This document shows, in pieces, positions 1-64,000 of a stretch of 64,000 nucleotides of DNA (the stretch's first letter is position 1; each line of letters opens with the position of its first letter). The position numbers were made by a program, and so were the translations under genes. Under the pieces are notes generated by a model. The model had not been told where the DNA came from. It did no database searches and saw only the letters and a list, made by a program, of their open reading frames with translations. This DNA is from Dyadobacter sp. GTDB taxonomy: Bacteria > Bacteroidota > Bacteroidia > Cytophagales > Spirosomataceae. The stretch lies in NCBI RefSeq assembly GCF_017744695.1, contig NZ_JAGIAS010000001.1, forward strand, positions 248,001 through 312,000, written 5' to 3'.

Positions 1-757
1 CGCTCGAAACCCTGGCCCGGTAAGCTTGTTGCGCACAACAAAAAGCCTTTCTTTCCCTGATCCTGATATTTCTGAACTTCACTACTGAACCGTGTCCCAA
101 AAAAGCAATATGCCCGGACTCATTCAGCACTGCGTTTTGGAAAGATCCTGGTTTTAACCTGGCCGTAGCCTCCTTCAAATGGCCATCCAAAATCATTTCC
201 CCATTCAAAATTACCTGAATGTGGTCGCCCTTTGCCCGGACCTCCTGAATATTCCATTCCCCTGCCGGTTTGAGGAAACCGCGTTTGGCAGGAATGATTT
301 TGTAAACAGAGCCATGGTACTGACCGGGTTCGAGATTGGCATAGTCTGGATGCTCGTTATCCAGTATTTGCAGCTCCATACCACTATATCCTTTATCGGG
401 CTCGACATAATCATGGCGTAGGCCGAGCCCGTTATTGCCGGCCGGCGACAGCCAAAACTCGAAACGCAGGATAAAGTCGGTATAAGTGTTTTTGGTATAC
501 AGATTTCCGCCCCCACGCTGCGAGGGCCGCATTGTAATAGTACCCTCTTCCAGCACATATTCGGCTGTATTGCCCTTCCACTGATCCATTGACGTCCCAT
601 CGAAGAGGACGTGGTATCCCTGCCTTTTTTCTTTCCCGGACAATTGGAAAGGGGCCGAAGGCAAAGTCTGCCCGCATACCTCCACGTACACGAAACAACC
701 CATCAACATTGAACTAATGATATTTTTCCAGTTACTGGTCATGATAATACCCTGCAT
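1..757 (-). CDS. DUF1080 (3-keto-disaccharide hydrolase type) protein, 3' end cut by window edge
   Basis: Reading from an ATG at 757 (or 742, same frame) the frame stays open to the left edge, so the C-terminus is missing. The start gives a hydrophobic signal segment, then a mature part with LFDGTSMDQW, the usual opening motif of DUF1080 proteins, followed by the typical jelly-roll stretches (SPAGNNGLGLRH, YSGMELQILDNEH, PGEWN-type and SGHIAFLGHG). Members of this family in Bacteroides act on 3-keto-glycosides as hydrolases or lyases; substrate is not readable here. It lies 60 bp downstream of the DUF1735 lipoprotein and is probably the last or near-last gene of the sigma/FecR/SusCD operon. 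About 250 residues are visible, close to the normal family length, so little is missing. Product class is confident; catalytic role is by family. Confidence 0.85.
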   Translation of the reverse strand, partial: MQGIIMTSNWKNIISSMLMGCFVYVEVCGQTLPSAPFQLSGKEKRQGYHVLFDGTSMDQWKGNTAEYVLEEGTITMRPSQRGGGNLYTKNTYTDFILRFEFWLSPAGNNGLGLRHDYVEPDKGYSGMELQILDNEHPDYANLEPGQYHGSVYKIIPAKRGFLKPAGEWNIQEVRAKGDHIQVILNGEMILDGHLKEATARLKPGSFQNAVLNESGHIAFLGHGSVVKFRNIRIRERKAFCCAQQAYRARVSS

Positions 758-816
758 ATTCTGATTTGACATTTCCTGGCATTCATTATAAGACAACCGG
801 AGCAGCCAGCGTTTCG

Positions 817-1707
817 TCAGTCCTCGATTTTGACCGGGACGAGCATAGTCGATCCGGCCGGGTTAATGCCGTATTTCGAAACGGATGTTATTTCAAGCGG
901 CAGCATGTATTCGCCATTGGAAACTTTGCCCTTGATAAGGTAATACGACAGCGCCTGCTCGTTGTTCTGGTTTGCAATGGTAAAGCTGGTCTCGTCGATT
1001 TTGTAGGCGGCGGCAGGAAGCAACTTGTGGTCTGTCCCGTTTTCCTTGTTGTATTTCGCCAGGGCCGCTTCGCTTACCGCTACCTTGTATTGCAAGTCGG
1101 CCTTGTTGTGATAGTTGGTTTGAACAAATGCATAACATTTTGTTTCTGCCGGAGAATTGGTGGTGCTCACCGACAACGTCGCAGGCGACAGGCCCGCCGT
1201 TTTGAACTGAATATAGGGTTCCAGCACATTCGGCACGACCACGGAGCAGAGCTGCTGGTCAGCGGCCGTTTTAATGGTGCCTGAGGAAAGTCTGAACGGC
1301 ACCGCATAGCGCAGACCGGTTTTCTCCTCCAATGCTTCTATTCCCGCCGCATCAAATTCGATCTCGAAAAACGCGTTGTAGTCCGACTTGCCCAGCGTCA
1401 GCTCCGGGGTTTTGATTTTGTAAAGCGCTGCCGGCAGCAATGCGTATTTATCACCGTAGTTGGCTAAAACGGCCTCGTCCACGTGCAAGGCAACTACTCC
1501 TCCCAGCTGTCCTACCCCGCTCTTGATAACCGGAAGCTGATAGGTAAAATGCTCCCATTTGAAAACATTCTGCTCATTTTCACCGAAATTATTCAGGTAA
1601 ACCTGGTCCCCGGCCATGTTATTCATTCTCGGGTCTTCACAAGCCGATCCGGCCAACATGAGCACGCATATCAGGATCGGCAGTAGTCTATTTAGTTTGT
1701 TCATCAT
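817..1707 (-). CDS. Tandem DUF1735 (BT_3987-like) surface lipoprotein
   Basis: A 296-residue lipoprotein with a hydrophobic signal ending in the lipobox LAGSAC. Two similar halves follow, roughly residues 35-160 and 175-296; each has the DUF1735 pattern of a beta strand, an acidic loop, then a conserved LLPAALYKI or LLPAAAYKI segment, so the protein is a tandem of two DUF1735 domains. In Bacteroidota these accompany SusC/SusD pairs and are thought to be surface glycan-binding lipoproteins. I chose the ATG at 1707 because it directly precedes the signal peptide and leaves 22 bp after the SusD stop; an upstream in-frame start at 1740 would overlap susD. Ligand unknown. Confidence 0.85.
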   Translation of the reverse strand: MMNKLNRLLPILICVLMLAGSACEDPRMNNMAGDQVYLNNFGENEQNVFKWEHFTYQLPVIKSGVGQLGGVVALHVDEAVLANYGDKYALLPAALYKIKTPELTLGKSDYNAFFEIEFDAAGIEALEEKTGLRYAVPFRLSSGTIKTAADQQLCSVVVPNVLEPYIQFKTAGLSPATLSVSTTNSPAETKCYAFVQTNYHNKADLQYKVAVSEAALAKYNKENGTDHKLLPAAAYKIDETSFTIANQNNEQALSYYLIKGKVSNGEYMLPLEITSVSKYGINPAGSTMLVPVKIED

Positions 1708-1729
1708 CGCTGGTCCGTATTGATTGAAA

Positions 1730-3568
1730 TTACCATCCATAGTTCTGTGTGAAATTTTTCATTTCATTCAATTGCTCCTGATTGATAGGAAAGAAATAGT
1801 GTTTCTTTTCAAATACCCTCGTACCGGGGAATAAGGTCGAAGTACGTTTCCAGGAATCATCGTAGTTGGTGGCGGCCAGGTTTCGCGTGTAGTTAGGCCC
1901 TACAAATTCCTTTTCGGCAATCATCCACATCCGGGCATCGTGGTACCGGTGCGATTCGAAGGCCATTTCCACCATACGCTCCTTGCGGATGAGCTCGCGC
2001 AGAAGGGCCTGGTTTCCGACCACCTCAGGATAAGCCACTTGCAGGTTATTGAGCCCGCTCCGGTTTCTGACCCTGTTGATGTAGGTCAAAGCATCCGCTT
2101 CATTGCGCTGCGGCTTTTCATTGCACGCCTCGGCATAGCTCAGGTAAATTTCCGCCAACCGGAACATCGGCCAGCAAAACTGGCCCCACTGGCCGTTTTC
2201 TGTATTATTGCTGGGGTCACTCATCCTTCTGAACAGATAACCTGCTTTCACACAGTCGCCCGACGCCTGGTAGCCCGAAGTACCTCCGGTGTAAAACGTG
2301 ATTACCTTGTCGCCTGCTCCGCGATTGTACCAGTTGAACCCGTTCGCTAGGATCGATGCGTAAAAGCGGGCGTCCCGTCCGACGGTGCTGTTATGCGCCC
2401 TGATCGGCGCCCAGTCGTCCATCGGATGAATGTAACCCGGCGTAAAACCCTCCTCCCGGTACCCCGACTTGGCGTCGACGATCGGATAGCCGGCTGCATC
2501 GTACCCCGTGACCGGATAGCGCCCGCTAGCCGCCATCGGGTAAGTGTCCACCAGTTTAAGCGAGGGAGCATATCCGCCATAGCCTTCCTTTACAGCCCTC
2601 GGCGGATTAGCCCTTACGACCCAGCCATTCGCAGCGCCCAGCCATCGCCCCCAAATCACTTCCGAATTCCAGAATTTGAAGAATATACCCTGGTAGGACT
2701 TGATGGCCTTTCGCATGGGATCGGTCTCCGTATTATCCATGTAAAGCGAATACTGGTTCATATCGATCAGCGCTTTGGCCGATTGCGCCGCGACTTCCCA
2801 CTTTTGGGGATCGACGCTCTGAGGAAAAATCTTGTTGCCTTCTTTGTTGGTCATTCCCCGCAGATATTCCGCCCCGTTGAATAGCGGACGTGCCCGGTAC
2901 AGTGCGGCGCGGGCTTTTGCGGCCATTACCGCCCCTTTCGTTGCCCTTCCGGCCCAGGCTTCTTCCGTGATGGTAGCGGGCAGCGCCGCGATGCACTTAT
3001 CAAATTCCGCTAAAATGAAGTCAAAATTCTCGTCTACCGTATGCCGGTCGATCGTCTCGGGGCGGATGGAAATATCAGAATCCTTGTCGCCCCAGATATA
3101 TACCGGTCCGTATTTGCGCAACAGGTTGAAGTACAAAAACGCGCGGATAAAACGTGCCTCGGCTTTCATTACCTCCTTCTCCGCCGGCCCTATTTCGACA
3201 TTCTTGTCTACATTATTCATAAAAATAGTGGCCTGGTTGATACCCGTGTAGCTGCTTTTCCAGGTTGCGTAGGAGGATGTCGTGGGGCCCCATGAACCGT
3301 TGTTCATATTAAGCCACGACACGCCCGATAACCACGAGAACATCCCCTCGTCCGATCTCGGGACAACGGAACTTTCACCACCGACCATGTCGGAATCATC
3401 GGGCAAAAAACCGTATATCTGGGCAAGGTAAGCCTCGGTAGTAGCCCTTTTATTGAACGTTTCTTCCAGTGTCAGCGCATTCTGCAATTCCACCGACAGG
3501 TAATCGCTGCAAGAAGTCGCTACAAATAGGGTCAATAATATGCCGGTTATGATAGATAACTTTCTCAT
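1730..3568 (-). CDS. SusD/RagB family nutrient-binding outer membrane lipoprotein
   Basis: A 612-residue SusD-like protein. The N-terminus is a lipoprotein signal with lipobox VATSC, followed by the family's helical TPR-like scaffold (RFIRAFLYFNLLRKYG, then AKARAALYRARPLFN) and the C-terminal motif region with RLAEIYLSYAEACNE and LIRKERMVEMAFESHRYHDAR, characteristic of RagB/SusD. It forms the lid over the SusC barrel and captures substrate at the cell surface. The gene follows susC after 11 bp and precedes the DUF1735 gene, so the order is sigma, fecR, susC, susD, DUF1735, DUF1080. The protein is longer than average SusD (about 500-600 residues) but intact. Ligand specificity cannot be deduced. 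Confidence 0.95.
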   Translation of the reverse strand: MRKLSIITGILLTLFVATSCSDYLSVELQNALTLEETFNKRATTEAYLAQIYGFLPDDSDMVGGESSVVPRSDEGMFSWLSGVSWLNMNNGSWGPTTSSYATWKSSYTGINQATIFMNNVDKNVEIGPAEKEVMKAEARFIRAFLYFNLLRKYGPVYIWGDKDSDISIRPETIDRHTVDENFDFILAEFDKCIAALPATITEEAWAGRATKGAVMAAKARAALYRARPLFNGAEYLRGMTNKEGNKIFPQSVDPQKWEVAAQSAKALIDMNQYSLYMDNTETDPMRKAIKSYQGIFFKFWNSEVIWGRWLGAANGWVVRANPPRAVKEGYGGYAPSLKLVDTYPMAASGRYPVTGYDAAGYPIVDAKSGYREEGFTPGYIHPMDDWAPIRAHNSTVGRDARFYASILANGFNWYNRGAGDKVITFYTGGTSGYQASGDCVKAGYLFRRMSDPSNNTENGQWGQFCWPMFRLAEIYLSYAEACNEKPQRNEADALTYINRVRNRSGLNNLQVAYPEVVGNQALLRELIRKERMVEMAFESHRYHDARMWMIAEKEFVGPNYTRNLAATNYDDSWKRTSTLFPGTRVFEKKHYFFPINQEQLNEMKNFTQNYGW

Positions 3569-3579
3569 GTTGGTCGCTG

Positions 3580-6500
3580 TTAAAAATTAAGACTTGCCCC
3601 AAAGCTCACTGTTTTCATTTGCGGGTAAATGTTCCCGAAGCTGGCGTTCAGCTCCGGGTCCCACAACTTAAATTTGCTGAATGTGAACAAGTTGACAGCT
3701 TGCGCATAGATACGCACGGTCGAAACCCTGGCCCTGGTCACGATGCTTTTGGGGATGGTGTAGCCTATTTCGGCATTCTTCAACCGGATGAAGCGCATGT
3801 TTTTCTGGTAGAAGGTAGATGCCTGCCGGTTGTTTTCGTTGTAAGCCAGCGACATCCGCGCATATTCTGCATTCGGGTCCTGGTTATGCAGGCTCCATCT
3901 CTTCTCGGCTGCGTCGGCCAGGATCTGTCCGTTCACGAGGATGCTTCCCTGAGGACCTTGCAAGGGATCGCCGCCAATGATCCGCGTCACATGCCCCACT
4001 CCCTGAAAGAATGCCGACAGATCAAATTGTTTGTATTTGGCACTCAAACCGAAGCCATAGGACAGCTCCGGCACGGTAGTTCGTCCGATTGCGATCCGGT
4101 CGTAGCTGTCGACCACCCCGTCGCCGTTAATGTCTTTGAATTTGATATCACCGGGCACCACCGAACCAAATTTCTGTACCGGACTCTGCTGAATATCTTC
4201 TACTGACTTAAAGAGGCCCATCGAAACCAGTCCGAACTGTTGGTTATAGGCCTGCCCCGCGATTTCCTGGTAGCCATATATCGGGGTCGGCGAATCGTTG
4301 TAGATGACCTTGTTGCGGTTGTAAGAGAAATTTCCTCTCGCCGAAAGCAACCAGTCCCCTTTGACATAGCTGTACTCGATCGATCCGTCAATGCCGCGGT
4401 TAGCCATTTTACCAAGATTTACATACTGGGCCACATTGATCCCGACTACCGAGGGGACGCTCTGCTGCAAAATGTAGATCCCGTCGCGGCGCTCGTTGAA
4501 ATAATCCAATTGAAGTTTCAGCTTGTCCCAAATCCCGAGTTCGAACCCGATATTCGTTTTGATCGCTTCCTCCCAGGCCACATTGGGGTTCCCCGGATTA
4601 CCCGTCGCGATACCGGTGATGGGTTTCTGGCCGGTGGTACCGAATGTGTACGCCCCTGAATACTGCATTTCCGAGTTGTACGCGAACCGGCGGTCGCCCC
4701 CGATCTGATCGTTGCCGATGTACCCGTGCGAGCCTCTGAATTTCATCAGGTTAACCGACGGGAACAGGTCATGAAAGAATTTCTCCTTGCTGATGTTATA
4801 TCCTAACCCAATCGACGGAAAGAACCCGAAGCGATGCGAAGGTGCGAAGTTCTCCGATCCGTTGTAACCGAAGTTCCCGTCAAAAAATAGCTTGTTTTTA
4901 AAGGCATAGGTCAAACGGCCTGCAATACCAATGTTCCGGTAAGGGAATGCCATAATGTAGTTTCCCGGGAAGTTGTTGGTGTGCTCCCTTCTGGTGAAGA
5001 GAAACAACCCTCCCACACGGTGGTCACCAAACGTATTGTCATAAGTGAGGGACGATTCCAGGTTAGTCGTTTTCGTGCCCCGGTTGGATCTGGCCAACGA
5101 CAGGTAATCGCTGCCGTCCGCATTCTTGTGCAAGATGAGTTTGCCGCTTTCGTCGCGTCCGGTCGCATAGTAAGTTGCCGGGTTTTTCCGCTTATCCAGC
5201 GTCGATTCGTTGGTCGCGTCCCAGGAAAACTTGACGTTGAATTTCAATCCCGGCACCACGAAGTCGCTCAAATCCTGGGTAAGGCTCATCAGGGACTGTG
5301 AGGTATTCCAGAAATCCTGCGAGAACCCGGTGGAATTCAGCGAGTAATAGGGATTGCTGCCCACCAGCGGCTGCGCATGGCTACCGTCGGAGTAGTAAGG
5401 CGCGATGGCAATCGGCGGGGTAGTCATCGCGATGACATACATGGTGGCCATGTCTACGCCGAGCCGGTTCTTATTTTCATAGGTATTCGAAAGCGCCAGG
5501 CTCAATTCGGTCGATTTGGTAATATCCACATCCAGGTTCGAGCGGAAAGTGAACCTGTTGTATTTCACGGACGGGTTGTACGATTCCCGCACGACCGGAT
5601 TGAAAAGGCCATTTTCATTGTAATAGGATCCCGAAACATAGTACCGGGCGATCTTTCCTCCGCCGGTCACATTCAGGTTCAGGCGGTTGCTCGTCGTCGC
5701 ATCCTTGTAGATCGTCTTCATCCAGTCGACATTAGGGTAAAGGTCCGGGTCCTCGCCCGACAGGTATTTCTGCTTCACATGGTCGGGAAATGGAGTGGTC
5801 CCATTAGCGTCGTAGCTGATGTCGTTGTAATAATCCATCCATTGGCTCGCATTCGCCAGCTTAGGCAGCCGCGTCGGGGCTAAAAAGCCTCTTTCATACC
5901 GGGTATTGATGGTCGGCTTGTCGGAATACTTTCCTTTTTTTGTGGTGATCAGAACAATTCCATTGGCCCCTCTGACCCCGTACACCGCCGTAGCGCTGGC
6001 ATCTTTCAGGATCGAGAACGACTCGATATCCTCCGGGTCAACCAGGTCCATCGACCGCTGGATACCGTCTACCAGAATGAGCGGCGTATTGCTGGCCCCG
6101 AAACTGCTGATCCCGCGAATCCAGAAGCTCGACCCCGAGCCCGGCTCGCCGCTTCCCTGCACCGACACGATACCGGCTATCTGACCTGCCAGGGCATTAC
6201 TGAGCTTGCTTACCGGCACTTTCAAATCGCTGGCCGACACCGACGAGATCGCCCCGACGATACTTTCCTTGCGTTGTGTTCCAAAGGCGACTACCACGAC
6301 CTCATCGAGGTTTTTGTTGTCCGGCCTGAGGATCACATCGAGCGTCTTGCGGTTGCCCAATGGAACTTCCTGCGTAACGTAACCGACAAACGAGAATACG
6401 AGCGTTACCTCTCCCACCGGCACCGACAGGCTGTAATTTCCCGACGCATCCGCCGAAACGCCCCTCAAAGTACCTTTTACCGTCACATTTACCCCCGGAA

Positions 6501-7005
6501 GCACCTCCCCTTTTTCGTCGGTGACCCGGCCTGTAATCGGCACGTCCGCGTTGCTCATGGGCACTTCCCTGATTTTCCTTTCCAGTATTTCAATCGCTTT
6601 TACGCCGTTCTCGGGCAAGCGGCTCGGTACCTGTTCCAGGGGCTTTTGAATGGGTACTACCTTTTCATCCAGCAGCACGTAGGTATCTTTCTTCACTTTT
6701 CTGTACTGGATACCCGTCGACCGCAACAGTCCTTCCAGGTTTTCTTCGAAAGAGGCCGACGGCCGGATGCTGTTAGCCGGCACCCTAACCCGGGCGATAA
6801 TCTTTTCTTCAAACAGCAAATCCACATGGTATTTGTCTTTCAACTTCAACAACATGTCCGTAAGCTCCACCATTTGCGGACGCGTGTCCGACTGGCGGGC
6901 GACCTCCTTCGTGTTGGCAAACAGCTGGCCCAGCACGAGATTGGGACTTGCACCGATCGCTATACAGAGGAAAAAAAACCTGATCAACGGTAATTTTAGA
7001 TTCAT
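3580..7005 (-). CDS. SusC/RagA TonB-dependent transporter with N-terminal STN domain
   Basis: A 1141-residue TonB-linked outer membrane transporter. After the signal peptide comes an STN (secretin/TonB N-terminal) domain at about residues 45-115, which in transducer-type receptors touches the FecR anti-sigma factor. A CarboxypepD_reg-like domain follows (GRVTDEKGEVLPGVNVTVKG), then the plug with the SusC signature (DEVVVVAFGTQRKESIVGAIS; ILKDASATAVYGVRGANG) and the beta barrel, which ends in an aromatic-terminated strand (GASLNF). The ATG at 7005 starts directly at the signal peptide; an earlier in-frame start at 7029 nearly abuts the fecR stop. STN plus adjacent sigma/FecR indicates cell-surface signalling: substrate binding outside should induce this operon. 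Confidence 0.95.
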   Translation of the reverse strand: MNLKLPLIRFFFLCIAIGASPNLVLGQLFANTKEVARQSDTRPQMVELTDMLLKLKDKYHVDLLFEEKIIARVRVPANSIRPSASFEENLEGLLRSTGIQYRKVKKDTYVLLDEKVVPIQKPLEQVPSRLPENGVKAIEILERKIREVPMSNADVPITGRVTDEKGEVLPGVNVTVKGTLRGVSADASGNYSLSVPVGEVTLVFSFVGYVTQEVPLGNRKTLDVILRPDNKNLDEVVVVAFGTQRKESIVGAISSVSASDLKVPVSKLSNALAGQIAGIVSVQGSGEPGSGSSFWIRGISSFGASNTPLILVDGIQRSMDLVDPEDIESFSILKDASATAVYGVRGANGIVLITTKKGKYSDKPTINTRYERGFLAPTRLPKLANASQWMDYYNDISYDANGTTPFPDHVKQKYLSGEDPDLYPNVDWMKTIYKDATTSNRLNLNVTGGGKIARYYVSGSYYNENGLFNPVVRESYNPSVKYNRFTFRSNLDVDITKSTELSLALSNTYENKNRLGVDMATMYVIAMTTPPIAIAPYYSDGSHAQPLVGSNPYYSLNSTGFSQDFWNTSQSLMSLTQDLSDFVVPGLKFNVKFSWDATNESTLDKRKNPATYYATGRDESGKLILHKNADGSDYLSLARSNRGTKTTNLESSLTYDNTFGDHRVGGLFLFTRREHTNNFPGNYIMAFPYRNIGIAGRLTYAFKNKLFFDGNFGYNGSENFAPSHRFGFFPSIGLGYNISKEKFFHDLFPSVNLMKFRGSHGYIGNDQIGGDRRFAYNSEMQYSGAYTFGTTGQKPITGIATGNPGNPNVAWEEAIKTNIGFELGIWDKLKLQLDYFNERRDGIYILQQSVPSVVGINVAQYVNLGKMANRGIDGSIEYSYVKGDWLLSARGNFSYNRNKVIYNDSPTPIYGYQEIAGQAYNQQFGLVSMGLFKSVEDIQQSPVQKFGSVVPGDIKFKDINGDGVVDSYDRIAIGRTTVPELSYGFGLSAKYKQFDLSAFFQGVGHVTRIIGGDPLQGPQGSILVNGQILADAAEKRWSLHNQDPNAEYARMSLAYNENNRQASTFYQKNMRFIRLKNAEIGYTIPKSIVTRARVSTVRIYAQAVNLFTFSKFKLWDPELNASFGNIYPQMKTVSFGASLNF

Positions 7006-7032
7006 AAATCGGCAGGTTAGGATGAACAATAA

Positions 7033-8028
7033 TTAAGGGTTAGGAATTAGAATGACTTTATCGTCGGTTTTCTGAATTTCGAAATTGTACATATAGGACA
7101 TGATCGTCAGAAGCTCCTCCGCATTTTTCGCAGGAAATGAACCGGTTGCTGTGCGCGCAGCCAGTCCTTTGTCTTTAATTTTCACTTCCACTCCGAACAA
7201 CTCGTGTATTTTCACGGCCACCTCGCGCAGGGGTGTATCATCGAACACGAACCGGTGCTCCTTCCAGGCCGAATGCTGGGCGAGTTGTTGTTTCGATAAT
7301 TTTTCGACGACGATTTCCCCGCTCGTCTCGATAGTGGCGCGGTCGCCGGGCGACATCGTCAGCGCCTGCTCGCTACCCGGTGACGATAACTCCACCTTAC
7401 CTTTGTTGAGCACCACGCTGGTTTGTTTGGCCCGCGTATAAACTACGAACTCCGTCCCCAGCACGGTAATTAAGCTGTTATCCGCATTATGCACCTTGAA
7501 ATACTGGTGATCAACCGTATGTCGCACCGAAAATTCAGCTTCCCCTTCGAGGTAGACGTGGCGGGTGGACTTACCAAAACCCCACCGAGGGACCTTCAAC
7601 CGTGAATTCGCATTCAAAACCACCTCCGTTCCATCGGCCAGCAGGAACTTGCTCTGCTCTCCGAAAGCCGTCTCGTACCTGCCGTAAGTTAAAATGTCCC
7701 TGCCCATGAAGGCGCCGATTCCTACGAGGAACAAGCAGGCAGCAGCCCAAAGAAATCCCCTCCTTTTCCAGAAATGAAGGGTTGGCACAACGGGCAATAC
7801 CACTTCCGCATCGGCCGGATCCTGTAATTTTTCGCTGATCTTCGCAAGCGCTTCGGCTGTATCGGGCTGGAACTGGAGATGCATTTTCTCCCATTCGTCC
7901 AGCCATTCAAAATATAATTCAACATTTCGCCTGTCTTTCAGCCATTCCCCCATCATTTCCTTCTGAAGAGGGGTTGCGTCACCCGAAAAATGGGCAAAAA
8001 CAGCATACTTCGTCATTTCTGGCTTCAT
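7033..8028 (-). CDS. FecR family anti-sigma factor
   Basis: A 331-residue single-pass inner membrane protein. The N-terminal cytoplasmic part (residues 1-85) is followed by a transmembrane helix near 90-107 (FLWAAACLFLVGIGAF), then the periplasmic FecR domain with the conserved FLLADGTEVVLNANSRLKVPRWG pattern and a C-terminal DUF4974-like domain (FDDTPLREVAVKIHELFGVEV). It should hold the sigma factor at 8123-8752 inactive until the STN domain of the neighbouring SusC signals. The gene lies between the sigma and susC genes, which fits the classical order. The C-terminal STN-like DUF4974 domain is usual for Bacteroidota FecR. Confidence 0.93.
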   Translation of the reverse strand: MKPEMTKYAVFAHFSGDATPLQKEMMGEWLKDRRNVELYFEWLDEWEKMHLQFQPDTAEALAKISEKLQDPADAEVVLPVVPTLHFWKRRGFLWAAACLFLVGIGAFMGRDILTYGRYETAFGEQSKFLLADGTEVVLNANSRLKVPRWGFGKSTRHVYLEGEAEFSVRHTVDHQYFKVHNADNSLITVLGTEFVVYTRAKQTSVVLNKGKVELSSPGSEQALTMSPGDRATIETSGEIVVEKLSKQQLAQHSAWKEHRFVFDDTPLREVAVKIHELFGVEVKIKDKGLAARTATGSFPAKNAEELLTIMSYMYNFEIQKTDDKVILIPNP

Positions 8029-8051
8029 TTTTTATTATTTTAAAATATGGT

Positions 8052-8072
8052 AAAGGGCCGTAACGGCCTTTT
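8052..8072 (-). promoter_or_regulatory. Intercistronic stem-loop between sigma and fecR genes
   Basis: A nine-base-pair stem with a TAA loop and one G-U pair (AAAGGGCCG/CGGCCTTTT) lies in the 94-bp gap between the sigma gene and fecR. No uridine run follows on the minus strand, so it may be an attenuator or mRNA-stability element rather than a full terminator. Function is inferred from position only. Confidence 0.35.
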
Positions 8073-8122
8073 AAAACCTGGAACCGCGCGTCGAAGCGAT
8101 CCCTGCAAAATGGCAACCCGCG

Positions 8123-8752
8123 TCAGTTCAAGCCGTCGAGTGCTTTCCTTAACTCCGTGAGGGCCCTGCTAATGTGTGCTTCCACTGCTTTTCGGGATAT
8201 CTGAAGCTTGTCCGCGATTTCCTGATACGACATCCCGCTGAAACGGCTCATCAGGAAAACTTTTTGATTTTGGGGCGGTAGCCCATCGACTATTTTCACA
8301 ATCCGCAGGTAAAGCTCATCGAACTCGATCAGCGTGTCGGGCTGCAAATGCATGGATACCAGCGTTGCATCGGGCAATTCTTCGACCATCTCATTTTTAA
8401 GCTCCCATTTCAGGTACGTAAGGCACTTGTTCCTGACCGACATAAACAGGTAAGCCCGGAACGACGTAGTGATATGCGTGTGCACCGCTTTTTTCCAGAA
8501 AGCCAGAAATACCTCCGAAACGATATCCTCCGCTACCTCTCGTGAATATACGTACCTGACCGCGTGGCTGCACAACGACGAATAGTAATGGCAAAACAGG
8601 AGGTCATAACCCTTCTTTACATCGGTTTCAAACACCTTTCTGATAAAGAATTCCTTGTCTATCGCCGCCGAATCTGCCTCGCGATCATTATCGGCCTCTG
8701 CCTGAACGAAGCTCTTTTCTGCAAAACCTTGATTCAAAGTTTTATTCTGCAT
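8123..8752 (-). CDS. ECF RNA polymerase sigma-70 factor
   Basis: A 209-residue group 4 sigma factor. Sigma region 2 is recognisable around residues 45-110 (EVAEDIVSEVFLAFWKKA) and region 4 near the C-terminus (LPPQNQKVFLMSRFSGMSYQEIADKLQISRKAV), the helix-turn-helix that reads the -35 element. The ATG at 8752 is preferred; the frame extends 11 codons further to a TTG at 8785. It opens the operon running leftward through FecR, SusC, SusD, DUF1735 and DUF1080, and should direct transcription of the susCD genes when FecR releases it. No regulon member outside the operon can be named. Confidence 0.95.
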   Translation of the reverse strand: MQNKTLNQGFAEKSFVQAEADNDREADSAAIDKEFFIRKVFETDVKKGYDLLFCHYYSSLCSHAVRYVYSREVAEDIVSEVFLAFWKKAVHTHITTSFRAYLFMSVRNKCLTYLKWELKNEMVEELPDATLVSMHLQPDTLIEFDELYLRIVKIVDGLPPQNQKVFLMSRFSGMSYQEIADKLQISRKAVEAHISRALTELRKALDGLN

Positions 8753-9038
8753 CTTTTTCAATCCGACGAATTTATTGTACACCAATTACAACGATGACAA
8801 AATATTTAGACAACACCCTACCTAGATTCTTAAATAATTTAATTTATAATCTGTTTGACTCTGAGAATTCGACATTATGGTAGTGTATTAAGCCATCTGA
8901 TCGGCTTATGATTTTCGTTTTCCCATACAACCATCCTCCACCGATGGAGCCTCTTTGATACAAAAGCTAATCAGTAATTTGAATCTGTCGCGGGACCGGC
9001 GTGACGTCTCGTGACCTCATCACTAACTTTTACCATTC

Positions 9039-10289
9039 ATGAAGCTGCTGTTTTTTGCCCTGTTTCTATGCATTTTCCACGTTTCCAACGGGCAGGATTC
9101 CGTTCAGGTGACTTTTGCCGAAGAAGACTCCGGGGAAACGTTTGTCAAACAGCGTTTTGTGGACCGGTATGAGAACGTGTTCATGACCAAAGTCCCGACC
9201 CGCCATATGCTGAAAATAGGGCTTACATTTATGCCCAACTACGTTTTCAGCGTTGAAAATACAGCCGATAATACCACGCAGGTCGACGTCGGGTATGAGT
9301 ACAAAGCACTACCATCCTGGTCGGTGGGCGCAGAATTGGGCATCAGCGGAGGTTCGGGCGGGAATACCGGCCTGGCAGGGACGATTTTAGGAAAAATATA
9401 TGGCCGGTGGTATTACGATATGCGTCGGCGGATGCGGGAAGGGACTGGCAGCAACAACTTCACCGGAAATTTCCTCGCGGTAGTAGGGGAACGGCAGTGG
9501 GGCAAGGAAGTGGTGAATAACGACCTGAAAAGAATCGGTCTGGAGTTCGGGATGCAGAGGCGCTTCCTGAACCAGGGCCGGATGGAACTGGGCATCGCGC
9601 TCTATTACCAGGATTACCGGCAGGACGATGATCCACTGCTGCTGGCTTACGAGTTCAGCAAGTCGTCCCGGATCGCGATTGCTTCGCGTACGAGCATGGG
9701 GCTTGCATTCGGCGATTGGAAACGGCAGAAAAACCAGCCTTTTTGCGAGGTACTGCGTTGCGACGACTTCGTGCAGCAACTCTGGAAGCTGCAATGGCCG
9801 ACGGTTTATATTTCCCGCAACTATTCCAATGGAAGCGCGGGGATATCTTATGAAAGAAAGGTAAAAAGCAGCCCGTTCTCTCTAAACACGCAGCTTTCTG
9901 TCGACTACCTCCGCATCGTATCGCAGGATTTCCCGGCACCAGGGGCTAGGTTTGTTACGAACGACTATCAGCTTCAATCCACTTTGCATTTACGGTATTA
10001 TACTAATCAGAAGAAGGCAATCCGGCAGGGAACAGGCGGGAATAACCTTTCCGGCTTTTATGTTGCCCCTTATATGCACCACCTCTTCTATCACAGCGAA
10101 ACTTATTTCGGTGAAGGGAAAAGCAAACGTCACCTGGGATTGGGCGCCAGCGCCGGCTTCCAGCAGGTCATGTTCGGCAGCGCATTCATTGATTTCTCAG
10201 CGGGAATGAGCCATAACATGTTAAAAGTCAATGAAAACTCGCGGCGCTACCTGGGCTACGTCCGTATGGGTTTCGGGCTTGTATTGTAG
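9039..10289 (+). CDS. Hypothetical outer-membrane-like beta-barrel protein
   Basis: I do not recognise this 416-residue protein. It has a clear signal peptide (MKLLFFALFLCIFHVSNGQ, cleavage after NGQ), followed by alternating strands rich in Gly, Tyr and Trp (SVGAELGISGGSGGNTG, GRWYYDMRRRMREG, FYVAPYMHHLFYHSE) and a last strand ending in hydrophobics (YVRMGFGLVL). This pattern is that of an outer membrane beta barrel. A Gly-rich loop near residue 110 and several Asn/Gly turns fit surface loops. It is transcribed divergently from the sigma factor with a 286-bp gap and is followed by a likely terminator, so it is probably monocistronic. Function unknown. Confidence 0.7.
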   Translation: MKLLFFALFLCIFHVSNGQDSVQVTFAEEDSGETFVKQRFVDRYENVFMTKVPTRHMLKIGLTFMPNYVFSVENTADNTTQVDVGYEYKALPSWSVGAELGISGGSGGNTGLAGTILGKIYGRWYYDMRRRMREGTGSNNFTGNFLAVVGERQWGKEVVNNDLKRIGLEFGMQRRFLNQGRMELGIALYYQDYRQDDDPLLLAYEFSKSSRIAIASRTSMGLAFGDWKRQKNQPFCEVLRCDDFVQQLWKLQWPTVYISRNYSNGSAGISYERKVKSSPFSLNTQLSVDYLRIVSQDFPAPGARFVTNDYQLQSTLHLRYYTNQKKAIRQGTGGNNLSGFYVAPYMHHLFYHSETYFGEGKSKRHLGLGASAGFQQVMFGSAFIDFSAGMSHNMLKVNENSRRYLGYVRMGFGLVL

Positions 10290-10330
10290 GTACCTGCGTG
10301 CCGCACGTGCGCTACCTGATCGCGGCGACA

Positions 10331-10355
10331 CCCGGAGCGACTTCGGGGAATTTTT
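10331..10355 (+). terminator. Probable rho-independent terminator
   Basis: A seven-base-pair stem (CCCGGAG/CTTCGGG, one G-U pair) with a three-base loop is followed by GAA and five T residues. It lies 41 bp after the stop of the gene ending at 10289 and before the convergent MBL-fold gene. Confidence 0.5.
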
Positions 10356-10400
10356 CGAATACCCGTGAGTCGTGGCCCGGCAGGATATATTTGGGATCAC

Positions 10401-11186
10401 TCACCTTCGTTTTATGGCTTCCACATATCCCTGCGGGTCGGTTGTGCCGCCGGGTGAAGGAGGCGTCAGATGGTCGAGGCTGTAATAAATCCAGATATTG
10501 TCCGAAGCGATCACCACTTTTTCCTTTCCGTTGCTGACCATCACATATTGCGAATCATAGGTATGTTTCGAACCCGTAAAAACCGTCACTCCCGGCAATA
10601 TGTCTTTATTATCACCGGCGATCAGGCTTAGCTTCCCTGCCAGATTGAGGTCGATCACCATGCGGACATCACCCTGCGCAAATCCGCCCCGGCGTCCGTC
10701 CTTTTGCCACGCGGTTCCTACAAACCCCTCGAAATCATGCTCCTGCATCCATAGAGTAGCATTCGGAAACAGGGCTGCACCGCCGAGGTGGTCCCAATGC
10801 GGGTGAGAAAGAATAATATCGCTGATATCGCCGGGCTTCACCCCCATTTTCAGCAATGCGGAATCGGGCCGGATATAGCCTGCCAGCTTGAAAAACTCCT
10901 CTTCCTTCACCTTCTCCGGCATGAATCCGGCGTCCACCAGGATATTCCGGCCGTTCTTTCCCTTCAATAACCAAAACATGAAGCTGATAGGGACCGGTAC
11001 ATCCTTACCTCCACCGGTAGCCCATTCGGCTTCGTAAAACTGTTTGTCGGTACCTGCGAATTTGATCGCAAAAACCTCGTATGTGTCGGACTGCGCTTGC
11101 ACCCAAAAGGGAGCAAAGAATAACAGAGCCGCCGTTACAAAGGCGAATGACTTTACAGATTTCCGTGAAGCTAAAATTCGAAGCAT
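10401..11186 (-). CDS. MBL-fold metallo-hydrolase (lactonase-like), exported
   Basis: A 261-residue protein starting at the ATG at 11186, which directly precedes a signal peptide (FAFVTAALLFFAPFWVQAQ); the upstream open frame to 11402 codes for unlikely sequence. The mature part has the metallo-beta-lactamase signature SHPHWDHLGG (HxHxDH zinc ligands) near residue 125, an upstream VDAGF strand, a later conserved His (TGSKHTYDSQY) and an Asp (IASDN). The overall order resembles N-acyl-homoserine-lactonase-like MBL hydrolases, but the substrate cannot be assigned. Periplasmic or exported. It is divergent from the T9SS gene at 11414 and convergent with the gene at 9039. Confidence 0.85.
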   Translation of the reverse strand: MLRILASRKSVKSFAFVTAALLFFAPFWVQAQSDTYEVFAIKFAGTDKQFYEAEWATGGGKDVPVPISFMFWLLKGKNGRNILVDAGFMPEKVKEEEFFKLAGYIRPDSALLKMGVKPGDISDIILSHPHWDHLGGAALFPNATLWMQEHDFEGFVGTAWQKDGRRGGFAQGDVRMVIDLNLAGKLSLIAGDNKDILPGVTVFTGSKHTYDSQYVMVSNGKEKVVIASDNIWIYYSLDHLTPPSPGGTTDPQGYVEAIKRR

Positions 11187-11413
11187 AGTCGCGGGATTGG
11201 GATATTTAAGCAAAACCAATGTGCAGCCGATTGAAAGCGTACCGGCGGCCCGCAAGTAATTTGCGCAAAAACCACCGAAATTAAAAACCCGGATAAAGAC
11301 GAAGAAATCGGCAAGGCCTATAAAGGTATAATGGCACAACGTATAGCCTTTATCGAAATAATGCCAGTAATCCTCAAACAGGCTTCTGATTAACGCACCC
11401 ATTTTTTAGACCT

Positions 11414-13948
11414 ATGAAAAAAATCTCTACTCTTTTGTACCTCCTGGTGCTCGTTAGCCTTTCCTCCCACGCGCAAGTTATTTTCCAGGAAGACTTTGAC
11501 GGCGTTGGCGGGCCGACCGCCGGCGGTGCCGGTACTTACACCTTCCCGGCCGGATGGCTGCTGCGCAATGCCGACAACCGTACCCCCTCGGCCCAAGTAG
11601 CCTACGTGAATGAGGCCTGGGAGCGGCGTGAGGATTTCGCGCATAATGTTACGGATTCAGCGGCGTTCAGTACCTCGTGGTATAATGTTCCAGGCGCTGC
11701 GGACGACTGGATGTGGACGCCCCCCATTGCCATTCCCGGCACCGGCGGCGTGATACGGCTTTCCTGGAATGCCGTTGCTTATGATCCGCAGTACCCCGAC
11801 GGGTACGAAGTGCGGGTGATGGCCCAACCGAACGTCCCGACGGGCGGCACCGGCGACCTGGGCAACCAGGTAAGCGCTTCGACAATGCTCTTTTCGATCG
11901 CCGCGGAAAGTTCCTCCTGGACAAGACGGGAGGTTAATCTCTCGTCGTATGCCGGTCAGACCGTCCGGATCGCATTCAGGAACGTTTCCAACGACCAGTT
12001 TTTACTGCTCATCGACGACGTGCTGGTAGAAAGGGTACTGGATTTCGATGCAGCGCTTGTTAACCCATCCAAAACAATATTCCCTAAAGTACCTGTGAGC
12101 CAGAATCTGCCCCACCAGTTCTATGGCCGGATCAACAACCAGGGATCCAGTACGCTGAGTGGGGCGTACATCAAAGCAAGTGTGTACGATAGCGCCAACC
12201 AGGAAGTTTTCTCGTCCCAGAGCGCTCCGGTGAATGTGGCCTCCATGGCGGTGAGTGACACATTGCCGGTCGTCGCGCCGTTTGTCGCAGATGCGGCCGG
12301 GAAATATACGGTCCGTATCAAAACCATTATTCCGGGCGTGACGGATCAGCTGCCTCAGAACGATGAGTACGTCGATTCGCTGGAAATTACCCAGACCGTT
12401 TTTGCGCGCGACAATGGCATAGGGAACGGAATGCTCGGCATTGGCTCCACAAAACCCGGTTACCTGGGGACCATCTATCCCATTCACACTGCCACCGAGC
12501 TTTCCTCGCTGTCGGCTTATATTGTCAACACGGTTCTCCCAGGCAATACCATGAGCATCGGGGCCACAGTCATGAAGTTTGAAAACGGGATGCCCGGCAC
12601 GGTGCTGTTCGATGCACCGGCACGCACGCTGACCAGCACAGATGCCTCGAAATGGCACGATTTCATGGTTAGTCCCACGCTGAATGTCCTCCCCGGCGAC
12701 ACCATATTTGTCAGCATGAAAGAGCTCGACAGCACGCTGGCGATCGGGCAGGCGTCAGGCATTTTTGTGCCACGCACCAACTTTGTGGATTGGCCCAATA
12801 ACCCGATTGCAGGCTGGGGCGCCGTGGAAGCATATGGTGCATCTTTCGCGAAACAGTTCATGATCCGGGCCAATTTCGAATGCGCTACCGACCCAACTGC
12901 CACTTCTGCGGCTTCGGGCAACACCACCGTAACTTCCTACCAACCCTACACCGACACCCGGTACTATTATGCCAATAATTGCAGTGTGCTGGTGGCCAAG
13001 GTAACGGGTGACGATGCCCCTTCCGCTATTTCAGGCAAGACAACCGCAAAAGTATGGATAGACGCAGCCCAGCCCGCCCATTTTGTAAAAAGGCATTACG
13101 AAATCACGCCTGAAACGAATGGAGAAACAGCTACCGGAGAAGTGACCCTGTATTTTACGCAGGCAGAGTTCAACGGATTCAACGCCCTCAACACGCTCGC
13201 CTTACCCACCGGACCTGGCGACGCGACGGGTATCGCCAACCTTAAAATCGAAAAGCGAGGCGGCACGAGCGGCGACGGGACCGGCCTGCCCGATACCTAT
13301 CCGGGCGCCACCACGACCATCGATCCGGACGATGAGCGGATCGTTTGGAACCCCGACGCCGAACGCTGGGAAATCACCTTCCATGTCTCCGGTTTCAGCG
13401 GTTTCTTTGTAAAAACACAAAGCGAGCCTCTGCCGCTACGGCTGGTAAATTTCAATGGCAAGCGGGAAAAGGGCTTCAATCACCTTTCCTGGCAGACCGC
13501 CCAGGAAGAAAATGTCAGTCATTTTCAAATCGAGCGGAGCACCGACGCGAAATCTTTCGTTACGATTCATACCCTATCCGCCCGGAACGGCGCCAGCCAG
13601 CAGTACGGATACTCCGATGCCTATAATGGTGAAGGCAAGGTCTATTACCGGCTGAAAATGGTAGACCAGGACAAAACGTTCGCTTACAGCCGCATCGTAG
13701 CACTCGACGGAAATGGCGGAACGCCTGTGACTATTTACCCTAATCCGGTAAAGGCAACCCTGAAACTCGACATTACCGATCCCGATATGCTGGGCAGTAC
13801 CGCCACCGTAATCGACATCAATGGCAGGACCAGAAAGCAGTTCGAAATAAGTGGTCAAACGCAGGAGATCAATGTACAGTCATTGAGTACCGGAACGTAC
13901 TGGATCCGGCTGAGCGACGGGCGGACATTCAAATTCATCAAAGAGTAG
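11414..13948 (+). CDS. T9SS-secreted protein with choice-of-anchor J domain
   Basis: An 844-residue secreted protein. Signal peptide (MKKISTLLYLLVLVSLSSHAQ), then at about residues 25-210 a choice-of-anchor J/MAM-like jelly-roll domain (FQEDFDGVGG; DDWMWTPPIAIPG; VRIAFRNVSNDQFLLLIDDV). The middle contains Ig-like or adhesion-type beta segments (residues 220-660). The last 75 residues are a type IX secretion type A sorting domain (YPNPVKATLKLDI, then LSTGTYWIRLSDGRTFKFIKE), which sends it across the outer membrane to the surface or medium. No catalytic motif is recognised, so it is probably a surface adhesin or binding protein. Monocistronic by context: divergent from the MBL gene. Confidence 0.9.
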   Translation: MKKISTLLYLLVLVSLSSHAQVIFQEDFDGVGGPTAGGAGTYTFPAGWLLRNADNRTPSAQVAYVNEAWERREDFAHNVTDSAAFSTSWYNVPGAADDWMWTPPIAIPGTGGVIRLSWNAVAYDPQYPDGYEVRVMAQPNVPTGGTGDLGNQVSASTMLFSIAAESSSWTRREVNLSSYAGQTVRIAFRNVSNDQFLLLIDDVLVERVLDFDAALVNPSKTIFPKVPVSQNLPHQFYGRINNQGSSTLSGAYIKASVYDSANQEVFSSQSAPVNVASMAVSDTLPVVAPFVADAAGKYTVRIKTIIPGVTDQLPQNDEYVDSLEITQTVFARDNGIGNGMLGIGSTKPGYLGTIYPIHTATELSSLSAYIVNTVLPGNTMSIGATVMKFENGMPGTVLFDAPARTLTSTDASKWHDFMVSPTLNVLPGDTIFVSMKELDSTLAIGQASGIFVPRTNFVDWPNNPIAGWGAVEAYGASFAKQFMIRANFECATDPTATSAASGNTTVTSYQPYTDTRYYYANNCSVLVAKVTGDDAPSAISGKTTAKVWIDAAQPAHFVKRHYEITPETNGETATGEVTLYFTQAEFNGFNALNTLALPTGPGDATGIANLKIEKRGGTSGDGTGLPDTYPGATTTIDPDDERIVWNPDAERWEITFHVSGFSGFFVKTQSEPLPLRLVNFNGKREKGFNHLSWQTAQEENVSHFQIERSTDAKSFVTIHTLSARNGASQQYGYSDAYNGEGKVYYRLKMVDQDKTFAYSRIVALDGNGGTPVTIYPNPVKATLKLDITDPDMLGSTATVIDINGRTRKQFEISGQTQEINVQSLSTGTYWIRLSDGRTFKFIKE

Positions 13949-14063
13949 GCAAATCATTTGCGAATATTGAATTATTAAAAAAATGTAACATACAGGCAAC
14001 TGTTTAATGCATTAATTGGGTCTGTATATCCGAACCCAGCTATTCATCCTTAGGATATACTTC

Positions 14064-15335
14064 ATGGAACAAACTTTTCCGTTTCGTTCAGTCCCAAAAA
14101 CTCTTCCGGTGTCCGCCAAAGCATTCAAAAGGCGGACACCGAGTTATTCGATAAAACATTTTTTTAATGAAGGTAATTTAACCAAGTGCCTGAGTTCCGA
14201 CCGCAGGATGCTGATAACTTCGATTATCATATTTGCCGTTGTCTTGCTATTCACTTACCCAAGGTATTTAGAGCTCATATCTGACAATAATTTAGGAACA
14301 AACTACGCCTACTTTTTCGATAAAGTATCTGACCCGTTAGCAGCAGTTCAGGTGAATCAGGAAACACACGGCGGAAAAATAGATTTCAGATTTACCGTAC
14401 CATTACTCGCCAAAATACTGGGCGTATCAGCCCATTCAAATGGCCATAGTGTGATTGTCATTTATTTGATTCAATCTGCCTTGTTGGTACCTTTCCTTTT
14501 TATGCTAATGAAAATATTGCTGACGCGGCTATCTCCTATGACAACCCTGCTGCTGGTCATGGGAAGTTCCACCATTTATCTTGCAAAGTCCTTCTTTTGG
14601 GATTACGATTTCTGGTTTGACGGCTTCGCATATTTCTTTCTCGCCTTTGGGATGTACCTCAAAAACCGCGTCGGCGTTTTTCTCACGTTGACGCTGGCGT
14701 GCTGGACGGACGAAAGGGCGGTCGTTGCGCTGGCTTCCATCTACCTGTTTCACCTGCTGTCCGAGTCGGATTTTGATCTTCAATCATTCCGGCAGTTTCG
14801 CGGCAAGAAAGACTGGTTGCAAAGAACATCGTCGATCGTGTTGCTCACCGGAGCATCATACCTGATAATCAGAGCATTACTAGCCAGTTTATTTGGTTTA
14901 CATACGCCTACCGGCACCGGATCCGGTGTTGAACTGGGATTGATTCCTTATCAATTGAAACACCGGCTTTCAGGAGTATTCCTGACCTTTGAGGGCTTAT
15001 GGGTATTGTTCCTTTTTGCCGTTGGTTTGCTGGCAAGAAAAGGGAACTTGCTGCTGGCCTTGTCGCTGTTGGCCATCATGGCTGGCCATATACTGATAGC
15101 ATACTCTGTGTTCGACATCTCTCGAAGTCTGACCTACGCATTTCCGTTAATAATTATCTCGGCTTTTATTATCAGCAAGCACGAAATCCGCAATGTGAAA
15201 TACCTGTATGCGGCAGCAGCGGCAATTTGCGTTTTACTGCCGACACAATATGTGATATTCTATCCGCGCCAAATACCCTGGACAATCCTTAGCTTTGAAG
15301 AACTTAAACCTGTGATCAAGCTATTGCTGTTATAA
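14064..15335 (+). CDS. Polytopic inner membrane protein of unknown function
   Basis: A 423-residue protein with about nine or ten predicted membrane helices, for example near residues 55-75, 130-155, 160-180, 225-245, 265-285 and several close-packed helices from 300 to 400. I chose the ATG at 14064 over an in-frame start at 14016 because translation before it is unlike the rest. The layout of a short polar N-terminus, one long periplasmic loop after the first helix (with the sequence NLGTNYAYFFDKVSDPL) and many helices recalls family 39-like glycosyltransferases or EpsG-type polymerases, but no catalytic motif could be fixed. Function not assigned. Confidence 0.7.
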   Translation: MEQTFPFRSVPKTLPVSAKAFKRRTPSYSIKHFFNEGNLTKCLSSDRRMLITSIIIFAVVLLFTYPRYLELISDNNLGTNYAYFFDKVSDPLAAVQVNQETHGGKIDFRFTVPLLAKILGVSAHSNGHSVIVIYLIQSALLVPFLFMLMKILLTRLSPMTTLLLVMGSSTIYLAKSFFWDYDFWFDGFAYFFLAFGMYLKNRVGVFLTLTLACWTDERAVVALASIYLFHLLSESDFDLQSFRQFRGKKDWLQRTSSIVLLTGASYLIIRALLASLFGLHTPTGTGSGVELGLIPYQLKHRLSGVFLTFEGLWVLFLFAVGLLARKGNLLLALSLLAIMAGHILIAYSVFDISRSLTYAFPLIIISAFIISKHEIRNVKYLYAAAAAICVLLPTQYVIFYPRQIPWTILSFEELKPVIKLLLL

Positions 15336-15371
15336 TGCGGCTACGTCTCCATCTTCAAGGCTATTCAAGCT

Positions 15372-15406
15372 TGATCATAATTTGGGTTATAACAATATTA
15401 TGATCA
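15372..15406. repeat. Perfect 10-bp inverted repeat, 15-bp spacer
   Basis: TGATCATAAT at 15372-15381 is mirrored by ATTATGATCA at 15397-15406. It lies in the 180-bp gap 37 bp after one gene and about 110 bp before the small lipoprotein gene. It could be a weak terminator stem-loop or an operator; there is no T-run. Confidence 0.45.
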
Positions 15407-15515
15407 TTCGTATGTTTATCTTGTAACAACAAACTAATTGCTTAAATGAGCGGTTGCTAACAACAGCAGTTCGCGATAAACCAATAGGCCAAAACTCCAT
15501 TTATCCAGCGCATTC

Positions 15516-15983
15516 ATGGGGAATTTTAAGACTATCTTACTGTGTCTGATGGGTGTCATTCTCGGCTCGTGCCGGGAAGAAGAGCCCTATGTATACAAAT
15601 GTGAAGATGGTGCTGTGAAATTCGAATTATTCAACGATGAATTAAATCCGCGCGCGCGCCTGTTAGAGCCGGGAAGTTTTGATATGGGTTTTGAAATAAT
15701 TCAGAATGAAAATGAATTGTACCAAAAACTATTCATCGCATATTTAAAGAAAAAAATCGACTTCACTACCAAAAGCCTGATCGTGATCAGTGTCAAAAAT
15801 AACACGCGTGCTTCGGTGATGTCACAGTCTGTCACGGCCGATTGCGCACACAACAGGCTGACTATTACGGCAGACCTCCGGTATTGGTCGACGCCGGTGG
15901 GAGGCATAGACCATGTTTTCGCCATCGTGCCCAAAATCCCTTACAACACGGCGATTAAGTTCATACCGAAGTATTCAAGATAG
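15516..15983 (+). CDS. Small hypothetical lipoprotein
   Basis: A 155-residue protein with a lipoprotein signal ending in ILGSC (Cys19), so it should be lipid-anchored. The mature part has two predicted beta-rich blocks and a distinctive ending (HVFAIVPKIPYNTAIKFIPKYSR). I do not recognise a family. Two cysteines besides the lipid-attached one (in VYKCED and TADCAH) could form a disulfide. It ends only six bases before the convergent stop of the DUF1501 gene, leaving no room for a separate terminator. Confidence 0.65.
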   Translation: MGNFKTILLCLMGVILGSCREEEPYVYKCEDGAVKFELFNDELNPRARLLEPGSFDMGFEIIQNENELYQKLFIAYLKKKIDFTTKSLIVISVKNNTRASVMSQSVTADCAHNRLTITADLRYWSTPVGGIDHVFAIVPKIPYNTAIKFIPKYSR

Positions 15984-15989
15984 CGACAG

Positions 15990-17447
15990 TCAGGCGATAA
16001 TCCCTTTCACAAGTTTTCCGGCAACGTCTGTGAGGCGGTAGCGGCGTCCCTGATGCTTGAAAACCAGTTTTTCATGGTCAAGCCCCAGCTGGTTGAGAAT
16101 GGTAGCGTGTAAATCATGAACATGCACCGGGTCCTTAATGATATTATAGCCAAAATCGTCGGTCTGACCATATGAAATTCCGGGCTTGATACCTCCTCCG
16201 GCCATCCAGATCGTAAATGCCCGCGGGTGATGGTCCCGTCCGTAGTCGTCCCTGGAAAACTTGCCCTGGCAATAGTTGGTCCTTCCGAACTCCCCTCCCC
16301 AAATCACCAGGGTTTCGTCCAGCAACCCCCTTTGTTTGAGATCCGTCACAAGTGCTGCGGATGCCTGGTCTACATCCATCGACTGCGCCCTGATTTCCTT
16401 CGGCAAGTTGGAATGGCCGTCCCACCCCTGGTGGTAAAGTTGCACGAATCGCACGCCCTGCTCGGATAGTTTGCGGGCCAGGAGACAATTGGCTGCATAG
16501 GTGCCGGGAACCAGGCAGTCGGGGCCGTACAATTTCACGACCGACTCCGGCTCCTTGCTCATATCCGTAATTTCGGGAACGGCAGCCTGCATCCGGAACG
16601 CCATTTCATATTGCTGGATTTTGGTCACTATCTCCGGATCCTGGTACTCCGCGAAAGTCCCTTCGTTCAATGCCGCCAGTTTGTCGAGCATTTCCCGGCG
16701 CTCGTTTCTGTCCATTCCATCCGGATCACCCAGGTATAGCACAGGGTTTTCTCCACTACTAAATTGCACACCCTGGTGCACAGAATCGAGAAAACCGTTC
16801 GTCCATAACTTGGAATACACGCCCTGGCCATTGCCGATCCCGCGCGAGAGCAAAACACAAAACGCGGGCAGGTTCTGATTTTCGCTGCCGAGCCCGTAAC
16901 TGAGCCAGGCCCCCATACTCGGACGGCTACCCACCTGCGCACCGCTCTGGAAAAAAGTAAGGGCCGGATCATGGTTAATGGCATCCGTATTCATGGACTT
17001 AATGAAACAGAGATCGTCCGCGATCCTTGCCGTGTGAGGGAGCAGTTCGCTCACCCAGGCACCCGAGTTGCCGTGCTGCGCGAAATTGAAAACGGACCCC
17101 GCCAACGGGAAACTGGTCTGATTCGCCGTCATACCTGTCAGCCGTTGCCCTCCCCTGACGGATTCCGGCAGGTTCTCTCCAAACATCTTATTGAGTAGCG
17201 GCTTGTGGTCGAACAGTTCGTACTGAGAGGGTGCACCATTTTGAAAGAGATAAATGACCCGCTTCGCTTTGGGCGCAAAGTGCGGCAAACCCGATACAAT
17301 ATCATTCACGCTCGTTCCCTCACCTCCGTTGAACATGTCAGGGATTAAAAGGGAGCCCAGGGCCGCGCTTCCAATACCCAGACTCACCTTGGACAGGAAG
17401 TGCCTGCGGTTAATATTCATCCCGAAGTCGAAAATGGGCTTTTCCAT
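15990..17447 (-). CDS. DUF1501 domain protein (sulfatase-fold, exported)
   Basis: A 485-residue member of the DUF1501 family, common in Planctomycetes and Cytophagales. It begins with a Tat-like twin-arginine signal (NINRRHFLSKVSLGIGSAALG). Family landmarks are visible: the early AKRVIYLFQNGAPSQYELFDHKP, the central GCL-type stretch, LYHQGWDGHSNLPKEI, and VIWGGEFGRTN followed by GRDHHPRAFTIWMAGGGIKPG, which matches the alkaline-phosphatase/sulfatase superfamily fold with conserved Asp and His residues. It is 26 bp downstream of the PSD1 gene and should be cotranscribed with it. The pair is usually found together; their joint substrate is not known. Periplasmic, folded before export if the Tat signal is real. 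Confidence 0.92.
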   Translation of the reverse strand: MEKPIFDFGMNINRRHFLSKVSLGIGSAALGSLLIPDMFNGGEGTSVNDIVSGLPHFAPKAKRVIYLFQNGAPSQYELFDHKPLLNKMFGENLPESVRGGQRLTGMTANQTSFPLAGSVFNFAQHGNSGAWVSELLPHTARIADDLCFIKSMNTDAINHDPALTFFQSGAQVGSRPSMGAWLSYGLGSENQNLPAFCVLLSRGIGNGQGVYSKLWTNGFLDSVHQGVQFSSGENPVLYLGDPDGMDRNERREMLDKLAALNEGTFAEYQDPEIVTKIQQYEMAFRMQAAVPEITDMSKEPESVVKLYGPDCLVPGTYAANCLLARKLSEQGVRFVQLYHQGWDGHSNLPKEIRAQSMDVDQASAALVTDLKQRGLLDETLVIWGGEFGRTNYCQGKFSRDDYGRDHHPRAFTIWMAGGGIKPGISYGQTDDFGYNIIKDPVHVHDLHATILNQLGLDHEKLVFKHQGRRYRLTDVAGKLVKGIIA

Positions 17448-17473
17448 AGTAGTAAGTCAATACAGCGGGTCTG

Positions 17474-19792
17474 TCAGGATTTGGTGATCGTTTCTTCCAT
17501 GTTGTAAATCGTACTGATAACCCGCATCAATGCTGCCGCCTGGTCCTTTCTAATCCCTTTTTCATGTACGAAATCTCCCACATTCAGCACCTTCACAGCC
17601 TTTTGCTGGTCCTTCGAAAATTTGACGAATTCCGAATTGTAGTAGCCCACCAGCAAGTCGACTTCTTTTTCTGTCGGCTTTCTGCACACAATTTGCTGAA
17701 ATAGCGTCCGCACTTTTTCCTCAACCGACATTTTCCGGCCAACGATCCGTTCCGCGAGCACGCGCGACGCTTCCAGCACCGCCGGGTCATTCAACATGAT
17801 CAGGGCTTGCAGCGGTGTATTGGTTTTTTGGCGTTTTACTTCGCAATGATCCCGGTTGCTGGCGTCGAACACGATCATAGCGGGCGGTGGTAAAGTCATT
17901 TTGATAAAAGTGTACAGCCCCCGCCGGTAGAGTTTGCCCGCCGTATCCTGTACATACTTCGTCAGGTCGCCCCGGTTGGCCGTGCTCCCTTCCCAAAGCC
18001 CCTTTGGCTGATAAGGTTTCACACTAGCCCCTCCTATTTCACGGTTTAACAACCCGCTGGTCGACAAAACAATATCCCGCACCATTTCGGCGGGCACACG
18101 GTAACGCGCCCCGCGCGACAGGTATATATTTTCGGGATCTTTCTCCTCTTTTTCCTTGGTGAGTTTTGAAGACTGGCGGTAGGTGGCTGAAGTAACGATC
18201 TGCTTCACCAGGCGTTTTACATTCCAGCCATGCTTCATGAAGTCGACCGCGAGCCAGTCGAGCAATGCGGGATGCGAAGGCAGGTCTCCCTGCATCCCAA
18301 AATCGCCGGCACTCTTAACGATCCCGCGTCCGAAAAACTCCTGCCATACGCGGTTTACAAATACCCTCGCCGTCAGCGGATTGCTTTTATTGAACATCCA
18401 TCCGGCAAGCCCCACACGGTTTCTTGCATACTTCGTGGTGTCGTACGGCATGACCGATTTTAAACCACTCGCCGTCACAACTCTTCCCGGTGCATCGTAC
18501 ACGCCCCTGTTGAGCACGTGCGTAGGACGGAGCGTGTCGTTTTCGCTCATGACCGAAAGCCAGACGGTGCTTGTGTCTGCACTATTGATAAAATTCAGCA
18601 CGCCTTTTCGTTCCGCGTCCGTCACTTCAAGGATGGGCGCCACGGCTACCCCACCCCGAATTTTGTCCTGCCCTTTTTCCCTGGAATTATTAAAAAAAGC
18701 GAACAACCGGTAGTAATCCTCCTGCGAGATCGGATCATACTTATGGTCGTGACATTGCGCGCATTCCACTGTCAGGCCCATCAGGCCGGAACTGACCGTT
18801 TTGGTTTTGTCCAGATTGTATTCGATGCGGTACTCTTCCAGAATGATGCCGGCCTCTTCATTATACTTATGATTTCGCAGGAAAGCGGTGGCCAAAATCT
18901 GTTCCTTTCCGGCATTGGGCAGCATATCGCCTGCCAGCTGCCAGGTAACGAACCGGTCGTAGGGCATATTCCTGTTGAATGCGCTGATCACCCAATCACG
19001 CCAGGGCCATTGCGTTCTGGAATGATCGTTCTGATAACCAAACGAATCCCCGTAACGTGCTATATCGAGCCAATGTACGGCCATTTTTTCACCATAAGAG
19101 GGCTGGCTCAGGAGCTCGTCGACGACTTTTTCATAATTTTTATCGGTGTCGTCACGCTCAAATCTCTTCTGAAATTCGGGGGAAGGCGCCAGGCCGGTAA
19201 GGTCCAGCGACAGTCTCTTGATCAGTTGGGCTTTCCTCGCGGGCTCGCTCGGTTCCAATCCGACCTCCTCCATTCTGGCGAGTGTGAAGTAGTCAATTTC
19301 ATTTTTAGGCCAATCTTCATCGCTGATTTCCGGCAAGGCGCTTTGTTTCGGAGCAACAAACGCCCAATGCTTTTCGTATTTCGCTCCTTGTGCAATCCAC
19401 TGCTTTAATAGCTCCGTTTCTTCCTTCGTGAGCAATCCCAAATGGGACTCGGGCGTTGGCATTTGATAATCCGCGTCGGCCGAAATAATTCTTTTATAAA
19501 CTTCCGATGCCTCCGGATTACCGGGTACAATGGCAAATCCTTTGCCGTCGCGAAGCTTTGCGTAAGCACTTTCTGCTACGTCCAGTCGCAACCCTGCTTC
19601 ACGGTGCTTGGCGTCTGGTCCATGGCATGCGAAACACTTGTCAGAAAGGATAGGCCTTACCTGGAAGCTGTAAGAAACCTCCCCGGCATTCCGCCCGCCC
19701 TTCTTCGCCTGAATGCACTGAAAGCAGGAAACAGCTGAACCTATCAGTATGATTATTCCGAAAAAAAACTTCGTACAATTCTGCAAGCGCAT
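17474..19792 (-). CDS. PSD1-type planctomycete cytochrome c protein (PSCyt1, DUF1549, DUF1553)
   Basis: A 772-residue exported lipoprotein-like protein (possible lipobox SAVSC, Cys23). A cytochrome-type haem motif CFACH (Cys53, Cys56, His57) starts the PSCyt1 domain, followed by the GPDAKHREAGLRLD sequence typical of it. DUF1549 covers about residues 165-370, and includes a second CxxCH (CAQCH, Cys345-His349). DUF1553 occupies about residues 430-760, with FVNRVWQEFFGRGIV and NTPLQALIMLNDPAVLEASR. Family members are periplasmic, haem-binding and of uncertain chemistry. Cotranscribed with the DUF1501 gene 26 bp downstream. The two CxxCH motifs make covalent c-type haem attachment likely. Confidence 0.93.
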   Translation of the reverse strand: MRLQNCTKFFFGIIILIGSAVSCFQCIQAKKGGRNAGEVSYSFQVRPILSDKCFACHGPDAKHREAGLRLDVAESAYAKLRDGKGFAIVPGNPEASEVYKRIISADADYQMPTPESHLGLLTKEETELLKQWIAQGAKYEKHWAFVAPKQSALPEISDEDWPKNEIDYFTLARMEEVGLEPSEPARKAQLIKRLSLDLTGLAPSPEFQKRFERDDTDKNYEKVVDELLSQPSYGEKMAVHWLDIARYGDSFGYQNDHSRTQWPWRDWVISAFNRNMPYDRFVTWQLAGDMLPNAGKEQILATAFLRNHKYNEEAGIILEEYRIEYNLDKTKTVSSGLMGLTVECAQCHDHKYDPISQEDYYRLFAFFNNSREKGQDKIRGGVAVAPILEVTDAERKGVLNFINSADTSTVWLSVMSENDTLRPTHVLNRGVYDAPGRVVTASGLKSVMPYDTTKYARNRVGLAGWMFNKSNPLTARVFVNRVWQEFFGRGIVKSAGDFGMQGDLPSHPALLDWLAVDFMKHGWNVKRLVKQIVTSATYRQSSKLTKEKEEKDPENIYLSRGARYRVPAEMVRDIVLSTSGLLNREIGGASVKPYQPKGLWEGSTANRGDLTKYVQDTAGKLYRRGLYTFIKMTLPPPAMIVFDASNRDHCEVKRQKTNTPLQALIMLNDPAVLEASRVLAERIVGRKMSVEEKVRTLFQQIVCRKPTEKEVDLLVGYYNSEFVKFSKDQQKAVKVLNVGDFVHEKGIRKDQAAALMRVISTIYNMEETITKS

Positions 19793-19918
19793 ATCCGTGT
19801 TTTATCGGGTCAAAGATGCCATTATTCAACGCAACAAATAAGTAGCGAATTGACATTTTCTAACACCAGATTGGTGTCTTTGTCCGGCCGTCGGATGTGC
19901 GCTTTGAAAATCTCCCTA

Positions 19919-21142
19919 TTAATAAGATATTCTGATTTGAAGCCCTATGGAGGTGAATTTCAGATTACGGCTGGTAATGCCGCCGACGGGGTAGCGAACC
20001 TGTGGCTCGACCATAATGGCCCTGTTGGGAGTTATCTTCTTTTCCCACAGGATCGACGCATTAAAATGGGTTACCGGGGCAAAAACCGCGCCGGTGCTAC
20101 CACTTGTTAACGGCATATCCTGGGTTGACGCCAGCCCCTCAACTTCCCTGACTTCCCCGTCGTGAAGCGCCAGCGTAGTGGTCACGATTTTGCCTTTCTG
20201 ATACATTTCCCTGAAATGCTCACCCCAGAACAGCGACGATGACACCCCGAAAAGACCGGACAAACTATATCGCGGATTTTGATATAACCTTACCTGAATA
20301 TCAACCGGAATTTCAAGCTCCCACCAATGATAATCGCCGCGATTGAGCCATTTGACAGCGTCTTTGCTAAATACCGGATTCCGGTTGCTCACGTAGACGT
20401 GCTCGCGCATGAGGGCGAGTCCCCCGCGCAGCGAGAACCGGGAAGTCATGGGGAATGTCCCGAAGATTGCCGGCCCCAGGGTAAGCCTGCTTTCGGAGGG
20501 CCTGGCGTAGTTGGCCCGTACAGCCGGGCCTAAACTCAACTGAAAGCCGCGCTGCCTGCGTCCGGCTATATGCTGTTCGCTTTGCTGAATGGCCGGTAGT
20601 TCCAAACTCACTTCGTAAACCGAGGGCCCCATGTTCGGCAATTCTCTCGCCATGTAGGGCCAAACTGGTGCCCCATGAACCGGAGCTATTGATGGGTTGC
20701 CATGCGATGGCGATAAACCGGAAATTACCGGAATCTTCTGCTTTGCTTTGAAGCTGGCTTTATAAGTCGTTGCAGTCGATTCCGGAGCGGTTGTCGTGCT
20801 ATGCGTCCTTCCTCGAACCACATTTCCGTGAGGATGCCGGCCAGAGGGCTTATCAGTTACAGCGATTGCAGCTCTCTCGACAGGTTTAGAAATGGCCGCT
20901 CTGCGTTGGCCGGATCGTGCGTGCTTCCCTCCGGATTCGAGAAAAAACCATGAGCCCGTCAAAATACCTGCCAGGAAAAGGACCAGCGCCCCCACGCGCA
21001 GGGCACCCACAAGTCTCCGGCGCCTTTCCTTTTTGAGCCTGTGCTGTTCGAAAAGCGACCACGAGTCATCGCGAAAGCCCGCTTCAAACCCGGCCAGCTT
21101 GTCTTTTACCTTCCGAAACGCGTCCTCATTCTCCATATTCAT
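19919..21142 (-). CDS. Single-pass membrane protein with barrel-like C-terminus, sigma-linked
   Basis: A 407-residue protein that I do not recognise at family level. The N-terminal cytoplasmic part (residues 1-45, DDSWSLFEQHRLKKERRRR) resembles the start of Bacteroidota anti-sigma-like proteins. One transmembrane helix follows at about 48-68 (GALRVGALVLFLAGILTGSWFF), then a Pro/Thr/Ser-rich linker to about 140. The C-terminal 230 residues have repeated amphipathic strands and end in an aromatic residue (FTSIGLQIRISY), as in outer membrane barrels of the porin/OMP_b-brl type. The gene overlaps the upstream sigma gene by about 17 bp (ATG at 21142; ATG at 21136 also possible), which implies translational coupling and argues for a role in controlling that sigma factor. 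Confidence 0.7.
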   Translation of the reverse strand: MNMENEDAFRKVKDKLAGFEAGFRDDSWSLFEQHRLKKERRRRLVGALRVGALVLFLAGILTGSWFFLESGGKHARSGQRRAAISKPVERAAIAVTDKPSGRHPHGNVVRGRTHSTTTAPESTATTYKASFKAKQKIPVISGLSPSHGNPSIAPVHGAPVWPYMARELPNMGPSVYEVSLELPAIQQSEQHIAGRRQRGFQLSLGPAVRANYARPSESRLTLGPAIFGTFPMTSRFSLRGGLALMREHVYVSNRNPVFSKDAVKWLNRGDYHWWELEIPVDIQVRLYQNPRYSLSGLFGVSSSLFWGEHFREMYQKGKIVTTTLALHDGEVREVEGLASTQDMPLTSGSTGAVFAPVTHFNASILWEKKITPNRAIMVEPQVRYPVGGITSRNLKFTSIGLQIRISY

Positions 21143-21698
21143 TTCCAAATTTTCGCTGTAACATCAACGACTTTATCCGTTGCTTTCCCCGCGTCAGATA
21201 GGTCCTGCTGGTGCCCGCCGGGAATCCAAGCATCTCTCCGATCTCCTGGTGGCTGTATCCTTCGATTTCGTACAAGTTGAATACCAATCTCTGGCTTTCC
21301 GGCAACTCCTGTAACAGCCGGATGATCTCCTCCGCGGAAAGCCTGTCGATCACATCCTCCGCGATCGTCGCATCTTCTTCGGCAATGTCGGCGGTGATTT
21401 TTTCCATCCTACGCCGCTCTTTTCGATAGTGGTCAAGTGCCGTGTTAACCACAATTCTTCTCAACCAGGCCCTGAATACGAGTATTTCCCCGCTGGTCAG
21501 CATATGCTCAAAGACTTTCAGGAAACTGTCGTTTAAAATTTCCTGCGCTTGCTGATCCGAACTGGAATACCTTAAACATATTCCCATTACATAGCCGTAA
21601 AAATGTCTGAATACCTTTTCCTGGCAACGCGCGTCACCGCGTCGACAGCCTTCGATCCATTCCGATTCCAGAAAATGTTGCAGAACAAGGGTATTCAA
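21126..21698 (-). CDS. ECF RNA polymerase sigma factor, likely TTG start
   Basis: A 190-residue sigma-70 family protein. Region 2 is around residues 25-90 (FRHFYGYVMGICLRYSSSDQQAQEILNDSFLKVFEH), followed by region 4 (LPESQRLVFNLYEIEGYSHQEIGEMLGFPAGTSRTYLTRGK). There is no ATG near the N-terminus: the first in-frame ATG is at codon 38, inside region 2, and the next upstream stop is at 21747, so translation probably starts at the TTG at 21698. It partners with the overlapping downstream membrane protein, probably its anti-sigma factor. No STN-type SusC is nearby, so this is a different regulatory type from the two SusCD-linked sigma factors in the window. Confidence 0.9.
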   Translation of the reverse strand: MNTLVLQHFLESEWIEGCRRGDARCQEKVFRHFYGYVMGICLRYSSSDQQAQEILNDSFLKVFEHMLTSGEILVFRAWLRRIVVNTALDHYRKERRRMEKITADIAEEDATIAEDVIDRLSAEEIIRLLQELPESQRLVFNLYEIEGYSHQEIGEMLGFPAGTSRTYLTRGKQRIKSLMLQRKFGNEYGE

Positions 21699-21716
21699 AG
21701 TATGAGAAAATTTAAT

Positions 21717-21743
21717 CGCCGACCGCCCAAAGGGCAGCCGGCG
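21717..21743 (-). terminator. Terminator after the lipoprotein gene
   Basis: A 12-bp stem with AAA loop (two wobble pairs on the minus-strand RNA; CGCCGACCGCCC and GGGCAGCCGGCG) lies between the lipoprotein stop at 21760 and the sigma gene start. The minus-strand sequence after it is ATTAAATTTT, moderately T-rich. Confidence 0.55.
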
Positions 21744-21759
21744 CGATTACCTTGCTTGA

Positions 21760-22239
21760 TTATAAATTCGAGACATTGCCATTCTCATCCACTACCTTAT
21801 CGGCCACTTTGGATCCATTGGACACGGTCACCATAAAGTCAGTTGGATTGAACGAATCACCGATCAATTTTTTGAGGTCGACCTGCAAGGTGTACGACCC
21901 TTTGGGCTGGCAAGAATCGTTGTTGCTCTCATTGGCCACTACAAGGTTGATCTGCTGGGGATAGGACAGCAATACCACTCCGTTCCAGATTGTTTTGAAG
22001 TCGTCCGCTGAACATCCGCCGGCCACATCGATCGCCAGGGTGTTTCCGGTAAGCACGATTTTCGAGATTTCAAAAGGGACACCCTTAGAATCCGCCCTGC
22101 CTTTCATGATCCGCTCGTAATCACCCTTGAGCTCATTGCCCGGGTCGGGCTTGACATTCTCGTTGTTGTGATCGCATGCGCCGAACGAGAGCAGTGACAG
22201 CAGCAATAGGCCGTTTCCAAACAGTCTGATATTTTTCAT
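21760..22239 (-). CDS. Hypothetical lipoprotein
   Basis: A 159-residue lipoprotein starting at the ATG at 22239 that directly precedes the signal (MKNIRLFGNGLLLLSLLSFGAC, lipobox FGAC). An upstream in-frame start at 22266 adds nine residues. Mature part: about 20 disordered residues, then a compact domain with predicted beta strands and two Cys (in GGCSADD and DSCQPKG) that may pair. I recognise no family. It is transcribed divergently from the MNIO peptide operon; whether the two share a regulatory region of about 230 bp is the only link visible. Confidence 0.65.
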   Translation of the reverse strand: MKNIRLFGNGLLLLSLLSFGACDHNNENVKPDPGNELKGDYERIMKGRADSKGVPFEISKIVLTGNTLAIDVAGGCSADDFKTIWNGVVLLSYPQQINLVVANESNNDSCQPKGSYTLQVDLKKLIGDSFNPTDFMVTVSNGSKVADKVVDENGNVSNL

Positions 22240-22473
22240 GGTTTTGAAAGATTTGATTTCAAACACATGACGTATCAGCCGGCATAAACGCTACAGAGAG
22301 CCGGAAACCCTAGCGATTTGAAGATTGGAACGTGAATGCTACTAGTCAAATCTTGCCTATTGGCGCAGGGGAACAGGAGGTTGTGGAAATTTTAATCAAA
22401 ACCGGTTACAACCAAATTCATCATAATTACATCTCTTCCGTGTATTCCCTGATTCACCTTAACAAACTCCCTT

Positions 22474-22629
22474 ATGAAAATCTCAAAATCGGTATTACAG
22501 GCAGTGGCTGTTGCGGTTACAGTTACTGCACTTGCTACGGCCTGCACAGACAATGCTGTTGGACCAAACGGCGAAAAAATAACCAAGAACAAAAAAATCG
22601 ATCCTTGTCCGGCCTGCGGAATGGGGTGA
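22474..22629 (+). CDS. MNIO-class RiPP precursor peptide (chryseobasin-like)
   Basis: A 51-codon gene that begins with ATG at 22474 and ends with TGA at 22627-22629. Residues 1-24 form a Lys-containing, hydrophobic N-terminus (MKISKSVLQAVAVAVTVTAL, then ATAC) like a signal or lipoprotein leader. A polar middle follows (26-43), and the C-terminus is DPCPACGMG, giving a Cys-Pro-Ala-Cys-Gly-Met-Gly tail (Cys45, Cys48). The stop lies 13 bp before the DUF692/MNIO gene on the same strand. A short Cys-containing peptide directly before a DUF692 oxidase is the standard arrangement for MNIO-modified RiPPs, and the MKISKS leader plus CPACGMG tail resembles what I recall of Bacteroidota chryseobasin-related peptides. 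Modification of the cysteines is inferred. This gene is easy to miss because of its size. Confidence 0.85.
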   Translation: MKISKSVLQAVAVAVTVTALATACTDNAVGPNGEKITKNKKIDPCPACGMG

Positions 22630-22642
22630 TTCTTACGTATCC

Positions 22643-23773
22643 ATGTCTGAAATCTACTCAGCGGTCGCCTGTAACCTGGACACCCATATTTTACGAGCGG
22701 CCCTGCCTTTGTTTGAACAGGAAAAGGTGGAGGCCATTGAGTGGTCCTTTGACACACTTTACAAATTCGACGAGATCCCGCCCTGGTTTACCGACCTGGT
22801 GAGCGAATTCAGCAAACAGAACCGGTTAATGGGCCACGGCGTGTATTTTTCCTTGTTTTCCGGCAAATGGTCTTCCGGGCAGCAGGAATGGCTTCGCAAA
22901 CTAAAAAAGCTATCCGCCGAGTTCAATTTCGACCATATTACCGAGCATTTCGGTTTCATGACCGGCGAAGATTTCCATAAAGGCGCGCCGATCGGCATTC
23001 CGCTTACTCCCCGGACACTGGCGCTGGGGCAAGATCGTCTGCAAAGGATCCAGGATGCATGTCAATGTCCGGTAGGGTTGGAAAACCTCGCCTTCTCCTA
23101 TTCCATCGATGAAGTCAGGAAGCATGGTGTCTTTTTAGACCAGCTGGTAGAAAGTGTCAATGGTTTCATCATTCTTGACCTGCACAACATCTACTGCCAG
23201 GTTCACAATTTCAACATTGATTTTGTCGATATTTTAAAGCTGTACCCGCTCAATAAGGTGCGGGAAATCCATATTTCGGGCGGGAGCTGGGAAGATACGG
23301 CTACGCCCCAGGGTAAGCCCGTGCGGCGCGACACGCACGACGAATCGGTACCGGAAATCGTATTTGAATTCCTCGGCAATGCTATTCCCCAATGCCCTAA
23401 TCTGAAATTCGTCGTGCTCGAACAAATGGGTACGGCCCTCTCCACCTATGCCAGTCAGGCCGCTTTCCAGTCTGATTTTCTTCGCATGGACAGCATAGTC
23501 AAATCGCTGGCACGGAAATTTGACCCGATACCAGAACGCATGTTTGCCCCATTGGCAGCATCCTTGAACGCCATTCCGTTGGAAGATGCCGATTTATATC
23601 AACAACAAATTCAACTATCTTATATCCTGGAAACAGCTGGAAACGTCAGTGAAGCAAGGGCAATGCTGCTCGCGTCCGACCTGCGCAACACCGCTTGGGA
23701 AGTTGAAAACTGGGCCCCATACATGCTGGAAACCGCCATATCCATTGCCCGGAAGTGGAAAAATGGCTTTTAA
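22643..23773 (+). CDS. DUF692/MNIO family multinuclear iron-dependent oxidase
   Basis: A 376-residue DUF692 protein, a TIM-barrel enzyme that binds two or three irons and modifies cysteines in short precursor peptides (MbnB and ChrH are known members). Typical ligand-containing segments are present in order: GHGVYFS (His65), TEHFGFM (Glu101, His102), LENLAFSY (Glu147, Asn148), ILDLHNIY (Asp179, His181, Asn182), REIHISGG (His210), DTHDE (His232, Asp233, Glu234) and VLEQMG (Glu260). The barrel should end near residue 290; about 85 further residues, rich in helix-forming sequence, extend beyond the usual length of about 290. It follows the precursor gene after 13 bp and precedes the VOC gene by 19 bp. 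No DUF2063/RRE partner gene is visible, so the extension may do that job. Confidence 0.9.
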   Translation: MSEIYSAVACNLDTHILRAALPLFEQEKVEAIEWSFDTLYKFDEIPPWFTDLVSEFSKQNRLMGHGVYFSLFSGKWSSGQQEWLRKLKKLSAEFNFDHITEHFGFMTGEDFHKGAPIGIPLTPRTLALGQDRLQRIQDACQCPVGLENLAFSYSIDEVRKHGVFLDQLVESVNGFIILDLHNIYCQVHNFNIDFVDILKLYPLNKVREIHISGGSWEDTATPQGKPVRRDTHDESVPEIVFEFLGNAIPQCPNLKFVVLEQMGTALSTYASQAAFQSDFLRMDSIVKSLARKFDPIPERMFAPLAASLNAIPLEDADLYQQQIQLSYILETAGNVSEARAMLLASDLRNTAWEVENWAPYMLETAISIARKWKNGF

Positions 23774-23792
23774 TTTTCAAACAGACAGACAT

Positions 23793-24236
23793 ATGGCTAA
23801 CAAACTACTGAGAATGGATAATATCGGCATCGTCGTGGAATCCCTCGATAATGCCATTTCATTTTTCACGGAACTGGGAATGATTCTCGAAGGGCGTGCG
23901 ACGATCGAAGGCGAATGGTCTGGTCGCGTTACCGGCCTGGCTTCACAGCAGGTCGAGATCGCCATGATGGTCACCCCCGACGGTCACAGCCGGCTTGAAT
24001 TATCGAGATTTCTTACGCCTCCCGTTGAATCGGATCACCGTAATGCGCCTGTGAATGCGTTAGGATACCTGCGGGCCATGTTCGCCGTGGAAGACATTGA
24101 TGAAATGGTAGCCCGACTTTCCAGGCATGGCGGCCAGCTGGTGGGTGAAGTGGTTCAATATCAGGACTCGTACCGGCTCTGTTATATGCGTGGCGCCGAA
24201 GGAATTCTTATTGGCCTGGCGGAGGAACTGGGTTAG
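23793..24236 (+). CDS. VOC family (glyoxalase/bleomycin resistance) protein
   Basis: A 147-residue vicinal-oxygen-chelate protein, start at the ATG at 23793. Two beta-alpha-beta-beta-beta modules can be traced: the first begins RMDNIGIVVESLDNAISFFTELG, the second LGYLRAMFAVEDIDEMVARLSRHGG and ends MRGAEGILIGLAEELG. The family binds a divalent metal with His and Glu residues; here Glu in LEL (near residue 70) and a Glu in the last strand are candidates. It is the third gene of the operon with the precursor peptide and the MNIO oxidase, 19 bp downstream of the latter, followed by a strong hairpin. Role there is unknown: it could modify or carry the peptide, protect the cell, or be incidental. 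Confidence 0.88.
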   Translation: MANKLLRMDNIGIVVESLDNAISFFTELGMILEGRATIEGEWSGRVTGLASQQVEIAMMVTPDGHSRLELSRFLTPPVESDHRNAPVNALGYLRAMFAVEDIDEMVARLSRHGGQLVGEVVQYQDSYRLCYMRGAEGILIGLAEELG

Positions 24237-24269
24237 TTCCCTCACATCGGTTTCAGGACATTAAACAGC

Positions 24270-24302
24270 GAAGCCCGGCAAACGTGGAGTTTGCCGGGCT
24301 TC
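24270..24302. terminator. Perfect 14-bp hairpin terminator
   Basis: GAAGCCCGGCAAAC pairs exactly with GTTTGCCGGGCTTC around a five-base loop (GTGGA). It is 33 bp after the VOC stop and 34 bp after the convergent SusD stop, so it can end transcription from both sides. The T-run after it is weak. Confidence 0.75.
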
Positions 24303-24336
24303 ATTGTCATTTCAGAATATCAATTTTTAAACAACA

Positions 24337-25884
24337 TTAATACCCCGGATTCTGTTTGAGATTGTTGTTAACCGCGATTTGCGGGCTTGGGATCGCATAA
24401 ACCAGCGTTTTCGGGTCCGGATCCGCAGGTTTGATTTGTCCCGCCAGCAGGAACTTGCCGAATCGGATCAGGTCCTGTCTTCTCCATCCTTCCCAATACA
24501 ATTCTCTTCCACGCTCGTCCAGAAGATTGTCCAGCGTAAGAGCCGTCAGGTTAGCTGCGCCGCGGTTGGTACGGATCGAATTGACGACTCCCAGAGCGTC
24601 CGCCGCCGCGCCGGGCGTGCCCCCGCGCAGAATGGCCTCTGCCTTCATAAGCAACACATCCGAATACCGGTACACTACCCAGTCGTTGTTCCGCTGTCCT
24701 TTTGAAGCGTAGTCGAACGGATACTTGATCACCCTTATCCCAGCTGTTTCCAAAGTGGCGCCGCTTGTCCGGATTGTAATATCCCTGGTGAAAACCAACG
24801 GCTGAGTAGCAGGGTTTCTCGCATTGAGCGGCTTGTTGGTTACCCAGCTGTACTGCTGGCCTTCCAGAAAACCTACGTTCTGGATCTTGTAGTTTTTGGT
24901 GCGGTTGGAAGTGGTATCCGCCGGATAATTGTAGTAAATCCCCCTTCTTTCGTCGCCTGCCGCAAACTTATCATAGAAGTTGGACAGCGTTGCCCAGCCA
25001 TTCCATCCACCCGGGGTCATGTTATAGTGCGACACCGTCCAGTAAGCCCGGTCCACGCCACCGCCACGTACACCTTCTTCATTATATAATGTGAAAATAT
25101 TCTCGGTCGATTTCACATTGTTATCAGGCGCAAAATTGTCAAAATACTTACCCGGAGCGGAGATCTTATAGTCGGTGATCTCGTTAGCCAGGGAAATAAC
25201 TTTGCTCATATCAGCCGCATCGAACTTGGGACTTTGTCTGTTCAAAAACGCGCCCTTGTTCAAATACACTTTCATCAGCAATACCCTCGCCGCATTTTTG
25301 TTAGCCACATAGGCCGGCCCTGTGGAAGGCAGGTCTTTCATGATGGCATTCATTTCCGAGATGATGAAATCGATCGTTTCCTGCGACGTCAGCGTTTTGG
25401 GCAACTCACGGAAATCCTCAAGGCTTTCGCGGTAAGGCACAACACCCCACAAATCCATCACATCGAACATCGCCAAGGCGCGGATAAACCTTGCCTCCGC
25501 CGCCTGCTGAGCCGATGGAGCATAGCGCAGTACGTTGGAAGACTGATAGATGGCCGTCAGCAAACCGCCGAATGTGTTGCTCATATACGAGTTATCCGCA
25601 TTCCAGGTATGCAGGTGAATAGCCCGGTGCGTACCGTTATCATCCCAGTCGCCCCCACGTGTGGGTGCGACTGCGGCGTCTGTCGAGAGCTCTTGCAAGC
25701 ACCAGCGGTTATCCTGCTGATAGGGCCCGTTCAGCGAAGAATAGGCGCTGATCAATAGTTCGGCGGGATTGATATTCCCGGTGGTACCCTTTTCCAATGC
25801 GCTGCCCAGTTTCTCGTCCAGGTCGGTGCAGGAAAGCAGCATGGTGCAACTGAGAATTGCCGCACAATATGATTTGAGTTTCAT
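24337..25884 (-). CDS. SusD/RagB family outer membrane lipoprotein
   Basis: A 515-residue SusD-like protein with lipoprotein signal (SCTMLLSC, Cys19) and the family's helical repeats (AEARFIRALAMFDVMDLWG, ARVLLMKVYLNKG) and C-terminal region (YRYSDVLLMKAEAILRGG, LLDERGRELYWEGWRRQDLIRFG), ending SPQIAVNNNLKQNPGY. Paired with the SusC at 25906, 21 bp upstream. No glycan-degrading or binding gene follows on this strand, so this is a transporter pair without its own enzymes. Specificity cannot be deduced. Confidence 0.95.
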   Translation of the reverse strand: MKLKSYCAAILSCTMLLSCTDLDEKLGSALEKGTTGNINPAELLISAYSSLNGPYQQDNRWCLQELSTDAAVAPTRGGDWDDNGTHRAIHLHTWNADNSYMSNTFGGLLTAIYQSSNVLRYAPSAQQAAEARFIRALAMFDVMDLWGVVPYRESLEDFRELPKTLTSQETIDFIISEMNAIMKDLPSTGPAYVANKNAARVLLMKVYLNKGAFLNRQSPKFDAADMSKVISLANEITDYKISAPGKYFDNFAPDNNVKSTENIFTLYNEEGVRGGGVDRAYWTVSHYNMTPGGWNGWATLSNFYDKFAAGDERRGIYYNYPADTTSNRTKNYKIQNVGFLEGQQYSWVTNKPLNARNPATQPLVFTRDITIRTSGATLETAGIRVIKYPFDYASKGQRNNDWVVYRYSDVLLMKAEAILRGGTPGAAADALGVVNSIRTNRGAANLTALTLDNLLDERGRELYWEGWRRQDLIRFGKFLLAGQIKPADPDPKTLVYAIPSPQIAVNNNLKQNPGY

Positions 25885-25905
25885 AGATTCTTTGTTTTTG
25901 ATGAA

Positions 25906-28900
25906 TTACAACGAAAAGTTTACGCCCAGCAGGAAAGTCCTTGCCGAAGGGTACGGGATGTATTCGATCCCAAGGGATGGAATGCCTCCGCTTGAACCGT
26001 CCGTGTTCACCTCAGGATCGAAACCTTTGTACCCTGTGAGTACAAAAAGGTTCTGGCCTGTCAACGAGATGTTCAGGTTCTTGAAAGCCTTCCCGATGTT
26101 GCCAACCCGGTAGCTCAGGGTGACGTTTGACATTTTCATGTAATCGCCTTTTTCAAGGTATCGGGTGGAAGGCGCCGCCGAATTGGAGGTGGCTTCCTTG
26201 ATATCCTTGTTGAAGAAATCTTTCGCGATGTTCTTGGTAGATAGGTTATTGATACCCAGTACAGTTGCAAAAGTGTTATTGAAAAGGTAGTGCCCAAATG
26301 CTCCGTTCATATTGACGATGGCCGAGAATTTCTTGTAAGTCACGTCCGTAGAGAAACCCAGGAGGTATTTCGGGTTAGGGCTATGTACGTAGAACTTGTT
26401 CTGAGCGGGGTCCACGGAAGTGCCCACCTGGCCATCCGCGCCTTCGTACATACTGGTTCCGGTCGTAGGGTCGAGGCCTGCATACTTGGCCAGGTACCAA
26501 ACGTTCAGCGGTTGGCCGCTTACCATTCTTTGTCCCAAAACGCCCGAGAAGCCCTGACCTCTCAATGCGGCCGTTTCGTAAAACCCTGGCAAGCCCGAAA
26601 CGCTGTTTTTCAGGTAGGTAGCATTGGCCGAAATATTCCAAGTCCAGTCTTTGTTTTCCAGCACAGTACCGGTCAGCGCAAGTTCGACACCCTTGTTCAC
26701 TACCTCTCCATCCAGGTTCACCCAGATTTTTCCGCTCGGCGCAGGTTGTGCCAGCGTTCTCTCAAACAAACCGTCGGTCGTCTTTTTGTTGAAGACATCG
26801 ATCGAACCTACGATTCTCGATTGGAACAAGCCAAAGTCGATACCCCCGTTGAAAGTTTCGGAAGTCTCCCATTTCAGGTCGGGGTTCCCGAAGTTGGCCT
26901 GGCTGATGCTTTGGGTACCAAATACATACCGGTCACGCGACGCACCCGAGTCAAACTCGCGGTTACCCGTTTTACCCCAGCCCAAACGCAGTTTCAGGTT
27001 GTTTACCGTGCTATTCCCTTTCAGGAAAGGTTCGTTCGAAATATTCCATGCGAGTGCTACCGCAGGGAAATTGGCATACTTGTTGTTTTCCCCGAATTTG
27101 GTAGAACCATCCCTTCTGACCGTTCCGGTGAACAGGTATTTATCGAGGTAATTCAATCCTACGCGTACAAACACCGACTGCAACTGGTTTGTCGGGGATT
27201 TGAAGGAATTAGCCCCGCGGTTGCTCGCCACCGAATAGTTCAGATAGTCGTAGAAATCCAGGCCCACATACGTGAAGCCGCTACCGCTCACGGAGTTCCA
27301 GCTGTTCGCATAGTCAAGAAACTCATAACCCGCTACCGCATTCAGGTTCAGCGAAGGGCTGATGTCCTTGTTATAGCTCAGCGTCTGGGTCAGCTGCTGA
27401 TTGGTTTCCGAATTGTTTCCGATGAAAGCAAAACCATTTCTGATTTGTGCAGGGTCCACCATTCCGGCAATATACCGGCCCTTCCTGTTACCGGTCTGGC
27501 GGGTAATGCTATACACGAGCTTGTATTCCAGGTCATTGGTAATCTTGTAGGAAGGAGCAATGCTCGCCACCGTAGTATTGACGATCGCGATGTCCTTATA
27601 CGCTCTCAGCGACGTCAGCGGGTTGATCGTCGTCGGGCTCACGTACGTGAGCGAGTCCGCGTTGACGCGCAACGGGCGGGTCGGGTTCCAGGTCAGCGCT
27701 TGCGAAATCACGTTACCGGTAAAGCCTACGCCCACGTCGATCGGGGCGAGGTTCTCGTTTGTCTGGGTAAACAGTACATTAAAATCAAGCCCTAACTTCT
27801 TGCTTTCCAGGAACCTGAAACTACTGTTAATGCTCGCCGTGTATTTTTTCAGTCTCGACGTTTCGATGATACCTTTCTGATCCATATAACCGGCCGAAAC
27901 GCGGTATTTACCGTTATCGGTACCGCCCGTGATCGCCATCGAATAATTCTGCACCGGAGCAACACGGGTAATTTCATCGAATGCATTCACATTTCCGCCA
28001 AAATCAGCCCCTTTCAGGTCGTTGGGCGCATAGTATTGAACTGCTTCCCGGAATTCGTCGGCATTCAGCACTTCCGGTTTTCTCAGCAGGCTGGAAACAC
28101 CGGTCGAAGCATTGATACTCACCGTGGGGGCACCGGAAGCACCTCTTTTGGTAGTGATGATCACCACCCCGTTGGCACCACGGGAACCATAAATAGCCGT
28201 TGCCGAAGCATCTTTCAAAATGTCCATGCTGGCAATATCATTCGGGTTGAGGTATGCCAACGGGTTACCACCGTCAGAACCGAAACCACCACTTCCGCCG
28301 GGACGCGCCGAGCTGCCCGAAAGCGGAATACCATCCAATACAAACAGCGGGTTGTTACCGGCACGGATCGAGGAGTTCCCCCGGATACGGACTGTGGTCG
28401 CACCACCCGGCTGCCCGGTATTATTGATCACCATCACCCCGGGTGTCCGGCCCTGAATCAGCTGGTCCGGAGCCGTGATCACCCCTTTGTTAAAATCCTT
28501 GGGTTGCAGCGAAACGACCGAGCCTGTCACATCTTTCTTCTTGACAGCCCCATAACCGATCACCACGACCTCTTCGAGCGCTTTTACATCATCGGCCAGC
28601 ACCACATCGATGGTCGTTTGGCTGCCGACAGTCACTTCCTTCGTAGTGAAGCCGATAAAGCTGAATGCCAACGTAGATGCCGGTGGTGCGGAAATGGCGT
28701 AGCCGCCTTCCATATCGGTGGAAGTACCCTTGCTCGTCCCTTTAATGGTAATGGATACCCCTGGCAATGCATTGCCCTTGCTGTCGGTCACTTTCCCTTT
28801 CAGCGATATATCCTGGGCATGTGCATATCCCAGAAAAAACGTACAAAACAGAATGAACGCGCCCAAACCTTTCATGCCAAAGGACATCCGTCCTTTCGCG

Positions 28901-28944
28901 CTTCTTTCACCAGGGCGAAAAAGACGCAGAGAAAAATTCATCAT
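25906..28944 (-). CDS. SusC/RagA TonB-dependent transporter without STN domain
   Basis: A 1012-residue SusC-type transporter. A long basic N-terminus leads to the signal peptide (GMKGLGAFILFCTFFLGYAHAQ), then the CarboxypepD_reg domain (LKGKVTDSKGNALPGVSITIKG), the plug (EEVVVIGYGAVKKKDVTGSVVSL and LKDASATAIYGSRGANGV) and the barrel, with aromatic end (LGVNFSL). Unlike the other two SusC proteins here it lacks an STN domain and has no sigma/FecR pair next to it, so it is not under cell-surface signalling of that type. Start: ATG at 28944, ATG at 28941 also in frame. Partner SusD follows. Confidence 0.95.
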   Translation of the reverse strand: MMNFSLRLFRPGERSAKGRMSFGMKGLGAFILFCTFFLGYAHAQDISLKGKVTDSKGNALPGVSITIKGTSKGTSTDMEGGYAISAPPASTLAFSFIGFTTKEVTVGSQTTIDVVLADDVKALEEVVVIGYGAVKKKDVTGSVVSLQPKDFNKGVITAPDQLIQGRTPGVMVINNTGQPGGATTVRIRGNSSIRAGNNPLFVLDGIPLSGSSARPGGSGGFGSDGGNPLAYLNPNDIASMDILKDASATAIYGSRGANGVVIITTKRGASGAPTVSINASTGVSSLLRKPEVLNADEFREAVQYYAPNDLKGADFGGNVNAFDEITRVAPVQNYSMAITGGTDNGKYRVSAGYMDQKGIIETSRLKKYTASINSSFRFLESKKLGLDFNVLFTQTNENLAPIDVGVGFTGNVISQALTWNPTRPLRVNADSLTYVSPTTINPLTSLRAYKDIAIVNTTVASIAPSYKITNDLEYKLVYSITRQTGNRKGRYIAGMVDPAQIRNGFAFIGNNSETNQQLTQTLSYNKDISPSLNLNAVAGYEFLDYANSWNSVSGSGFTYVGLDFYDYLNYSVASNRGANSFKSPTNQLQSVFVRVGLNYLDKYLFTGTVRRDGSTKFGENNKYANFPAVALAWNISNEPFLKGNSTVNNLKLRLGWGKTGNREFDSGASRDRYVFGTQSISQANFGNPDLKWETSETFNGGIDFGLFQSRIVGSIDVFNKKTTDGLFERTLAQPAPSGKIWVNLDGEVVNKGVELALTGTVLENKDWTWNISANATYLKNSVSGLPGFYETAALRGQGFSGVLGQRMVSGQPLNVWYLAKYAGLDPTTGTSMYEGADGQVGTSVDPAQNKFYVHSPNPKYLLGFSTDVTYKKFSAIVNMNGAFGHYLFNNTFATVLGINNLSTKNIAKDFFNKDIKEATSNSAAPSTRYLEKGDYMKMSNVTLSYRVGNIGKAFKNLNISLTGQNLFVLTGYKGFDPEVNTDGSSGGIPSLGIEYIPYPSARTFLLGVNFSL

Positions 28945-29456
28945 AGATAAACTAGTTAGTGTTTGAAGAAAAAGTACAATGAAATCAAGGCCTTAGACGG
29001 CCCTCAGGTAGCAGCATACATAGGATTTTTAAGTTTTGGTTTTAGTTAGGCATTGGGTAACATCCTACCATTCCCACGCGGGGGGTTGCGTGCGGGAGGC
29101 AGGCCGGAAACTAGGCAAAATGCGGAATGGCGTATGTAATCAAGCAAAAACGGCACCCCGCCGCGGCGAAGGAAAAGGTAAAATCTATGTCGATATTAAT
29201 AGTATTATTTGAATAACTAATGAAATTTACCAAATTAACCGCTGGTAAATTAATATAAATAGATCTGATAATGCAAAAAGAAAAAGTGAAATATTGGCGC
29301 TGAAAGTGACATTTTCAAACTAAGCCTATTTTGTCAAAATATTGTACAATATTGACATTAGAGAAGTGCAATAAACGGTAACATCTTTCTCCTCCTCTTC
29401 CGGAAATTGAGTGTTTACCGCATAACCGGACCATCCGGTAAGTGCCGGCAGTTATA
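28945..29456. promoter_or_regulatory. 512-bp intergenic region with 16-bp palindrome upstream of susC
   Basis: No gene is supported here. The right part (29180-29360) is AT-rich; the left part near 29080 has a short GC-rich imperfect stem. At 29338-29353 lies a perfect palindrome, AATATTGTACAATATT, and AATATTG also occurs near 29290, so a protein-binding site or promoter element for the minus-strand susCD genes is likely. No firm -7/-33 promoter match could be assigned. Confidence 0.45.
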
Positions 29457-30710
29457 CTAGGATCCCAAGAATTCGGAAAAGGTCAGCCTCGCCACTACTT
29501 TCCCGGCAACCGCTTCAATCGCAAAACCGATATTGAGCAGCGCCGCAATATCCCTTACCAAAATCAGGCCAAGCCCCTCATTATCCCGCCCCAACCGGGC
29601 AGGATACTGCCCGGGTTTGCCCTGCCCGTCAGTTTGTAGAATTCCATCCGGCGCGACGCCGCCGACCGGATTTTCAATATAGAGGTGTAACCGGTCGCCG
29701 GCTATCGCACTGGATATTTGTATTTCCCCATCCCGGGTATTTTTGATTGCGTTGTCCAGCAGATTATGCAGGATAACACCTAAAAGATTGGCGTTGCAGT
29801 TTACCGTCAGGTTCTCGTTCAGGGAAATCTGTAGTGTATTGCCGCCAGCAATTACGATCGGTTCAAACAAGCCGGCTTTTTCCCGCACCAAAGCCGCCAG
29901 GTTTAGGTGTGCCAAATGCAAGGCTCCCCGGTGAATCTGATTTCTGGCAAATTCCAGGAGGTTTTGCATCAACATAGCCATGTCGTCCAGGCCGCGTTCT
30001 ACTTGCTGGTTGTATTCGGATGCTTGCTCGTACTGTTTATTATCAATGAACTTGCCGGTGTGCTTCGTGGCCGTGATCATAAATTGAAGCGGGGCGTGTA
30101 CGTCATGCGCGATCGACGCAACCACACGGGTGAGGAGGTATACCTGATGGTCCAGTTCCTCCTGCGATTCTCCCAAAAAGGAAAGCGCTTCTTCCAAATC
30201 CGCCGTTCGCTCCGAAACGAGCGCTTCCAGGACATGCTTCTGCCGCTCGGCATCCATCACACGGTCTCTCTCCCTTTTCAACGCCTCTTCCTGCCGCTCC
30301 CGCTCGGTTTCAAGCAGGAAAATAATGGGGACCATAATCAGTCCCAGCAAAAGGCCCCGCAAAGAAAGGCGAATGGTGATAATCCAGAGCGGAAGCTCAC
30401 GCATGGATTTGAGCGGGTAGTCCTCAAACAAGCGGAACGACGCCAGGAAAAACAAATTGGAAATCACTGCGCAGAACAGGAGCGCCACCGCTATTTTCTG
30501 CCATTTGACTAATTTGAACTTGTAATAGGTCTGGTAGCTGGATAGCCAGGTGGCCATGCACATGAGCCAGATCACGATTTCCGATCCTACCAGGCTTACA
30601 AGATTGGCGCCCTGGCCTTCGGCAAGTCGAACAGGCACGATCGACAAGGTCACCACGGTCGCCATCACGGCGCCGAGTTGCAGATTATATTTTTTCATTT
30701 GGGACTTCAT
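29457..30710 (-). CDS. Sensor histidine kinase with four membrane helices
   Basis: A 417-residue histidine kinase starting at ATG 30710 (ATG 30698 also in frame; upstream frame to 30821 is unlikely). Four hydrophobic segments lie in the first 140 residues. A coiled-coil-like helix (ERERQEEALKRERDRVMDAERQKH) leads to the H-box SIAHDVHAPLQF near residue 200. The N-box is LLDNAIKN; the G2 motif is LGLILVRDI. The usual G1 motif DxGxG is not found: the equivalent place reads YIENPVGGVAPDG, so nucleotide binding may be altered. No response regulator gene is adjacent. It is followed on the same strand by the susCD pair after 512 bp and precedes nothing obvious, so its target is open. Confidence 0.85.
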   Translation of the reverse strand: MKSQMKKYNLQLGAVMATVVTLSIVPVRLAEGQGANLVSLVGSEIVIWLMCMATWLSSYQTYYKFKLVKWQKIAVALLFCAVISNLFFLASFRLFEDYPLKSMRELPLWIITIRLSLRGLLLGLIMVPIIFLLETERERQEEALKRERDRVMDAERQKHVLEALVSERTADLEEALSFLGESQEELDHQVYLLTRVVASIAHDVHAPLQFMITATKHTGKFIDNKQYEQASEYNQQVERGLDDMAMLMQNLLEFARNQIHRGALHLAHLNLAALVREKAGLFEPIVIAGGNTLQISLNENLTVNCNANLLGVILHNLLDNAIKNTRDGEIQISSAIAGDRLHLYIENPVGGVAPDGILQTDGQGKPGQYPARLGRDNEGLGLILVRDIAALLNIGFAIEAVAGKVVARLTFSEFLGS

Positions 30711-30817
30711 ACCAACAATAGTGCACGCAATATAGCTGGTACTTGTCCGAACCCCGGCAGCGAATCGGGCTTGTTGCGGAAAATTCAAAGAAGCATTTGC
30801 CTTCGGGCCAATTGCTG

Positions 30818-33229
30818 TCAATTCGTTTTCAGTGACTTAACGGGATTAGCCGCCGCTGCCTTAAAACCCTGAAAACTAATCGTCACAATGGCCACACACA
30901 ACCCCGCCGCCCCGGCCATTACGAACACCCACCCGCTGATCGGCACATGGTATGCGAAATCTTCCAGCCAGCTTTTCATGGCCAGATAAGCAACCGGCGA
31001 CGCAATTAAAACGGACAGGAATACCAGTTTCAAAAAGTCTCCGGAAAGCATGGTTACTATATTCAAAACCGTCGCGCCAAGCACTTTCCGAATACCGATT
31101 TCCTTCCTGCGCTGTTCCGCCGCAAAAATGGTCAGCCCGAACAACCCCAGGCAGGCGATTACGATCGCCACACCCGTGAACCAGTAAACGATCCGGCCGG
31201 TTTTCTGCTCGTTCTTGTACATTTTATTATACGTGTCGTCGAGGAACGCATATTCGAAAGGCCGGTTTTTATTGAACTGATTATAAATTTTCCCAACGGA
31301 TGCCAGGGTATTCGGAATGTCCACATTGCGGGCCAGCTTGATGTACAGGTAGTCATGAAAAATGCTGTCATCAGCGATCTCCAATCCCATCGGGGCAATC
31401 TTCTGAGTGAGTGAATTGAAGTGGAAATCTTTGATAATACCCAACAAATCCCTGTGAGTTTCCGCACCCAAATCCAATGTCTGGTTGTAATTCTCTGTTT
31501 GTATCCCCAATTCCTTCGCAGCAGTTTCATTCAGCACAACACCAATTCCTTTGTTTTCACCCGACCGCCTCCTCGGGCCCGCAACCCATTTGATCTGCAT
31601 TGTTTCCACAAAATGTTCGTCGACGCGGAAATAATTCACACCTACCGTTTTATCACTATTCACCCTTTTCAGATCCCATTTATTGCCGAAAGGATAATAC
31701 ATCAGCAAAGCAGATGAAGTGACCGATTCAACACCAGAGAGGTCCTCCACGCTCTGCCGGATTTCCCGGTAGTGTTTATTCAACCCGTCTTCATGATCCA
31801 GAAATACGGTCACAATCCTGTCCCTGTTAATACCCAGATTTTTGGTCTGGAAAAGCTGCATTTGTTTGGTAATCAAAATAGAACCAATAATGAGCGCAAT
31901 GGAAACCGCGAATTGAAAAACGGTAAACACTTTGCGTGCACGCGCCGCGCCTCCCATCGTACCGTAGGCGCCCCTGAAAATCTGCCCCGGTGCCAAACGC
32001 GAAAGAAGAAGGGCAGGATAGCCGCCCGAGAGAAGTATACTGGAAATGTAAAAGCCGATCAGCGAAAGCAGGAACCATGGATTTTTCAAAAAGGAAGCGT
32101 CCACAGGCAATTCGAGCGACCTGTAAAGGTAATCTTTTAAGCCCCAAAACAGCCCTACCGCTAATACAAATGCGATAGTCACATAAATGACCGATTCGAG
32201 ATAAAACTGCAAAATCAACGCAATGCGTTGCCCTCCAACCACTTTCCGAACCGACACCTCCCCTGCCCTGCTGGAAGACGAAGCCGTAGTGAGGTTCACA
32301 TAATTGCACAAAGCCAGCGACAGGATCAGCAACCCAATGAACGAAAACACCATGGCCTTTTGCTTCGCAGATTTGTCGTCCCTTTCAAAATGCATATCAA
32401 AAAGCGGGAAAAGGTCGTAGCTGTCTTTGACATCTGCTATTTTGGAAGAAGGAGAAAGTAGTGAAGGGATTTTCCGGTTGACCGACTCCTTCGAAGCATT
32501 AGGGCGCAGCAAAAGATAGGTGTGGTAGGACCCGACGGCACCTACGATGCGGATTTGCTCTTTCAGCTTGCTCTTTTCCGTGTACCCCTCCATCTCTTTC
32601 ACCTCACGGGCCCGGAAAGAGATGAGGTCGCTCAGAAAATCAAACTTGATCGTGGAATTATGAGGCAGATCCTTCAAAACACCGACGATCTCGTAAACCT
32701 GCGTTTTGTCGTAAGTGATCGTTTTTCCAATGGGCTCCTGGTCACCGAAGTATTTGGCAGCCATGCTCTCCGTCAACAGAACGGTGTTAGGCTTAGTCAA
32801 AGCCGTTTTTTTATCTCCTTTAACAAATTCGAAAGAGAACATTTCCAGAAAATTGTTGTCAGCCGCCACAAAGCCCGCTTCATAGTATTTATGCTTGATA
32901 TCACTCTGGACGAGCCGGCTATAAATACTTTGGTCCGTTATCCTTCCAAACTGTTCCACTTCGGCACATTGGTTCTTCAATACCTGTCCAAAATTGTACG
33001 AAAGCCAGGGCATGGAGTAGGACTTTTCACCATCGTTATGACTGAATTCCACTTTGACAATCCGGTCGCCATGGGCGTGGAAACGGTCGTGACTATACTC
33101 ATTGGCGACGTAGGCCGCAACCAGCAAAGTGGCCGTAAGCCCGATCGCCAACCCGCCAATGTTCACGAAACTGATCACATAATGCCTTTGAATGTGGCGA
33201 AAAGCTACTTTTAGGTAGTGAGAAAGCAT
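30818..33229 (-). CDS. FtsX/MacB-type ABC transporter permease
   Basis: An 803-residue permease with the Bacteroidota layout: first transmembrane helix near residues 20-40 (SFVNIGGLAIGLTATLLVAAYV), a periplasmic MacB_PCD domain (about 60-270), then three helices forming an FtsX domain around 285-420, a second periplasmic domain (about 440-660), and a final FtsX domain (680-790) with the conserved RRKEIGIRKVLGATV. Such orphan permeases usually lack an adjacent ATPase gene and are thought to work in envelope stress or peptide export; none is seen nearby. It is divergent from the ArsR gene. Product class is firm, substrate unknown. Confidence 0.92.
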   Translation of the reverse strand: MLSHYLKVAFRHIQRHYVISFVNIGGLAIGLTATLLVAAYVANEYSHDRFHAHGDRIVKVEFSHNDGEKSYSMPWLSYNFGQVLKNQCAEVEQFGRITDQSIYSRLVQSDIKHKYYEAGFVAADNNFLEMFSFEFVKGDKKTALTKPNTVLLTESMAAKYFGDQEPIGKTITYDKTQVYEIVGVLKDLPHNSTIKFDFLSDLISFRAREVKEMEGYTEKSKLKEQIRIVGAVGSYHTYLLLRPNASKESVNRKIPSLLSPSSKIADVKDSYDLFPLFDMHFERDDKSAKQKAMVFSFIGLLILSLALCNYVNLTTASSSSRAGEVSVRKVVGGQRIALILQFYLESVIYVTIAFVLAVGLFWGLKDYLYRSLELPVDASFLKNPWFLLSLIGFYISSILLSGGYPALLLSRLAPGQIFRGAYGTMGGAARARKVFTVFQFAVSIALIIGSILITKQMQLFQTKNLGINRDRIVTVFLDHEDGLNKHYREIRQSVEDLSGVESVTSSALLMYYPFGNKWDLKRVNSDKTVGVNYFRVDEHFVETMQIKWVAGPRRRSGENKGIGVVLNETAAKELGIQTENYNQTLDLGAETHRDLLGIIKDFHFNSLTQKIAPMGLEIADDSIFHDYLYIKLARNVDIPNTLASVGKIYNQFNKNRPFEYAFLDDTYNKMYKNEQKTGRIVYWFTGVAIVIACLGLFGLTIFAAEQRRKEIGIRKVLGATVLNIVTMLSGDFLKLVFLSVLIASPVAYLAMKSWLEDFAYHVPISGWVFVMAGAAGLCVAIVTISFQGFKAAAANPVKSLKTN

Positions 33230-33415
33230 GGCTAATGCGGTTTTGGGTTCGGTAAGGAAGAGGCTTGGCCCCTCAAGATATGATCTCTACCTCAAATTCC
33301 CATCGCCTGATAACTCATTTTCATACTGCTCAGGCCCCACACCGATTTGCCGTCTTAGCGAACCGATCGACATGCTCGCCCCCCCTCGCAGGCAAGTATA
33401 TTGGATAAAATCACA

Positions 33416-33437
33416 TATATTTGAATATTCTAATATA
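33416..33437. promoter_or_regulatory. 22-bp palindrome, probable ArsR operator
   Basis: TATATTTGAAT (33416-33426) is mirrored by ATTCTAATATA (33427-33437), with a single mismatch of 11 and the centre in GAATATTC. It lies ten bases before the ArsR start codon, where an autoregulatory site is expected. ArsR-family operators are often AT-rich palindromes of this size. Inference from position and symmetry. Confidence 0.6.
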
Positions 33438-33446
33438 ACAAAACCA

Positions 33447-33788
33447 ATGAACAGCCCGCTACATCTTTACAAAGCTGAGTTTTTCAAGGCGCTGGGGCAT
33501 TCTGTCCGACTTGCCATACTCGACGCACTCAGGGAAGGCCCGCTTTCTGTAACCGAATTACAGGCTGTTATACAAGCCGACCAATCGATCCTTTCGCAGC
33601 ATCTGGCCAAGTTGCGCGTGATGAAGTTTGTAAGCAGCCGCCGGGAAAAAACCACCATTTACTACGATGTTCCCGACCGGGAGGTATACCAGTTCCTCGA
33701 CCTGGCCAAAAATATCTACGTGCGCCAGTTGCAGCAATCGCAGGAAATGCTGAAAGAACTTGCTCCCTCGGAGGAATTACCGGAGTGA
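33447..33788 (+). CDS. ArsR family transcriptional regulator
   Basis: A 113-residue winged-helix repressor. The start at ATG 33447 gives the canonical ArsR opening (FFKALGHSVRLAILDALREG), helix-turn-helix region (LSVTELQAVIQADQSILSQHLAKLRVMKFVSSRREKTTIYYDV) and a C-terminal helix. It contains no cysteine, so the thiol-based metal sensing of classical ArsR/CadC proteins is not possible here; ligand, if any, is different. A palindrome lies just before the gene. It is divergent from the ABC permease (217 bp) and 45 bp before phnA, so either could be a target. Confidence 0.92.
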   Translation: MNSPLHLYKAEFFKALGHSVRLAILDALREGPLSVTELQAVIQADQSILSQHLAKLRVMKFVSSRREKTTIYYDVPDREVYQFLDLAKNIYVRQLQQSQEMLKELAPSEELPE

Positions 33789-33833
33789 TCTGCGGGAATG
33801 CGGCCTATTGAGGAAAATAATTTTGACCATCAT

Positions 33834-34403
33834 ATGAATTTGAAACTAGAAAAAAGAAGCGGCAACGCATGCGAACTATGTAAATCCGATCAGCAGATCT
33901 CCGTTTATCAGATCCCACCTGTCGGCTACTCCGATAACGAGATTGTCGTGTGCAAGCAATGCCGTTCGCAGATAGAAAGAGAAGAGGAAATGAACAGCGA
34001 ATACTGGGGTTTTCTCTCCGAAACGATGTGGAGCGAGGTACCCGCTGTGCAGGTCGTCGCCTGGCGCATGCTGAGCCGCCTGAAAAATGAGACCTGGGCT
34101 GCCGACAATCTGGATATGATGTATCTGGACGAAGATATGCTGACGTGGGCCCAGGCAAGCTCAGACCACGAAGGAGCAGCCGACATGGCCGTTCACCGGG
34201 ACAGCAATGGCAATATCCTGAAAAACGGGGACACGGTCGTGCTCACCCGCACATTGGACGTGAAGGGCAGTTCCCTGAATGCCAGAATGGGTACGGTAGT
34301 CAAAAATATCCGTGTTGTGGAAGACAACACAGAACAAATTGAGGGTAAAATCGATGGCCAGCTGATCGTCATCTTGACCAAATATCTCCGCAAACAAGCT
34401 TAA
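33834..34403 (+). CDS. phnA: PhnA family protein
   Basis: A 189-residue PhnA-type protein, start at ATG 33834. A zinc-ribbon N-terminus has CELCKS (near residue 11) and VCKQCR (near 43), and the C-terminal PhnA domain shows the SSDHEGAADMAVHRDSNGNILKNGDTVVLTRTLDVKGSS pattern (split across residues 115-155) with LVVILTKYLRK at the end. Despite its name, the family is not firmly linked to phosphonate use; no phn genes are present. It may be cotranscribed with the ArsR gene 45 bp upstream. A terminator follows. Confidence 0.88.
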   Translation: MNLKLEKRSGNACELCKSDQQISVYQIPPVGYSDNEIVVCKQCRSQIEREEEMNSEYWGFLSETMWSEVPAVQVVAWRMLSRLKNETWAADNLDMMYLDEDMLTWAQASSDHEGAADMAVHRDSNGNILKNGDTVVLTRTLDVKGSSLNARMGTVVKNIRVVEDNTEQIEGKIDGQLIVILTKYLRKQA

Positions 34404-34420
34404 AACCCTCTTTCTGTCTG

Positions 34421-34462
34421 ACGCCGGCATTTGCATTGTTTCATTCACCTGCCGGCGTTTTC
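34421..34462 (+). terminator. Probable terminator after phnA
   Basis: ACGCCGGCA (34421-34429) pairs with TGCCGGCGT (34450-34458) across a 20-base loop, followed by TTTCC. It lies 17 bp after the phnA stop. Confidence 0.5.
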
Positions 34463-34665
34463 CGTCTTCACGGAATGTGCAGGACGCTTTCAGGAAAACG
34501 GGGAGCGTTGTCACGTGGATCGTTTTCAAAAAGCTGCGCATTACAATCCCATCCAACCATCGCAGTTTACCGCCGGTTTCGATCGCTGCTATTCGAAGCG
34601 ACCGCAAGAACTGCACATTTTTTATAAATCGGGCGGCGTACATTTGCAGTGTAAATATTGAAAAA

Positions 34666-35484
34666 ATGACCAGCGAAGTACTGTTATACATCAATAGCCA
34701 TTTGGATAGTAAAATTACCCTGGAAAATCTGGCCGATCTGACAGGCTACTCCCCCTTTCACCTTCAGAAGAAACTGAGCGCCGAGCTGGGGACGAGCCTT
34801 GGCAGGTACATTCAGGAGCAGCGATTGCATACCGCCGCCTACTTCCTGGCTTTAACACGGGTGCCGGTCCATGAAATAAAATACCTGATCGGTTTTGAAG
34901 ATGACAGCTCTTTTGGAAGGGCATTTAAAAAATTATACGAAGTGCCCCCGCTTCAGTATCGGAAATCGAAGCAGCACCAGCAGACTTTTCCGGTGCAAAC
35001 TTTCAAGTATATATCTACAAAAGGCGTCGTTAACAGCGAGTCGCCCAAGGTCGCGCGGGTTTTCGCTTCAAGGGGTGACTATTTCTCCGAAAGCATATTC
35101 GCGGTATGGAAAGACGTCGCCGAATACATCAGGTCGATCAACAGATCTCCCGGGGATTTTAACTACTACGCCATTCTGCATGAATGCCCGCATATGACAG
35201 GCACCCGCGACTCGCGTTATGACGCCGCCATTGTTCCCATAGGTTTTGAACTTCCGGAAGATCCTTTTCTTGAAACCAGGATACTGGATGGCCGATACGT
35301 CAGATATGATTTTTGCTGCCGGGTACGGGATTATGAAACCATGAGTACCGAGGTGAACAACATGTTGGCACAGCAAACGAATATACAACACCGTTATGGC
35401 GCGTCGTATTTCAGGTTCGACACCTTGCCCGACTATCAAGATCCTGATAACCTGTTTATCAACTGGTATTTACCAATCGAATAA
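34666..35484 (+). CDS. AraC family regulator with GyrI-like effector domain
   Basis: A 272-residue regulator with start ATG at 34666. N-terminal AraC/XylS-type DNA-binding domain: two helix-turn-helix motifs within residues 1-105 (ITLENLADLTGYSPFHLQKKLSAELGTS; VHEIKYLIGFEDDSSFGRAFKKLYEVPP). C-terminal part (about 115-272) is a GyrI-like/SOUL-type effector-binding domain with the ending YQDPDNLFINWYLPIE typical of this class, in which aromatic residues bind small molecules. The DNA-binding domain at the N-terminus is the reverse of classic AraC order but normal for this subfamily (like Rob). It is directly followed by the membrane protein gene 15 bp on, a possible target. Confidence 0.88.
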   Translation: MTSEVLLYINSHLDSKITLENLADLTGYSPFHLQKKLSAELGTSLGRYIQEQRLHTAAYFLALTRVPVHEIKYLIGFEDDSSFGRAFKKLYEVPPLQYRKSKQHQQTFPVQTFKYISTKGVVNSESPKVARVFASRGDYFSESIFAVWKDVAEYIRSINRSPGDFNYYAILHECPHMTGTRDSRYDAAIVPIGFELPEDPFLETRILDGRYVRYDFCCRVRDYETMSTEVNNMLAQQTNIQHRYGASYFRFDTLPDYQDPDNLFINWYLPIE

Positions 35485-35498
35485 ATAATAATACCTAC

Positions 35499-36164
35499 AT
35501 GAAAAAAAGAATCGTAGTATCCCTGCATTGCCTGGGGATAGCAGGGCTTGTTTTTGCCTTTGGCGACCTCCTGATAGAGCAGGAGAATGTTATTTTCAAG
35601 GCCAGTGCCGAACCCGGAGCATTTGCTGAACTGACCACATCCAATGCCTACTTGTGGTGGGCAGGGCGGGGATTTCTGGGGGTGTTTCTGGAAATGATCG
35701 GGACCGTAGGGCTGTATCTGTACCTGCAAAAAACGAGGGCCGAAAAATGGGCCTTTGCAGGGCTGCTCCTTACCCTCACACATCAGATGCTGGGGATCGG
35801 CGTGTTTGCCGTCGCTTATTTCCTGTTTCCTGCCGCAGGACACTTGTTCCTGGCCGGGGCACCGAATGCGATCTCCTATGCCACCATGGAAGGATCACTG
35901 GCCGCACTTTTCGGGATTTCGCTGGCATGTACCATGGCGGGTTTGTTTTGCATGGCCATCGCCGTCCAAAAGAGTGGAATATTACCGAAATGGACCGGTT
36001 GGCTGGCATTGCTGGGGTTTGCGCTGATCCCCGTACCGGGCGTAATTATCCAGTTTCTGGCTAATACCCTCTGGGGCATTGCTTACTTCCGGATGGCCGT
36101 TCACGTCAGCAAAACCATGAATGTGCGGCAGGAAGAGGCGCTGATCAGTTATTTGAAAAACTGA
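35499..36164 (+). CDS. Small polytopic membrane protein (DUF4386-like)
   Basis: A 221-residue protein with six predicted membrane helices (about residues 8-28, 55-75, 85-110, 125-150, 165-185, 190-210). The pattern and length recall DUF4386 family proteins, which have no known function, but this is a soft assignment. It starts 15 bp after the AraC/GyrI-like regulator and is likely cotranscribed; a hairpin follows at 36205-36235. Confidence 0.7.
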   Translation: MKKRIVVSLHCLGIAGLVFAFGDLLIEQENVIFKASAEPGAFAELTTSNAYLWWAGRGFLGVFLEMIGTVGLYLYLQKTRAEKWAFAGLLLTLTHQMLGIGVFAVAYFLFPAAGHLFLAGAPNAISYATMEGSLAALFGISLACTMAGLFCMAIAVQKSGILPKWTGWLALLGFALIPVPGVIIQFLANTLWGIAYFRMAVHVSKTMNVRQEEALISYLKN

Positions 36165-36204
36165 GTCTTTACCAAAATAACTCCCAAGTCACGCAGTACA
36201 ATCG

Positions 36205-36235
36205 GCAGGATCAGGTGATACTCTCCTGATCCTGC
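36205..36235 (+). terminator. Perfect 11-bp hairpin after the membrane protein gene
   Basis: GCAGGATCAGG (36205-36215) pairs exactly with CCTGATCCTGC (36225-36235), loop of nine bases. No T-run follows, so the terminator call rests on the stem and position. Confidence 0.5.
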
Positions 36236-36260
36236 ATTCCACATTCAATAACAATTTATC

Positions 36261-36389
36261 ATGAAACTTTTCTGCCTGGCTGTTTCCGCGGCCATATGGT
36301 CGGTGTATGCCTATCCCAAAGGTCCCGAAGCACCGAAGCAATTGATTCTAAATTTGAAGTTGTATGCACAAAACGAAATTACTTCATAA
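36261..36389 (+). CDS. 42-codon ORF with signal-like start; possible gene remnant
   Basis: ATG at 36261 to TAA at 36387-36389. The N-terminus looks like a signal peptide (MKLFCLAVSAAIWSVYA) but the remaining 24 residues have no recognisable domain. The stop lies where GC content drops sharply into an AT-rich stretch. It could be a genuine small secreted peptide, or the 5' remnant of a truncated gene. I keep it at low confidence because only the signal-like start and position support it. Confidence 0.35.
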   Translation: MKLFCLAVSAAIWSVYAYPKGPEAPKQLILNLKLYAQNEITS

Positions 36390-36752
36390 CATTTCACAAA
36401 TAGGGTTTACCAACAAAGAATTAAAAACCCAATCAGCTAAAAGCTATCCAAGCTAATTTCAATTACACTATTTAAGTATACAATTGGTAACAATTGGAAT
36501 ATAAAAATATTTTGTATAACATTTTGATAATTAGCCACGAGTTACTTAGCTTTACAAAAGACAATTTATTCTATATATAATTCATTAACCGAAAGCATAT
36601 CGGACGGGATTTTTATGCGATTCACGTAAGTCAGCGCATAAAAAACTGTCAAGGCGTTTTATTGCATACACTTTACGATCAAATAGACCTCCTGCCGCAC
36701 TCACCATTTCATCAGTTTATCTCAGTTATAACTTCTAAACAAACAATGTATC
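36390..36752. promoter_or_regulatory. AT-rich upstream region with tandem ACAATTGG repeat
   Basis: 363 bp without a supported gene. Strongly AT-rich, unlike its surroundings. ACAATTGG occurs twice with two bases between (36480-36497), each containing the palindrome CAATTG; a regulatory site for the T9SS gene downstream is plausible. No Bacteroidota -7 consensus could be fixed. Confidence 0.4.
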
Positions 36753-38261
36753 ATGAAAAGATTGCTACTCCTTTTAACCTGTATCTCCTTATGGACAAAT
36801 TCCTTTGCTGCACCCAACGTGCTCATTACCGGAAATTTTAGTATGGTTGAGCCCTTAACAAACCAAGAATATGTATTAACCGAATACGATATGCCTGCTA
36901 ATGCTACCAATCTAACGGTCAACTGGACGTTCACCGGGCACAATACGTCAAGTACAATCGTGTGGGAAAACCGGTCAACATCGCCCTTGATGACCAGATG
37001 GAAAGCAAAAAATGTGCAATGGGCCAATACACCAAACGGGGCAAACCAACATATGGTGCAGGCGACGTTAACTTATACAATCAACAATGGCTCGACCGTA
37101 TATACATTAACGGCACCGGCTCTTCAAGTCCAGGTCAAGCACATAGGATCCATAAGTACCATGAATATTGCCGGGACAAACTACAATAATAATAATTATC
37201 GCAACCATGCTTGCGGAACGAGTCCTGTTACGGTATCCGTACCAGCTGTCGCAACAGACCCTAGCCAAACAGTTAATTATACATGGACTTTCCCAAGCGG
37301 TTGGTCTCCCGCCAGTACAACAACCACTACACCAAGTGTTTCAGTTACGCCGTCTGCCGGTGGGCCGGGAATCATCAAAGTGGAAGCTAAACGGATTGAC
37401 GGGACCACGAAAGTGGCAATCCAGGTTAACATTACCCGCCCATTGCCTACCCAACCCACCATTAACTCAGCAGACATACTATTGTGCAATCCTGTTACCA
37501 TTACGGCAACAGCGTCCTCCGCGACAAGCTACGAATGGATTACAACGGGGGGAATTTCAGCCAGCTCACCAGGCGGTACCAATTCTGCCTACATCACTGG
37601 TACTTCGGATGGAACCGTGAAAGTAAGGTCTTATTCCTCGGTTTGTGCAGCCTACTCCGCTTACAGCTTCGCACTAAATGTAAAGCGAAGCGCTCCTATT
37701 CCGGCCGCAATACAAGTAACTACAAATGGTGGTGGCTCGCCTGATTTTATGTGTAATGGTAGCGGCGTTGATCTAAACGTATGGACTGGCGAACCCGGAA
37801 GTGTATGGGGAGCCTGGGCCGTAAGCGATCCCGCCAATACCTATTTTAATTACAGTGGACCAACAGCCTATTTCAATTCATATGTCAACAACTGCTATGG
37901 CATTACCGTTAACGTAAGCAATTGTTTTGGATCGGTTCAAAAAGGGATTACTATTTGTGTTGATTATTGCGGAGCCAGAATTGCAACATCCCACACTGTT
38001 TTCCCTAATCCTGCCAGAGAAGTGGTCAACATTGAATTTGACAACGTCGATGATTTTTCAACGCTCCCATCGACCATATTACTAATAAGCGAAAAAAGCG
38101 GAAAACAGGTTAAGTCTGTAAATGCTTTGAAGCAGTACGCAAACTTTAAGGAAAATAAAAAATTAGAGATCGACGTCTCCGATGTACCGAGAGGAACATA
38201 TTACCTGCACATGGGAAGACCAAACGGAGAAACCACCAAAACACGTCTCATTCTGAATTAA
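36753..38261 (+). CDS. T9SS-secreted protein with PKD/Ig-like repeats
   Basis: A 502-residue secreted protein: signal peptide (MKRLLLLLTCISLWTNSFAA), then beta-sandwich segments typical of PKD/Ig-like domains (TVNYTWTFPSGWSP; TITATASSATSYEWITTGG), and a type IX secretion sorting domain at the end (VFPNPAREVVNIEFDNVDD, PRGTYYLHMGRPNGETTKTRLILN). Ser/Thr/Asn-rich throughout, and clearly AT-richer than the neighbouring genes, suggesting different origin. No catalytic motif recognised; an adhesin or surface protein is likely. Ends in a strong terminator. Confidence 0.88.
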   Translation: MKRLLLLLTCISLWTNSFAAPNVLITGNFSMVEPLTNQEYVLTEYDMPANATNLTVNWTFTGHNTSSTIVWENRSTSPLMTRWKAKNVQWANTPNGANQHMVQATLTYTINNGSTVYTLTAPALQVQVKHIGSISTMNIAGTNYNNNNYRNHACGTSPVTVSVPAVATDPSQTVNYTWTFPSGWSPASTTTTTPSVSVTPSAGGPGIIKVEAKRIDGTTKVAIQVNITRPLPTQPTINSADILLCNPVTITATASSATSYEWITTGGISASSPGGTNSAYITGTSDGTVKVRSYSSVCAAYSAYSFALNVKRSAPIPAAIQVTTNGGGSPDFMCNGSGVDLNVWTGEPGSVWGAWAVSDPANTYFNYSGPTAYFNSYVNNCYGITVNVSNCFGSVQKGITICVDYCGARIATSHTVFPNPAREVVNIEFDNVDDFSTLPSTILLISEKSGKQVKSVNALKQYANFKENKKLEIDVSDVPRGTYYLHMGRPNGETTKTRLILN

Positions 38262-38288
38262 AATTAAAAATTATAATAGGAATTATAG

Positions 38289-38335
38289 CAGAAAGTCGCC
38301 ACTTGGTTTTACCAAATGGCGGCTTTCTGTCTTTT
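38289..38335 (+). terminator. Rho-independent terminator after the T9SS gene
   Basis: A 19-bp stem with two wobble pairs (arms 38289-38307 and 38311-38329, loop TTT) is followed by T-C-TTTTT. Strong terminator between convergent genes. Confidence 0.8.
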
Positions 38336-38392
38336 TATTTTCCTTTCGAAATAAGTCGTCGCTTTTACAAAAAAAGCGGTCGGATTATAAGC

Positions 38393-40015
38393 CTACTTAC
38401 TCTCACTCTTTTTATCCAGAAACAAATAGCGGGCATCATTATATTTTACTGCTTTCGATTCCGTGTTCAGGATCATCACCGGTGGTGTGGCATCGTTTGG
38501 TTGCGCGGCCTGCCATTCGGGAAGTTTATCACCGTTGGGATTTCCCTTGATGACGAAGTTTGCAAAGTAGTTCAGCATTGTTTCCGACACCTTGTGGTCG
38601 TCAGCCGTCCAGGCATAGTCTTTCACCAGATCGAGGTTACCCATGCAATACTCGATTTCACACGCATGCGGAGCGCCGATAGGCTCGGGCATTTTTGGGC
38701 TCCCCTGCTGTACGCCGCCAGCCAGGCCGGGTGTTAAGCTTTTATCGACCAACGGCGGACGTAGTTTACTGTACAGATAGCGATAAACCGGCTGGTTGCT
38801 GTTTTTACGATGCATATCAAACCATTTCCAGGTGCTGTAAGAAATGAAGCGATCGGAGGCCAGATTGGTAGCAGCCCATTCCACTTCCTTTGCGTCGCCA
38901 TGCGGATACACTTTCAATACTTCTTCCCAATCATTCGGATATGCCTCTTTCACTTTCTTCACCAGATTCTCTTCCGTAACAGGGCCCTGGGTAAAGGCGG
39001 AGCCTGGAATCTCGGCGGAGTTCCATCCCAACAACAAAGGAACTTGCGCCTGCTCTCTGGCCTTGAAAATTTCCAGCATGGTTTTGGGGAAGAAATATCC
39101 GTCGACCACAGGAGGAAAACCGAAACGTTTGGATTCGGTATACACTTCATACAGCTCGCGGGTGCTGGCACCCCTGAGTTGCGCCAGCGAGGCATAACCC
39201 GCATTTTTTGCGAAGTCCGCACCGATTTTTTCGGCTTCGGCCAGGGGTACCGCTGACAATGCGCCAATTCCGGAACCGCTTTCGCCAATGGCTCCTGCTA
39301 TCAGGTTCTTTGACAACGGAGAAACCATTTGCGCGCTGACCGAGATGGAACCAGCCGACTCGCCTGCAATGGTGACTTTCTTCGGATCACCGCCGAAGGC
39401 TGCAATGTTTTTATTCACCCATTTCAATGCGAAAGCCTGATCCAACAGTCCGTAATTACCGGATCCTTTGTACGCGGCTTCCTTACTTAACTCCGGATGG
39501 GCAAAGAAGCCGAATAATCCCAGGCGGTAATTGACCGTCACCACCACAATTCCCTTTTTGGCCATTGCTGCGCCGTCGTACCGAGGTTCGGAACCATCTC
39601 CGGCGACGAATCCGCCCCCATAGAAATAGACCAAAACAGGCAGCCCGGCCGTGTTGCGTTTAGCCGGCGTCCACACATTCAGGTACAAGCAATCTTCGCT
39701 GATGCCGTTCGAACGGAAACCCATATCCCCGAATACCGGGGCTTGAATGGCACGCGGGCCAAACGCCTTCGTTTGTTTCACGCCCGTCCAGTTGGCAAGC
39801 GCTTGCGGTGCTTTCCAGCGGAGGTCCCCCACCGGAGGCTTGGCGAACGGTACTCCCAGATAGAGTTGTAAGCCGGTTTTGGTGTCATACAGGCCCTCGA
39901 TAGTGCCCGTTTCCACTTTGGTTTGCACCGGAAAACCATTGTTGCCCTGGGCGAACAGACCGGTGTTTTTCAAGCAGCACAGCAGGAGTGCCGTCAGTAA
40001 GTAAAAAGTTCTCAT
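38393..40015 (-). CDS. Type B carboxylesterase/lipase family protein
   Basis: A 540-residue alpha/beta-hydrolase. Start at the ATG at 40015, which precedes the signal peptide (MRTFYLLTALLLCCLKNTGLFA). Type B signatures: YLGVPFAKPPVGDLRWKAP, EDCLYLNVWTP, and the nucleophile elbow GESAGSISV (Ser in GESAG near residue 220); a Glu/Asp and His follow near residues 340 and 455 (GAPHACEIEY). Exported esterase of unknown substrate. It is divergent from the NrtR-like Nudix gene, with a 77-bp gap holding an inverted repeat, so it is the likely target of that regulator. Confidence 0.92.
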   Translation of the reverse strand: MRTFYLLTALLLCCLKNTGLFAQGNNGFPVQTKVETGTIEGLYDTKTGLQLYLGVPFAKPPVGDLRWKAPQALANWTGVKQTKAFGPRAIQAPVFGDMGFRSNGISEDCLYLNVWTPAKRNTAGLPVLVYFYGGGFVAGDGSEPRYDGAAMAKKGIVVVTVNYRLGLFGFFAHPELSKEAAYKGSGNYGLLDQAFALKWVNKNIAAFGGDPKKVTIAGESAGSISVSAQMVSPLSKNLIAGAIGESGSGIGALSAVPLAEAEKIGADFAKNAGYASLAQLRGASTRELYEVYTESKRFGFPPVVDGYFFPKTMLEIFKAREQAQVPLLLGWNSAEIPGSAFTQGPVTEENLVKKVKEAYPNDWEEVLKVYPHGDAKEVEWAATNLASDRFISYSTWKWFDMHRKNSNQPVYRYLYSKLRPPLVDKSLTPGLAGGVQQGSPKMPEPIGAPHACEIEYCMGNLDLVKDYAWTADDHKVSETMLNYFANFVIKGNPNGDKLPEWQAAQPNDATPPVMILNTESKAVKYNDARYLFLDKKSESK

Positions 40016-40030
40016 CCTTATTGTCTCAGT

Positions 40031-40061
40031 TTGTGACAATAGTAATTGGTTATTATCACAA
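40031..40061. promoter_or_regulatory. 31-bp inverted repeat between esterase and Nudix regulator
   Basis: TTGTGACAATA (40031-40041) is mirrored by TATTATCACAA (40051-40061) with one mismatch in 11 and a nine-base spacer. It fills the middle of the 77-bp divergent gap. NrtR-family regulators bind palindromes of about this size, so an operator for both genes is likely; the site itself is seen, the binding is inferred. Confidence 0.6.
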
Positions 40062-40092
40062 GTGCTAACTATTTTTGAAGAAAATTTTCCAT

Positions 40093-40785
40093 ATGCCAGA
40101 AAAGGCCTTTTTACCGCATATTGCTTACGACTCCGTGATTTTTGGGTTTTCAGACGGCGACCTGAAAATCCTGATTATGGAATATCACAACACCGGCCTG
40201 TTTGCCTTGCCGGGCGGTTTTGTACGAGCGGATGAAAATCTGAACGACGCCGTGTTACGTGGGCTGCATGAGCGCACGGGCCTGACGGACATCTACCTCG
40301 AACAGTTTTATACGTTTGGTGATGTCAGCCGTTTCGAGCCGGAGCTGATGCGCACCCTGCTGGAAGCCAACGGCATTCGGCCTGACGAAGGATATCAATG
40401 GATGCTCGACCGGTTTATCTCGGTGGCCTATTATGCATTGATCAATTATGAAGATGTGACGCCCAAACCGGATGCGCTTTCAGATTCCTGCGAGTGGTAC
40501 CCGGTCAACGAACTGCCCAAACTCATTCTGGATCACAGGAATATTGTAGAAAAGGCCATTCAAACGTTGCGGGACAATCTTGATAGAAAACTGGTGGGGG
40601 GAAATCTGCTTCCCAAAAAATTCACCATGAATGAACTTCAGAATGTATACGAGGCGATTCTCGGTACCAAACTTCGGAGAACCACCTTTCAGCGAAAGAT
40701 GCTGGCCGCCGAAGTATTGGTACGTCACGAGAAACTATTTTCGGGAAAGGCACACATGGCTCCTTATTTGTACAGCTTTAAGTAA
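40093..40785 (+). CDS. NrtR/AraR-like Nudix-domain transcriptional regulator
   Basis: A 230-residue protein with an N-terminal Nudix fold and a C-terminal winged helix (NELQNVYEAILGTKLRRTTFQRKMLA), the architecture of NrtR-type repressors. The frame opens at a TTG at 40075 but ATG at 40093 is preferred. The Nudix box reads GGFVRADENLNDAVLRGLHERTGL: the REUxEExGU core is degenerate (RGLHERTGL), so it probably senses a ligand rather than hydrolysing it. Homologues in Bacteroidota control sugar genes; here the divergent carboxylesterase is the obvious target. The palindrome at 40031-40061 supports this. Confidence 0.85.
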   Translation: MPEKAFLPHIAYDSVIFGFSDGDLKILIMEYHNTGLFALPGGFVRADENLNDAVLRGLHERTGLTDIYLEQFYTFGDVSRFEPELMRTLLEANGIRPDEGYQWMLDRFISVAYYALINYEDVTPKPDALSDSCEWYPVNELPKLILDHRNIVEKAIQTLRDNLDRKLVGGNLLPKKFTMNELQNVYEAILGTKLRRTTFQRKMLAAEVLVRHEKLFSGKAHMAPYLYSFK

Positions 40786-40834
40786 GATGCAGTCCGTATC
40801 CGGGCGATAGCACTTTCCTGATATCTAAAACATT

Positions 40835-41041
40835 TTACACTTTGGCCGCCACAAATCCGGCCTTCGTCACTGCGACGATAATCTCCAGTTCGTCCTGATC
40901 GGTATCGACGGTCAGGATTTTTTCCGGCGTAGCGATGTCGACATGCCAGTTACCTTCTCCTACCGTTTCATTGAGCGCGGGGGTCACACCGGCTACACAA
41001 CCGGAACAATTGATATTCGTTCTGAATTTTAAAGTTTCCAT
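40835..41041 (-). CDS. Heavy-metal-associated (HMA) domain copper chaperone
   Basis: A 68-residue protein starting at ATG 41041, with one HMA ferredoxin-like fold. The metal site is CSGC (Cys in NINCSGCVAG), and the fold's second half ends DELEIIVAVTKAGFVAAKV. The usual Met before the CxxC is replaced (NINCSGC). It is followed immediately upstream on the same strand by the copper ATPase (110-bp gap), so the two likely form a copper-handling unit: chaperone delivers, pump exports. Confidence 0.88.
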   Translation of the reverse strand: METLKFRTNINCSGCVAGVTPALNETVGEGNWHVDIATPEKILTVDTDQDELEIIVAVTKAGFVAAKV

Positions 41042-41150
41042 AAAAACCTGTGTTTGAGTTTGTTTAAATGACCTCTCAAAAGTAATGTGCAGGCTTTCGA
41101 CGGGTATTACAGAATTCAGTTCCAACGTTGCATAGTTTCAGGCATGTTCA

Positions 41151-43229
41151 TCATTTGACCTGCAGCAATTTGGCATTGATGGCCACCACGATCGTCGAGG
41201 CGCTCATCAGTACCGCGCCCATCGCCGGGCTAAGCATAAAAGAAGGATAAAGAATCCCGGCGGCAAGCGGTATCGCGATGACGTTATAGCCGATGGCCCA
41301 GGCCAGGTTCTGTACCATTTTCCGGTAGGTGGCGCGACCAAACCGAATCATCTGCGCCACATCCATCGGATCGCTGTTCACCAGAATAATATCGGCAGTT
41401 TCGGCCGCTACATCGGTCCCGGAGCCGACGGCAATGCCCACGTCGGCCTGGGCCAGGGCGGGCGCATCGTTTACCCCGTCGCCGGTCATCGCCACGATTT
41501 CCCCTCGCTGCTGAAATTCTCTGACCTTGTTCTGTTTTTCGTGTGGCAGCACATTGGCCAGGTATCCATCCATATCCAGTTTCCTGCTCACGGCCTCCGC
41601 AATTTTCTCGTTGTCGCCGGTCAACAGGAAGGTTTTGATATGCATGTTTTTAAGCTCCGCAACTGCTTCGGCCGCACTTTCACGGATCGTGTCCGCGAAA
41701 GTGATCAAGCCCGCCGGTTCGCCGTCGATCAGCACAAAATTGACCGTTTCAATGGCCTGATCCACCTGATCGGGGATTTCCGGCATCGACTTGTGCGCCT
41801 GCTTGAAATAGTTCGGGCCCGCCGCAACTACTTCCCCTCCCTTCACCCTTCCGCTGACACCCACGCCCTGCATGTAGTTAAAATCAGTCGAGGACCAAAG
41901 TTCCAGGCCTGCCTGTTTAAGCTTGCGCATGATACCGTGGGCAATATGGTGTTCGGAATTTTGCTGAACCGCCGCAGCATATTGCAACAACTCATCCGGG
42001 GAAAAGCGGCTATCCAGCGGAATAATCTGCTGGACTTCATGGGTTCCCTTGGTCAGCGTGCCGGTTTTATCAAAAATAATGGTAGTCAGTTTTCTAGCAT
42101 TTTCAAATGCCGTCCGGTTCCGGATGAGCAGTCCATGGGTAGCCGAAAGGGATGTCGAGATGGCTATCACCAGCGGTATGGCCACGCCCAGTGCATGCGG
42201 GCACGAGGTAACCATCACCGTCACCATACGTTCAAGTGCAAAAGCCAGCTCCTGCCCGCCCGTGTACCACACGATGAAGGTAACAATGCCCACGGTGATG
42301 GAAATCAGCGTCAGCCATTTTGCCACTTTATCAGCCAGATTCTGCGTATTGGACTTGGCGCTTTGTGCGCTCCTGACCATCGTTATCACCTTTTGAAGAT
42401 AGCTCTGGTCCCCCGCCCCGGTGACCGACACCTTTAATATGCCGTCCCCGTTGACCGCGCCGCCTATCACCTTGTCGTCCTTCCGCTTTTGCACCGGAGT
42501 GCTTTCGCCTGTGAGCATACTTTCGTTGACATACGAATTGCCGTCCGTCACCACGCCGTCGGCAGCTACCTTTTCGCCGGGTTTGACTAGCAGCAGGTCG
42601 CCGCTTTTCAGGTCTTTCAATGCGATGTCGGATACCTGGCCATCTTTTTCCACATGCACGACCGCCGGGAGCAGCGCCACCAGCGATTCAAGAGCCCTCG
42701 ACGCCGCCATCTGCGATTTCATTTCCAACCAGTGCCCCAACAGCATAATGTCGATCAAGGTCGCCAACTCCCAAAAGAAATCCATTCCCCGCAAGCCTAA
42801 TGCGACGGCAACGCTGTACACGTAAGCCGTCGTGATTGCGACCGCGACGAGCGTCATCATACCCAGGTTCCGGGACCTTACCTCCCTGACGAGCCCGTCC
42901 AGGAAAGGCCATCCTCCATAAAAGTAGATCACCGTCCCCAGCACCAGCAGCACATATGCATCACCGGGGAACGTCCAGCTGATCCCCAGCCATTGCTGTA
43001 TCATATGCGAAAGCAGCAGCACGGGCACGGTGATTACCAGGCATATCCAGAATCGCTTCAAAAAATCAGCGGTATGGTGCCCGGCATGTTTGTCGTGGCC
43101 GGAATGTTCAGCACCGCCGTCATGCGACTTCGGATGAACATGTTCCGCCTCTGCCGGCATTTCCGAATGCCCCTTGTGCATTGGTTTATGCTGGTGATGT
43201 TGGTGATCGTGGTCGTGGTGCTGCTCCAT
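41151..43229 (-). CDS. CopB-type (CPH) copper-translocating P-type ATPase
   Basis: A 692-residue P1B ATPase. Start at ATG 43229, giving a very His-rich N-terminus of about 55 residues (HDHDHQHHQHKPMHKGH and more) instead of HMA domains. Eight membrane helices; the ion-binding motif in the sixth is CPHALG rather than CPC, which marks the CopB (P1B-3) subgroup, associated with Cu2+ or Ag+ rather than Cu+. Other motifs: TGES (actuator), DKTGTLTKG (phosphorylated Asp), MTGDGVNDAPALAQADVGIAVG (hinge). Upstream of the HMA chaperone gene. Function: copper export. Confidence 0.95.
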   Translation of the reverse strand: MEQHHDHDHQHHQHKPMHKGHSEMPAEAEHVHPKSHDGGAEHSGHDKHAGHHTADFLKRFWICLVITVPVLLLSHMIQQWLGISWTFPGDAYVLLVLGTVIYFYGGWPFLDGLVREVRSRNLGMMTLVAVAITTAYVYSVAVALGLRGMDFFWELATLIDIMLLGHWLEMKSQMAASRALESLVALLPAVVHVEKDGQVSDIALKDLKSGDLLLVKPGEKVAADGVVTDGNSYVNESMLTGESTPVQKRKDDKVIGGAVNGDGILKVSVTGAGDQSYLQKVITMVRSAQSAKSNTQNLADKVAKWLTLISITVGIVTFIVWYTGGQELAFALERMVTVMVTSCPHALGVAIPLVIAISTSLSATHGLLIRNRTAFENARKLTTIIFDKTGTLTKGTHEVQQIIPLDSRFSPDELLQYAAAVQQNSEHHIAHGIMRKLKQAGLELWSSTDFNYMQGVGVSGRVKGGEVVAAGPNYFKQAHKSMPEIPDQVDQAIETVNFVLIDGEPAGLITFADTIRESAAEAVAELKNMHIKTFLLTGDNEKIAEAVSRKLDMDGYLANVLPHEKQNKVREFQQRGEIVAMTGDGVNDAPALAQADVGIAVGSGTDVAAETADIILVNSDPMDVAQMIRFGRATYRKMVQNLAWAIGYNVIAIPLAAGILYPSFMLSPAMGAVLMSASTIVVAINAKLLQVK

Positions 43230-43539
43230 TGTGATCAATTTTGGGGTTAATCCATCCCGTATTTCCCTCAATGGGCGGGGTTGTCAAAGGTTCAAGACAC
43301 AAAAGACTTAAATAGAAAGTGGTGTATGTTACTTAATTATGGTTTTTTCTTACATAATTTTTTGAATCACCCGGCGGGGACTCAATGCCCAAGAAGGACT
43401 TGCTTCACCAATTTCGTCGGTCACGGTCTCCGGGACTCATACAAGCATTAAAACCAGTTTTCCCGCGACTTTTTGATCCAGATCAAAAAAACTTAGGCCT
43501 GCATCCGTCATTTTTGCATGAAACAAACTAACAGTAATA
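43230..43539. promoter_or_regulatory. 310-bp divergent region upstream of copper ATPase and DUF2147
   Basis: No gene is supported. It holds the start regions of the copper ATPase (minus) and DUF2147 (plus). The right half contains the FNR-type box at 43473-43486; the left half is AT-rich (43310-43360) without an assignable site. Confidence 0.5.
43473..43486. promoter_or_regulatory. FNR/CRP-type box TTGAT-N4-ATCAA
   Basis: TTGATCCAGATCAA, inside a longer perfect arm pair (TTTTTGATC and GATCAAAAA, 43470-43489). It matches the FNR/DNR consensus exactly. A near-consensus -7 element (CATTTTTG, 43509-43516; consensus TAnnTTTG) lies at the right distance for a class II site, giving a predicted start near 43521, 19 bp before the ATG at 43540. 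Spacing fits activation of the DUF2147 gene by an oxygen- or NO-responsive Crp/Fnr protein. Confidence 0.65.
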
Positions 43540-43974
43540 ATGAAAAAGACAGGATTTTGGGTAGCCTTGCTCTGGACTATTCCCTTTCTCGCAAACGCGC
43601 AGGCACCTGACGCGATTCTTGGCGAATGGCTTAACGAAGAAAAGGATGCCAGGGTAGAAATCTACAAATCATCCGGGAAGTACTCCGGCAAGATCACCTG
43701 GATCAAAAACGCCTTTGAAGCGGACGGCAAAACTCCTCAACGGGATAGCAAAAACTCCGACCCGTCGTTGCGCAACCGCCCGCTCAAGGACATGATCATA
43801 CTTTCCGATTTCACTTTTAAGGACGGGCTGTGGACAGGCGGAAAAGTGTATGACCCCAAAAGCGGAAAATCGTACAGTAGCAAAATGACACTCGACGGGA
43901 GTACGCTTGAAATCAGAGGATATGTAGGGTCGCCGCTATTCGGCAGAACCACCGTGTGGACGCGGCCGAAGTAA
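43540..43974 (+). CDS. DUF2147 exported protein
   Basis: A 144-residue protein with a signal peptide (MKKTGFWVALLWTIPFLANAQA) and a DUF2147 domain: ILGEWLNEEKDARVEIYKSSGKYSGKITWIKN near the start, then PLKDMIILSDFTFKDGLWTGGKVYDPKSGKSY, and a C-terminal SPLFGRTTVWTRPK. Family members are periplasmic, of unknown function. An FNR-type box lies about 54 bp before the start codon. It ends just before the convergent DUF6766 gene, separated by a hairpin. Confidence 0.92.
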   Translation: MKKTGFWVALLWTIPFLANAQAPDAILGEWLNEEKDARVEIYKSSGKYSGKITWIKNAFEADGKTPQRDSKNSDPSLRNRPLKDMIILSDFTFKDGLWTGGKVYDPKSGKSYSSKMTLDGSTLEIRGYVGSPLFGRTTVWTRPK

Positions 43975-44044
43975 ACCCAACAACAGACTACCGGAATTCG
44001 CGCCGGCCACTCATCACCATAAAAGAGCATCCCGGTGCGAGCTG

Positions 44045-44075
44045 ACGGGGAGATAGCATGGTCCTATTTCCCCGT
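44045..44075. terminator. Bidirectional hairpin between DUF2147 and DUF6766 genes
   Basis: ACGGGGAGATAG (44045-44056) pairs with CTATTTCCCCGT (44064-44075), one wobble, seven-base loop. It overlaps the stop codon of the minus-strand DUF6766 gene. Confidence 0.5.
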
Positions 44076-44732
44076 TTCCATATGGCCGGCATCGACGGGC
44101 TTGGATTCGGGCGATCCTTTTTGCCGAAGAAAAATCGACAGGATAACGATGGAAGCGACGGAAAGAAATTCGCTTTGCCAGTTCTGGAAAGTTTCAAACC
44201 AGAAAGCGGGTTCAGCCAGAAATGCATTCAACGATTGTTCCGGTTCCCCATGCAGAATCCGCTGCTCGTTGTGATCGATGTAGCTTCCATACAGGTGGCC
44301 GGCCCAGCTTACCAGGAAAAGCAGCCCAAAAGCGATCGAAAGTGATTGCTGGTAGAGCCGCAGTTGCCACCCTCCCCGCTTGACCGGACCGGGCGCATCT
44401 TCTTTCGTAGGGTCAGGTTCCCTATCCACTTCTTCCGGCTTGAAAAGGTCTTTTGACTCGGCCGAGCCAATCTGACGAAGCGAAATGGTAAGGGTCACAT
44501 ACATGGCCATTTGCAGGAACTCACTTTGGAAATTCTCAAATGTCGACGAAAAAAAGTGGCCGCTGGTCAGGTATGCTCCCAATGCGATCGGCCCTGCCCC
44601 CAGCTCGGTTAAGTCATCATTGTGTTGCTTCCAGCCAAAAAAAGCTTGCGCCACCAATGCGGCAATGAAAAACGAGAGAAAGACAATCGATAACCCGTTT
44701 CTGTAAAAAAAGTTTGGTTTATGTTTCGGCAT
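44064..44732 (-). CDS. DUF6766 family membrane protein
   Basis: A 222-residue protein starting at ATG 44732. It has four predicted helices in two pairs; each pair is followed by a similar stretch (FENFQSEFLQMAMYVTLTISLRQIGS and FQNWQSEFLSVASIVILSIFLRQKGS), so the protein is an internal duplication of one module, as is normal for DUF6766. Function unknown; often near stress genes. A stem-loop lies in the gap to the AraC genes upstream. Confidence 0.85.
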   Translation of the reverse strand: MPKHKPNFFYRNGLSIVFLSFFIAALVAQAFFGWKQHNDDLTELGAGPIALGAYLTSGHFFSSTFENFQSEFLQMAMYVTLTISLRQIGSAESKDLFKPEEVDREPDPTKEDAPGPVKRGGWQLRLYQQSLSIAFGLLFLVSWAGHLYGSYIDHNEQRILHGEPEQSLNAFLAEPAFWFETFQNWQSEFLSVASIVILSIFLRQKGSPESKPVDAGHMETGK

Positions 44733-44846
44733 AGCTGTGTTGGTTAAAGTCTGCCTTTTCAACTAGAAAAGTGTGCCAGTTCCCTGGTGAACCCGACATG
44801 CCGACACCAACACTCATTCCGGACAATGAATAACGATAATACATAT

Positions 44847-44894
44847 ACGCAATTCGGATGATTGCAGCGTGTGCTGCAATCATCCGAATTGCGT
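44847..44894. repeat. Perfect 22-bp inverted repeat, 4-base loop
   Basis: Arms at 44847-44868 and 44873-44894 are exact reverse complements (ACGCAATTCGGATGATTGCA, then GC); the loop is GTGT. It sits between the minus-strand AraC gene (ends 44968) and the DUF6766 gene (starts 44732). It may act as a terminator or a small mobile remnant; there is no T-run on either side. Confidence 0.6.
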
Positions 44895-44967
44895 TAACCC
44901 CAATAATGGTCCCTTTACCCTTTTCAAAATTATACCTTTTCAAATAGCGCGGCATTGTAAATGGAGG

Positions 44968-45780
44968 CTATTCTTTTTCTACACAAACCTGTAAAACAAT
45001 GTGGGAGGTTTGCAGAAATGCCCTGGGAAATACCCCAAACGTTTTCTTGAATGCATTGCTAAAATGCGCCTGGTCGGTGAAACCAAAAACCTCCACTGCC
45101 TCTCCAAGTGTCATTTCACCCGAAGCTACCGCATAGATAGATTTCTTAAGACGCTGCCATATCACGTATTGTGTAAAAGGAAGGCCTATCTGCTCTGTAA
45201 ACAAATGCCTGAAACGATGGGAAGAAAGATATGCCAGGTTCGCTACTTCCGACAAATCAATGTTTTTGGAGAGGTTTTGGTCAATGTATGATATAACCGG
45301 CCCCATCCGATCGTCCATTCTCTCCGGCGGCAGCGCCGGGAATTTTTCGGCCACCCGCATAAAGAATGCCTGAATGCGCTGGGCTACAACTGTTTCACCC
45401 ATCGTGTCAAGTCCGTGCGTCAGGATCGTCTCAATCTCTTCTACGGCGATCAATTCCTCGATGAAGCAAACTTCGCGCCCGGATAGCAATATCCCCAGAC
45501 TACGACCCCATCGGCTGGCAGGCTCAATGAGACTGATAAACATCATTGCTTCACCGGAGTTGCAGCTATGCCGGACGTTACGATCGATAACAAAACCTTT
45601 AACAGCTTGATGGTGATACCCATTGATCTCCGAATCAAAGGAATCGCCCAAAGTCACGACAATTTTGAACCCATATCTGTTTTGCATTTGCACAGATTGG
45701 CCCATTGTTTTGACAATATAAGAGATACTACAATCCTGCAATTCTCTGGATAAAGAATCCGCAGAAACAGATAATTTCAT
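44968..45780 (-). CDS. AraC family transcriptional regulator (first of a related pair)
   Basis: A 270-residue regulator. The N-terminal 160 residues form a cupin-like sensor (GFKIVVTLGDSFDSEINGYHHQ; SLIEPASRWGRSLGILL), and the C-terminal about 100 residues contain the AraC helix-turn-helix pair (IDLSEVANLAYLSSHRFRHLFTEQIGLPFTQYVIWQRLKK; TLGEAVEVFGFTDQAHFSNAFKKTFGVFP). Similar in layout to the protein encoded at 45945-46766, with matching segments such as ILIEP/SLIEP and WGRS/WGSK, so they are paralogues of about 270 residues. Target genes are not evident; the DUF6766 gene downstream is one candidate. Confidence 0.9.
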   Translation of the reverse strand: MKLSVSADSLSRELQDCSISYIVKTMGQSVQMQNRYGFKIVVTLGDSFDSEINGYHHQAVKGFVIDRNVRHSCNSGEAMMFISLIEPASRWGRSLGILLSGREVCFIEELIAVEEIETILTHGLDTMGETVVAQRIQAFFMRVAEKFPALPPERMDDRMGPVISYIDQNLSKNIDLSEVANLAYLSSHRFRHLFTEQIGLPFTQYVIWQRLKKSIYAVASGEMTLGEAVEVFGFTDQAHFSNAFKKTFGVFPRAFLQTSHIVLQVCVEKE

Positions 45781-45944
45781 AAACGCGCTACTCCCGTTCT
45801 TTCAAAAAGTTTAAAAATGTTGGATGTGGTTCCGAACAGAAACCGACAAGGCAAGCAAAGGGAGCGCTAAAATGAAACAAACGTAACTACGTCACAACCT
45901 TTTGAAAGAAGAAAACCCCTGAAACAGCAAATATTAGCCCCAAT

Positions 45945-46766
45945 TTACAAGTCTGCACGGCTGGCAACAACTTCTTCGACGTGCGCATCATCCTGGATAA
46001 CAACCCTGCATTCGGCTAAAAAAGTGGATGGGTTTAATCCGAAAATATTCTTAAATGTCTTATGGAAATGGGAAAGGTCGGTAAAGTGATAATCGCGGCA
46101 AACTTTTGAGAGCGATTCCCCCGACTCGATGACGGTTTTGAGCGTACACCGCAGCCGATGCCACAAAATGTACCTGGATAAAGGAATTCCCACCTCGGCG
46201 GCAAACAAATGCCGCGTCCTGTGAAATGAGAGATTGGAAAGATTCTCAATTTCACGGTTCGTAATGTTCGTAGTCAGATGTGCAGATATATAGTCAATGA
46301 TCCGTCTTACGCGGGGATCGATCAGGTTTGAATCCTGAATTTTCAGCCCGGTGACCAAAAACATCAGCTTGAATATGTGGGGAATGAGATCGGCATCCTT
46401 TAAAAACGCGTGGTTCAGCGGAAGAACGGGCCCAAGTCGGTCTACATCCAATATTTCCTCGAACCGGATAAAATCCCTGTCGCCCAGAATTTCCCTGATC
46501 TTACTTCCCCACGGGCTTTGCGGCTCAATCAGGATACTTAGCACCGGTCCATCGGGAGAAATGCACCTGTGCAACGCATTACCATTAACCACGAATCCTT
46601 TCGTTGCCGTGTAGGTAGATTCTCCCACGCTGCATTCAATCTGATGGTCCAGGCTCACCGCCACCTTATAACAATAATGCTTGTGGACTATGACACTTTT
46701 TGTGCTGGATATATAAGGCAGGCAAACCTTCCAGAGTCTTTCCGATAAATCAACTGTTTTATACAT
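45945..46766 (-). CDS. AraC family transcriptional regulator (second of a related pair)
   Basis: A 273-residue regulator, start at ATG 46766 (upstream frame to 46805 discarded). N-terminal cupin-like sensor (YKVAVSLDHQIECSVGESTYTATKGFVVNG; SILIEPQSPWGSKIREILGD), C-terminal AraC domain (NITNREIENLSNLSFHRTRHLFAAEVGIPLSRYILWHRLR; SLSKVCRDYHFTDLSHFHKTFKNIFGLNPS). Its resemblance to the neighbouring regulator suggests a tandem duplication followed by divergence. It could control the other regulator, the DUF6766 gene or the Kazal-domain lipoprotein, which is divergent at 47022. Confidence 0.9.
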   Translation of the reverse strand: MYKTVDLSERLWKVCLPYISSTKSVIVHKHYCYKVAVSLDHQIECSVGESTYTATKGFVVNGNALHRCISPDGPVLSILIEPQSPWGSKIREILGDRDFIRFEEILDVDRLGPVLPLNHAFLKDADLIPHIFKLMFLVTGLKIQDSNLIDPRVRRIIDYISAHLTTNITNREIENLSNLSFHRTRHLFAAEVGIPLSRYILWHRLRCTLKTVIESGESLSKVCRDYHFTDLSHFHKTFKNIFGLNPSTFLAECRVVIQDDAHVEEVVASRADL

Positions 46767-47021
46767 ATATAGTTTATGGTTAGACTGAACTGCTTTGAGC
46801 AGCAATTACCATGCCGGATCAGGCACCGGAAATTCCTTTCTCATCGGATAGCTACATCTGCTGGACAGAAACCGCGAAGCAAGACGCAATGAAACGCGGC
46901 TGATTCGGCATTTAGAAAAATGATACCATTACGGTTATCCGGCGTGCAACCAAACGTACCAGCTACTTGTCTTAAGTAACGCCGCAACACGTTGTTTGAC
47001 TGGCATTATAAGCTGGAAAAT

Positions 47022-47246
47022 ATGAGAACTGTATTGGGTTTCCTTTTAGTGTTATCACTGATCGCCTGTAAAAAATCAAGCAGTCCCGATCCCGCATGCG
47101 TTGAACGGGCAAGGGATTCTTCAGGTTGCTATTATGTTTTAGCTCCCGTTTGTGGTTGCAATGGAAAAACCTATCCGAACGACTGCGAAGCGCGCGCGCA
47201 CGGAATTACTACTTTCTCTCAGGGCGAGTGTTCTAAAAAGAACTGA
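47022..47246 (+). CDS. Small lipoprotein with Kazal-type protease inhibitor domain
   Basis: A 74-residue lipoprotein starting at ATG 47022. Signal with lipobox LIAC, then a single Kazal-type domain with six cysteines in the usual order (C-x-C in PACVER; CYYVLAPVCGCNGKTYPNDCEARAHGITTFSQGEC), containing the family's VCGxNGxTYxNxC pattern. It should be anchored in the outer membrane and may inhibit serine proteases, possibly from hosts, predators or competitors. Small size and lipidation are typical for Bacteroidota Kazal proteins. Not in an obvious operon. Confidence 0.85.
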   Translation: MRTVLGFLLVLSLIACKKSSSPDPACVERARDSSGCYYVLAPVCGCNGKTYPNDCEARAHGITTFSQGECSKKN

Positions 47247-47432
47247 AAGACAACTCCCTCCCCAACACGCCTTGACCCTCCCAAGTATCGGCAGGAAGCC
47301 GAGGAACTGACTTGGAATCTGGTTTGAATTTCCTAATTTTTGGTTTGAATAGTATTAACGCCGTCCATAGCGGCTTTGATACTTTTACGGACAATCCGAT
47401 CCCGCATTCGACACACAATAAACAACCAGATT

Positions 47433-47891
47433 ATGGCAGAATATTCGATTTCAGTCAACGGAAAACAGCATACGGTCAACGCCCTCGAGGACATGCCCCT
47501 GCTGTGGGTACTGCGTGATATCATAGGTTTGAAGGGAACCAAATTTGGCTGCGGTATGGCGCAGTGCGGCGCCTGCACCGTGCATCTGAATGGAACGGCG
47601 GTCCGTTCCTGCAGCGTACCGGTTTCCTCCGTCGGGGAAAATAAAATCACCACCATTGAAGGTTTGTCGGCAAACGGCGACCATCCCTTGCAGCTTGCCT
47701 GGCAAAAGCATTTGGTCCCGCAATGCGGTTACTGCCAGACAGGCCAGATTATGAATGCGGCCGCGCTGCTCAAAGCAAACCCGCACCCTTCCGAGCAGGA
47801 AATTGAACAGGCCATGGAAGGTAATTTGTGCCGGTGCGGCACCTACAATCGCATCAAGGCGGCCATTATGAGCGTTTCCTCAGCTTCTTAA
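47433..47891 (+). CDS. (2Fe-2S)-binding subunit of a molybdenum hydroxylase
   Basis: A 152-residue protein, start at ATG 47433, with two [2Fe-2S] clusters: a plant-ferredoxin-type site (Cys40, Cys45, Cys48, Cys60) and the C-terminal site (Cys98, Cys101, Cys133, Cys135, in QCGYCQTG and NLCRCGTY). This matches the small subunit of isoquinoline 1-oxidoreductase-type enzymes (IorA), which pass electrons from the Mo cofactor. The large subunit gene follows after 22 bp. No gene for a third (FAD or cytochrome) subunit is seen. Confidence 0.93.
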
Positions 47892-47913
47892 ACCAACTGT
47901 AAAAAGCCAATCC

Positions 47914-50205
47914 ATGAAGTATCAAACTTTCACTCAAAAGAAACAGGACGCCGTTTCGTCAGAGGTCTTCAAGGCTTCCAGAAGGGACTTTTTAAAAACG
48001 GGTGGCATGCTTGCCGGCGGATTTGTTTTAGGGATCAACCTTTTCAGCTGTGATGAAAAAGGTAAAAAAGTAGCTGCTTTTGCCCCTAATGTATATTTGA
48101 AGATTTCAAGCTCGAACGAAATTTCCATCATTGCCCATCGTTCCGAAATGGGACAGGGCATCCGCACATCCCTTCCATTAGTGCTAGCCGACGAGCTGGG
48201 CGCCGATTGGAGCAAGGTTCAGATCGTACAAGCCGAGGGCGACGAAAAGAAATACGGTAACCAGAACACGGACGGCTCCTTTTCGATCCGTATGTTCTAC
48301 AAGCCGATGCGGGAAGTCGGCGCCATTGCCAAAACCATGCTGTTGCAGGCTGCGGCCAAAAAATGGCAGGTCCCCGAAACGGAATGTGATACGGAGAATA
48401 GCCAGGTTGTACATAAAAACTCGGATAAGAAGCTCAATTTCGGAGACCTGGTAGCGGAAGCCAGCCAATTGCCGGTTCCTGCTGTCAAAGACGTCCAGCT
48501 GAAAAGCCGCGACAAATTCCAAATAATCGGAAAAGAAACGCCGATCGTAGACTTGCCGGCGATCGTGAACGGCCAGGCGGTATTCGGCATTGACGCCGCA
48601 GTGGAAGGCATGAAAGTAGCCGTAATCAAACGCTGCCCGGCCGCGGGCGGATCGGTCAAATCGTTTACCGACGAAAAAGCCCGGAGCATACCCGGCGTGC
48701 TGAAAGTGGTGCAAATCAAAGGGGCCGGCCTTCCCGCTACCCTAAACAAACCATTGGCAGGCGTGGCCGTGATCGCGGAAAATACCTGGGCTGCCATCAA
48801 AGGACGTGATCTGCTGGACGTAGTCTGGGACCTTGGCCCGAATGCATCCTATGATTCGGCGGAGGAGATCAAGCAGCTCGTCAAGGAAGTCTCCCAGCCC
48901 AAGGGCACGCCGAGGCGCAGCCGGGGCGATTTCGATTCCCAAAAAATGAGTGCCAAAAAGGTGATAGAGCGCACCTACATTGCTCCGCATTTAGCCCACG
49001 CAACGATGGAGCCCCCCTGTGCGCTGGCCGTTTTCAAAGACGGCTCCTGCGAAATATGGGCGTGCACGCAGAACCCGCAGGGCGCACGCGACGTAGTAGC
49101 GGAAGTGCTGGGAATTCCTGTGGATAAGGTAAAAATCAATGTGACGCTGCTCGGCGGGGGATTCGGACGCAAATCCAAGCCGGATTTCATCGTGGAAGCC
49201 GCTATGCTGGCCAAAGAAACAGGCAATCCGGTAAAAGTACAATGGACCCGGGAAGACGATATCCATCATGACTATTTCCATGCATTGAGCGTCCAGCGGA
49301 TTGTCGCTACCATCGATAAGGATAATAAACTGTCGGGCTGGAACCAGCATATTGCCTACCCGTCTATCTCGGCCACTTCCGACACCAAGGTAGTACAACC
49401 CGACGACGGCGAAATGATGCTCGGGGCTGTGGACTTACCCTACGATATACCCGCCATCCGCATCGAAACGCATGACGCACCTTCACACCTGCGCGTGGGA
49501 TGGCTGCGCTCCGTCCGCAACATTCCGCAGGTTTTCGCCAGCGCCACCATGCTCGACGAGGTAGCCGAAGCGCGGGGTATGGACCCGGTCGCCCAGGCGC
49601 TCGAATTGCTGGGTGCGGACAGGAACATCACCTTCAACCAGGAAATAGTCAAAGGCACCTACCCTAACTACGGCGAGGATATTGCCGCATATCCGTGGGA
49701 AACCCGGCGAATGAAAGCCGTCATCGAGCGGGTGGCCAAAGAAGCAGGCTGGGGTCGTAAATTGCCCAAAGGCTCGGGCCTCGGCTTCGCCGCCCACAAG
49801 AGTTTTCTGACTTATGTGGCTTGCATTGTAGAAGTCAAAGTGGGCGCGGGTGGCAAGGTAACGATCCCGAGCGTACATTACGCGGTCGACTGCGGCACCG
49901 CGGTCAACATCGACCGGATTAAATCGCAGTTCGAAGGCGGCGCGCAATTCGCGGCGAGTCTTGCATTGAAAAGCGCGATCACATTTAAAGAAGGCCGGGT
50001 AGAACAAAACAATTTTGATACCTACCAGATCATCCGCATGCCCGAATCACCGAAGGAGATTCACGTGCATATTATCGATAGTGATGCGAAGCCGACGGGC
50101 GTAGGTGAGCCTCCGGTACCGCCATTCACCCCGGCGTTGTGCAACGCCATTTACAAGGCGACCGGCAAACGGATTTACAACCTTCCCGTCGACCTGGTTG
50201 GCTGA
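47914..50205 (+). CDS. Molybdopterin-binding subunit of xanthine dehydrogenase family
   Basis: A 763-residue large subunit, probably exported through Tat: twin-arginine signal SRRDFLKTGG with following hydrophobic stretch. Contains the molybdenum-cofactor motifs of the xanthine dehydrogenase/IorB family, including SEMGQGIRTSLPLVLADELG, GGGFGRKS, and a Glu-containing C-terminal stretch (GVGEPPVPPFTPALCNAI), where the conserved catalytic Glu lies. Forms a two-subunit enzyme with the iron-sulfur protein upstream. Oxidises an aldehyde or N-heterocycle in the periplasm; exact substrate unknown. Followed by a terminator shared with ada. Confidence 0.93.
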   Translation: MKYQTFTQKKQDAVSSEVFKASRRDFLKTGGMLAGGFVLGINLFSCDEKGKKVAAFAPNVYLKISSSNEISIIAHRSEMGQGIRTSLPLVLADELGADWSKVQIVQAEGDEKKYGNQNTDGSFSIRMFYKPMREVGAIAKTMLLQAAAKKWQVPETECDTENSQVVHKNSDKKLNFGDLVAEASQLPVPAVKDVQLKSRDKFQIIGKETPIVDLPAIVNGQAVFGIDAAVEGMKVAVIKRCPAAGGSVKSFTDEKARSIPGVLKVVQIKGAGLPATLNKPLAGVAVIAENTWAAIKGRDLLDVVWDLGPNASYDSAEEIKQLVKEVSQPKGTPRRSRGDFDSQKMSAKKVIERTYIAPHLAHATMEPPCALAVFKDGSCEIWACTQNPQGARDVVAEVLGIPVDKVKINVTLLGGGFGRKSKPDFIVEAAMLAKETGNPVKVQWTREDDIHHDYFHALSVQRIVATIDKDNKLSGWNQHIAYPSISATSDTKVVQPDDGEMMLGAVDLPYDIPAIRIETHDAPSHLRVGWLRSVRNIPQVFASATMLDEVAEARGMDPVAQALELLGADRNITFNQEIVKGTYPNYGEDIAAYPWETRRMKAVIERVAKEAGWGRKLPKGSGLGFAAHKSFLTYVACIVEVKVGAGGKVTIPSVHYAVDCGTAVNIDRIKSQFEGGAQFAASLALKSAITFKEGRVEQNNFDTYQIIRMPESPKEIHVHIIDSDAKPTGVGEPPVPPFTPALCNAIYKATGKRIYNLPVDLVG

Positions 50206-50240
50206 GGTCATCCTGCCGAAATGCTTTATCAGCCAGATGC

Positions 50241-50277
50241 AAACGGGACTCATAATCACTCGTGAGTTCCGTTTTTT
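50241..50277. terminator. Terminator between molybdenum hydroxylase and ada
   Basis: AAACGGGACTCA (50241-50252) pairs with TGAGTTCCGTTT (50263-50274), one wobble; a T-run (GTTTTTT) follows on the plus strand. Bidirectional between convergent genes. Confidence 0.7.
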
Positions 50278-50286
50278 AAATGGAAA

Positions 50287-51327
50287 TTACTTGTTGGCCC
50301 TCTCCATATCGAGCAGCCACTGCTTGCGCCATATTCCGCCTCCGTAGCCGGTCAGGCTGCCGTCGGTGCCTATCACCCTGTGACAGGGTACCAGAATCGA
50401 TATTTTGTTCATGCCGTTGGCATTGGCTACCGCGCGTATGGAGCCGGGGTTTCCGATCATCACCGCTTGTTGCTGATAGCTTCGGGTTTCACCATAGGGA
50501 ACAGCCCGCAATGCTTGCCAGACGATATTTTGAAAGTCTGACCCTACTGCATGAAGAGGGACCGTAAACTCCTTCCTTGCCCCCGCGAAGTACTCCGCAA
50601 GTTCCTTTTCCAGTATTTCAAAATGCACATTTCGCCCCTGAATAATGTTCGCATTCAAGGCTTTTGAAAGCAATTTAAACTCGGTTTCCAACATTTTCCG
50701 GTCGGTAAACTCCAGCAGGCACAAACCTTCCCTGGTCGCGCAGGCAAACATGGTTCCCAGGGGCGTTTCCAGCCTTGTCAGGTCTATTATTTGCTGCGAT
50801 TTCCCTTTAACCGGCGAAAACCCGAAAATGCTCTTGAACGATCCCCCGAAGCCGCTTAGCGAGTCAAAACCTGAATCAAAAGCCGCTGTCGTGACCGACT
50901 GCCCCTGCTGAATGTGTTTAAAAGCAGAATTGATACGGTACATTCTCTGGTATGCGTGAAACGTCATACGATGGTTTTTAAGAAACCAACGCCGTACCGA
51001 ACTCGGTTCAAGCCCCCGGGCAAGCAGGTCCGCATCCCTGAATTTTAAAGCAGGATCGTCAGCTAATTCGTCGAGCAGTGAACGGATTGTTTCCGGTGTC
51101 TGATGAGCGTGCTCTAATGGCCTGCAAACCTTACATGGCCGGTACCCTTTCTGAAATGCCTCTTTGGCAGAAAAGACAAATTCGACATTTTCCATTCTGG
51201 GCTTTCTGGCGGTACAGGTCGGGCGGCAAAAAATACCCGTGGTTTTCACAGCCGTGAAGAAAACACCCTCAAATTGGCTATCCTTCTCTATAATAGCCTG
51301 ATACATCCTTTCATTGGAAAGATTCAT
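50287..51327 (-). CDS. ada: Ada: bifunctional alkylation-response regulator and DNA repair methyltransferase
   Basis: A 346-residue protein with the full Ada layout. N-terminal zinc domain with Cys34, Cys38, Cys65 and Cys68, same spacing as in E. coli Ada; the first (in FCRPTC) accepts methyl groups from phosphotriesters. An AraC helix-turn-helix domain follows (about 90-165: LARGLEPSSVRRWFLKNHRMTFHAYQRMYRI). The C-terminal methyltransferase domain has the active-site PCHRVIG (Cys316), which removes methyl from O6-methylguanine. Methylation of Cys in the first domain should turn it into a transcriptional activator. Transcribed divergently from the sigma gene at 51567. Clear assignment. Confidence 0.95.
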   Translation of the reverse strand: MNLSNERMYQAIIEKDSQFEGVFFTAVKTTGIFCRPTCTARKPRMENVEFVFSAKEAFQKGYRPCKVCRPLEHAHQTPETIRSLLDELADDPALKFRDADLLARGLEPSSVRRWFLKNHRMTFHAYQRMYRINSAFKHIQQGQSVTTAAFDSGFDSLSGFGGSFKSIFGFSPVKGKSQQIIDLTRLETPLGTMFACATREGLCLLEFTDRKMLETEFKLLSKALNANIIQGRNVHFEILEKELAEYFAGARKEFTVPLHAVGSDFQNIVWQALRAVPYGETRSYQQQAVMIGNPGSIRAVANANGMNKISILVPCHRVIGTDGSLTGYGGGIWRKQWLLDMERANK

Positions 51328-51497
51328 AGATCAGTTTGTTGAATTGATAGCCAAAATTAGAGCGGTCGCAGCAGGCCGGCAACCGGAAAATTAACAAGTA
51401 TTTTTTGGGTCTCTAAACTGAAATATTGGTTCCGCCCACCCCACCATTGGAATAATTACTTTTTTTGCAAGATATTTCCTATTCAACGAATTATTAA

Positions 51498-51505
51498 TAT
51501 TTTTG
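51498..51505 (+). promoter_or_regulatory. Probable -7 promoter element of the sigma gene
   Basis: TATTTTTG matches the Bacteroidota TAnnTTTG -7 consensus exactly and lies about 60 bp before the sigma ATG at 51567. No TTTG -33 element is at the expected distance of about 20 bases (nearest TTTG is 30 bases upstream), so it is a moderate candidate. Confidence 0.45.
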
Positions 51506-51566
51506 CAAAAGTGGCAACGCCCAGACCGGGGCCACGCGACCCATTTCCGACTTTAAGTTTCCGACA

Positions 51567-52151
51567 ATGTCCGATCACTCTTTCCTGCATGAGGACGCCG
51601 AGCTGCTGCAACGCATTGCTTCGGGCGATGAAAGGGCTTTCAGGATTATTTTCAACCGGTACCATCACAAGCTGGGTACATACATTTACCGTGTGACGCG
51701 TTCCCACGAAATGGCCCAGGAGATTACCCAGGACTTGTTTCTCAAAATCTGGCTCAACCGCGAATCGCTCACCGGCGTTTCCAACTTCAAAGCATACCTC
51801 TTTGCGGCATCGAAAAATCAGGCTATTACCAGCCTGAAAAAGATCGCGCGGGAACAAAGCCGTGTGGCACCGCTGGAAAGTACCTTCGACATGGAGCATA
51901 CCGACGACGCAGACGAAACCCAGCGCTATACGCTGATCGACGAGGCGATCGACCACCTGCCGCCACAGCAACGCCAGGTGTACCTGCTCAGCCGTCATGA
52001 GCGCCTCAAATACGCCGAAATCGCAAGCCGCCTCAGCCTCTCCCGCGAGACGGTCAAAAAATATCTGCAACTTTCGTCGGAATCCATCGGCAATTATATT
52101 CGCAAAAGATTGATTACCAACATATTGATCTTCATCTCCATTTTTATTTAA
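51567..52151 (+). CDS. ECF RNA polymerase sigma-70 factor
   Basis: A 194-residue sigma factor. Region 2 at residues 15-85 (GDERAFRIIFNRYHHKLGTYIYRVTRSHEMAQEITQDLFLKIW), region 4 near 125-180 (LPPQQRQVYLLSRHERLKYAEIASRLSLSRETVKKYLQLSSES). Start at ATG 51567. It opens the second sigma/FecR/SusC/SusD operon in the window; the same operon type is at the left edge on the opposite strand. It should drive susCD and the downstream DUF1080 and dehydrogenase-like genes on receptor signalling. Confidence 0.95.
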   Translation: MSDHSFLHEDAELLQRIASGDERAFRIIFNRYHHKLGTYIYRVTRSHEMAQEITQDLFLKIWLNRESLTGVSNFKAYLFAASKNQAITSLKKIAREQSRVAPLESTFDMEHTDDADETQRYTLIDEAIDHLPPQQRQVYLLSRHERLKYAEIASRLSLSRETVKKYLQLSSESIGNYIRKRLITNILIFISIFI

Positions 52152-52240
52152 AAATTTCCGGAATACACTACCCCCTTTTTACCTGGGCTTTCGGTCTTTC
52201 ATACAAAACCGGGATTTTTTAGCATTCTAACAATTTGGCC

Positions 52241-53425
52241 ATGGCAATATCCCCAGAAAGGCTTTCCGCACTGTTCAGGCGCTACTACGCAGGCATAGCA
52301 ACGCCCGCGGAAACGGAGGAACTGATGGACCTTGTCCGGTCCTCGCAACACGATGACGAGCTTGCGCATGCGCTCAGGCACGCATGGGAGCATACGGATG
52401 CAGACGAGAAGCATTTCGGGGAACAGGAAAGTCAGCAAATGCTGAATGCCATCCTGACCGACAACACCCTGGCACAACCTGCGGAAGAGCCGTTCCGGAT
52501 CAGATGGGTACGCTATGCGGCAGCGGCGGTCATTGTCATCGCAGCTACGTTTGCATTTTACCGGTTTAAACAGCAACCCACAGTTACCCAACGGCCCGTA
52601 GCCACGAACCAGGTATTGACCGACATTCCACCGGGCGGTAACCGCGCATTCCTCGTGCTCGCCGACGGTGCCGGCATTCATCTCGACAGCGCCAAAAACG
52701 GGCTGCTGGCCAGAACAGGCGATGCGGAAATCACCAAAACAGATGAGGGAAAAATTGCCATTTCGACTGGTAATCAACCAGGTAACAACCTTTTGCAACG
52801 CAATTTGTTAACGACTCCCAAAGGAGGCCAATATCAGCTCACGCTCAGCGACGGCAGCAAGGTTTGGCTGAATGCCTCCTCGTCCGTCCGCTTCCCGGCC
52901 GCTTTTGCCGCCAACGAACGAAGGGTGGAGATCACCGGGGAAGTGTATTTTGAAGTTACCAAAGACAAAAAGCGACCGTTCCGCGTCAAATTCGGCGATT
53001 CGGAGGTGGAAGTGCTCGGGACAAGCTTCAATATCATGGCCTATCCCGACGAAAAGGCGTCGAAAACCACATTGTTGGAAGGGTCGGTCAGACTTAGTCA
53101 TACCGGCCAGTCACGTATGCTCGTTCCCGGCCAGCAGGGCGCCATTCAATCCGACGGGGCGATCGTAACGGCCACCGTGGACACGGAACGGGAAACAGCC
53201 TGGAAGCAAGGGCTTTTCTACTTCCGTGATTCGGGTATCCGGGAAATCATGCGCGACGCCTCGCGCTGGTACGACATCGAAGTGGAATACCGCGGAAAAA
53301 TCCCGAAACGCCAGTTCACCGGAAAGGTTTCCCGCCATGTAAATATCTCAGAGCTACTCAATATGCTCCGGTACGCGGGCGTGAACAGCACGATTGAAAA
53401 CCGGAAAGTCGTGATTTCAATGTAG
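52241..53425 (+). CDS. FecR family anti-sigma factor
   Basis: A 394-residue protein, ATG at 52241 (a TTG at 52235 also in frame). Transmembrane helix near residues 88-106 (YAAAAVIVIAATFAFYRF), FecR domain with the conserved GGQYQLTLSDGSKVWLNASSSVRFPAAFA and EVYFEVTKDKKRPFRVKFGD segments, and C-terminal DUF4974 (FYFRDSGIREIMRDASRWYDIEVEYRGKIPKRQFTGKV). It should control the sigma factor 90 bp upstream. SusC with STN domain follows 215 bp on, the expected receptor partner. Confidence 0.93.
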   Translation: MAISPERLSALFRRYYAGIATPAETEELMDLVRSSQHDDELAHALRHAWEHTDADEKHFGEQESQQMLNAILTDNTLAQPAEEPFRIRWVRYAAAAVIVIAATFAFYRFKQQPTVTQRPVATNQVLTDIPPGGNRAFLVLADGAGIHLDSAKNGLLARTGDAEITKTDEGKIAISTGNQPGNNLLQRNLLTTPKGGQYQLTLSDGSKVWLNASSSVRFPAAFAANERRVEITGEVYFEVTKDKKRPFRVKFGDSEVEVLGTSFNIMAYPDEKASKTTLLEGSVRLSHTGQSRMLVPGQQGAIQSDGAIVTATVDTERETAWKQGLFYFRDSGIREIMRDASRWYDIEVEYRGKIPKRQFTGKVSRHVNISELLNMLRYAGVNSTIENRKVVISM

Positions 53426-53640
53426 AAGCGTATATAGTATTGCGTTAACAAATCAATCTACCTAACCCAACACCTTTTATGCAAAACAAAGCAAAACCAC
53501 CTCCAACGCGCATGGCAGCGTAGTTCGGTAAACAAAAACAGGGAAAATGGTGCGAACATTTCCCCTGCGACAAGTCCGGATGATGCAACAGGCTCCCACC
53601 AGGAAACGCTATTAACCATTCACCCAAACCTTACAAATAT

Positions 53641-56600
53641 ATGCAATTAATCGATTTACTCCGGGGCCGGGGTTACCCTCGTGTATCCATACCTCCCAAA
53701 CTGATCCTGACAATGAAACTGATCACGTTTCTCCTTCTGGCAACACTCGCGCAAGTATCCGCCGACGGGTACAGCCAGAAGATCACCCTCGACGAGAAAA
53801 ACGTGCCGCTGGAAGCAGCGCTGTCCGCTATCGAAAAGCAGACGGACTATCTTTTTCTGTACGACAAGCTCGAAATGCCGAAAGGTCAGAAAGTGACGCT
53901 GCAGATCAGGAATGCGTCGATTGCGCAAACACTGAACCTGTTGCTCAAAGATCTTCCGCTTTCCTATAAAATATTCAACAAGAGCATTGTACTCCGCCGC
54001 GAACCCAAAGACAAAGAAGCCGCTCCCCCTATCCCTGAAAAGAAAACCGAGGTGCGGCAAACGATCAAGGGGCTCGTCACCGACGACAAGGGCGAGCCGC
54101 TCCCCGGTGTGAGCGTGCTCGTGAAGGGCACGCAAAGCGGCACCACGACCGACGTGCAGGGGCGGTACAACCTCGAAATCGACAACCCGACGGCCATTCT
54201 GACGTTCAGTTTTGTGGGTTACATCAGCCAGGAAATGCCCGTAGGCGACAAAAGCGAGATCAATATTAAACTGATCGGGGACATTAAAGCGCTTAACGAG
54301 ATAGTCGTGATCGGCTACGGAACGATCCGGAAAACCGACCTGACCGGCGCTGTGGGCACCGTTACCGCCAGGCAAACCGAAAACCAGGCAGTACCCACGC
54401 TCAGCCAGGCCCTGCAAGGCAAAATGGCCGGGCTTACCGTACGACAGACGAGCGGAAATCCGGGTGCCGGCGCGGAGGTGCGGATACGCGGGATGGGTAC
54501 TTTTGGCGCATCAGCCTCCCCGCTGGTGGTGGTCGACGGTATTATCACCAACGGCGGGCTTACCGACCTCGATCCCAACAGCATTGAATCGATCACCGTA
54601 TTGAAAGATGCTTCATCGGCTGCCATTTATGGCTCCCGTGGTGCCAACGGGGTGGTGCTCGTTACTACCAAAAGGGGCTCTACCGGCAAAGAAGCGATCA
54701 GTTTTCAGTCCTATTACAGCTTCGACAGGGTGATACAAAAAATCGGGACTGTGGACGCGGCTACCTATGGCGGCATGGTCAATGATTTTTATGTAAACCA
54801 GGGCAAAGAAGCTCCCTACGCTGACCCGGCCTCGCTCGGAAAGGGCACCAACTGGCAGGACGAGATCTTCCGCACCGGCGGGAAACAAAGCTACTCCCTC
54901 TCGCTCAGCGGTGGCACCGAAAAAAACCTGCACGCCATCACTGCGAGCTATTACAAAGGCGACGGGATTGTGATCAACTCCAAATACGACCGGGCCAATT
55001 TCCGGGTCAACAACGATATTAAACCGTTAAAAGGACTCAAAATCAGCAGCAGCGTGGGTTTCAGCTACGGTGCATTGAAGCAAGGCGATCCACAGGGGGC
55101 GGTCAACGCCGCGTTGATTTACGCGCCGAATGTGAAACCCTACAATGCCGACGGCAGCTACGGCATCGCCGACCGCGCCGGCCAACCTACAACCATGACC
55201 GCCCCGCTCGTGGCCGCGTATGAGCGTACCTACCGCGAAAACCGCCTTGGATTGCTGGGTAACCTTTTCGCTGAATACGAAATCTTGCCGGGCTTGAAAT
55301 TCAAGAGTAGCCTGAGTGCGGAGTACATTAATCTGGATATCAAATCATTTGTTCCGTCCTACAACTTCGGCCTGGGTAACTCCAACGGCATTGCCACGCT
55401 GAACAGGGAGCTGAGAAGCACAAAAAACTACATTATCGACAACATTCTTACTTACAGCAAGTCGTTCAATACGCATCACCACCTCGACCTCATGGCCGGG
55501 TACACTTTCCAGGACGAGCGGTTCGAGTTCGTACGGGCATTTCGTAATACATTCAGCAGAAACGACGAGAATCTGCAAGTGCTCGACGCCGCTACCGCCA
55601 ACGACCTCGCACGGGGCAATTACACCGAATGGGCACTGCAATCCTATCTGGGAAGGCTCAATTACGCATTCAAGGAAAAATACCTGCTCTCGTCCAGCAT
55701 CCGCATCGACCAGTCGTCGCGTTTCGCCAAACAGAACCGCACGGGTATATTTCCTTCGGTGTCCGCGGGCTGGGTGCTTTCCAACGAGGGATTTGCGGCC
55801 GGCAAGCTAGGCCCGGTGAGTTATCTCAAACTTCGTGCAGGTTATGGCGCGCTGGGGAACCAGGATGTGGGGGGAACTTATCCCTATCAATCCGTGATCG
55901 ATTACGGGTTAAGCTATGATTTCGGATCGTCCCAGAATGTGTTGGCCGGTGCTGCGCCTACGGCACTCGCCAACCCGAATATTTCCTGGGAAAAAACCAC
56001 GACCACCGGCGCGGGACTCGAATTTAACCTGTTTCAGGACCGGCTTTCATTCATCATCGATTATTACGACCGCCGCACGACCGACGTACTCGTTCGCGTA
56101 CCGCTGCCTACCATTTCCGGCATGGCTACTTTTCCCTTTCAAAACGTCGGCAGCGCCCGGAACAGCGGTATGGAGTATACTGTGGAATATCGCGGCAATG
56201 CGTTCAACCAGGAGCTGACCTACAATGTGGGCATTAACCTGACCGTCAATAAAAACGAAGTTACCAAGCTGAACAAAGGCCTTGACATTATCCAGGCAGG
56301 CGGGGGCCAGGGCGGCGTCGAAACCCGGACCTCCGAGGGGCATGGTATCAATTCATTCTATGGCTATGTCCAGGAAGGTATTTTTCAGACTACCGACGAG
56401 ATCAAAAATTCGCCCTTCCAGCCGAATGCAGCGCCGGGCGACATCAAGTTCAAGGATCTTAACCACGACAACATCATCGACGACCGCGACCGGACCTATA
56501 TCGGCAATTTCCTGCCCAAACAAACGGTCGGTTTCAATGCGGGTGCCCGGTTTAAGAACTTTGATTTCACCCTTTCGCTCGTAGGCGATTTCGGACGGTA

Positions 56601-56976
56601 CCAGAATATTTTCGCCAGCGGGTTTGCGGCGGCACGTGCAGCCGAGTCGACCAACATCATGTGGGCCGATCGCTGGACGGGGCCCGGCACGAGCAACTAT
56701 GTTCCCAGGATCATCGGCGGCGACCCTAACAACAACTCCCGCTCGTCGGATTTCTGGGTGAGAAGCCAGGATTACCTGCGCCTCCAGAACGTCCAGCTCG
56801 GTTACGACTTTTCCGGAAAGTCGTTGAAAAAGGTGGGACTGGGTAAACTCAGGCTCTACATCGCCGGCCAGAACCTGCTGACATTCACCAATTACCCCGG
56901 CTTCGACCCCGAAACAACGGCCACGGCCTACCCTATTCCCCGCTCGGTCTACATGGGACTGAACCTGGGTTTTTAG
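53641..56976 (+). CDS. SusC/RagA TonB-dependent transporter with STN domain
   Basis: A 1111-residue transporter. After a positively charged N-terminus comes the signal peptide (KLITFLLLATLAQVSADGYSQ), then STN at about residues 45-115 (ITLDEKNVPLEAALSAIEKQTDYLFLYDKLEM), the CarboxypepD_reg domain (IKGLVTDDKGEPLPGVSVLVKG), the plug (EIVVIGYGTIRKTDLTGAVGTV and LKDASSAAIYGSRGANGV) and the barrel ending YMGLNLGF. A later ATG at 53713 would also give a signal peptide, but the longer start fits homologues. STN plus upstream sigma/FecR suggests signal-transducing uptake. SusD follows after 31 bp. Confidence 0.94.
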   Translation: MQLIDLLRGRGYPRVSIPPKLILTMKLITFLLLATLAQVSADGYSQKITLDEKNVPLEAALSAIEKQTDYLFLYDKLEMPKGQKVTLQIRNASIAQTLNLLLKDLPLSYKIFNKSIVLRREPKDKEAAPPIPEKKTEVRQTIKGLVTDDKGEPLPGVSVLVKGTQSGTTTDVQGRYNLEIDNPTAILTFSFVGYISQEMPVGDKSEINIKLIGDIKALNEIVVIGYGTIRKTDLTGAVGTVTARQTENQAVPTLSQALQGKMAGLTVRQTSGNPGAGAEVRIRGMGTFGASASPLVVVDGIITNGGLTDLDPNSIESITVLKDASSAAIYGSRGANGVVLVTTKRGSTGKEAISFQSYYSFDRVIQKIGTVDAATYGGMVNDFYVNQGKEAPYADPASLGKGTNWQDEIFRTGGKQSYSLSLSGGTEKNLHAITASYYKGDGIVINSKYDRANFRVNNDIKPLKGLKISSSVGFSYGALKQGDPQGAVNAALIYAPNVKPYNADGSYGIADRAGQPTTMTAPLVAAYERTYRENRLGLLGNLFAEYEILPGLKFKSSLSAEYINLDIKSFVPSYNFGLGNSNGIATLNRELRSTKNYIIDNILTYSKSFNTHHHLDLMAGYTFQDERFEFVRAFRNTFSRNDENLQVLDAATANDLARGNYTEWALQSYLGRLNYAFKEKYLLSSSIRIDQSSRFAKQNRTGIFPSVSAGWVLSNEGFAAGKLGPVSYLKLRAGYGALGNQDVGGTYPYQSVIDYGLSYDFGSSQNVLAGAAPTALANPNISWEKTTTTGAGLEFNLFQDRLSFIIDYYDRRTTDVLVRVPLPTISGMATFPFQNVGSARNSGMEYTVEYRGNAFNQELTYNVGINLTVNKNEVTKLNKGLDIIQAGGGQGGVETRTSEGHGINSFYGYVQEGIFQTTDEIKNSPFQPNAAPGDIKFKDLNHDNIIDDRDRTYIGNFLPKQTVGFNAGARFKNFDFTLSLVGDFGRYQNIFASGFAAARAAESTNIMWADRWTGPGTSNYVPRIIGGDPNNNSRSSDFWVRSQDYLRLQNVQLGYDFSGKSLKKVGLGKLRLYIAGQNLLTFTNYPGFDPETTATAYPIPRSVYMGLNLGF

Positions 56977-57007
56977 TGATACGCAATCATAGCAAACGGT
57001 CTTTATT

Positions 57008-58531
57008 ATGAAAAGAAACATACATTCAATGCTTTTGCTGGCAGCCCTGACCTTCGGCTGCAATGGCAAACTCGACCTGGACCCGATCGGCTCGATTTCC
57101 CAGGAAAACTTCTATACCACCACGAGCGACGCCCAGGCTGCGGTAGTTGCCTGCTACAATGCCATTCTGGCCTACCACACAGGCGGTAGCACCAGCAATG
57201 TGACGGGCATGGATATGTGGGGCGATATTCAAAGTTCCGATGCCGAGCCGCATCCCGACGGCGTGGCCTGGAACCAGATTTACCAATACACCCTCCAACC
57301 CAACAACGGGGAGCTGGCCAACCAGTGGTTCCAGATTTACGAAGGCATTTACCGCTGCAACCAGGCGATGGAGAAAATACCCGGCATTCAAATGGACGAA
57401 GCCCTGAAATCGCGGCTGATCAAGGAAGCCTACTTTCTACGCGGCTGGTGGCTCCTGCGCTTGGGAAAAATGTATGGCAATGCACCGCTGATTACCAAAA
57501 CACTAGGCATCGACGAGTTGCTGGTACCGAAATCTACCCGGCAGGAGATTTTCGACCAGGTGGAAAAAGACCTCATCCAGGCATCGACCCTGCCCGATTC
57601 CTACGACGACGCCAACCTGGGACGCGCCACGTCTTACGCCGCCAAAACCGTGCTTGCCGAATTATACCTTTGGGAAAAACAATGGGCCAAGGCCAAACCC
57701 CTGCTCGAAACGGTGATCAACTCCGGCCGGTTCAGGCTGCTGGACTCCTATTCAGCATTATTCGACGGCTCGATTGAAAACCATCCCGAATCCATTTTTG
57801 AGATACAATACAAAGCCAACACCGGCAAAAACCTGGGCAATTTCTCGACCACGTACAGCGCGCCCAACGGCGAAGGCTATGTACCTGGCGGCGGCTGGGG
57901 GTGGATCAGGCCGACGAAAGACCTCGTGAACGAATACGAAACGAAGCCCAGGGAAGACCCCCGCCTTACCTACTCCATTTTCCGCAGGGGCGATAATTTC
58001 GAAGGACAGGTTTTCAAGGATGTGGTAAACGGAACCGGCTTTGCAGTCAAGAAATGGGTGATTTCGGGTAAAACAGGTGCCGAAATCGAACAGAACTATC
58101 CCTGGCACACTTCCGCTAACTTCGCATTGTACCGCTATGCAGAAGTGCTGCTGATGTACGCGGAAGTGCTCAACGAGACGGGCGACGCGGCCGGTGCGGT
58201 GGGTTATATCAACAAAGTCCGCGCGCGGCCGTCGGTGAACATGCCTGCATTAGCCACGACCCTCACCAAAGCGCAGGTGTTCGAAGCGATCCGCCACGAG
58301 CGCCGGGTCGAATTCACGTTCGAAGGCAAAACAGCCTACGACCTGCGCCGCTGGGGCATTGCGGGCAGCTTCCTGAGATCGAAGGACCGGTGGCAGAACG
58401 ACGTGAAGATCAACCCGCAATGGGGCGGCAACTTCTTCAAGTACGTCGACGGCAAGAACGACTATTTCCCGATCCCTCAGTCGGAGATCGACAAGTCCGG
58501 CGGCACACTGGTTCAAAATGAAGGCTGGTAA
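57008..58531 (+). CDS. SusD/RagB family outer membrane lipoprotein
   Basis: A 507-residue SusD-like lipoprotein (lipobox LTFGC at Cys18). Typical features: SQENFYTTTSDAQAAVVACYNAI near the start, IKEAYFLRGWWLLRLGKMYGN, LYRYAEVLLMYAEVLNETG, IRHERRVEFTFEGKTAYDLRRWG, and the ending PIPQSEIDKSGGTLVQNEGW. Forms the uptake pair with the SusC 31 bp upstream; the following genes encode DUF1080 and a large haem-binding protein, 28 and 43 bp apart, so the operon continues. Confidence 0.95.
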   Translation: MKRNIHSMLLLAALTFGCNGKLDLDPIGSISQENFYTTTSDAQAAVVACYNAILAYHTGGSTSNVTGMDMWGDIQSSDAEPHPDGVAWNQIYQYTLQPNNGELANQWFQIYEGIYRCNQAMEKIPGIQMDEALKSRLIKEAYFLRGWWLLRLGKMYGNAPLITKTLGIDELLVPKSTRQEIFDQVEKDLIQASTLPDSYDDANLGRATSYAAKTVLAELYLWEKQWAKAKPLLETVINSGRFRLLDSYSALFDGSIENHPESIFEIQYKANTGKNLGNFSTTYSAPNGEGYVPGGGWGWIRPTKDLVNEYETKPREDPRLTYSIFRRGDNFEGQVFKDVVNGTGFAVKKWVISGKTGAEIEQNYPWHTSANFALYRYAEVLLMYAEVLNETGDAAGAVGYINKVRARPSVNMPALATTLTKAQVFEAIRHERRVEFTFEGKTAYDLRRWGIAGSFLRSKDRWQNDVKINPQWGGNFFKYVDGKNDYFPIPQSEIDKSGGTLVQNEGW

Positions 58532-58559
58532 TCGCATTGTAGTACCTAATTGAAACGAT

Positions 58560-59234
58560 ATGATAAAACTCCTGAACCCCAATTTCATACTGGAAGCAGC
58601 AGGCTCGGCCCTGCTGCTCACGGTGGCCCTGCATTTGCCGGAACAGGCATCGGCACAGCAAGCGCCTAAATCCGTTTCGCTTTTCGACGGCAAGACGCTG
58701 AACGGCTGGCGAACGGCCGACCCGGCGGAGATCAAACTCTGGCAGGTGGCGGACAGCGCGCTGGTGAGCGGCGACCGCAAAGAAAAAATCCCCGCCAACC
58801 GCTACCTGCTCACCACCGGCGAATACCGCGATTTTGAGTTCCGCTGCCTGTTCCGACTTACCGGCGACGCCAAAACCGGGTTGATCAACAGCGGCATTCA
58901 GTACCGCTCAATCATCGATGGCGGCAAGGTGGTAGGCTACCAGGCCGACATTGGTACCGGCTACTGGGGCGACATTTACGATGAGCACCGCAGGGGAAAG
59001 CTCGTCGGCGGTGACCTGAAAACGCTGAGCCATTTGCTGCATGAAAACGGCTGGAACAGCTACATGATCCGCTGCAAGGGCAATCGCCACGAGCTGTACA
59101 TCAATGGCGTCAAAACCTGCGACTACACCGAAACCGATCCCAGGATTCCTTCGAAGGGGTTTATAGCAGTGCAAATACACAGCGGCGGGGCGGCAAAAGT
59201 AGAATTCCGGGATCTGACGATTTCTGAATTATAG
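58560..59234 (+). CDS. DUF1080 (3-keto-disaccharide hydrolase type) protein
   Basis: A 224-residue protein with N-terminal signal-like segment (LEAAGSALLLTVALHLPEQASAQ) and DUF1080 opening motif SLFDGKTLNGWRTAD; central SGIQYRSIIDGGKVVGYQADIGTGYWGDIYDEHRRG and C-terminal IPSKGFIAVQIHSGGAAKVEFRDLTI are typical. Homologues in Bacteroides are 3-keto-glycoside hydrolases/lyases. It shares this domain with the gene at the left edge, but the two sequences differ enough to be separate subfamilies. In the operon with SusCD and a haem-binding dehydrogenase-like protein, a role in 3-keto-sugar breakdown fits. Confidence 0.9.
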   Translation: MIKLLNPNFILEAAGSALLLTVALHLPEQASAQQAPKSVSLFDGKTLNGWRTADPAEIKLWQVADSALVSGDRKEKIPANRYLLTTGEYRDFEFRCLFRLTGDAKTGLINSGIQYRSIIDGGKVVGYQADIGTGYWGDIYDEHRRGKLVGGDLKTLSHLLHENGWNSYMIRCKGNRHELYINGVKTCDYTETDPRIPSKGFIAVQIHSGGAAKVEFRDLTISEL

Positions 59235-59277
59235 ACCGCGCTATTTTTTAGTTTAAACAAAACAAAATCAATACGAT

Positions 59278-62200
59278 ATGACGCGTAAAAGCATTCCGTG
59301 CGGGCTTCTTTTTCTCGCGCTTTTCTGCACAGCCGGGAGTACCTTTGCCCAGCGGAAAGATAAAACCCAATCGACGCGGACGGGTGTGTACACGCCCGAG
59401 GAAGAATTGGCGGGGTTCAAAGTCGCGCCCGGTTTTGTAATAGAACTGGTGGCCAGCGAGCGCGACAGCATTGTCAACCCCGTCGACCTTACATTCGACG
59501 ACGCAGGCAGGCTCTGGACGCAGACGGCCCGGATGTACCCGCTCGACCCTATCGCCGATATTCAATGGAACGACCTGTTGCGGCTGATGGACGATCAGAA
59601 CGCCCAAAAGACCCATCCGAATTTCAAACGCATCCTGGATCTGTACCAGGGAAAAACGAAGGGCACGGACAAGATCGTCGTAATATCCAATCTGTACGGC
59701 AAAACGCCTGCCCGGACGTCGATCTGGGCAGAAGGGCTTACTATCCCGATGAGCATTTTACCTTACAAAAACGGTGTCTACGTCGCCCAGGGCTCGGAAA
59801 TGTTCTTCCTCGACGACACCAACAAGGACGGAAAGGCGGATAACCGCCTGCCGCTTTTGACCGGTTTCGGCTTCACGGACACACATACGATGGCGCACAC
59901 GCTCGTGCGGGCGCCGGGCGACTGGATCCATTTCAGTCACGGTGGGCTGAACAAGGGCGAGGTTACTTCGTTGACCGGCAATGGCAAAGCCAAGATCGAT
60001 TTCAGCAAGATCGGCCGGTTCTCCCTCGATGGTAAAAAGCTGGAAGTAGTCAGTTCCGGTTTGAACAACATCTGGGGTTTCCAGCTCCGGCATAATGGGC
60101 AATGGTATGGTTCGGAGGCCAACGACCTTGGGTATTCGGTCGTGCAATTGGAGCCCGGCGTCGGTTTCCCCGGCATCGGTAACGACAGGATCCGGCCCTA
60201 CCAGCCATTCATGCCGCCATTGCATACGTTCAGGGTCGGCGGTACGGGCATTTCCGGGACTGCTTTTGCCGACGATACCAAGGGCTCATTCCCCGATGAA
60301 TATAAAGATGTCGCATTCCTGGCCAACCCCATTACTAGCTCGATCAATGCGGTGAAAATGGTGCGCAACGAGGATGGCACCGTCACGTCAAGCCACCTGC
60401 CCGACCTGCTTACCTCGGAAGACGACTGGTTCCGCCCCGTCAACATGGAATTCGGGCCGGACGGTTGCCTTTACATCGCCGACTGGTACAACAAAATCGT
60501 GTCGCATAACGAGCTGCCCACTACCCATCCCGATCGCGACAAAACCCATGGCCGCATTTGGCGCATCCGCCACGTGAGCCAGCAACCCAGGCAGGTAGCC
60601 AATTTTTATGAGGTTAAAACCGAAGATTTACCCGGGTACCTGACATCACCTTCGCTCTGGGAAAAACGGGCAGCATGGCACCAGATTACCGACCGCCCGG
60701 CCGCTGAGACTTCCAAACTCGCGTCACAACTGATCGATATCGCCTCGAAAGAATCCAACGATCCCGTTTCGCGCATTCATGCCTTGTGGTCGCTGGAAGG
60801 AATCCGGCATTATGACGCGGCATTGCTAAACACATTGTTGAAAGCGAATTCGTCGGACATCCGCAGGGAGGCCATTCGTTCGCTCAATAGTTTTGGGTTA
60901 AAATCATCGGAGATTGCCGACGCCGTTGCCGCATTGATTGAAGACCCTAATCCGGCGGTACGCTCGCAGGTGATCCGGACATTGGATGAAGCGGATGCTG
61001 CCGATCCGAAATCGATCGCAATCCTCGTGAAAGCAGCCAAACCCGAGCTTCCCGGAAACCAGATGGGCGGCAGCTATGAACGCCGTTTTGAACGCTACCT
61101 GGTTAGAAAAGCATTGGAAAAATCGCCGGAAGCATTGCGCCAATTCATCGGCTCTCCTGCGGCGCAGGAAGTTCCGGCCACGCATATGCTCTGGGCCGTG
61201 CAGGCATTACCTGCCGCGCAAAGGGATAAGGCCTTCCTTCAATTCTGGCCCAAGGCGCATTTGACGGCCCTGGATGAATCGACTTTCGTGAGTATGGCGG
61301 CGATGCTGTCCAATAAGGACATATACCAGGCCATGAAGCAAATGCTGGACGAGCCTTCCCAAGCCAAAACGTATCTGGGTTTTGCGGTACAAAACCAATC
61401 GCAGGTACAATCGGCGGCGATGTCCGAATTGCTGGCTGCCCCCGTGAATACCCTGCTGCAAAGCGCTGCTCCTGCTGAACGCGATCTTGCCTTGGATGTA
61501 GCCGGCCGCTACCGGATCGCGAATGCGCGCGACGCCGCCGCCAGGCTGGTCACCGATGATGCTACCGACGCCACTTTGAAACTGGCTATCAAAGTCCTGG
61601 AAACAGATGCCGCCCAAAGCGAGCCATTGTTTTTGAAAATGGTTAGTAACAAAAATTTCGGTTTCGACATACGGGCAGCGGCCCTGGGAAGCCTGGCGAA
61701 AGCCAATCCCGCCAAAGCCCGGCAAGCCGCGGCACAATGGCTACCAGCTCTGAACGACTCCGAGAAGAAAGACCTGGCAACGGTGCTCTCATCGTCCCCG
61801 CAAGGCGCCGGACTCTTGTTGGCATTGCACGAGAAAAAGCAGCTGCCGCTCTCCGCATTCGATTTGCCGGCTGCCGAGCGCATTGCCGGTGCCACCAAAA
61901 ATGACGCCCGCAGTACGGCGATTATGAATGGTGTGAAGCAACGCGAGGAAACCAGGCGGAAGGAATTTAAGGGTAAGCTGACCAAATACATTGCCATTGC
62001 CGAAAAACACGGAGGAAATCCCGAAACGGGGAAAGTGCTCTTCCAGACGTGCCTGTTATGCCACCAGGTGGGCAACCAGGGCCAGACCATCGCCCCCGCG
62101 CTCGACGGATCGGCCAAACGGGAGAATGAAGCATTGCTCACCGCGATCCTGAATCCTGACGCCGCCGTAGAATCCGGCTATGCGGTTTACCGCGTGACCA

Positions 62201-62418
62201 AAAAAGACGGCACCCAGCTCGAAGGGTACCTGGTCAACAAGGACAACCAGGGCACGACGCTCGCATTCATGGGCGGCAGCAAAAGCTTTATCGAAGCAGG
62301 GGCTATCAAAAGCCAGGGCTTCCTCGGCGGGCGGTCGTTTATGGTCAAAGGCCTGATCGACAATTACAGCGATGAACAGGTGGCCGACCTGCTGTCTTAT
62401 ATCAGGACATTAAAGTAG
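59278..62418 (+). CDS. PVC-type membrane-bound dehydrogenase-like haem protein with HEAT repeats
   Basis: A 1046-residue exported protein. Signal peptide (CGLLFLALFCTAGSTFAQ), then a beta-propeller region (about 45-430; NPVDLTFDDAGRLWTQTARMYP, MEFGPDGCLYIADWYNKIVSHNE) of the PVC membrane-bound dehydrogenase family. HEAT-like repeats cover about 440-880 (many Ala/Leu/Lys helical repeats). The C-terminal cytochrome c-like domain contains one haem motif CLLCHQ (Cys925, Cys928, His929). Probably an oxidoreductase transferring electrons from a sugar or alcohol to the chain; in this operon a link to 3-keto-sugar formation is suggestive. Follows DUF1080 after 43 bp. Confidence 0.85.
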   Translation: MTRKSIPCGLLFLALFCTAGSTFAQRKDKTQSTRTGVYTPEEELAGFKVAPGFVIELVASERDSIVNPVDLTFDDAGRLWTQTARMYPLDPIADIQWNDLLRLMDDQNAQKTHPNFKRILDLYQGKTKGTDKIVVISNLYGKTPARTSIWAEGLTIPMSILPYKNGVYVAQGSEMFFLDDTNKDGKADNRLPLLTGFGFTDTHTMAHTLVRAPGDWIHFSHGGLNKGEVTSLTGNGKAKIDFSKIGRFSLDGKKLEVVSSGLNNIWGFQLRHNGQWYGSEANDLGYSVVQLEPGVGFPGIGNDRIRPYQPFMPPLHTFRVGGTGISGTAFADDTKGSFPDEYKDVAFLANPITSSINAVKMVRNEDGTVTSSHLPDLLTSEDDWFRPVNMEFGPDGCLYIADWYNKIVSHNELPTTHPDRDKTHGRIWRIRHVSQQPRQVANFYEVKTEDLPGYLTSPSLWEKRAAWHQITDRPAAETSKLASQLIDIASKESNDPVSRIHALWSLEGIRHYDAALLNTLLKANSSDIRREAIRSLNSFGLKSSEIADAVAALIEDPNPAVRSQVIRTLDEADAADPKSIAILVKAAKPELPGNQMGGSYERRFERYLVRKALEKSPEALRQFIGSPAAQEVPATHMLWAVQALPAAQRDKAFLQFWPKAHLTALDESTFVSMAAMLSNKDIYQAMKQMLDEPSQAKTYLGFAVQNQSQVQSAAMSELLAAPVNTLLQSAAPAERDLALDVAGRYRIANARDAAARLVTDDATDATLKLAIKVLETDAAQSEPLFLKMVSNKNFGFDIRAAALGSLAKANPAKARQAAAQWLPALNDSEKKDLATVLSSSPQGAGLLLALHEKKQLPLSAFDLPAAERIAGATKNDARSTAIMNGVKQREETRRKEFKGKLTKYIAIAEKHGGNPETGKVLFQTCLLCHQVGNQGQTIAPALDGSAKRENEALLTAILNPDAAVESGYAVYRVTKKDGTQLEGYLVNKDNQGTTLAFMGGSKSFIEAGAIKSQGFLGGRSFMVKGLIDNYSDEQVADLLSYIRTLK

Positions 62419-62456
62419 TAACCTCAACAGGGTCCATTTAAATCATCATTGAGCAT

Positions 62457-62753
62457 ATGGTCAGACATTTTGGTGTATTTCAATTCAAACCGGCCGTGAC
62501 CGAGGAGCAGATTGCCTTTTGCTTCAAAACCATGAAAGAAATGGTGGGGCAAATACCCGGGCTGCTCGATATGGAATACGGCCCATATAATAGTACCGAG
62601 GGATTGAACGAAGGTTTCACACATGGTTTTGTGATGACGTTCGACACCCTGGCCTCCCGCGACGCGTACCTGCCCCATCCCGTGCACGAGCGCGCCAAGG
62701 AAGTGGTGGTGCCGAAACTGGAACGGGTGGTTGTTTTTGATATCGATGTTTAA
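62457..62753 (+). CDS. Dabb (stress-responsive A/B barrel) family protein
   Basis: A 98-residue protein starting with MVRHFGVFQFKP, a typical Dabb opening, and ending VPKLERVVVFDIDV. Sequence pattern TEEQIAFCFKTMKEMVGQIPG and the GFVMTFDTLASRDAYLPHPVHE motif place it in this dimeric ferredoxin-like family. Members occur in catabolic operons and some act as small cyclase/decarboxylase-like enzymes; role here unknown. It sits 38 bp after the haem protein and 12 bp before the Tm-1-like gene. Confidence 0.88.
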   Translation: MVRHFGVFQFKPAVTEEQIAFCFKTMKEMVGQIPGLLDMEYGPYNSTEGLNEGFTHGFVMTFDTLASRDAYLPHPVHERAKEVVVPKLERVVVFDIDV

Positions 62754-62765
62754 TTATAATTGCAT

Positions 62766-64000
62766 ATGGCATTTTCCGATAAAAGTATTTTGGTCCTCGG
62801 GTGTTTCGACACCAAGGGCGACGTGTTCGCGTATCTGCGCAAATGCATCCTTGCCCGTGGCGAAAGCGTGCTCACGATCAACACAGGTATTTTCGGCAGT
62901 ACGGACTCCTTCCCGGTCGATTTTGAATCCGACCAGGTGGCGGCGGAAGCAGGCGGCGATATCGCCGAGCTGCGCCAGCACCGCGACCGCGGCAGGGCGA
63001 TCGACGTCATGGGCAAAGGCGCATCGCGGCTGGTAGGACGGCTCTATGCCGAAGGGAAGATCAAAGCCGTGATCGGCACTGGCGGCGGCGGCGGTACTTA
63101 TATTGCGCTTTCCGCCATGCAGCAAATCCCGTTCGGCGTCCCCAAATTATGCCTCACCACATTGGCTACCAAAGACCTGTCGCGGCAGATCGGCGACAAG
63201 GATATCATGCTCATCCCGTCGGTGGTGGACGTGGCCGGTACCAACCACATTCTCAAACTGCTGGTGGAACAAGCGGCCGCGGCGATCTGTGCAATGGCCA
63301 ACATAGAACCGGTATCCGAAGATGCTTCGCGCTGCATTGCCATCAGCATGTTTGGCAACACCACGGCCTGCGTGGATAAATGCACGGAGCTGCTCCAAAA
63401 GGAAGGGTACGAAGTGCTTGCATTTCACGCGACGGGTGTAGGCGGCAAAACCATGGAATCGCTCATCCGTGAGGGCGTTTTCGACGCAGTGCTGGATATT
63501 ACCACCACCGAGCTCGCCGACGATCTTTGCGGGGGCATATGCAATGCCGGCCCGGAACGACTGACTGCGGCGGCCGACATGGGTATTCCGCAAGTGGTGG
63601 TGCCGGGTTGCATGGATATGGTCAATTTCGCGCACCTGGATACCGTACCTGCGCCTTATGCACACCGGCACCTGTACAGCTGGGCGCCGGACGTGACGCT
63701 CATGCGTACGGACGCACATGAGAACGCTATCCTGGGCGAGCGGCTCGCGCGCAAGGTCGGACGCTCACCCGTACCTGCGTCGATCGTCCTGCCGCTGAAA
63801 GGCGTATCGCAAGTCGATTCGGAAGGCGGCATTTTTTACGATCCGGCGGCGGACAAAGCGCTGTTCAATGCAATCCGGGAACATACTCCTGACAATGTGG
63901 AGGTTACCGAAGCCGACATGCATATCAACGACCCGGCATTTGCCCATTTGCTGGTGGCGACGCTGCTGGGTGTCGTGCAAAAAGCAGGTCAGGCGGCGGC
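62766..64000 (+). CDS. Tm-1-like ATP-binding (UPF0261) protein, 3' end cut by window edge
   Basis: Starts at ATG 62766 and stays open to the window edge: 411 codons, close to the usual length of about 400-410, so only a few C-terminal residues are missing. Opening MAFSDKSILVLGCFDTKGD, then GKGASRLVGRLYAEGKI, GTGGGGGTYIA and KDIMLIPSVVDVAGTNHI are the Tm-1/UPF0261 signatures; a second domain follows with GVGGKTMESLIREGVFDAVLDITTTELAD and VPGCMDMVNF. Family members bind ATP and commonly pair with a TIM-barrel PEP-hydrolase-like gene, which would lie just outside. Last visible gene of the SusCD operon. Confidence 0.88.
   Translation, partial: MAFSDKSILVLGCFDTKGDVFAYLRKCILARGESVLTINTGIFGSTDSFPVDFESDQVAAEAGGDIAELRQHRDRGRAIDVMGKGASRLVGRLYAEGKIKAVIGTGGGGGTYIALSAMQQIPFGVPKLCLTTLATKDLSRQIGDKDIMLIPSVVDVAGTNHILKLLVEQAAAAICAMANIEPVSEDASRCIAISMFGNTTACVDKCTELLQKEGYEVLAFHATGVGGKTMESLIREGVFDAVLDITTTELADDLCGGICNAGPERLTAAADMGIPQVVVPGCMDMVNFAHLDTVPAPYAHRHLYSWAPDVTLMRTDAHENAILGERLARKVGRSPVPASIVLPLKGVSQVDSEGGIFYDPAADKALFNAIREHTPDNVEVTEADMHINDPAFAHLLVATLLGVVQKAGQAA

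Follow-up and report, generated by a model that had tools for sequence, protein, structure and literature searches.

The window, a 64-kb stretch of the genome of a Dyadobacter strain, hosts a compact two-gene operon. A 51-codon peptide ORF is followed after 13 bp by a gene encoding an MNIO enzyme; a co-directional VOC gene starts 19 bp further on, and a hairpin comes after it. The features discussed in this work are the following.

22406..22434, + strand: predicted ECF-sigma-type promoter, with a -35-like box TTACAACCA at 22406-22414 and a -10-like ATCT at 22431-22434 (sequence, conservation).
22474..22629, + strand: DybA-type precursor of 51 aa, ATG start (NF050125 match, conserved frame).
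22643..23773, + strand: DybH-type MNIO (DUF692/PF05114) of 376 aa (Pfam, NCBIfam, AF2 model).
23540-23770, + strand: C-terminal helical domain of the MNIO, residues about 300-376 (AF2 model).
23793..24236, + strand: VOC/glyoxalase-superfamily gene, from the ATG at 23793 (PF13669 and PF00903 above cut-off).
24270..24302, unstranded: perfect hairpin, terminator-like on both strands (14-bp perfect stem, folding energy).
19919..22266, - strand: small lipoprotein, ECF sigma factor and 409-aa putative anti-sigma; context outside the operon, divergent from it.
C12:385394-385954 of the window genome (G000): genus-wide ECF sigma gene (orthology, element upstream).

This anatomy, 51-codon ORF, the two short gaps and perfect hairpin, had been laid out in the original prediction, and is borne out by the ORF coordinates and by folding of the hairpin. 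The hairpin separates the convergent VOC and SusD genes, and folds at -31.8 kcal/mol (z -7.94); equal stability was reached in none of 200 shuffles. Sigma-70 consensus promoters near the operon are not in excess over chance. On the opposite strand, a DUF1501 gene resides beside a PSD1/PSCyt1/PSCyt2 cytochrome-type protein (15990-19792), and the pair is kept at the site in two relatives. Pairs of this kind are best known from Planctomycetes. The 409-aa putative anti-sigma has one transmembrane stretch and a C-terminus which is beta-barrel-like by eye and has no Pfam match. The adjacent ECF island (21126-22266, - strand) was rejected as a general dedicated regulator of the operon, because it is missing, along with the rest of the divergent 19919-22266 stretch, between the same neighbours in G017 and G027, relatives of the D. 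jiangsuensis and D. fermentans type. A partnership of the operon with SusC and SusD was similarly rejected, since the SusD/SusC genes downstream run towards it; neither dyb nor VOC genes were found near close SusD/SusC orthologues in five other genomes (G010, G062, G034, G032 and G063). An association with SusCD is described in PMC12636315.

The peptide, MKISKSVLQAVAVAVTVTALATAC-TDNAVGPNGEKITKNKKID-PCPACGMG, matches over residues 1-51 the NCBIfam model NF050125 ChrA_rel_RiPP, titled 'chryseobasin-related MNIO class RiPP peptide', with 65.1 bits (E 6.9e-18) against a curated cut-off of 40 bits. A comparison with MNIO-class precursor families had been recommended in the original prediction, and the match, along with that of the enzyme to PF05114, upholds the notion of an MNIO RiPP operon related to chryseobasin. 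The cysteines of the CPACGMG tail, correctly numbered Cys45 and Cys48, were rightly singled out as the expected target of modification; a third one, Cys24 in the lipobox LATAC, had been overlooked. Cys24 follows a hydrophobic stretch (KISKSVLQAVAVAVTVTALATAC24, read directly from the sequence). Since it is the lipobox cysteine, the precursor is predicted to be a lipoprotein-RiPP hybrid, or DAG-RiPP.

A peptide ORF ending in CPxCGxG is located directly upstream of the MNIO gene in all 24 full-length loci of the searched relatives. For named Bacteroidota, the best 80 of the 216 loci confirmed were taken; one or two such peptides precede the gene in 78 of these, and none in the two others (L137, L151). 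The frame is therefore not a product of chance. The original prediction had staked itself on the conservation of frame and tail in relatives, and passed. Among the 87 peptides from the named loci, 63 end in CPACGMG and 78 pass the lipobox filter; the remaining nine have a cysteine at the lipobox place too, with an odd preceding residue or a different start. Two CPxCGxG precursor genes lie before one MNIO gene in nine of the 78 loci (L123, L130, L131, L136, L140, L153, L166, L168 and L181). The pattern CPxCG(F/L/I/M/V)G-stop occurs at 28 places in 25 of 59 genomes, 25 beside an MNIO gene and three elsewhere, including one on C4 of G037; at two MNIO-distant sites (G010 C36, G013 C14) no ORF of at least 25 aa ends in the tail. 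In the window genome the one exact match to the tail is the dyb operon, and 11 matches with one mismatch were listed.

The signal peptide MKISKSVLQAVAVAV (residues 1-15) is strikingly uniform, with a mean pairwise identity of 0.85 over 27 Dyadobacter precursors (L078-L116). In ten genomes the same residues are 0.81 identical, compared with 0.37 in one control lipoprotein (8 rows) and 0.51-0.76 in four other exported proteins, a small set of controls. A cause at the nucleotide (RNA) level is unsupported, as synonymous sites vary freely: over 13 conserved N-terminal codons synonymous diversity is 0.51, versus 0.58 expected from the MNIO gene. Such conservation runs counter to the relaxed selection which PMC12636315 expects on the signal peptide.

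The enzyme scores 102.1 bits against Pfam PF05114 MbnB_TglH_ChrH (cut-off 25), as fits a TIM-barrel MNIO, and 400.2 bits over residues 13-373 against NF050165 MNIO_ChrH. As the latter score stays below the equivalog cut-off of 600, the enzyme is, judged by its sequence, a DybH-like relative, and not ChrH itself. The AF2 model (pLDDT 88.3, pTM 0.90) consists of a TIM barrel followed by three extra C-terminal helices (316-331, 335-344, 359-371), and finds TglH and MbnB as best PDB matches in a fold search; a profile of 24 relatives picks TglH (8hci) among PDB sequences with E 1.3e-16. The fused C-terminal extension was at first suggested as a possible distinguishing feature, but a C-terminal helical domain is present across the ChrH family (PMC12636315).

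The closest described system is the DybA/DybH pair of Dyadobacter crusticola DSM 16708, reconstituted in a bioRxiv 2025 report (PMC12636315). DybH removes 4 Da from CPACGMG, forming a macrocycle and a hydantoin with no partner protein, and in E. coli the D. crusticola orthologue receives a diacylglycerol and an N-acyl group on the lipobox cysteine; the function of the product is unclear according to the same report. The D. crusticola locus (L113) encodes an MNIO 67% identical to the window enzyme, and a peptide which agrees with the published DybA in Met26/Asp27, Ala46 and the 13-residue LysC fragment carrying Cys7 and Cys10. Genus, two-gene order, lipobox cysteine, CPACGMG tail, C-terminal helical domain and partner-free MNIO are common to both systems. 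The window operon differs in the VOC gene following the MNIO, and, by an unscored estimate, the peptides of 50 and 51 residues are set apart by linker and signal differences amounting to about 40 residues. The locus had been rated the best candidate for an undescribed system. This no longer holds, because DybA/DybH of a 67% relative has been characterised in print, and NF050125 is matched.

The chryseobasin cluster chrAHIEP of Chryseobacterium (PMC10214503) similarly features a CPACGMG tail and a ChrH-type MNIO. However, a Pfam scan of nine neighbouring proteins revealed no DUF1772 (ChrI), epimerase (ChrE) or M42 peptidase (ChrP), the window precursor has a lipoprotein signal rather than a signal-peptidase-I signal, and the expected product is unmethylated. 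The mass shift of the ChrH product is +10 Da, versus -4 Da for DybH. An MNIO enzyme, a Cys-rich tail and a lipoprotein signal would also suit a bufferin- or oxazolin-like lipopeptide which binds copper or other metals, and lipidated oxazolins exist (PMC12636315). That the precursor is of this kind is nonetheless extremely unlikely. It has no EGKCG motif; the enzyme reaches 86 of 310 bits with the BufB model and 73 of 360 bits with the HvfB model, far under the cut-offs; and the orthologous DybA/DybH product is described as having no aromatic chromophore (PMC12636315).

The same report bears on the VOC gene, which had been suggested as possibly setting the operon apart. DybH works alone (PMC12636315), and VOC adjoins MNIO in three of the 24 full-length loci (G000, G017, G027) and in two of the 80 named ones (D. 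jiangsuensis and D. fermentans), and hence is not a conserved partner. The words VOC, glyoxalase and promoter are absent from the main text of PMC12636315. The position of the gene, co-directional and 19 bp after MNIO, and the adjacency kept in three species, as well as in D. jiangsuensis and D. fermentans, would fit a dedicated tailoring partner in a subclade, which opens or protects the ring or handles the free thiol in a three-gene dyb variant. We regard this as very unlikely, as the gene is not beside MNIO in 21 of the 24 full-length and 78 of the 80 named loci, and the precursor is equally conserved in loci devoid of VOC. A VOC homologue was found in 19 of 59 genomes, in 16 of which no MNIO gene is adjacent; one of these (G028) has a fragment only. 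In the 15-20 kb stretches taken around the 15 other VOC loci, the fragment left out, no MNIO gene is found. Homologues located elsewhere share 72-86% identity, whether or not the genome has an MNIO gene. On this distribution VOC was rejected as a conserved partner. Adjacent to MNIO in just 3 of 24 full-length loci, the gene is a probable bystander, co-transcribed in one subclade.

Full-length MNIO relatives reside in 24 of 59 searched genomes, and in 27 of 48 genus genomes after a further search; in two genomes (G024, G050) only a distant match (23-27%) was found. One genome (G030) carries, besides an intact copy, a second dyb copy on C62 (L101) in which MNIO is interrupted. Among named relatives, identity to the window locus is 85% in D. 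fermentans and D. jiangsuensis, and 67% in D. crusticola. Clustered by their neighbours, 23 Dyadobacter loci fall into at least nine settings: ten share the same two flanking gene families, eight fall into two trios and a pair, and five are singletons. The minimal mobile unit is the precursor-MNIO pair. The distances of MNIO and of the genus-wide ECF protein are only moderately correlated (r 0.59; 91 pairs, 14 genomes), which establishes neither frequent transfer nor a purely vertical descent.

A short element accompanies the pair through these settings. TT(A/C)CAAC-N18-(A/G)TC, at fixed spacing, precedes the peptide gene in all 27 Dyadobacter copies examined, in at least nine gene neighbourhoods. 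The set comprises 22 G loci, L104 and four further named loci; L100, from another genus, and the broken copy L101 were excluded. In 26 of the 27 regions the element reads TTACAAC-N-A-N17-TC and lies 54-105 bases ahead of the ATG; its seven-base box, the A and the TC never vary, and the spacer shows no conservation. The last one (L099) has TTCCAAC, one mismatch, at the same spacing. The exact form TTACAACCA-N16-RTCW occurs a single time in the 64-kb window, at 22406-22434. The primary promoter consensus of Bacteroidota is TTTG-N16-21-TAnnTTTG, and it was found within 150 bp in none of the 27 Dyadobacter regions. Among 63 upstream regions from other genera, spacings 17 and 18 each gave 11 occurrences of CAACC-N-GTC, and all remaining spacings from 10 to 23 a single one between them; in 20 resamplings of the sequences the best spacing averaged 0.35 occurrences. 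With a relaxed pattern the element is seen before only 28 of 63 loci outside Dyadobacter.

The element is also found in front of ECF sigma genes. Two of the sites inspected (L315, L334) precede one, and TT(A/C)CAAC-N18-GTC is upstream of the genus-wide ECF gene at all 30 loci examined. Each of the 48 genus genomes has exactly one orthologue of this gene at E <= 1e-60, with 73-100% identity. Boxes at fixed spacing, with an AAC core and a (G)TC, which a sigma factor shares with its own gene are the usual pattern of autoregulated ECF factors. Two such boxes are common to 27 of 27 dyb and 30 of 30 ECF loci, and the element at 22406-22434 is most likely an ECF-sigma promoter. The link which it establishes between dyb and ECF is firm, at the level of sequence, within Dyadobacter. 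The element was identified computationally, and ECF paralogues are numerous (35 to 100 first-look candidates in each genus genome, and several matches per genome). The sites could thus be ordinary transcription-factor sites, or promoters of another ECF paralogue, the genus-wide ECF not being the regulator. We consider this rather unlikely, given that fixed spacing, AAC core upstream and (G)TC downstream at 30 of 30 ECF loci are what an autoregulated ECF would display. In 24 non-Dyadobacter genomes, 30 best-ECF loci were analyzed. A relaxed element precedes both dyb and ECF genes in five (Spirosoma fluviale, Fibrella, Fibrivirga and two Pontibacter), and in some others one of the two only; in six Chitinophaga genomes it was found before neither the dyb genes nor the best ECF match. 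The link is only suggestive in the wider family of Dyadobacter, and on these data goes no further.

In the window genome the ECF gene is followed by genes for a 516-aa protein, a serpin-family lipoprotein and an LVIVD-repeat lipoprotein. The serpin-family gene carries its own copy of the element, and the LVIVD gene carries one in other genomes. The 516-aa putative anti-sigma matches OMP_b-brl_2 at 295-482, above cut-off; by eye, it has an N-terminal soluble part, one transmembrane stretch and a long low-complexity linker. At L380 (5870-7420 and neighbours) the cluster includes the ECF, an anti-sigma with an OMP beta-barrel, the serpin and LVIVD-repeat lipoproteins, an outer-membrane-type protein and a small lipoprotein. 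An ECF gene followed by a putative anti-sigma with transmembrane stretch, linker and C-terminal barrel is reminiscent of ECF21/Dma (Das/Dma) of Bacteroides thetaiotaomicron, which controls the formation of outer-membrane vesicles (PMC13088901). The likeness is one of domain layout.

How far the element extends was monitored in the 48 genus genomes. TTACAACCA-N16-RTCW has 221 matches, versus 47 of the reversed pattern and 80 of a wrong-spacing control, with the same boxes three bases closer. Among the matches listed, 95 of the 221 were inspected, dyb sites being mostly excluded: 63 are upstream of a gene, 25 inside genes, and seven have no downstream gene. The lipobox filter is passed by 37 of 60 downstream genes (three dyb sites excluded), versus 41 of 630 background genes, taken from 42 neighbourhood loci rather than from whole genomes. 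The excess is significant by site (Fisher p 4e-24, the sites being partly orthologous) and by family, 10 of 21 being mostly lipoprotein (p 7e-7). The filter misses some obvious lipoproteins, among them the LVIVD family. At the wrong spacing, 23 of 30 sites inspected out of 80 are inside genes, and none of six upstream sites passed the filter; one wrong-spacing site (L430) failed it, yet looks lipoprotein-like. The predicted regulon includes a non-lipoprotein member as well, a gene which by eye is glycosyltransferase-like and is preceded by the element in six genomes (L281, L232, L238, L323, L328, L344). Since the element is common to dyb, the genus-wide ECF gene and many lipoprotein genes, the dyb operon probably belongs to an ECF-sigma lipoprotein regulon. 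In the open-access literature searched, no paper was found that links MNIO operons to a sigma factor.

The operon is thus very likely an orthologue of the dyb operon, directing the VOC-independent production of a macrocyclised lipopeptide from an ECF-sigma promoter common to envelope lipoprotein genes. Chemistry and lipidation have been observed in orthologues (PMC12636315), and by analogy would apply to the window copy; the promoter role of the element and the identity of the sigma factor recognising it we infer from the sequence features described above. Transcription would start from TTACAACCA-N16-ATCT, common to envelope lipoprotein genes and the genus-wide ECF gene. In the cytoplasm MNIO would bind the C-terminal CPACGMG of the precursor, and by a four-electron oxidation (-4 Da) close a macrocycle between Cys45 and the former Cys48 and build the hydantoin ring, leaving one thiol free. 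The modified precursor would be exported via its signal peptide and diacylglycerated at Cys24; cleavage by signal peptidase II and N-acylation would then yield a lipopeptide anchored in the membrane and bearing the modified tail. The process would not depend on VOC.

The dyb lipopeptide system was already known; its apparent joint control with envelope lipoproteins by one dedicated sigma factor seems to be new. A regulon that senses the envelope probably has the lipopeptide among its outputs, because the promoter is shared with lipoprotein genes, and the ECF gene lies beside a putative anti-sigma of the transmembrane/outer-membrane-barrel type. A broader proposal, evenly poised in our judgement, is that in Dyadobacter and part of the wider family the dyb peptide belongs to an envelope-lipoprotein ECF regulon under a Das/Dma-like pair, the anti-sigma spanning from cytoplasm to outer membrane. 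If so, the dyb lipopeptide would take part in a response related to envelope sensing or to vesicles, as its output or even, through a feedback loop, as the ligand that is sensed. This would be the first functional assignment for the DybA-type RiPP family, and the conserved signal peptide would be part of the function. The promoter element provides a first lead to function, as it connects the dyb operon with a defined group of lipoprotein genes and a candidate sigma factor. When and why the lipopeptide is produced may therefore be tested through one regulator, and the element offers a route to the regulon in other Bacteroidota.
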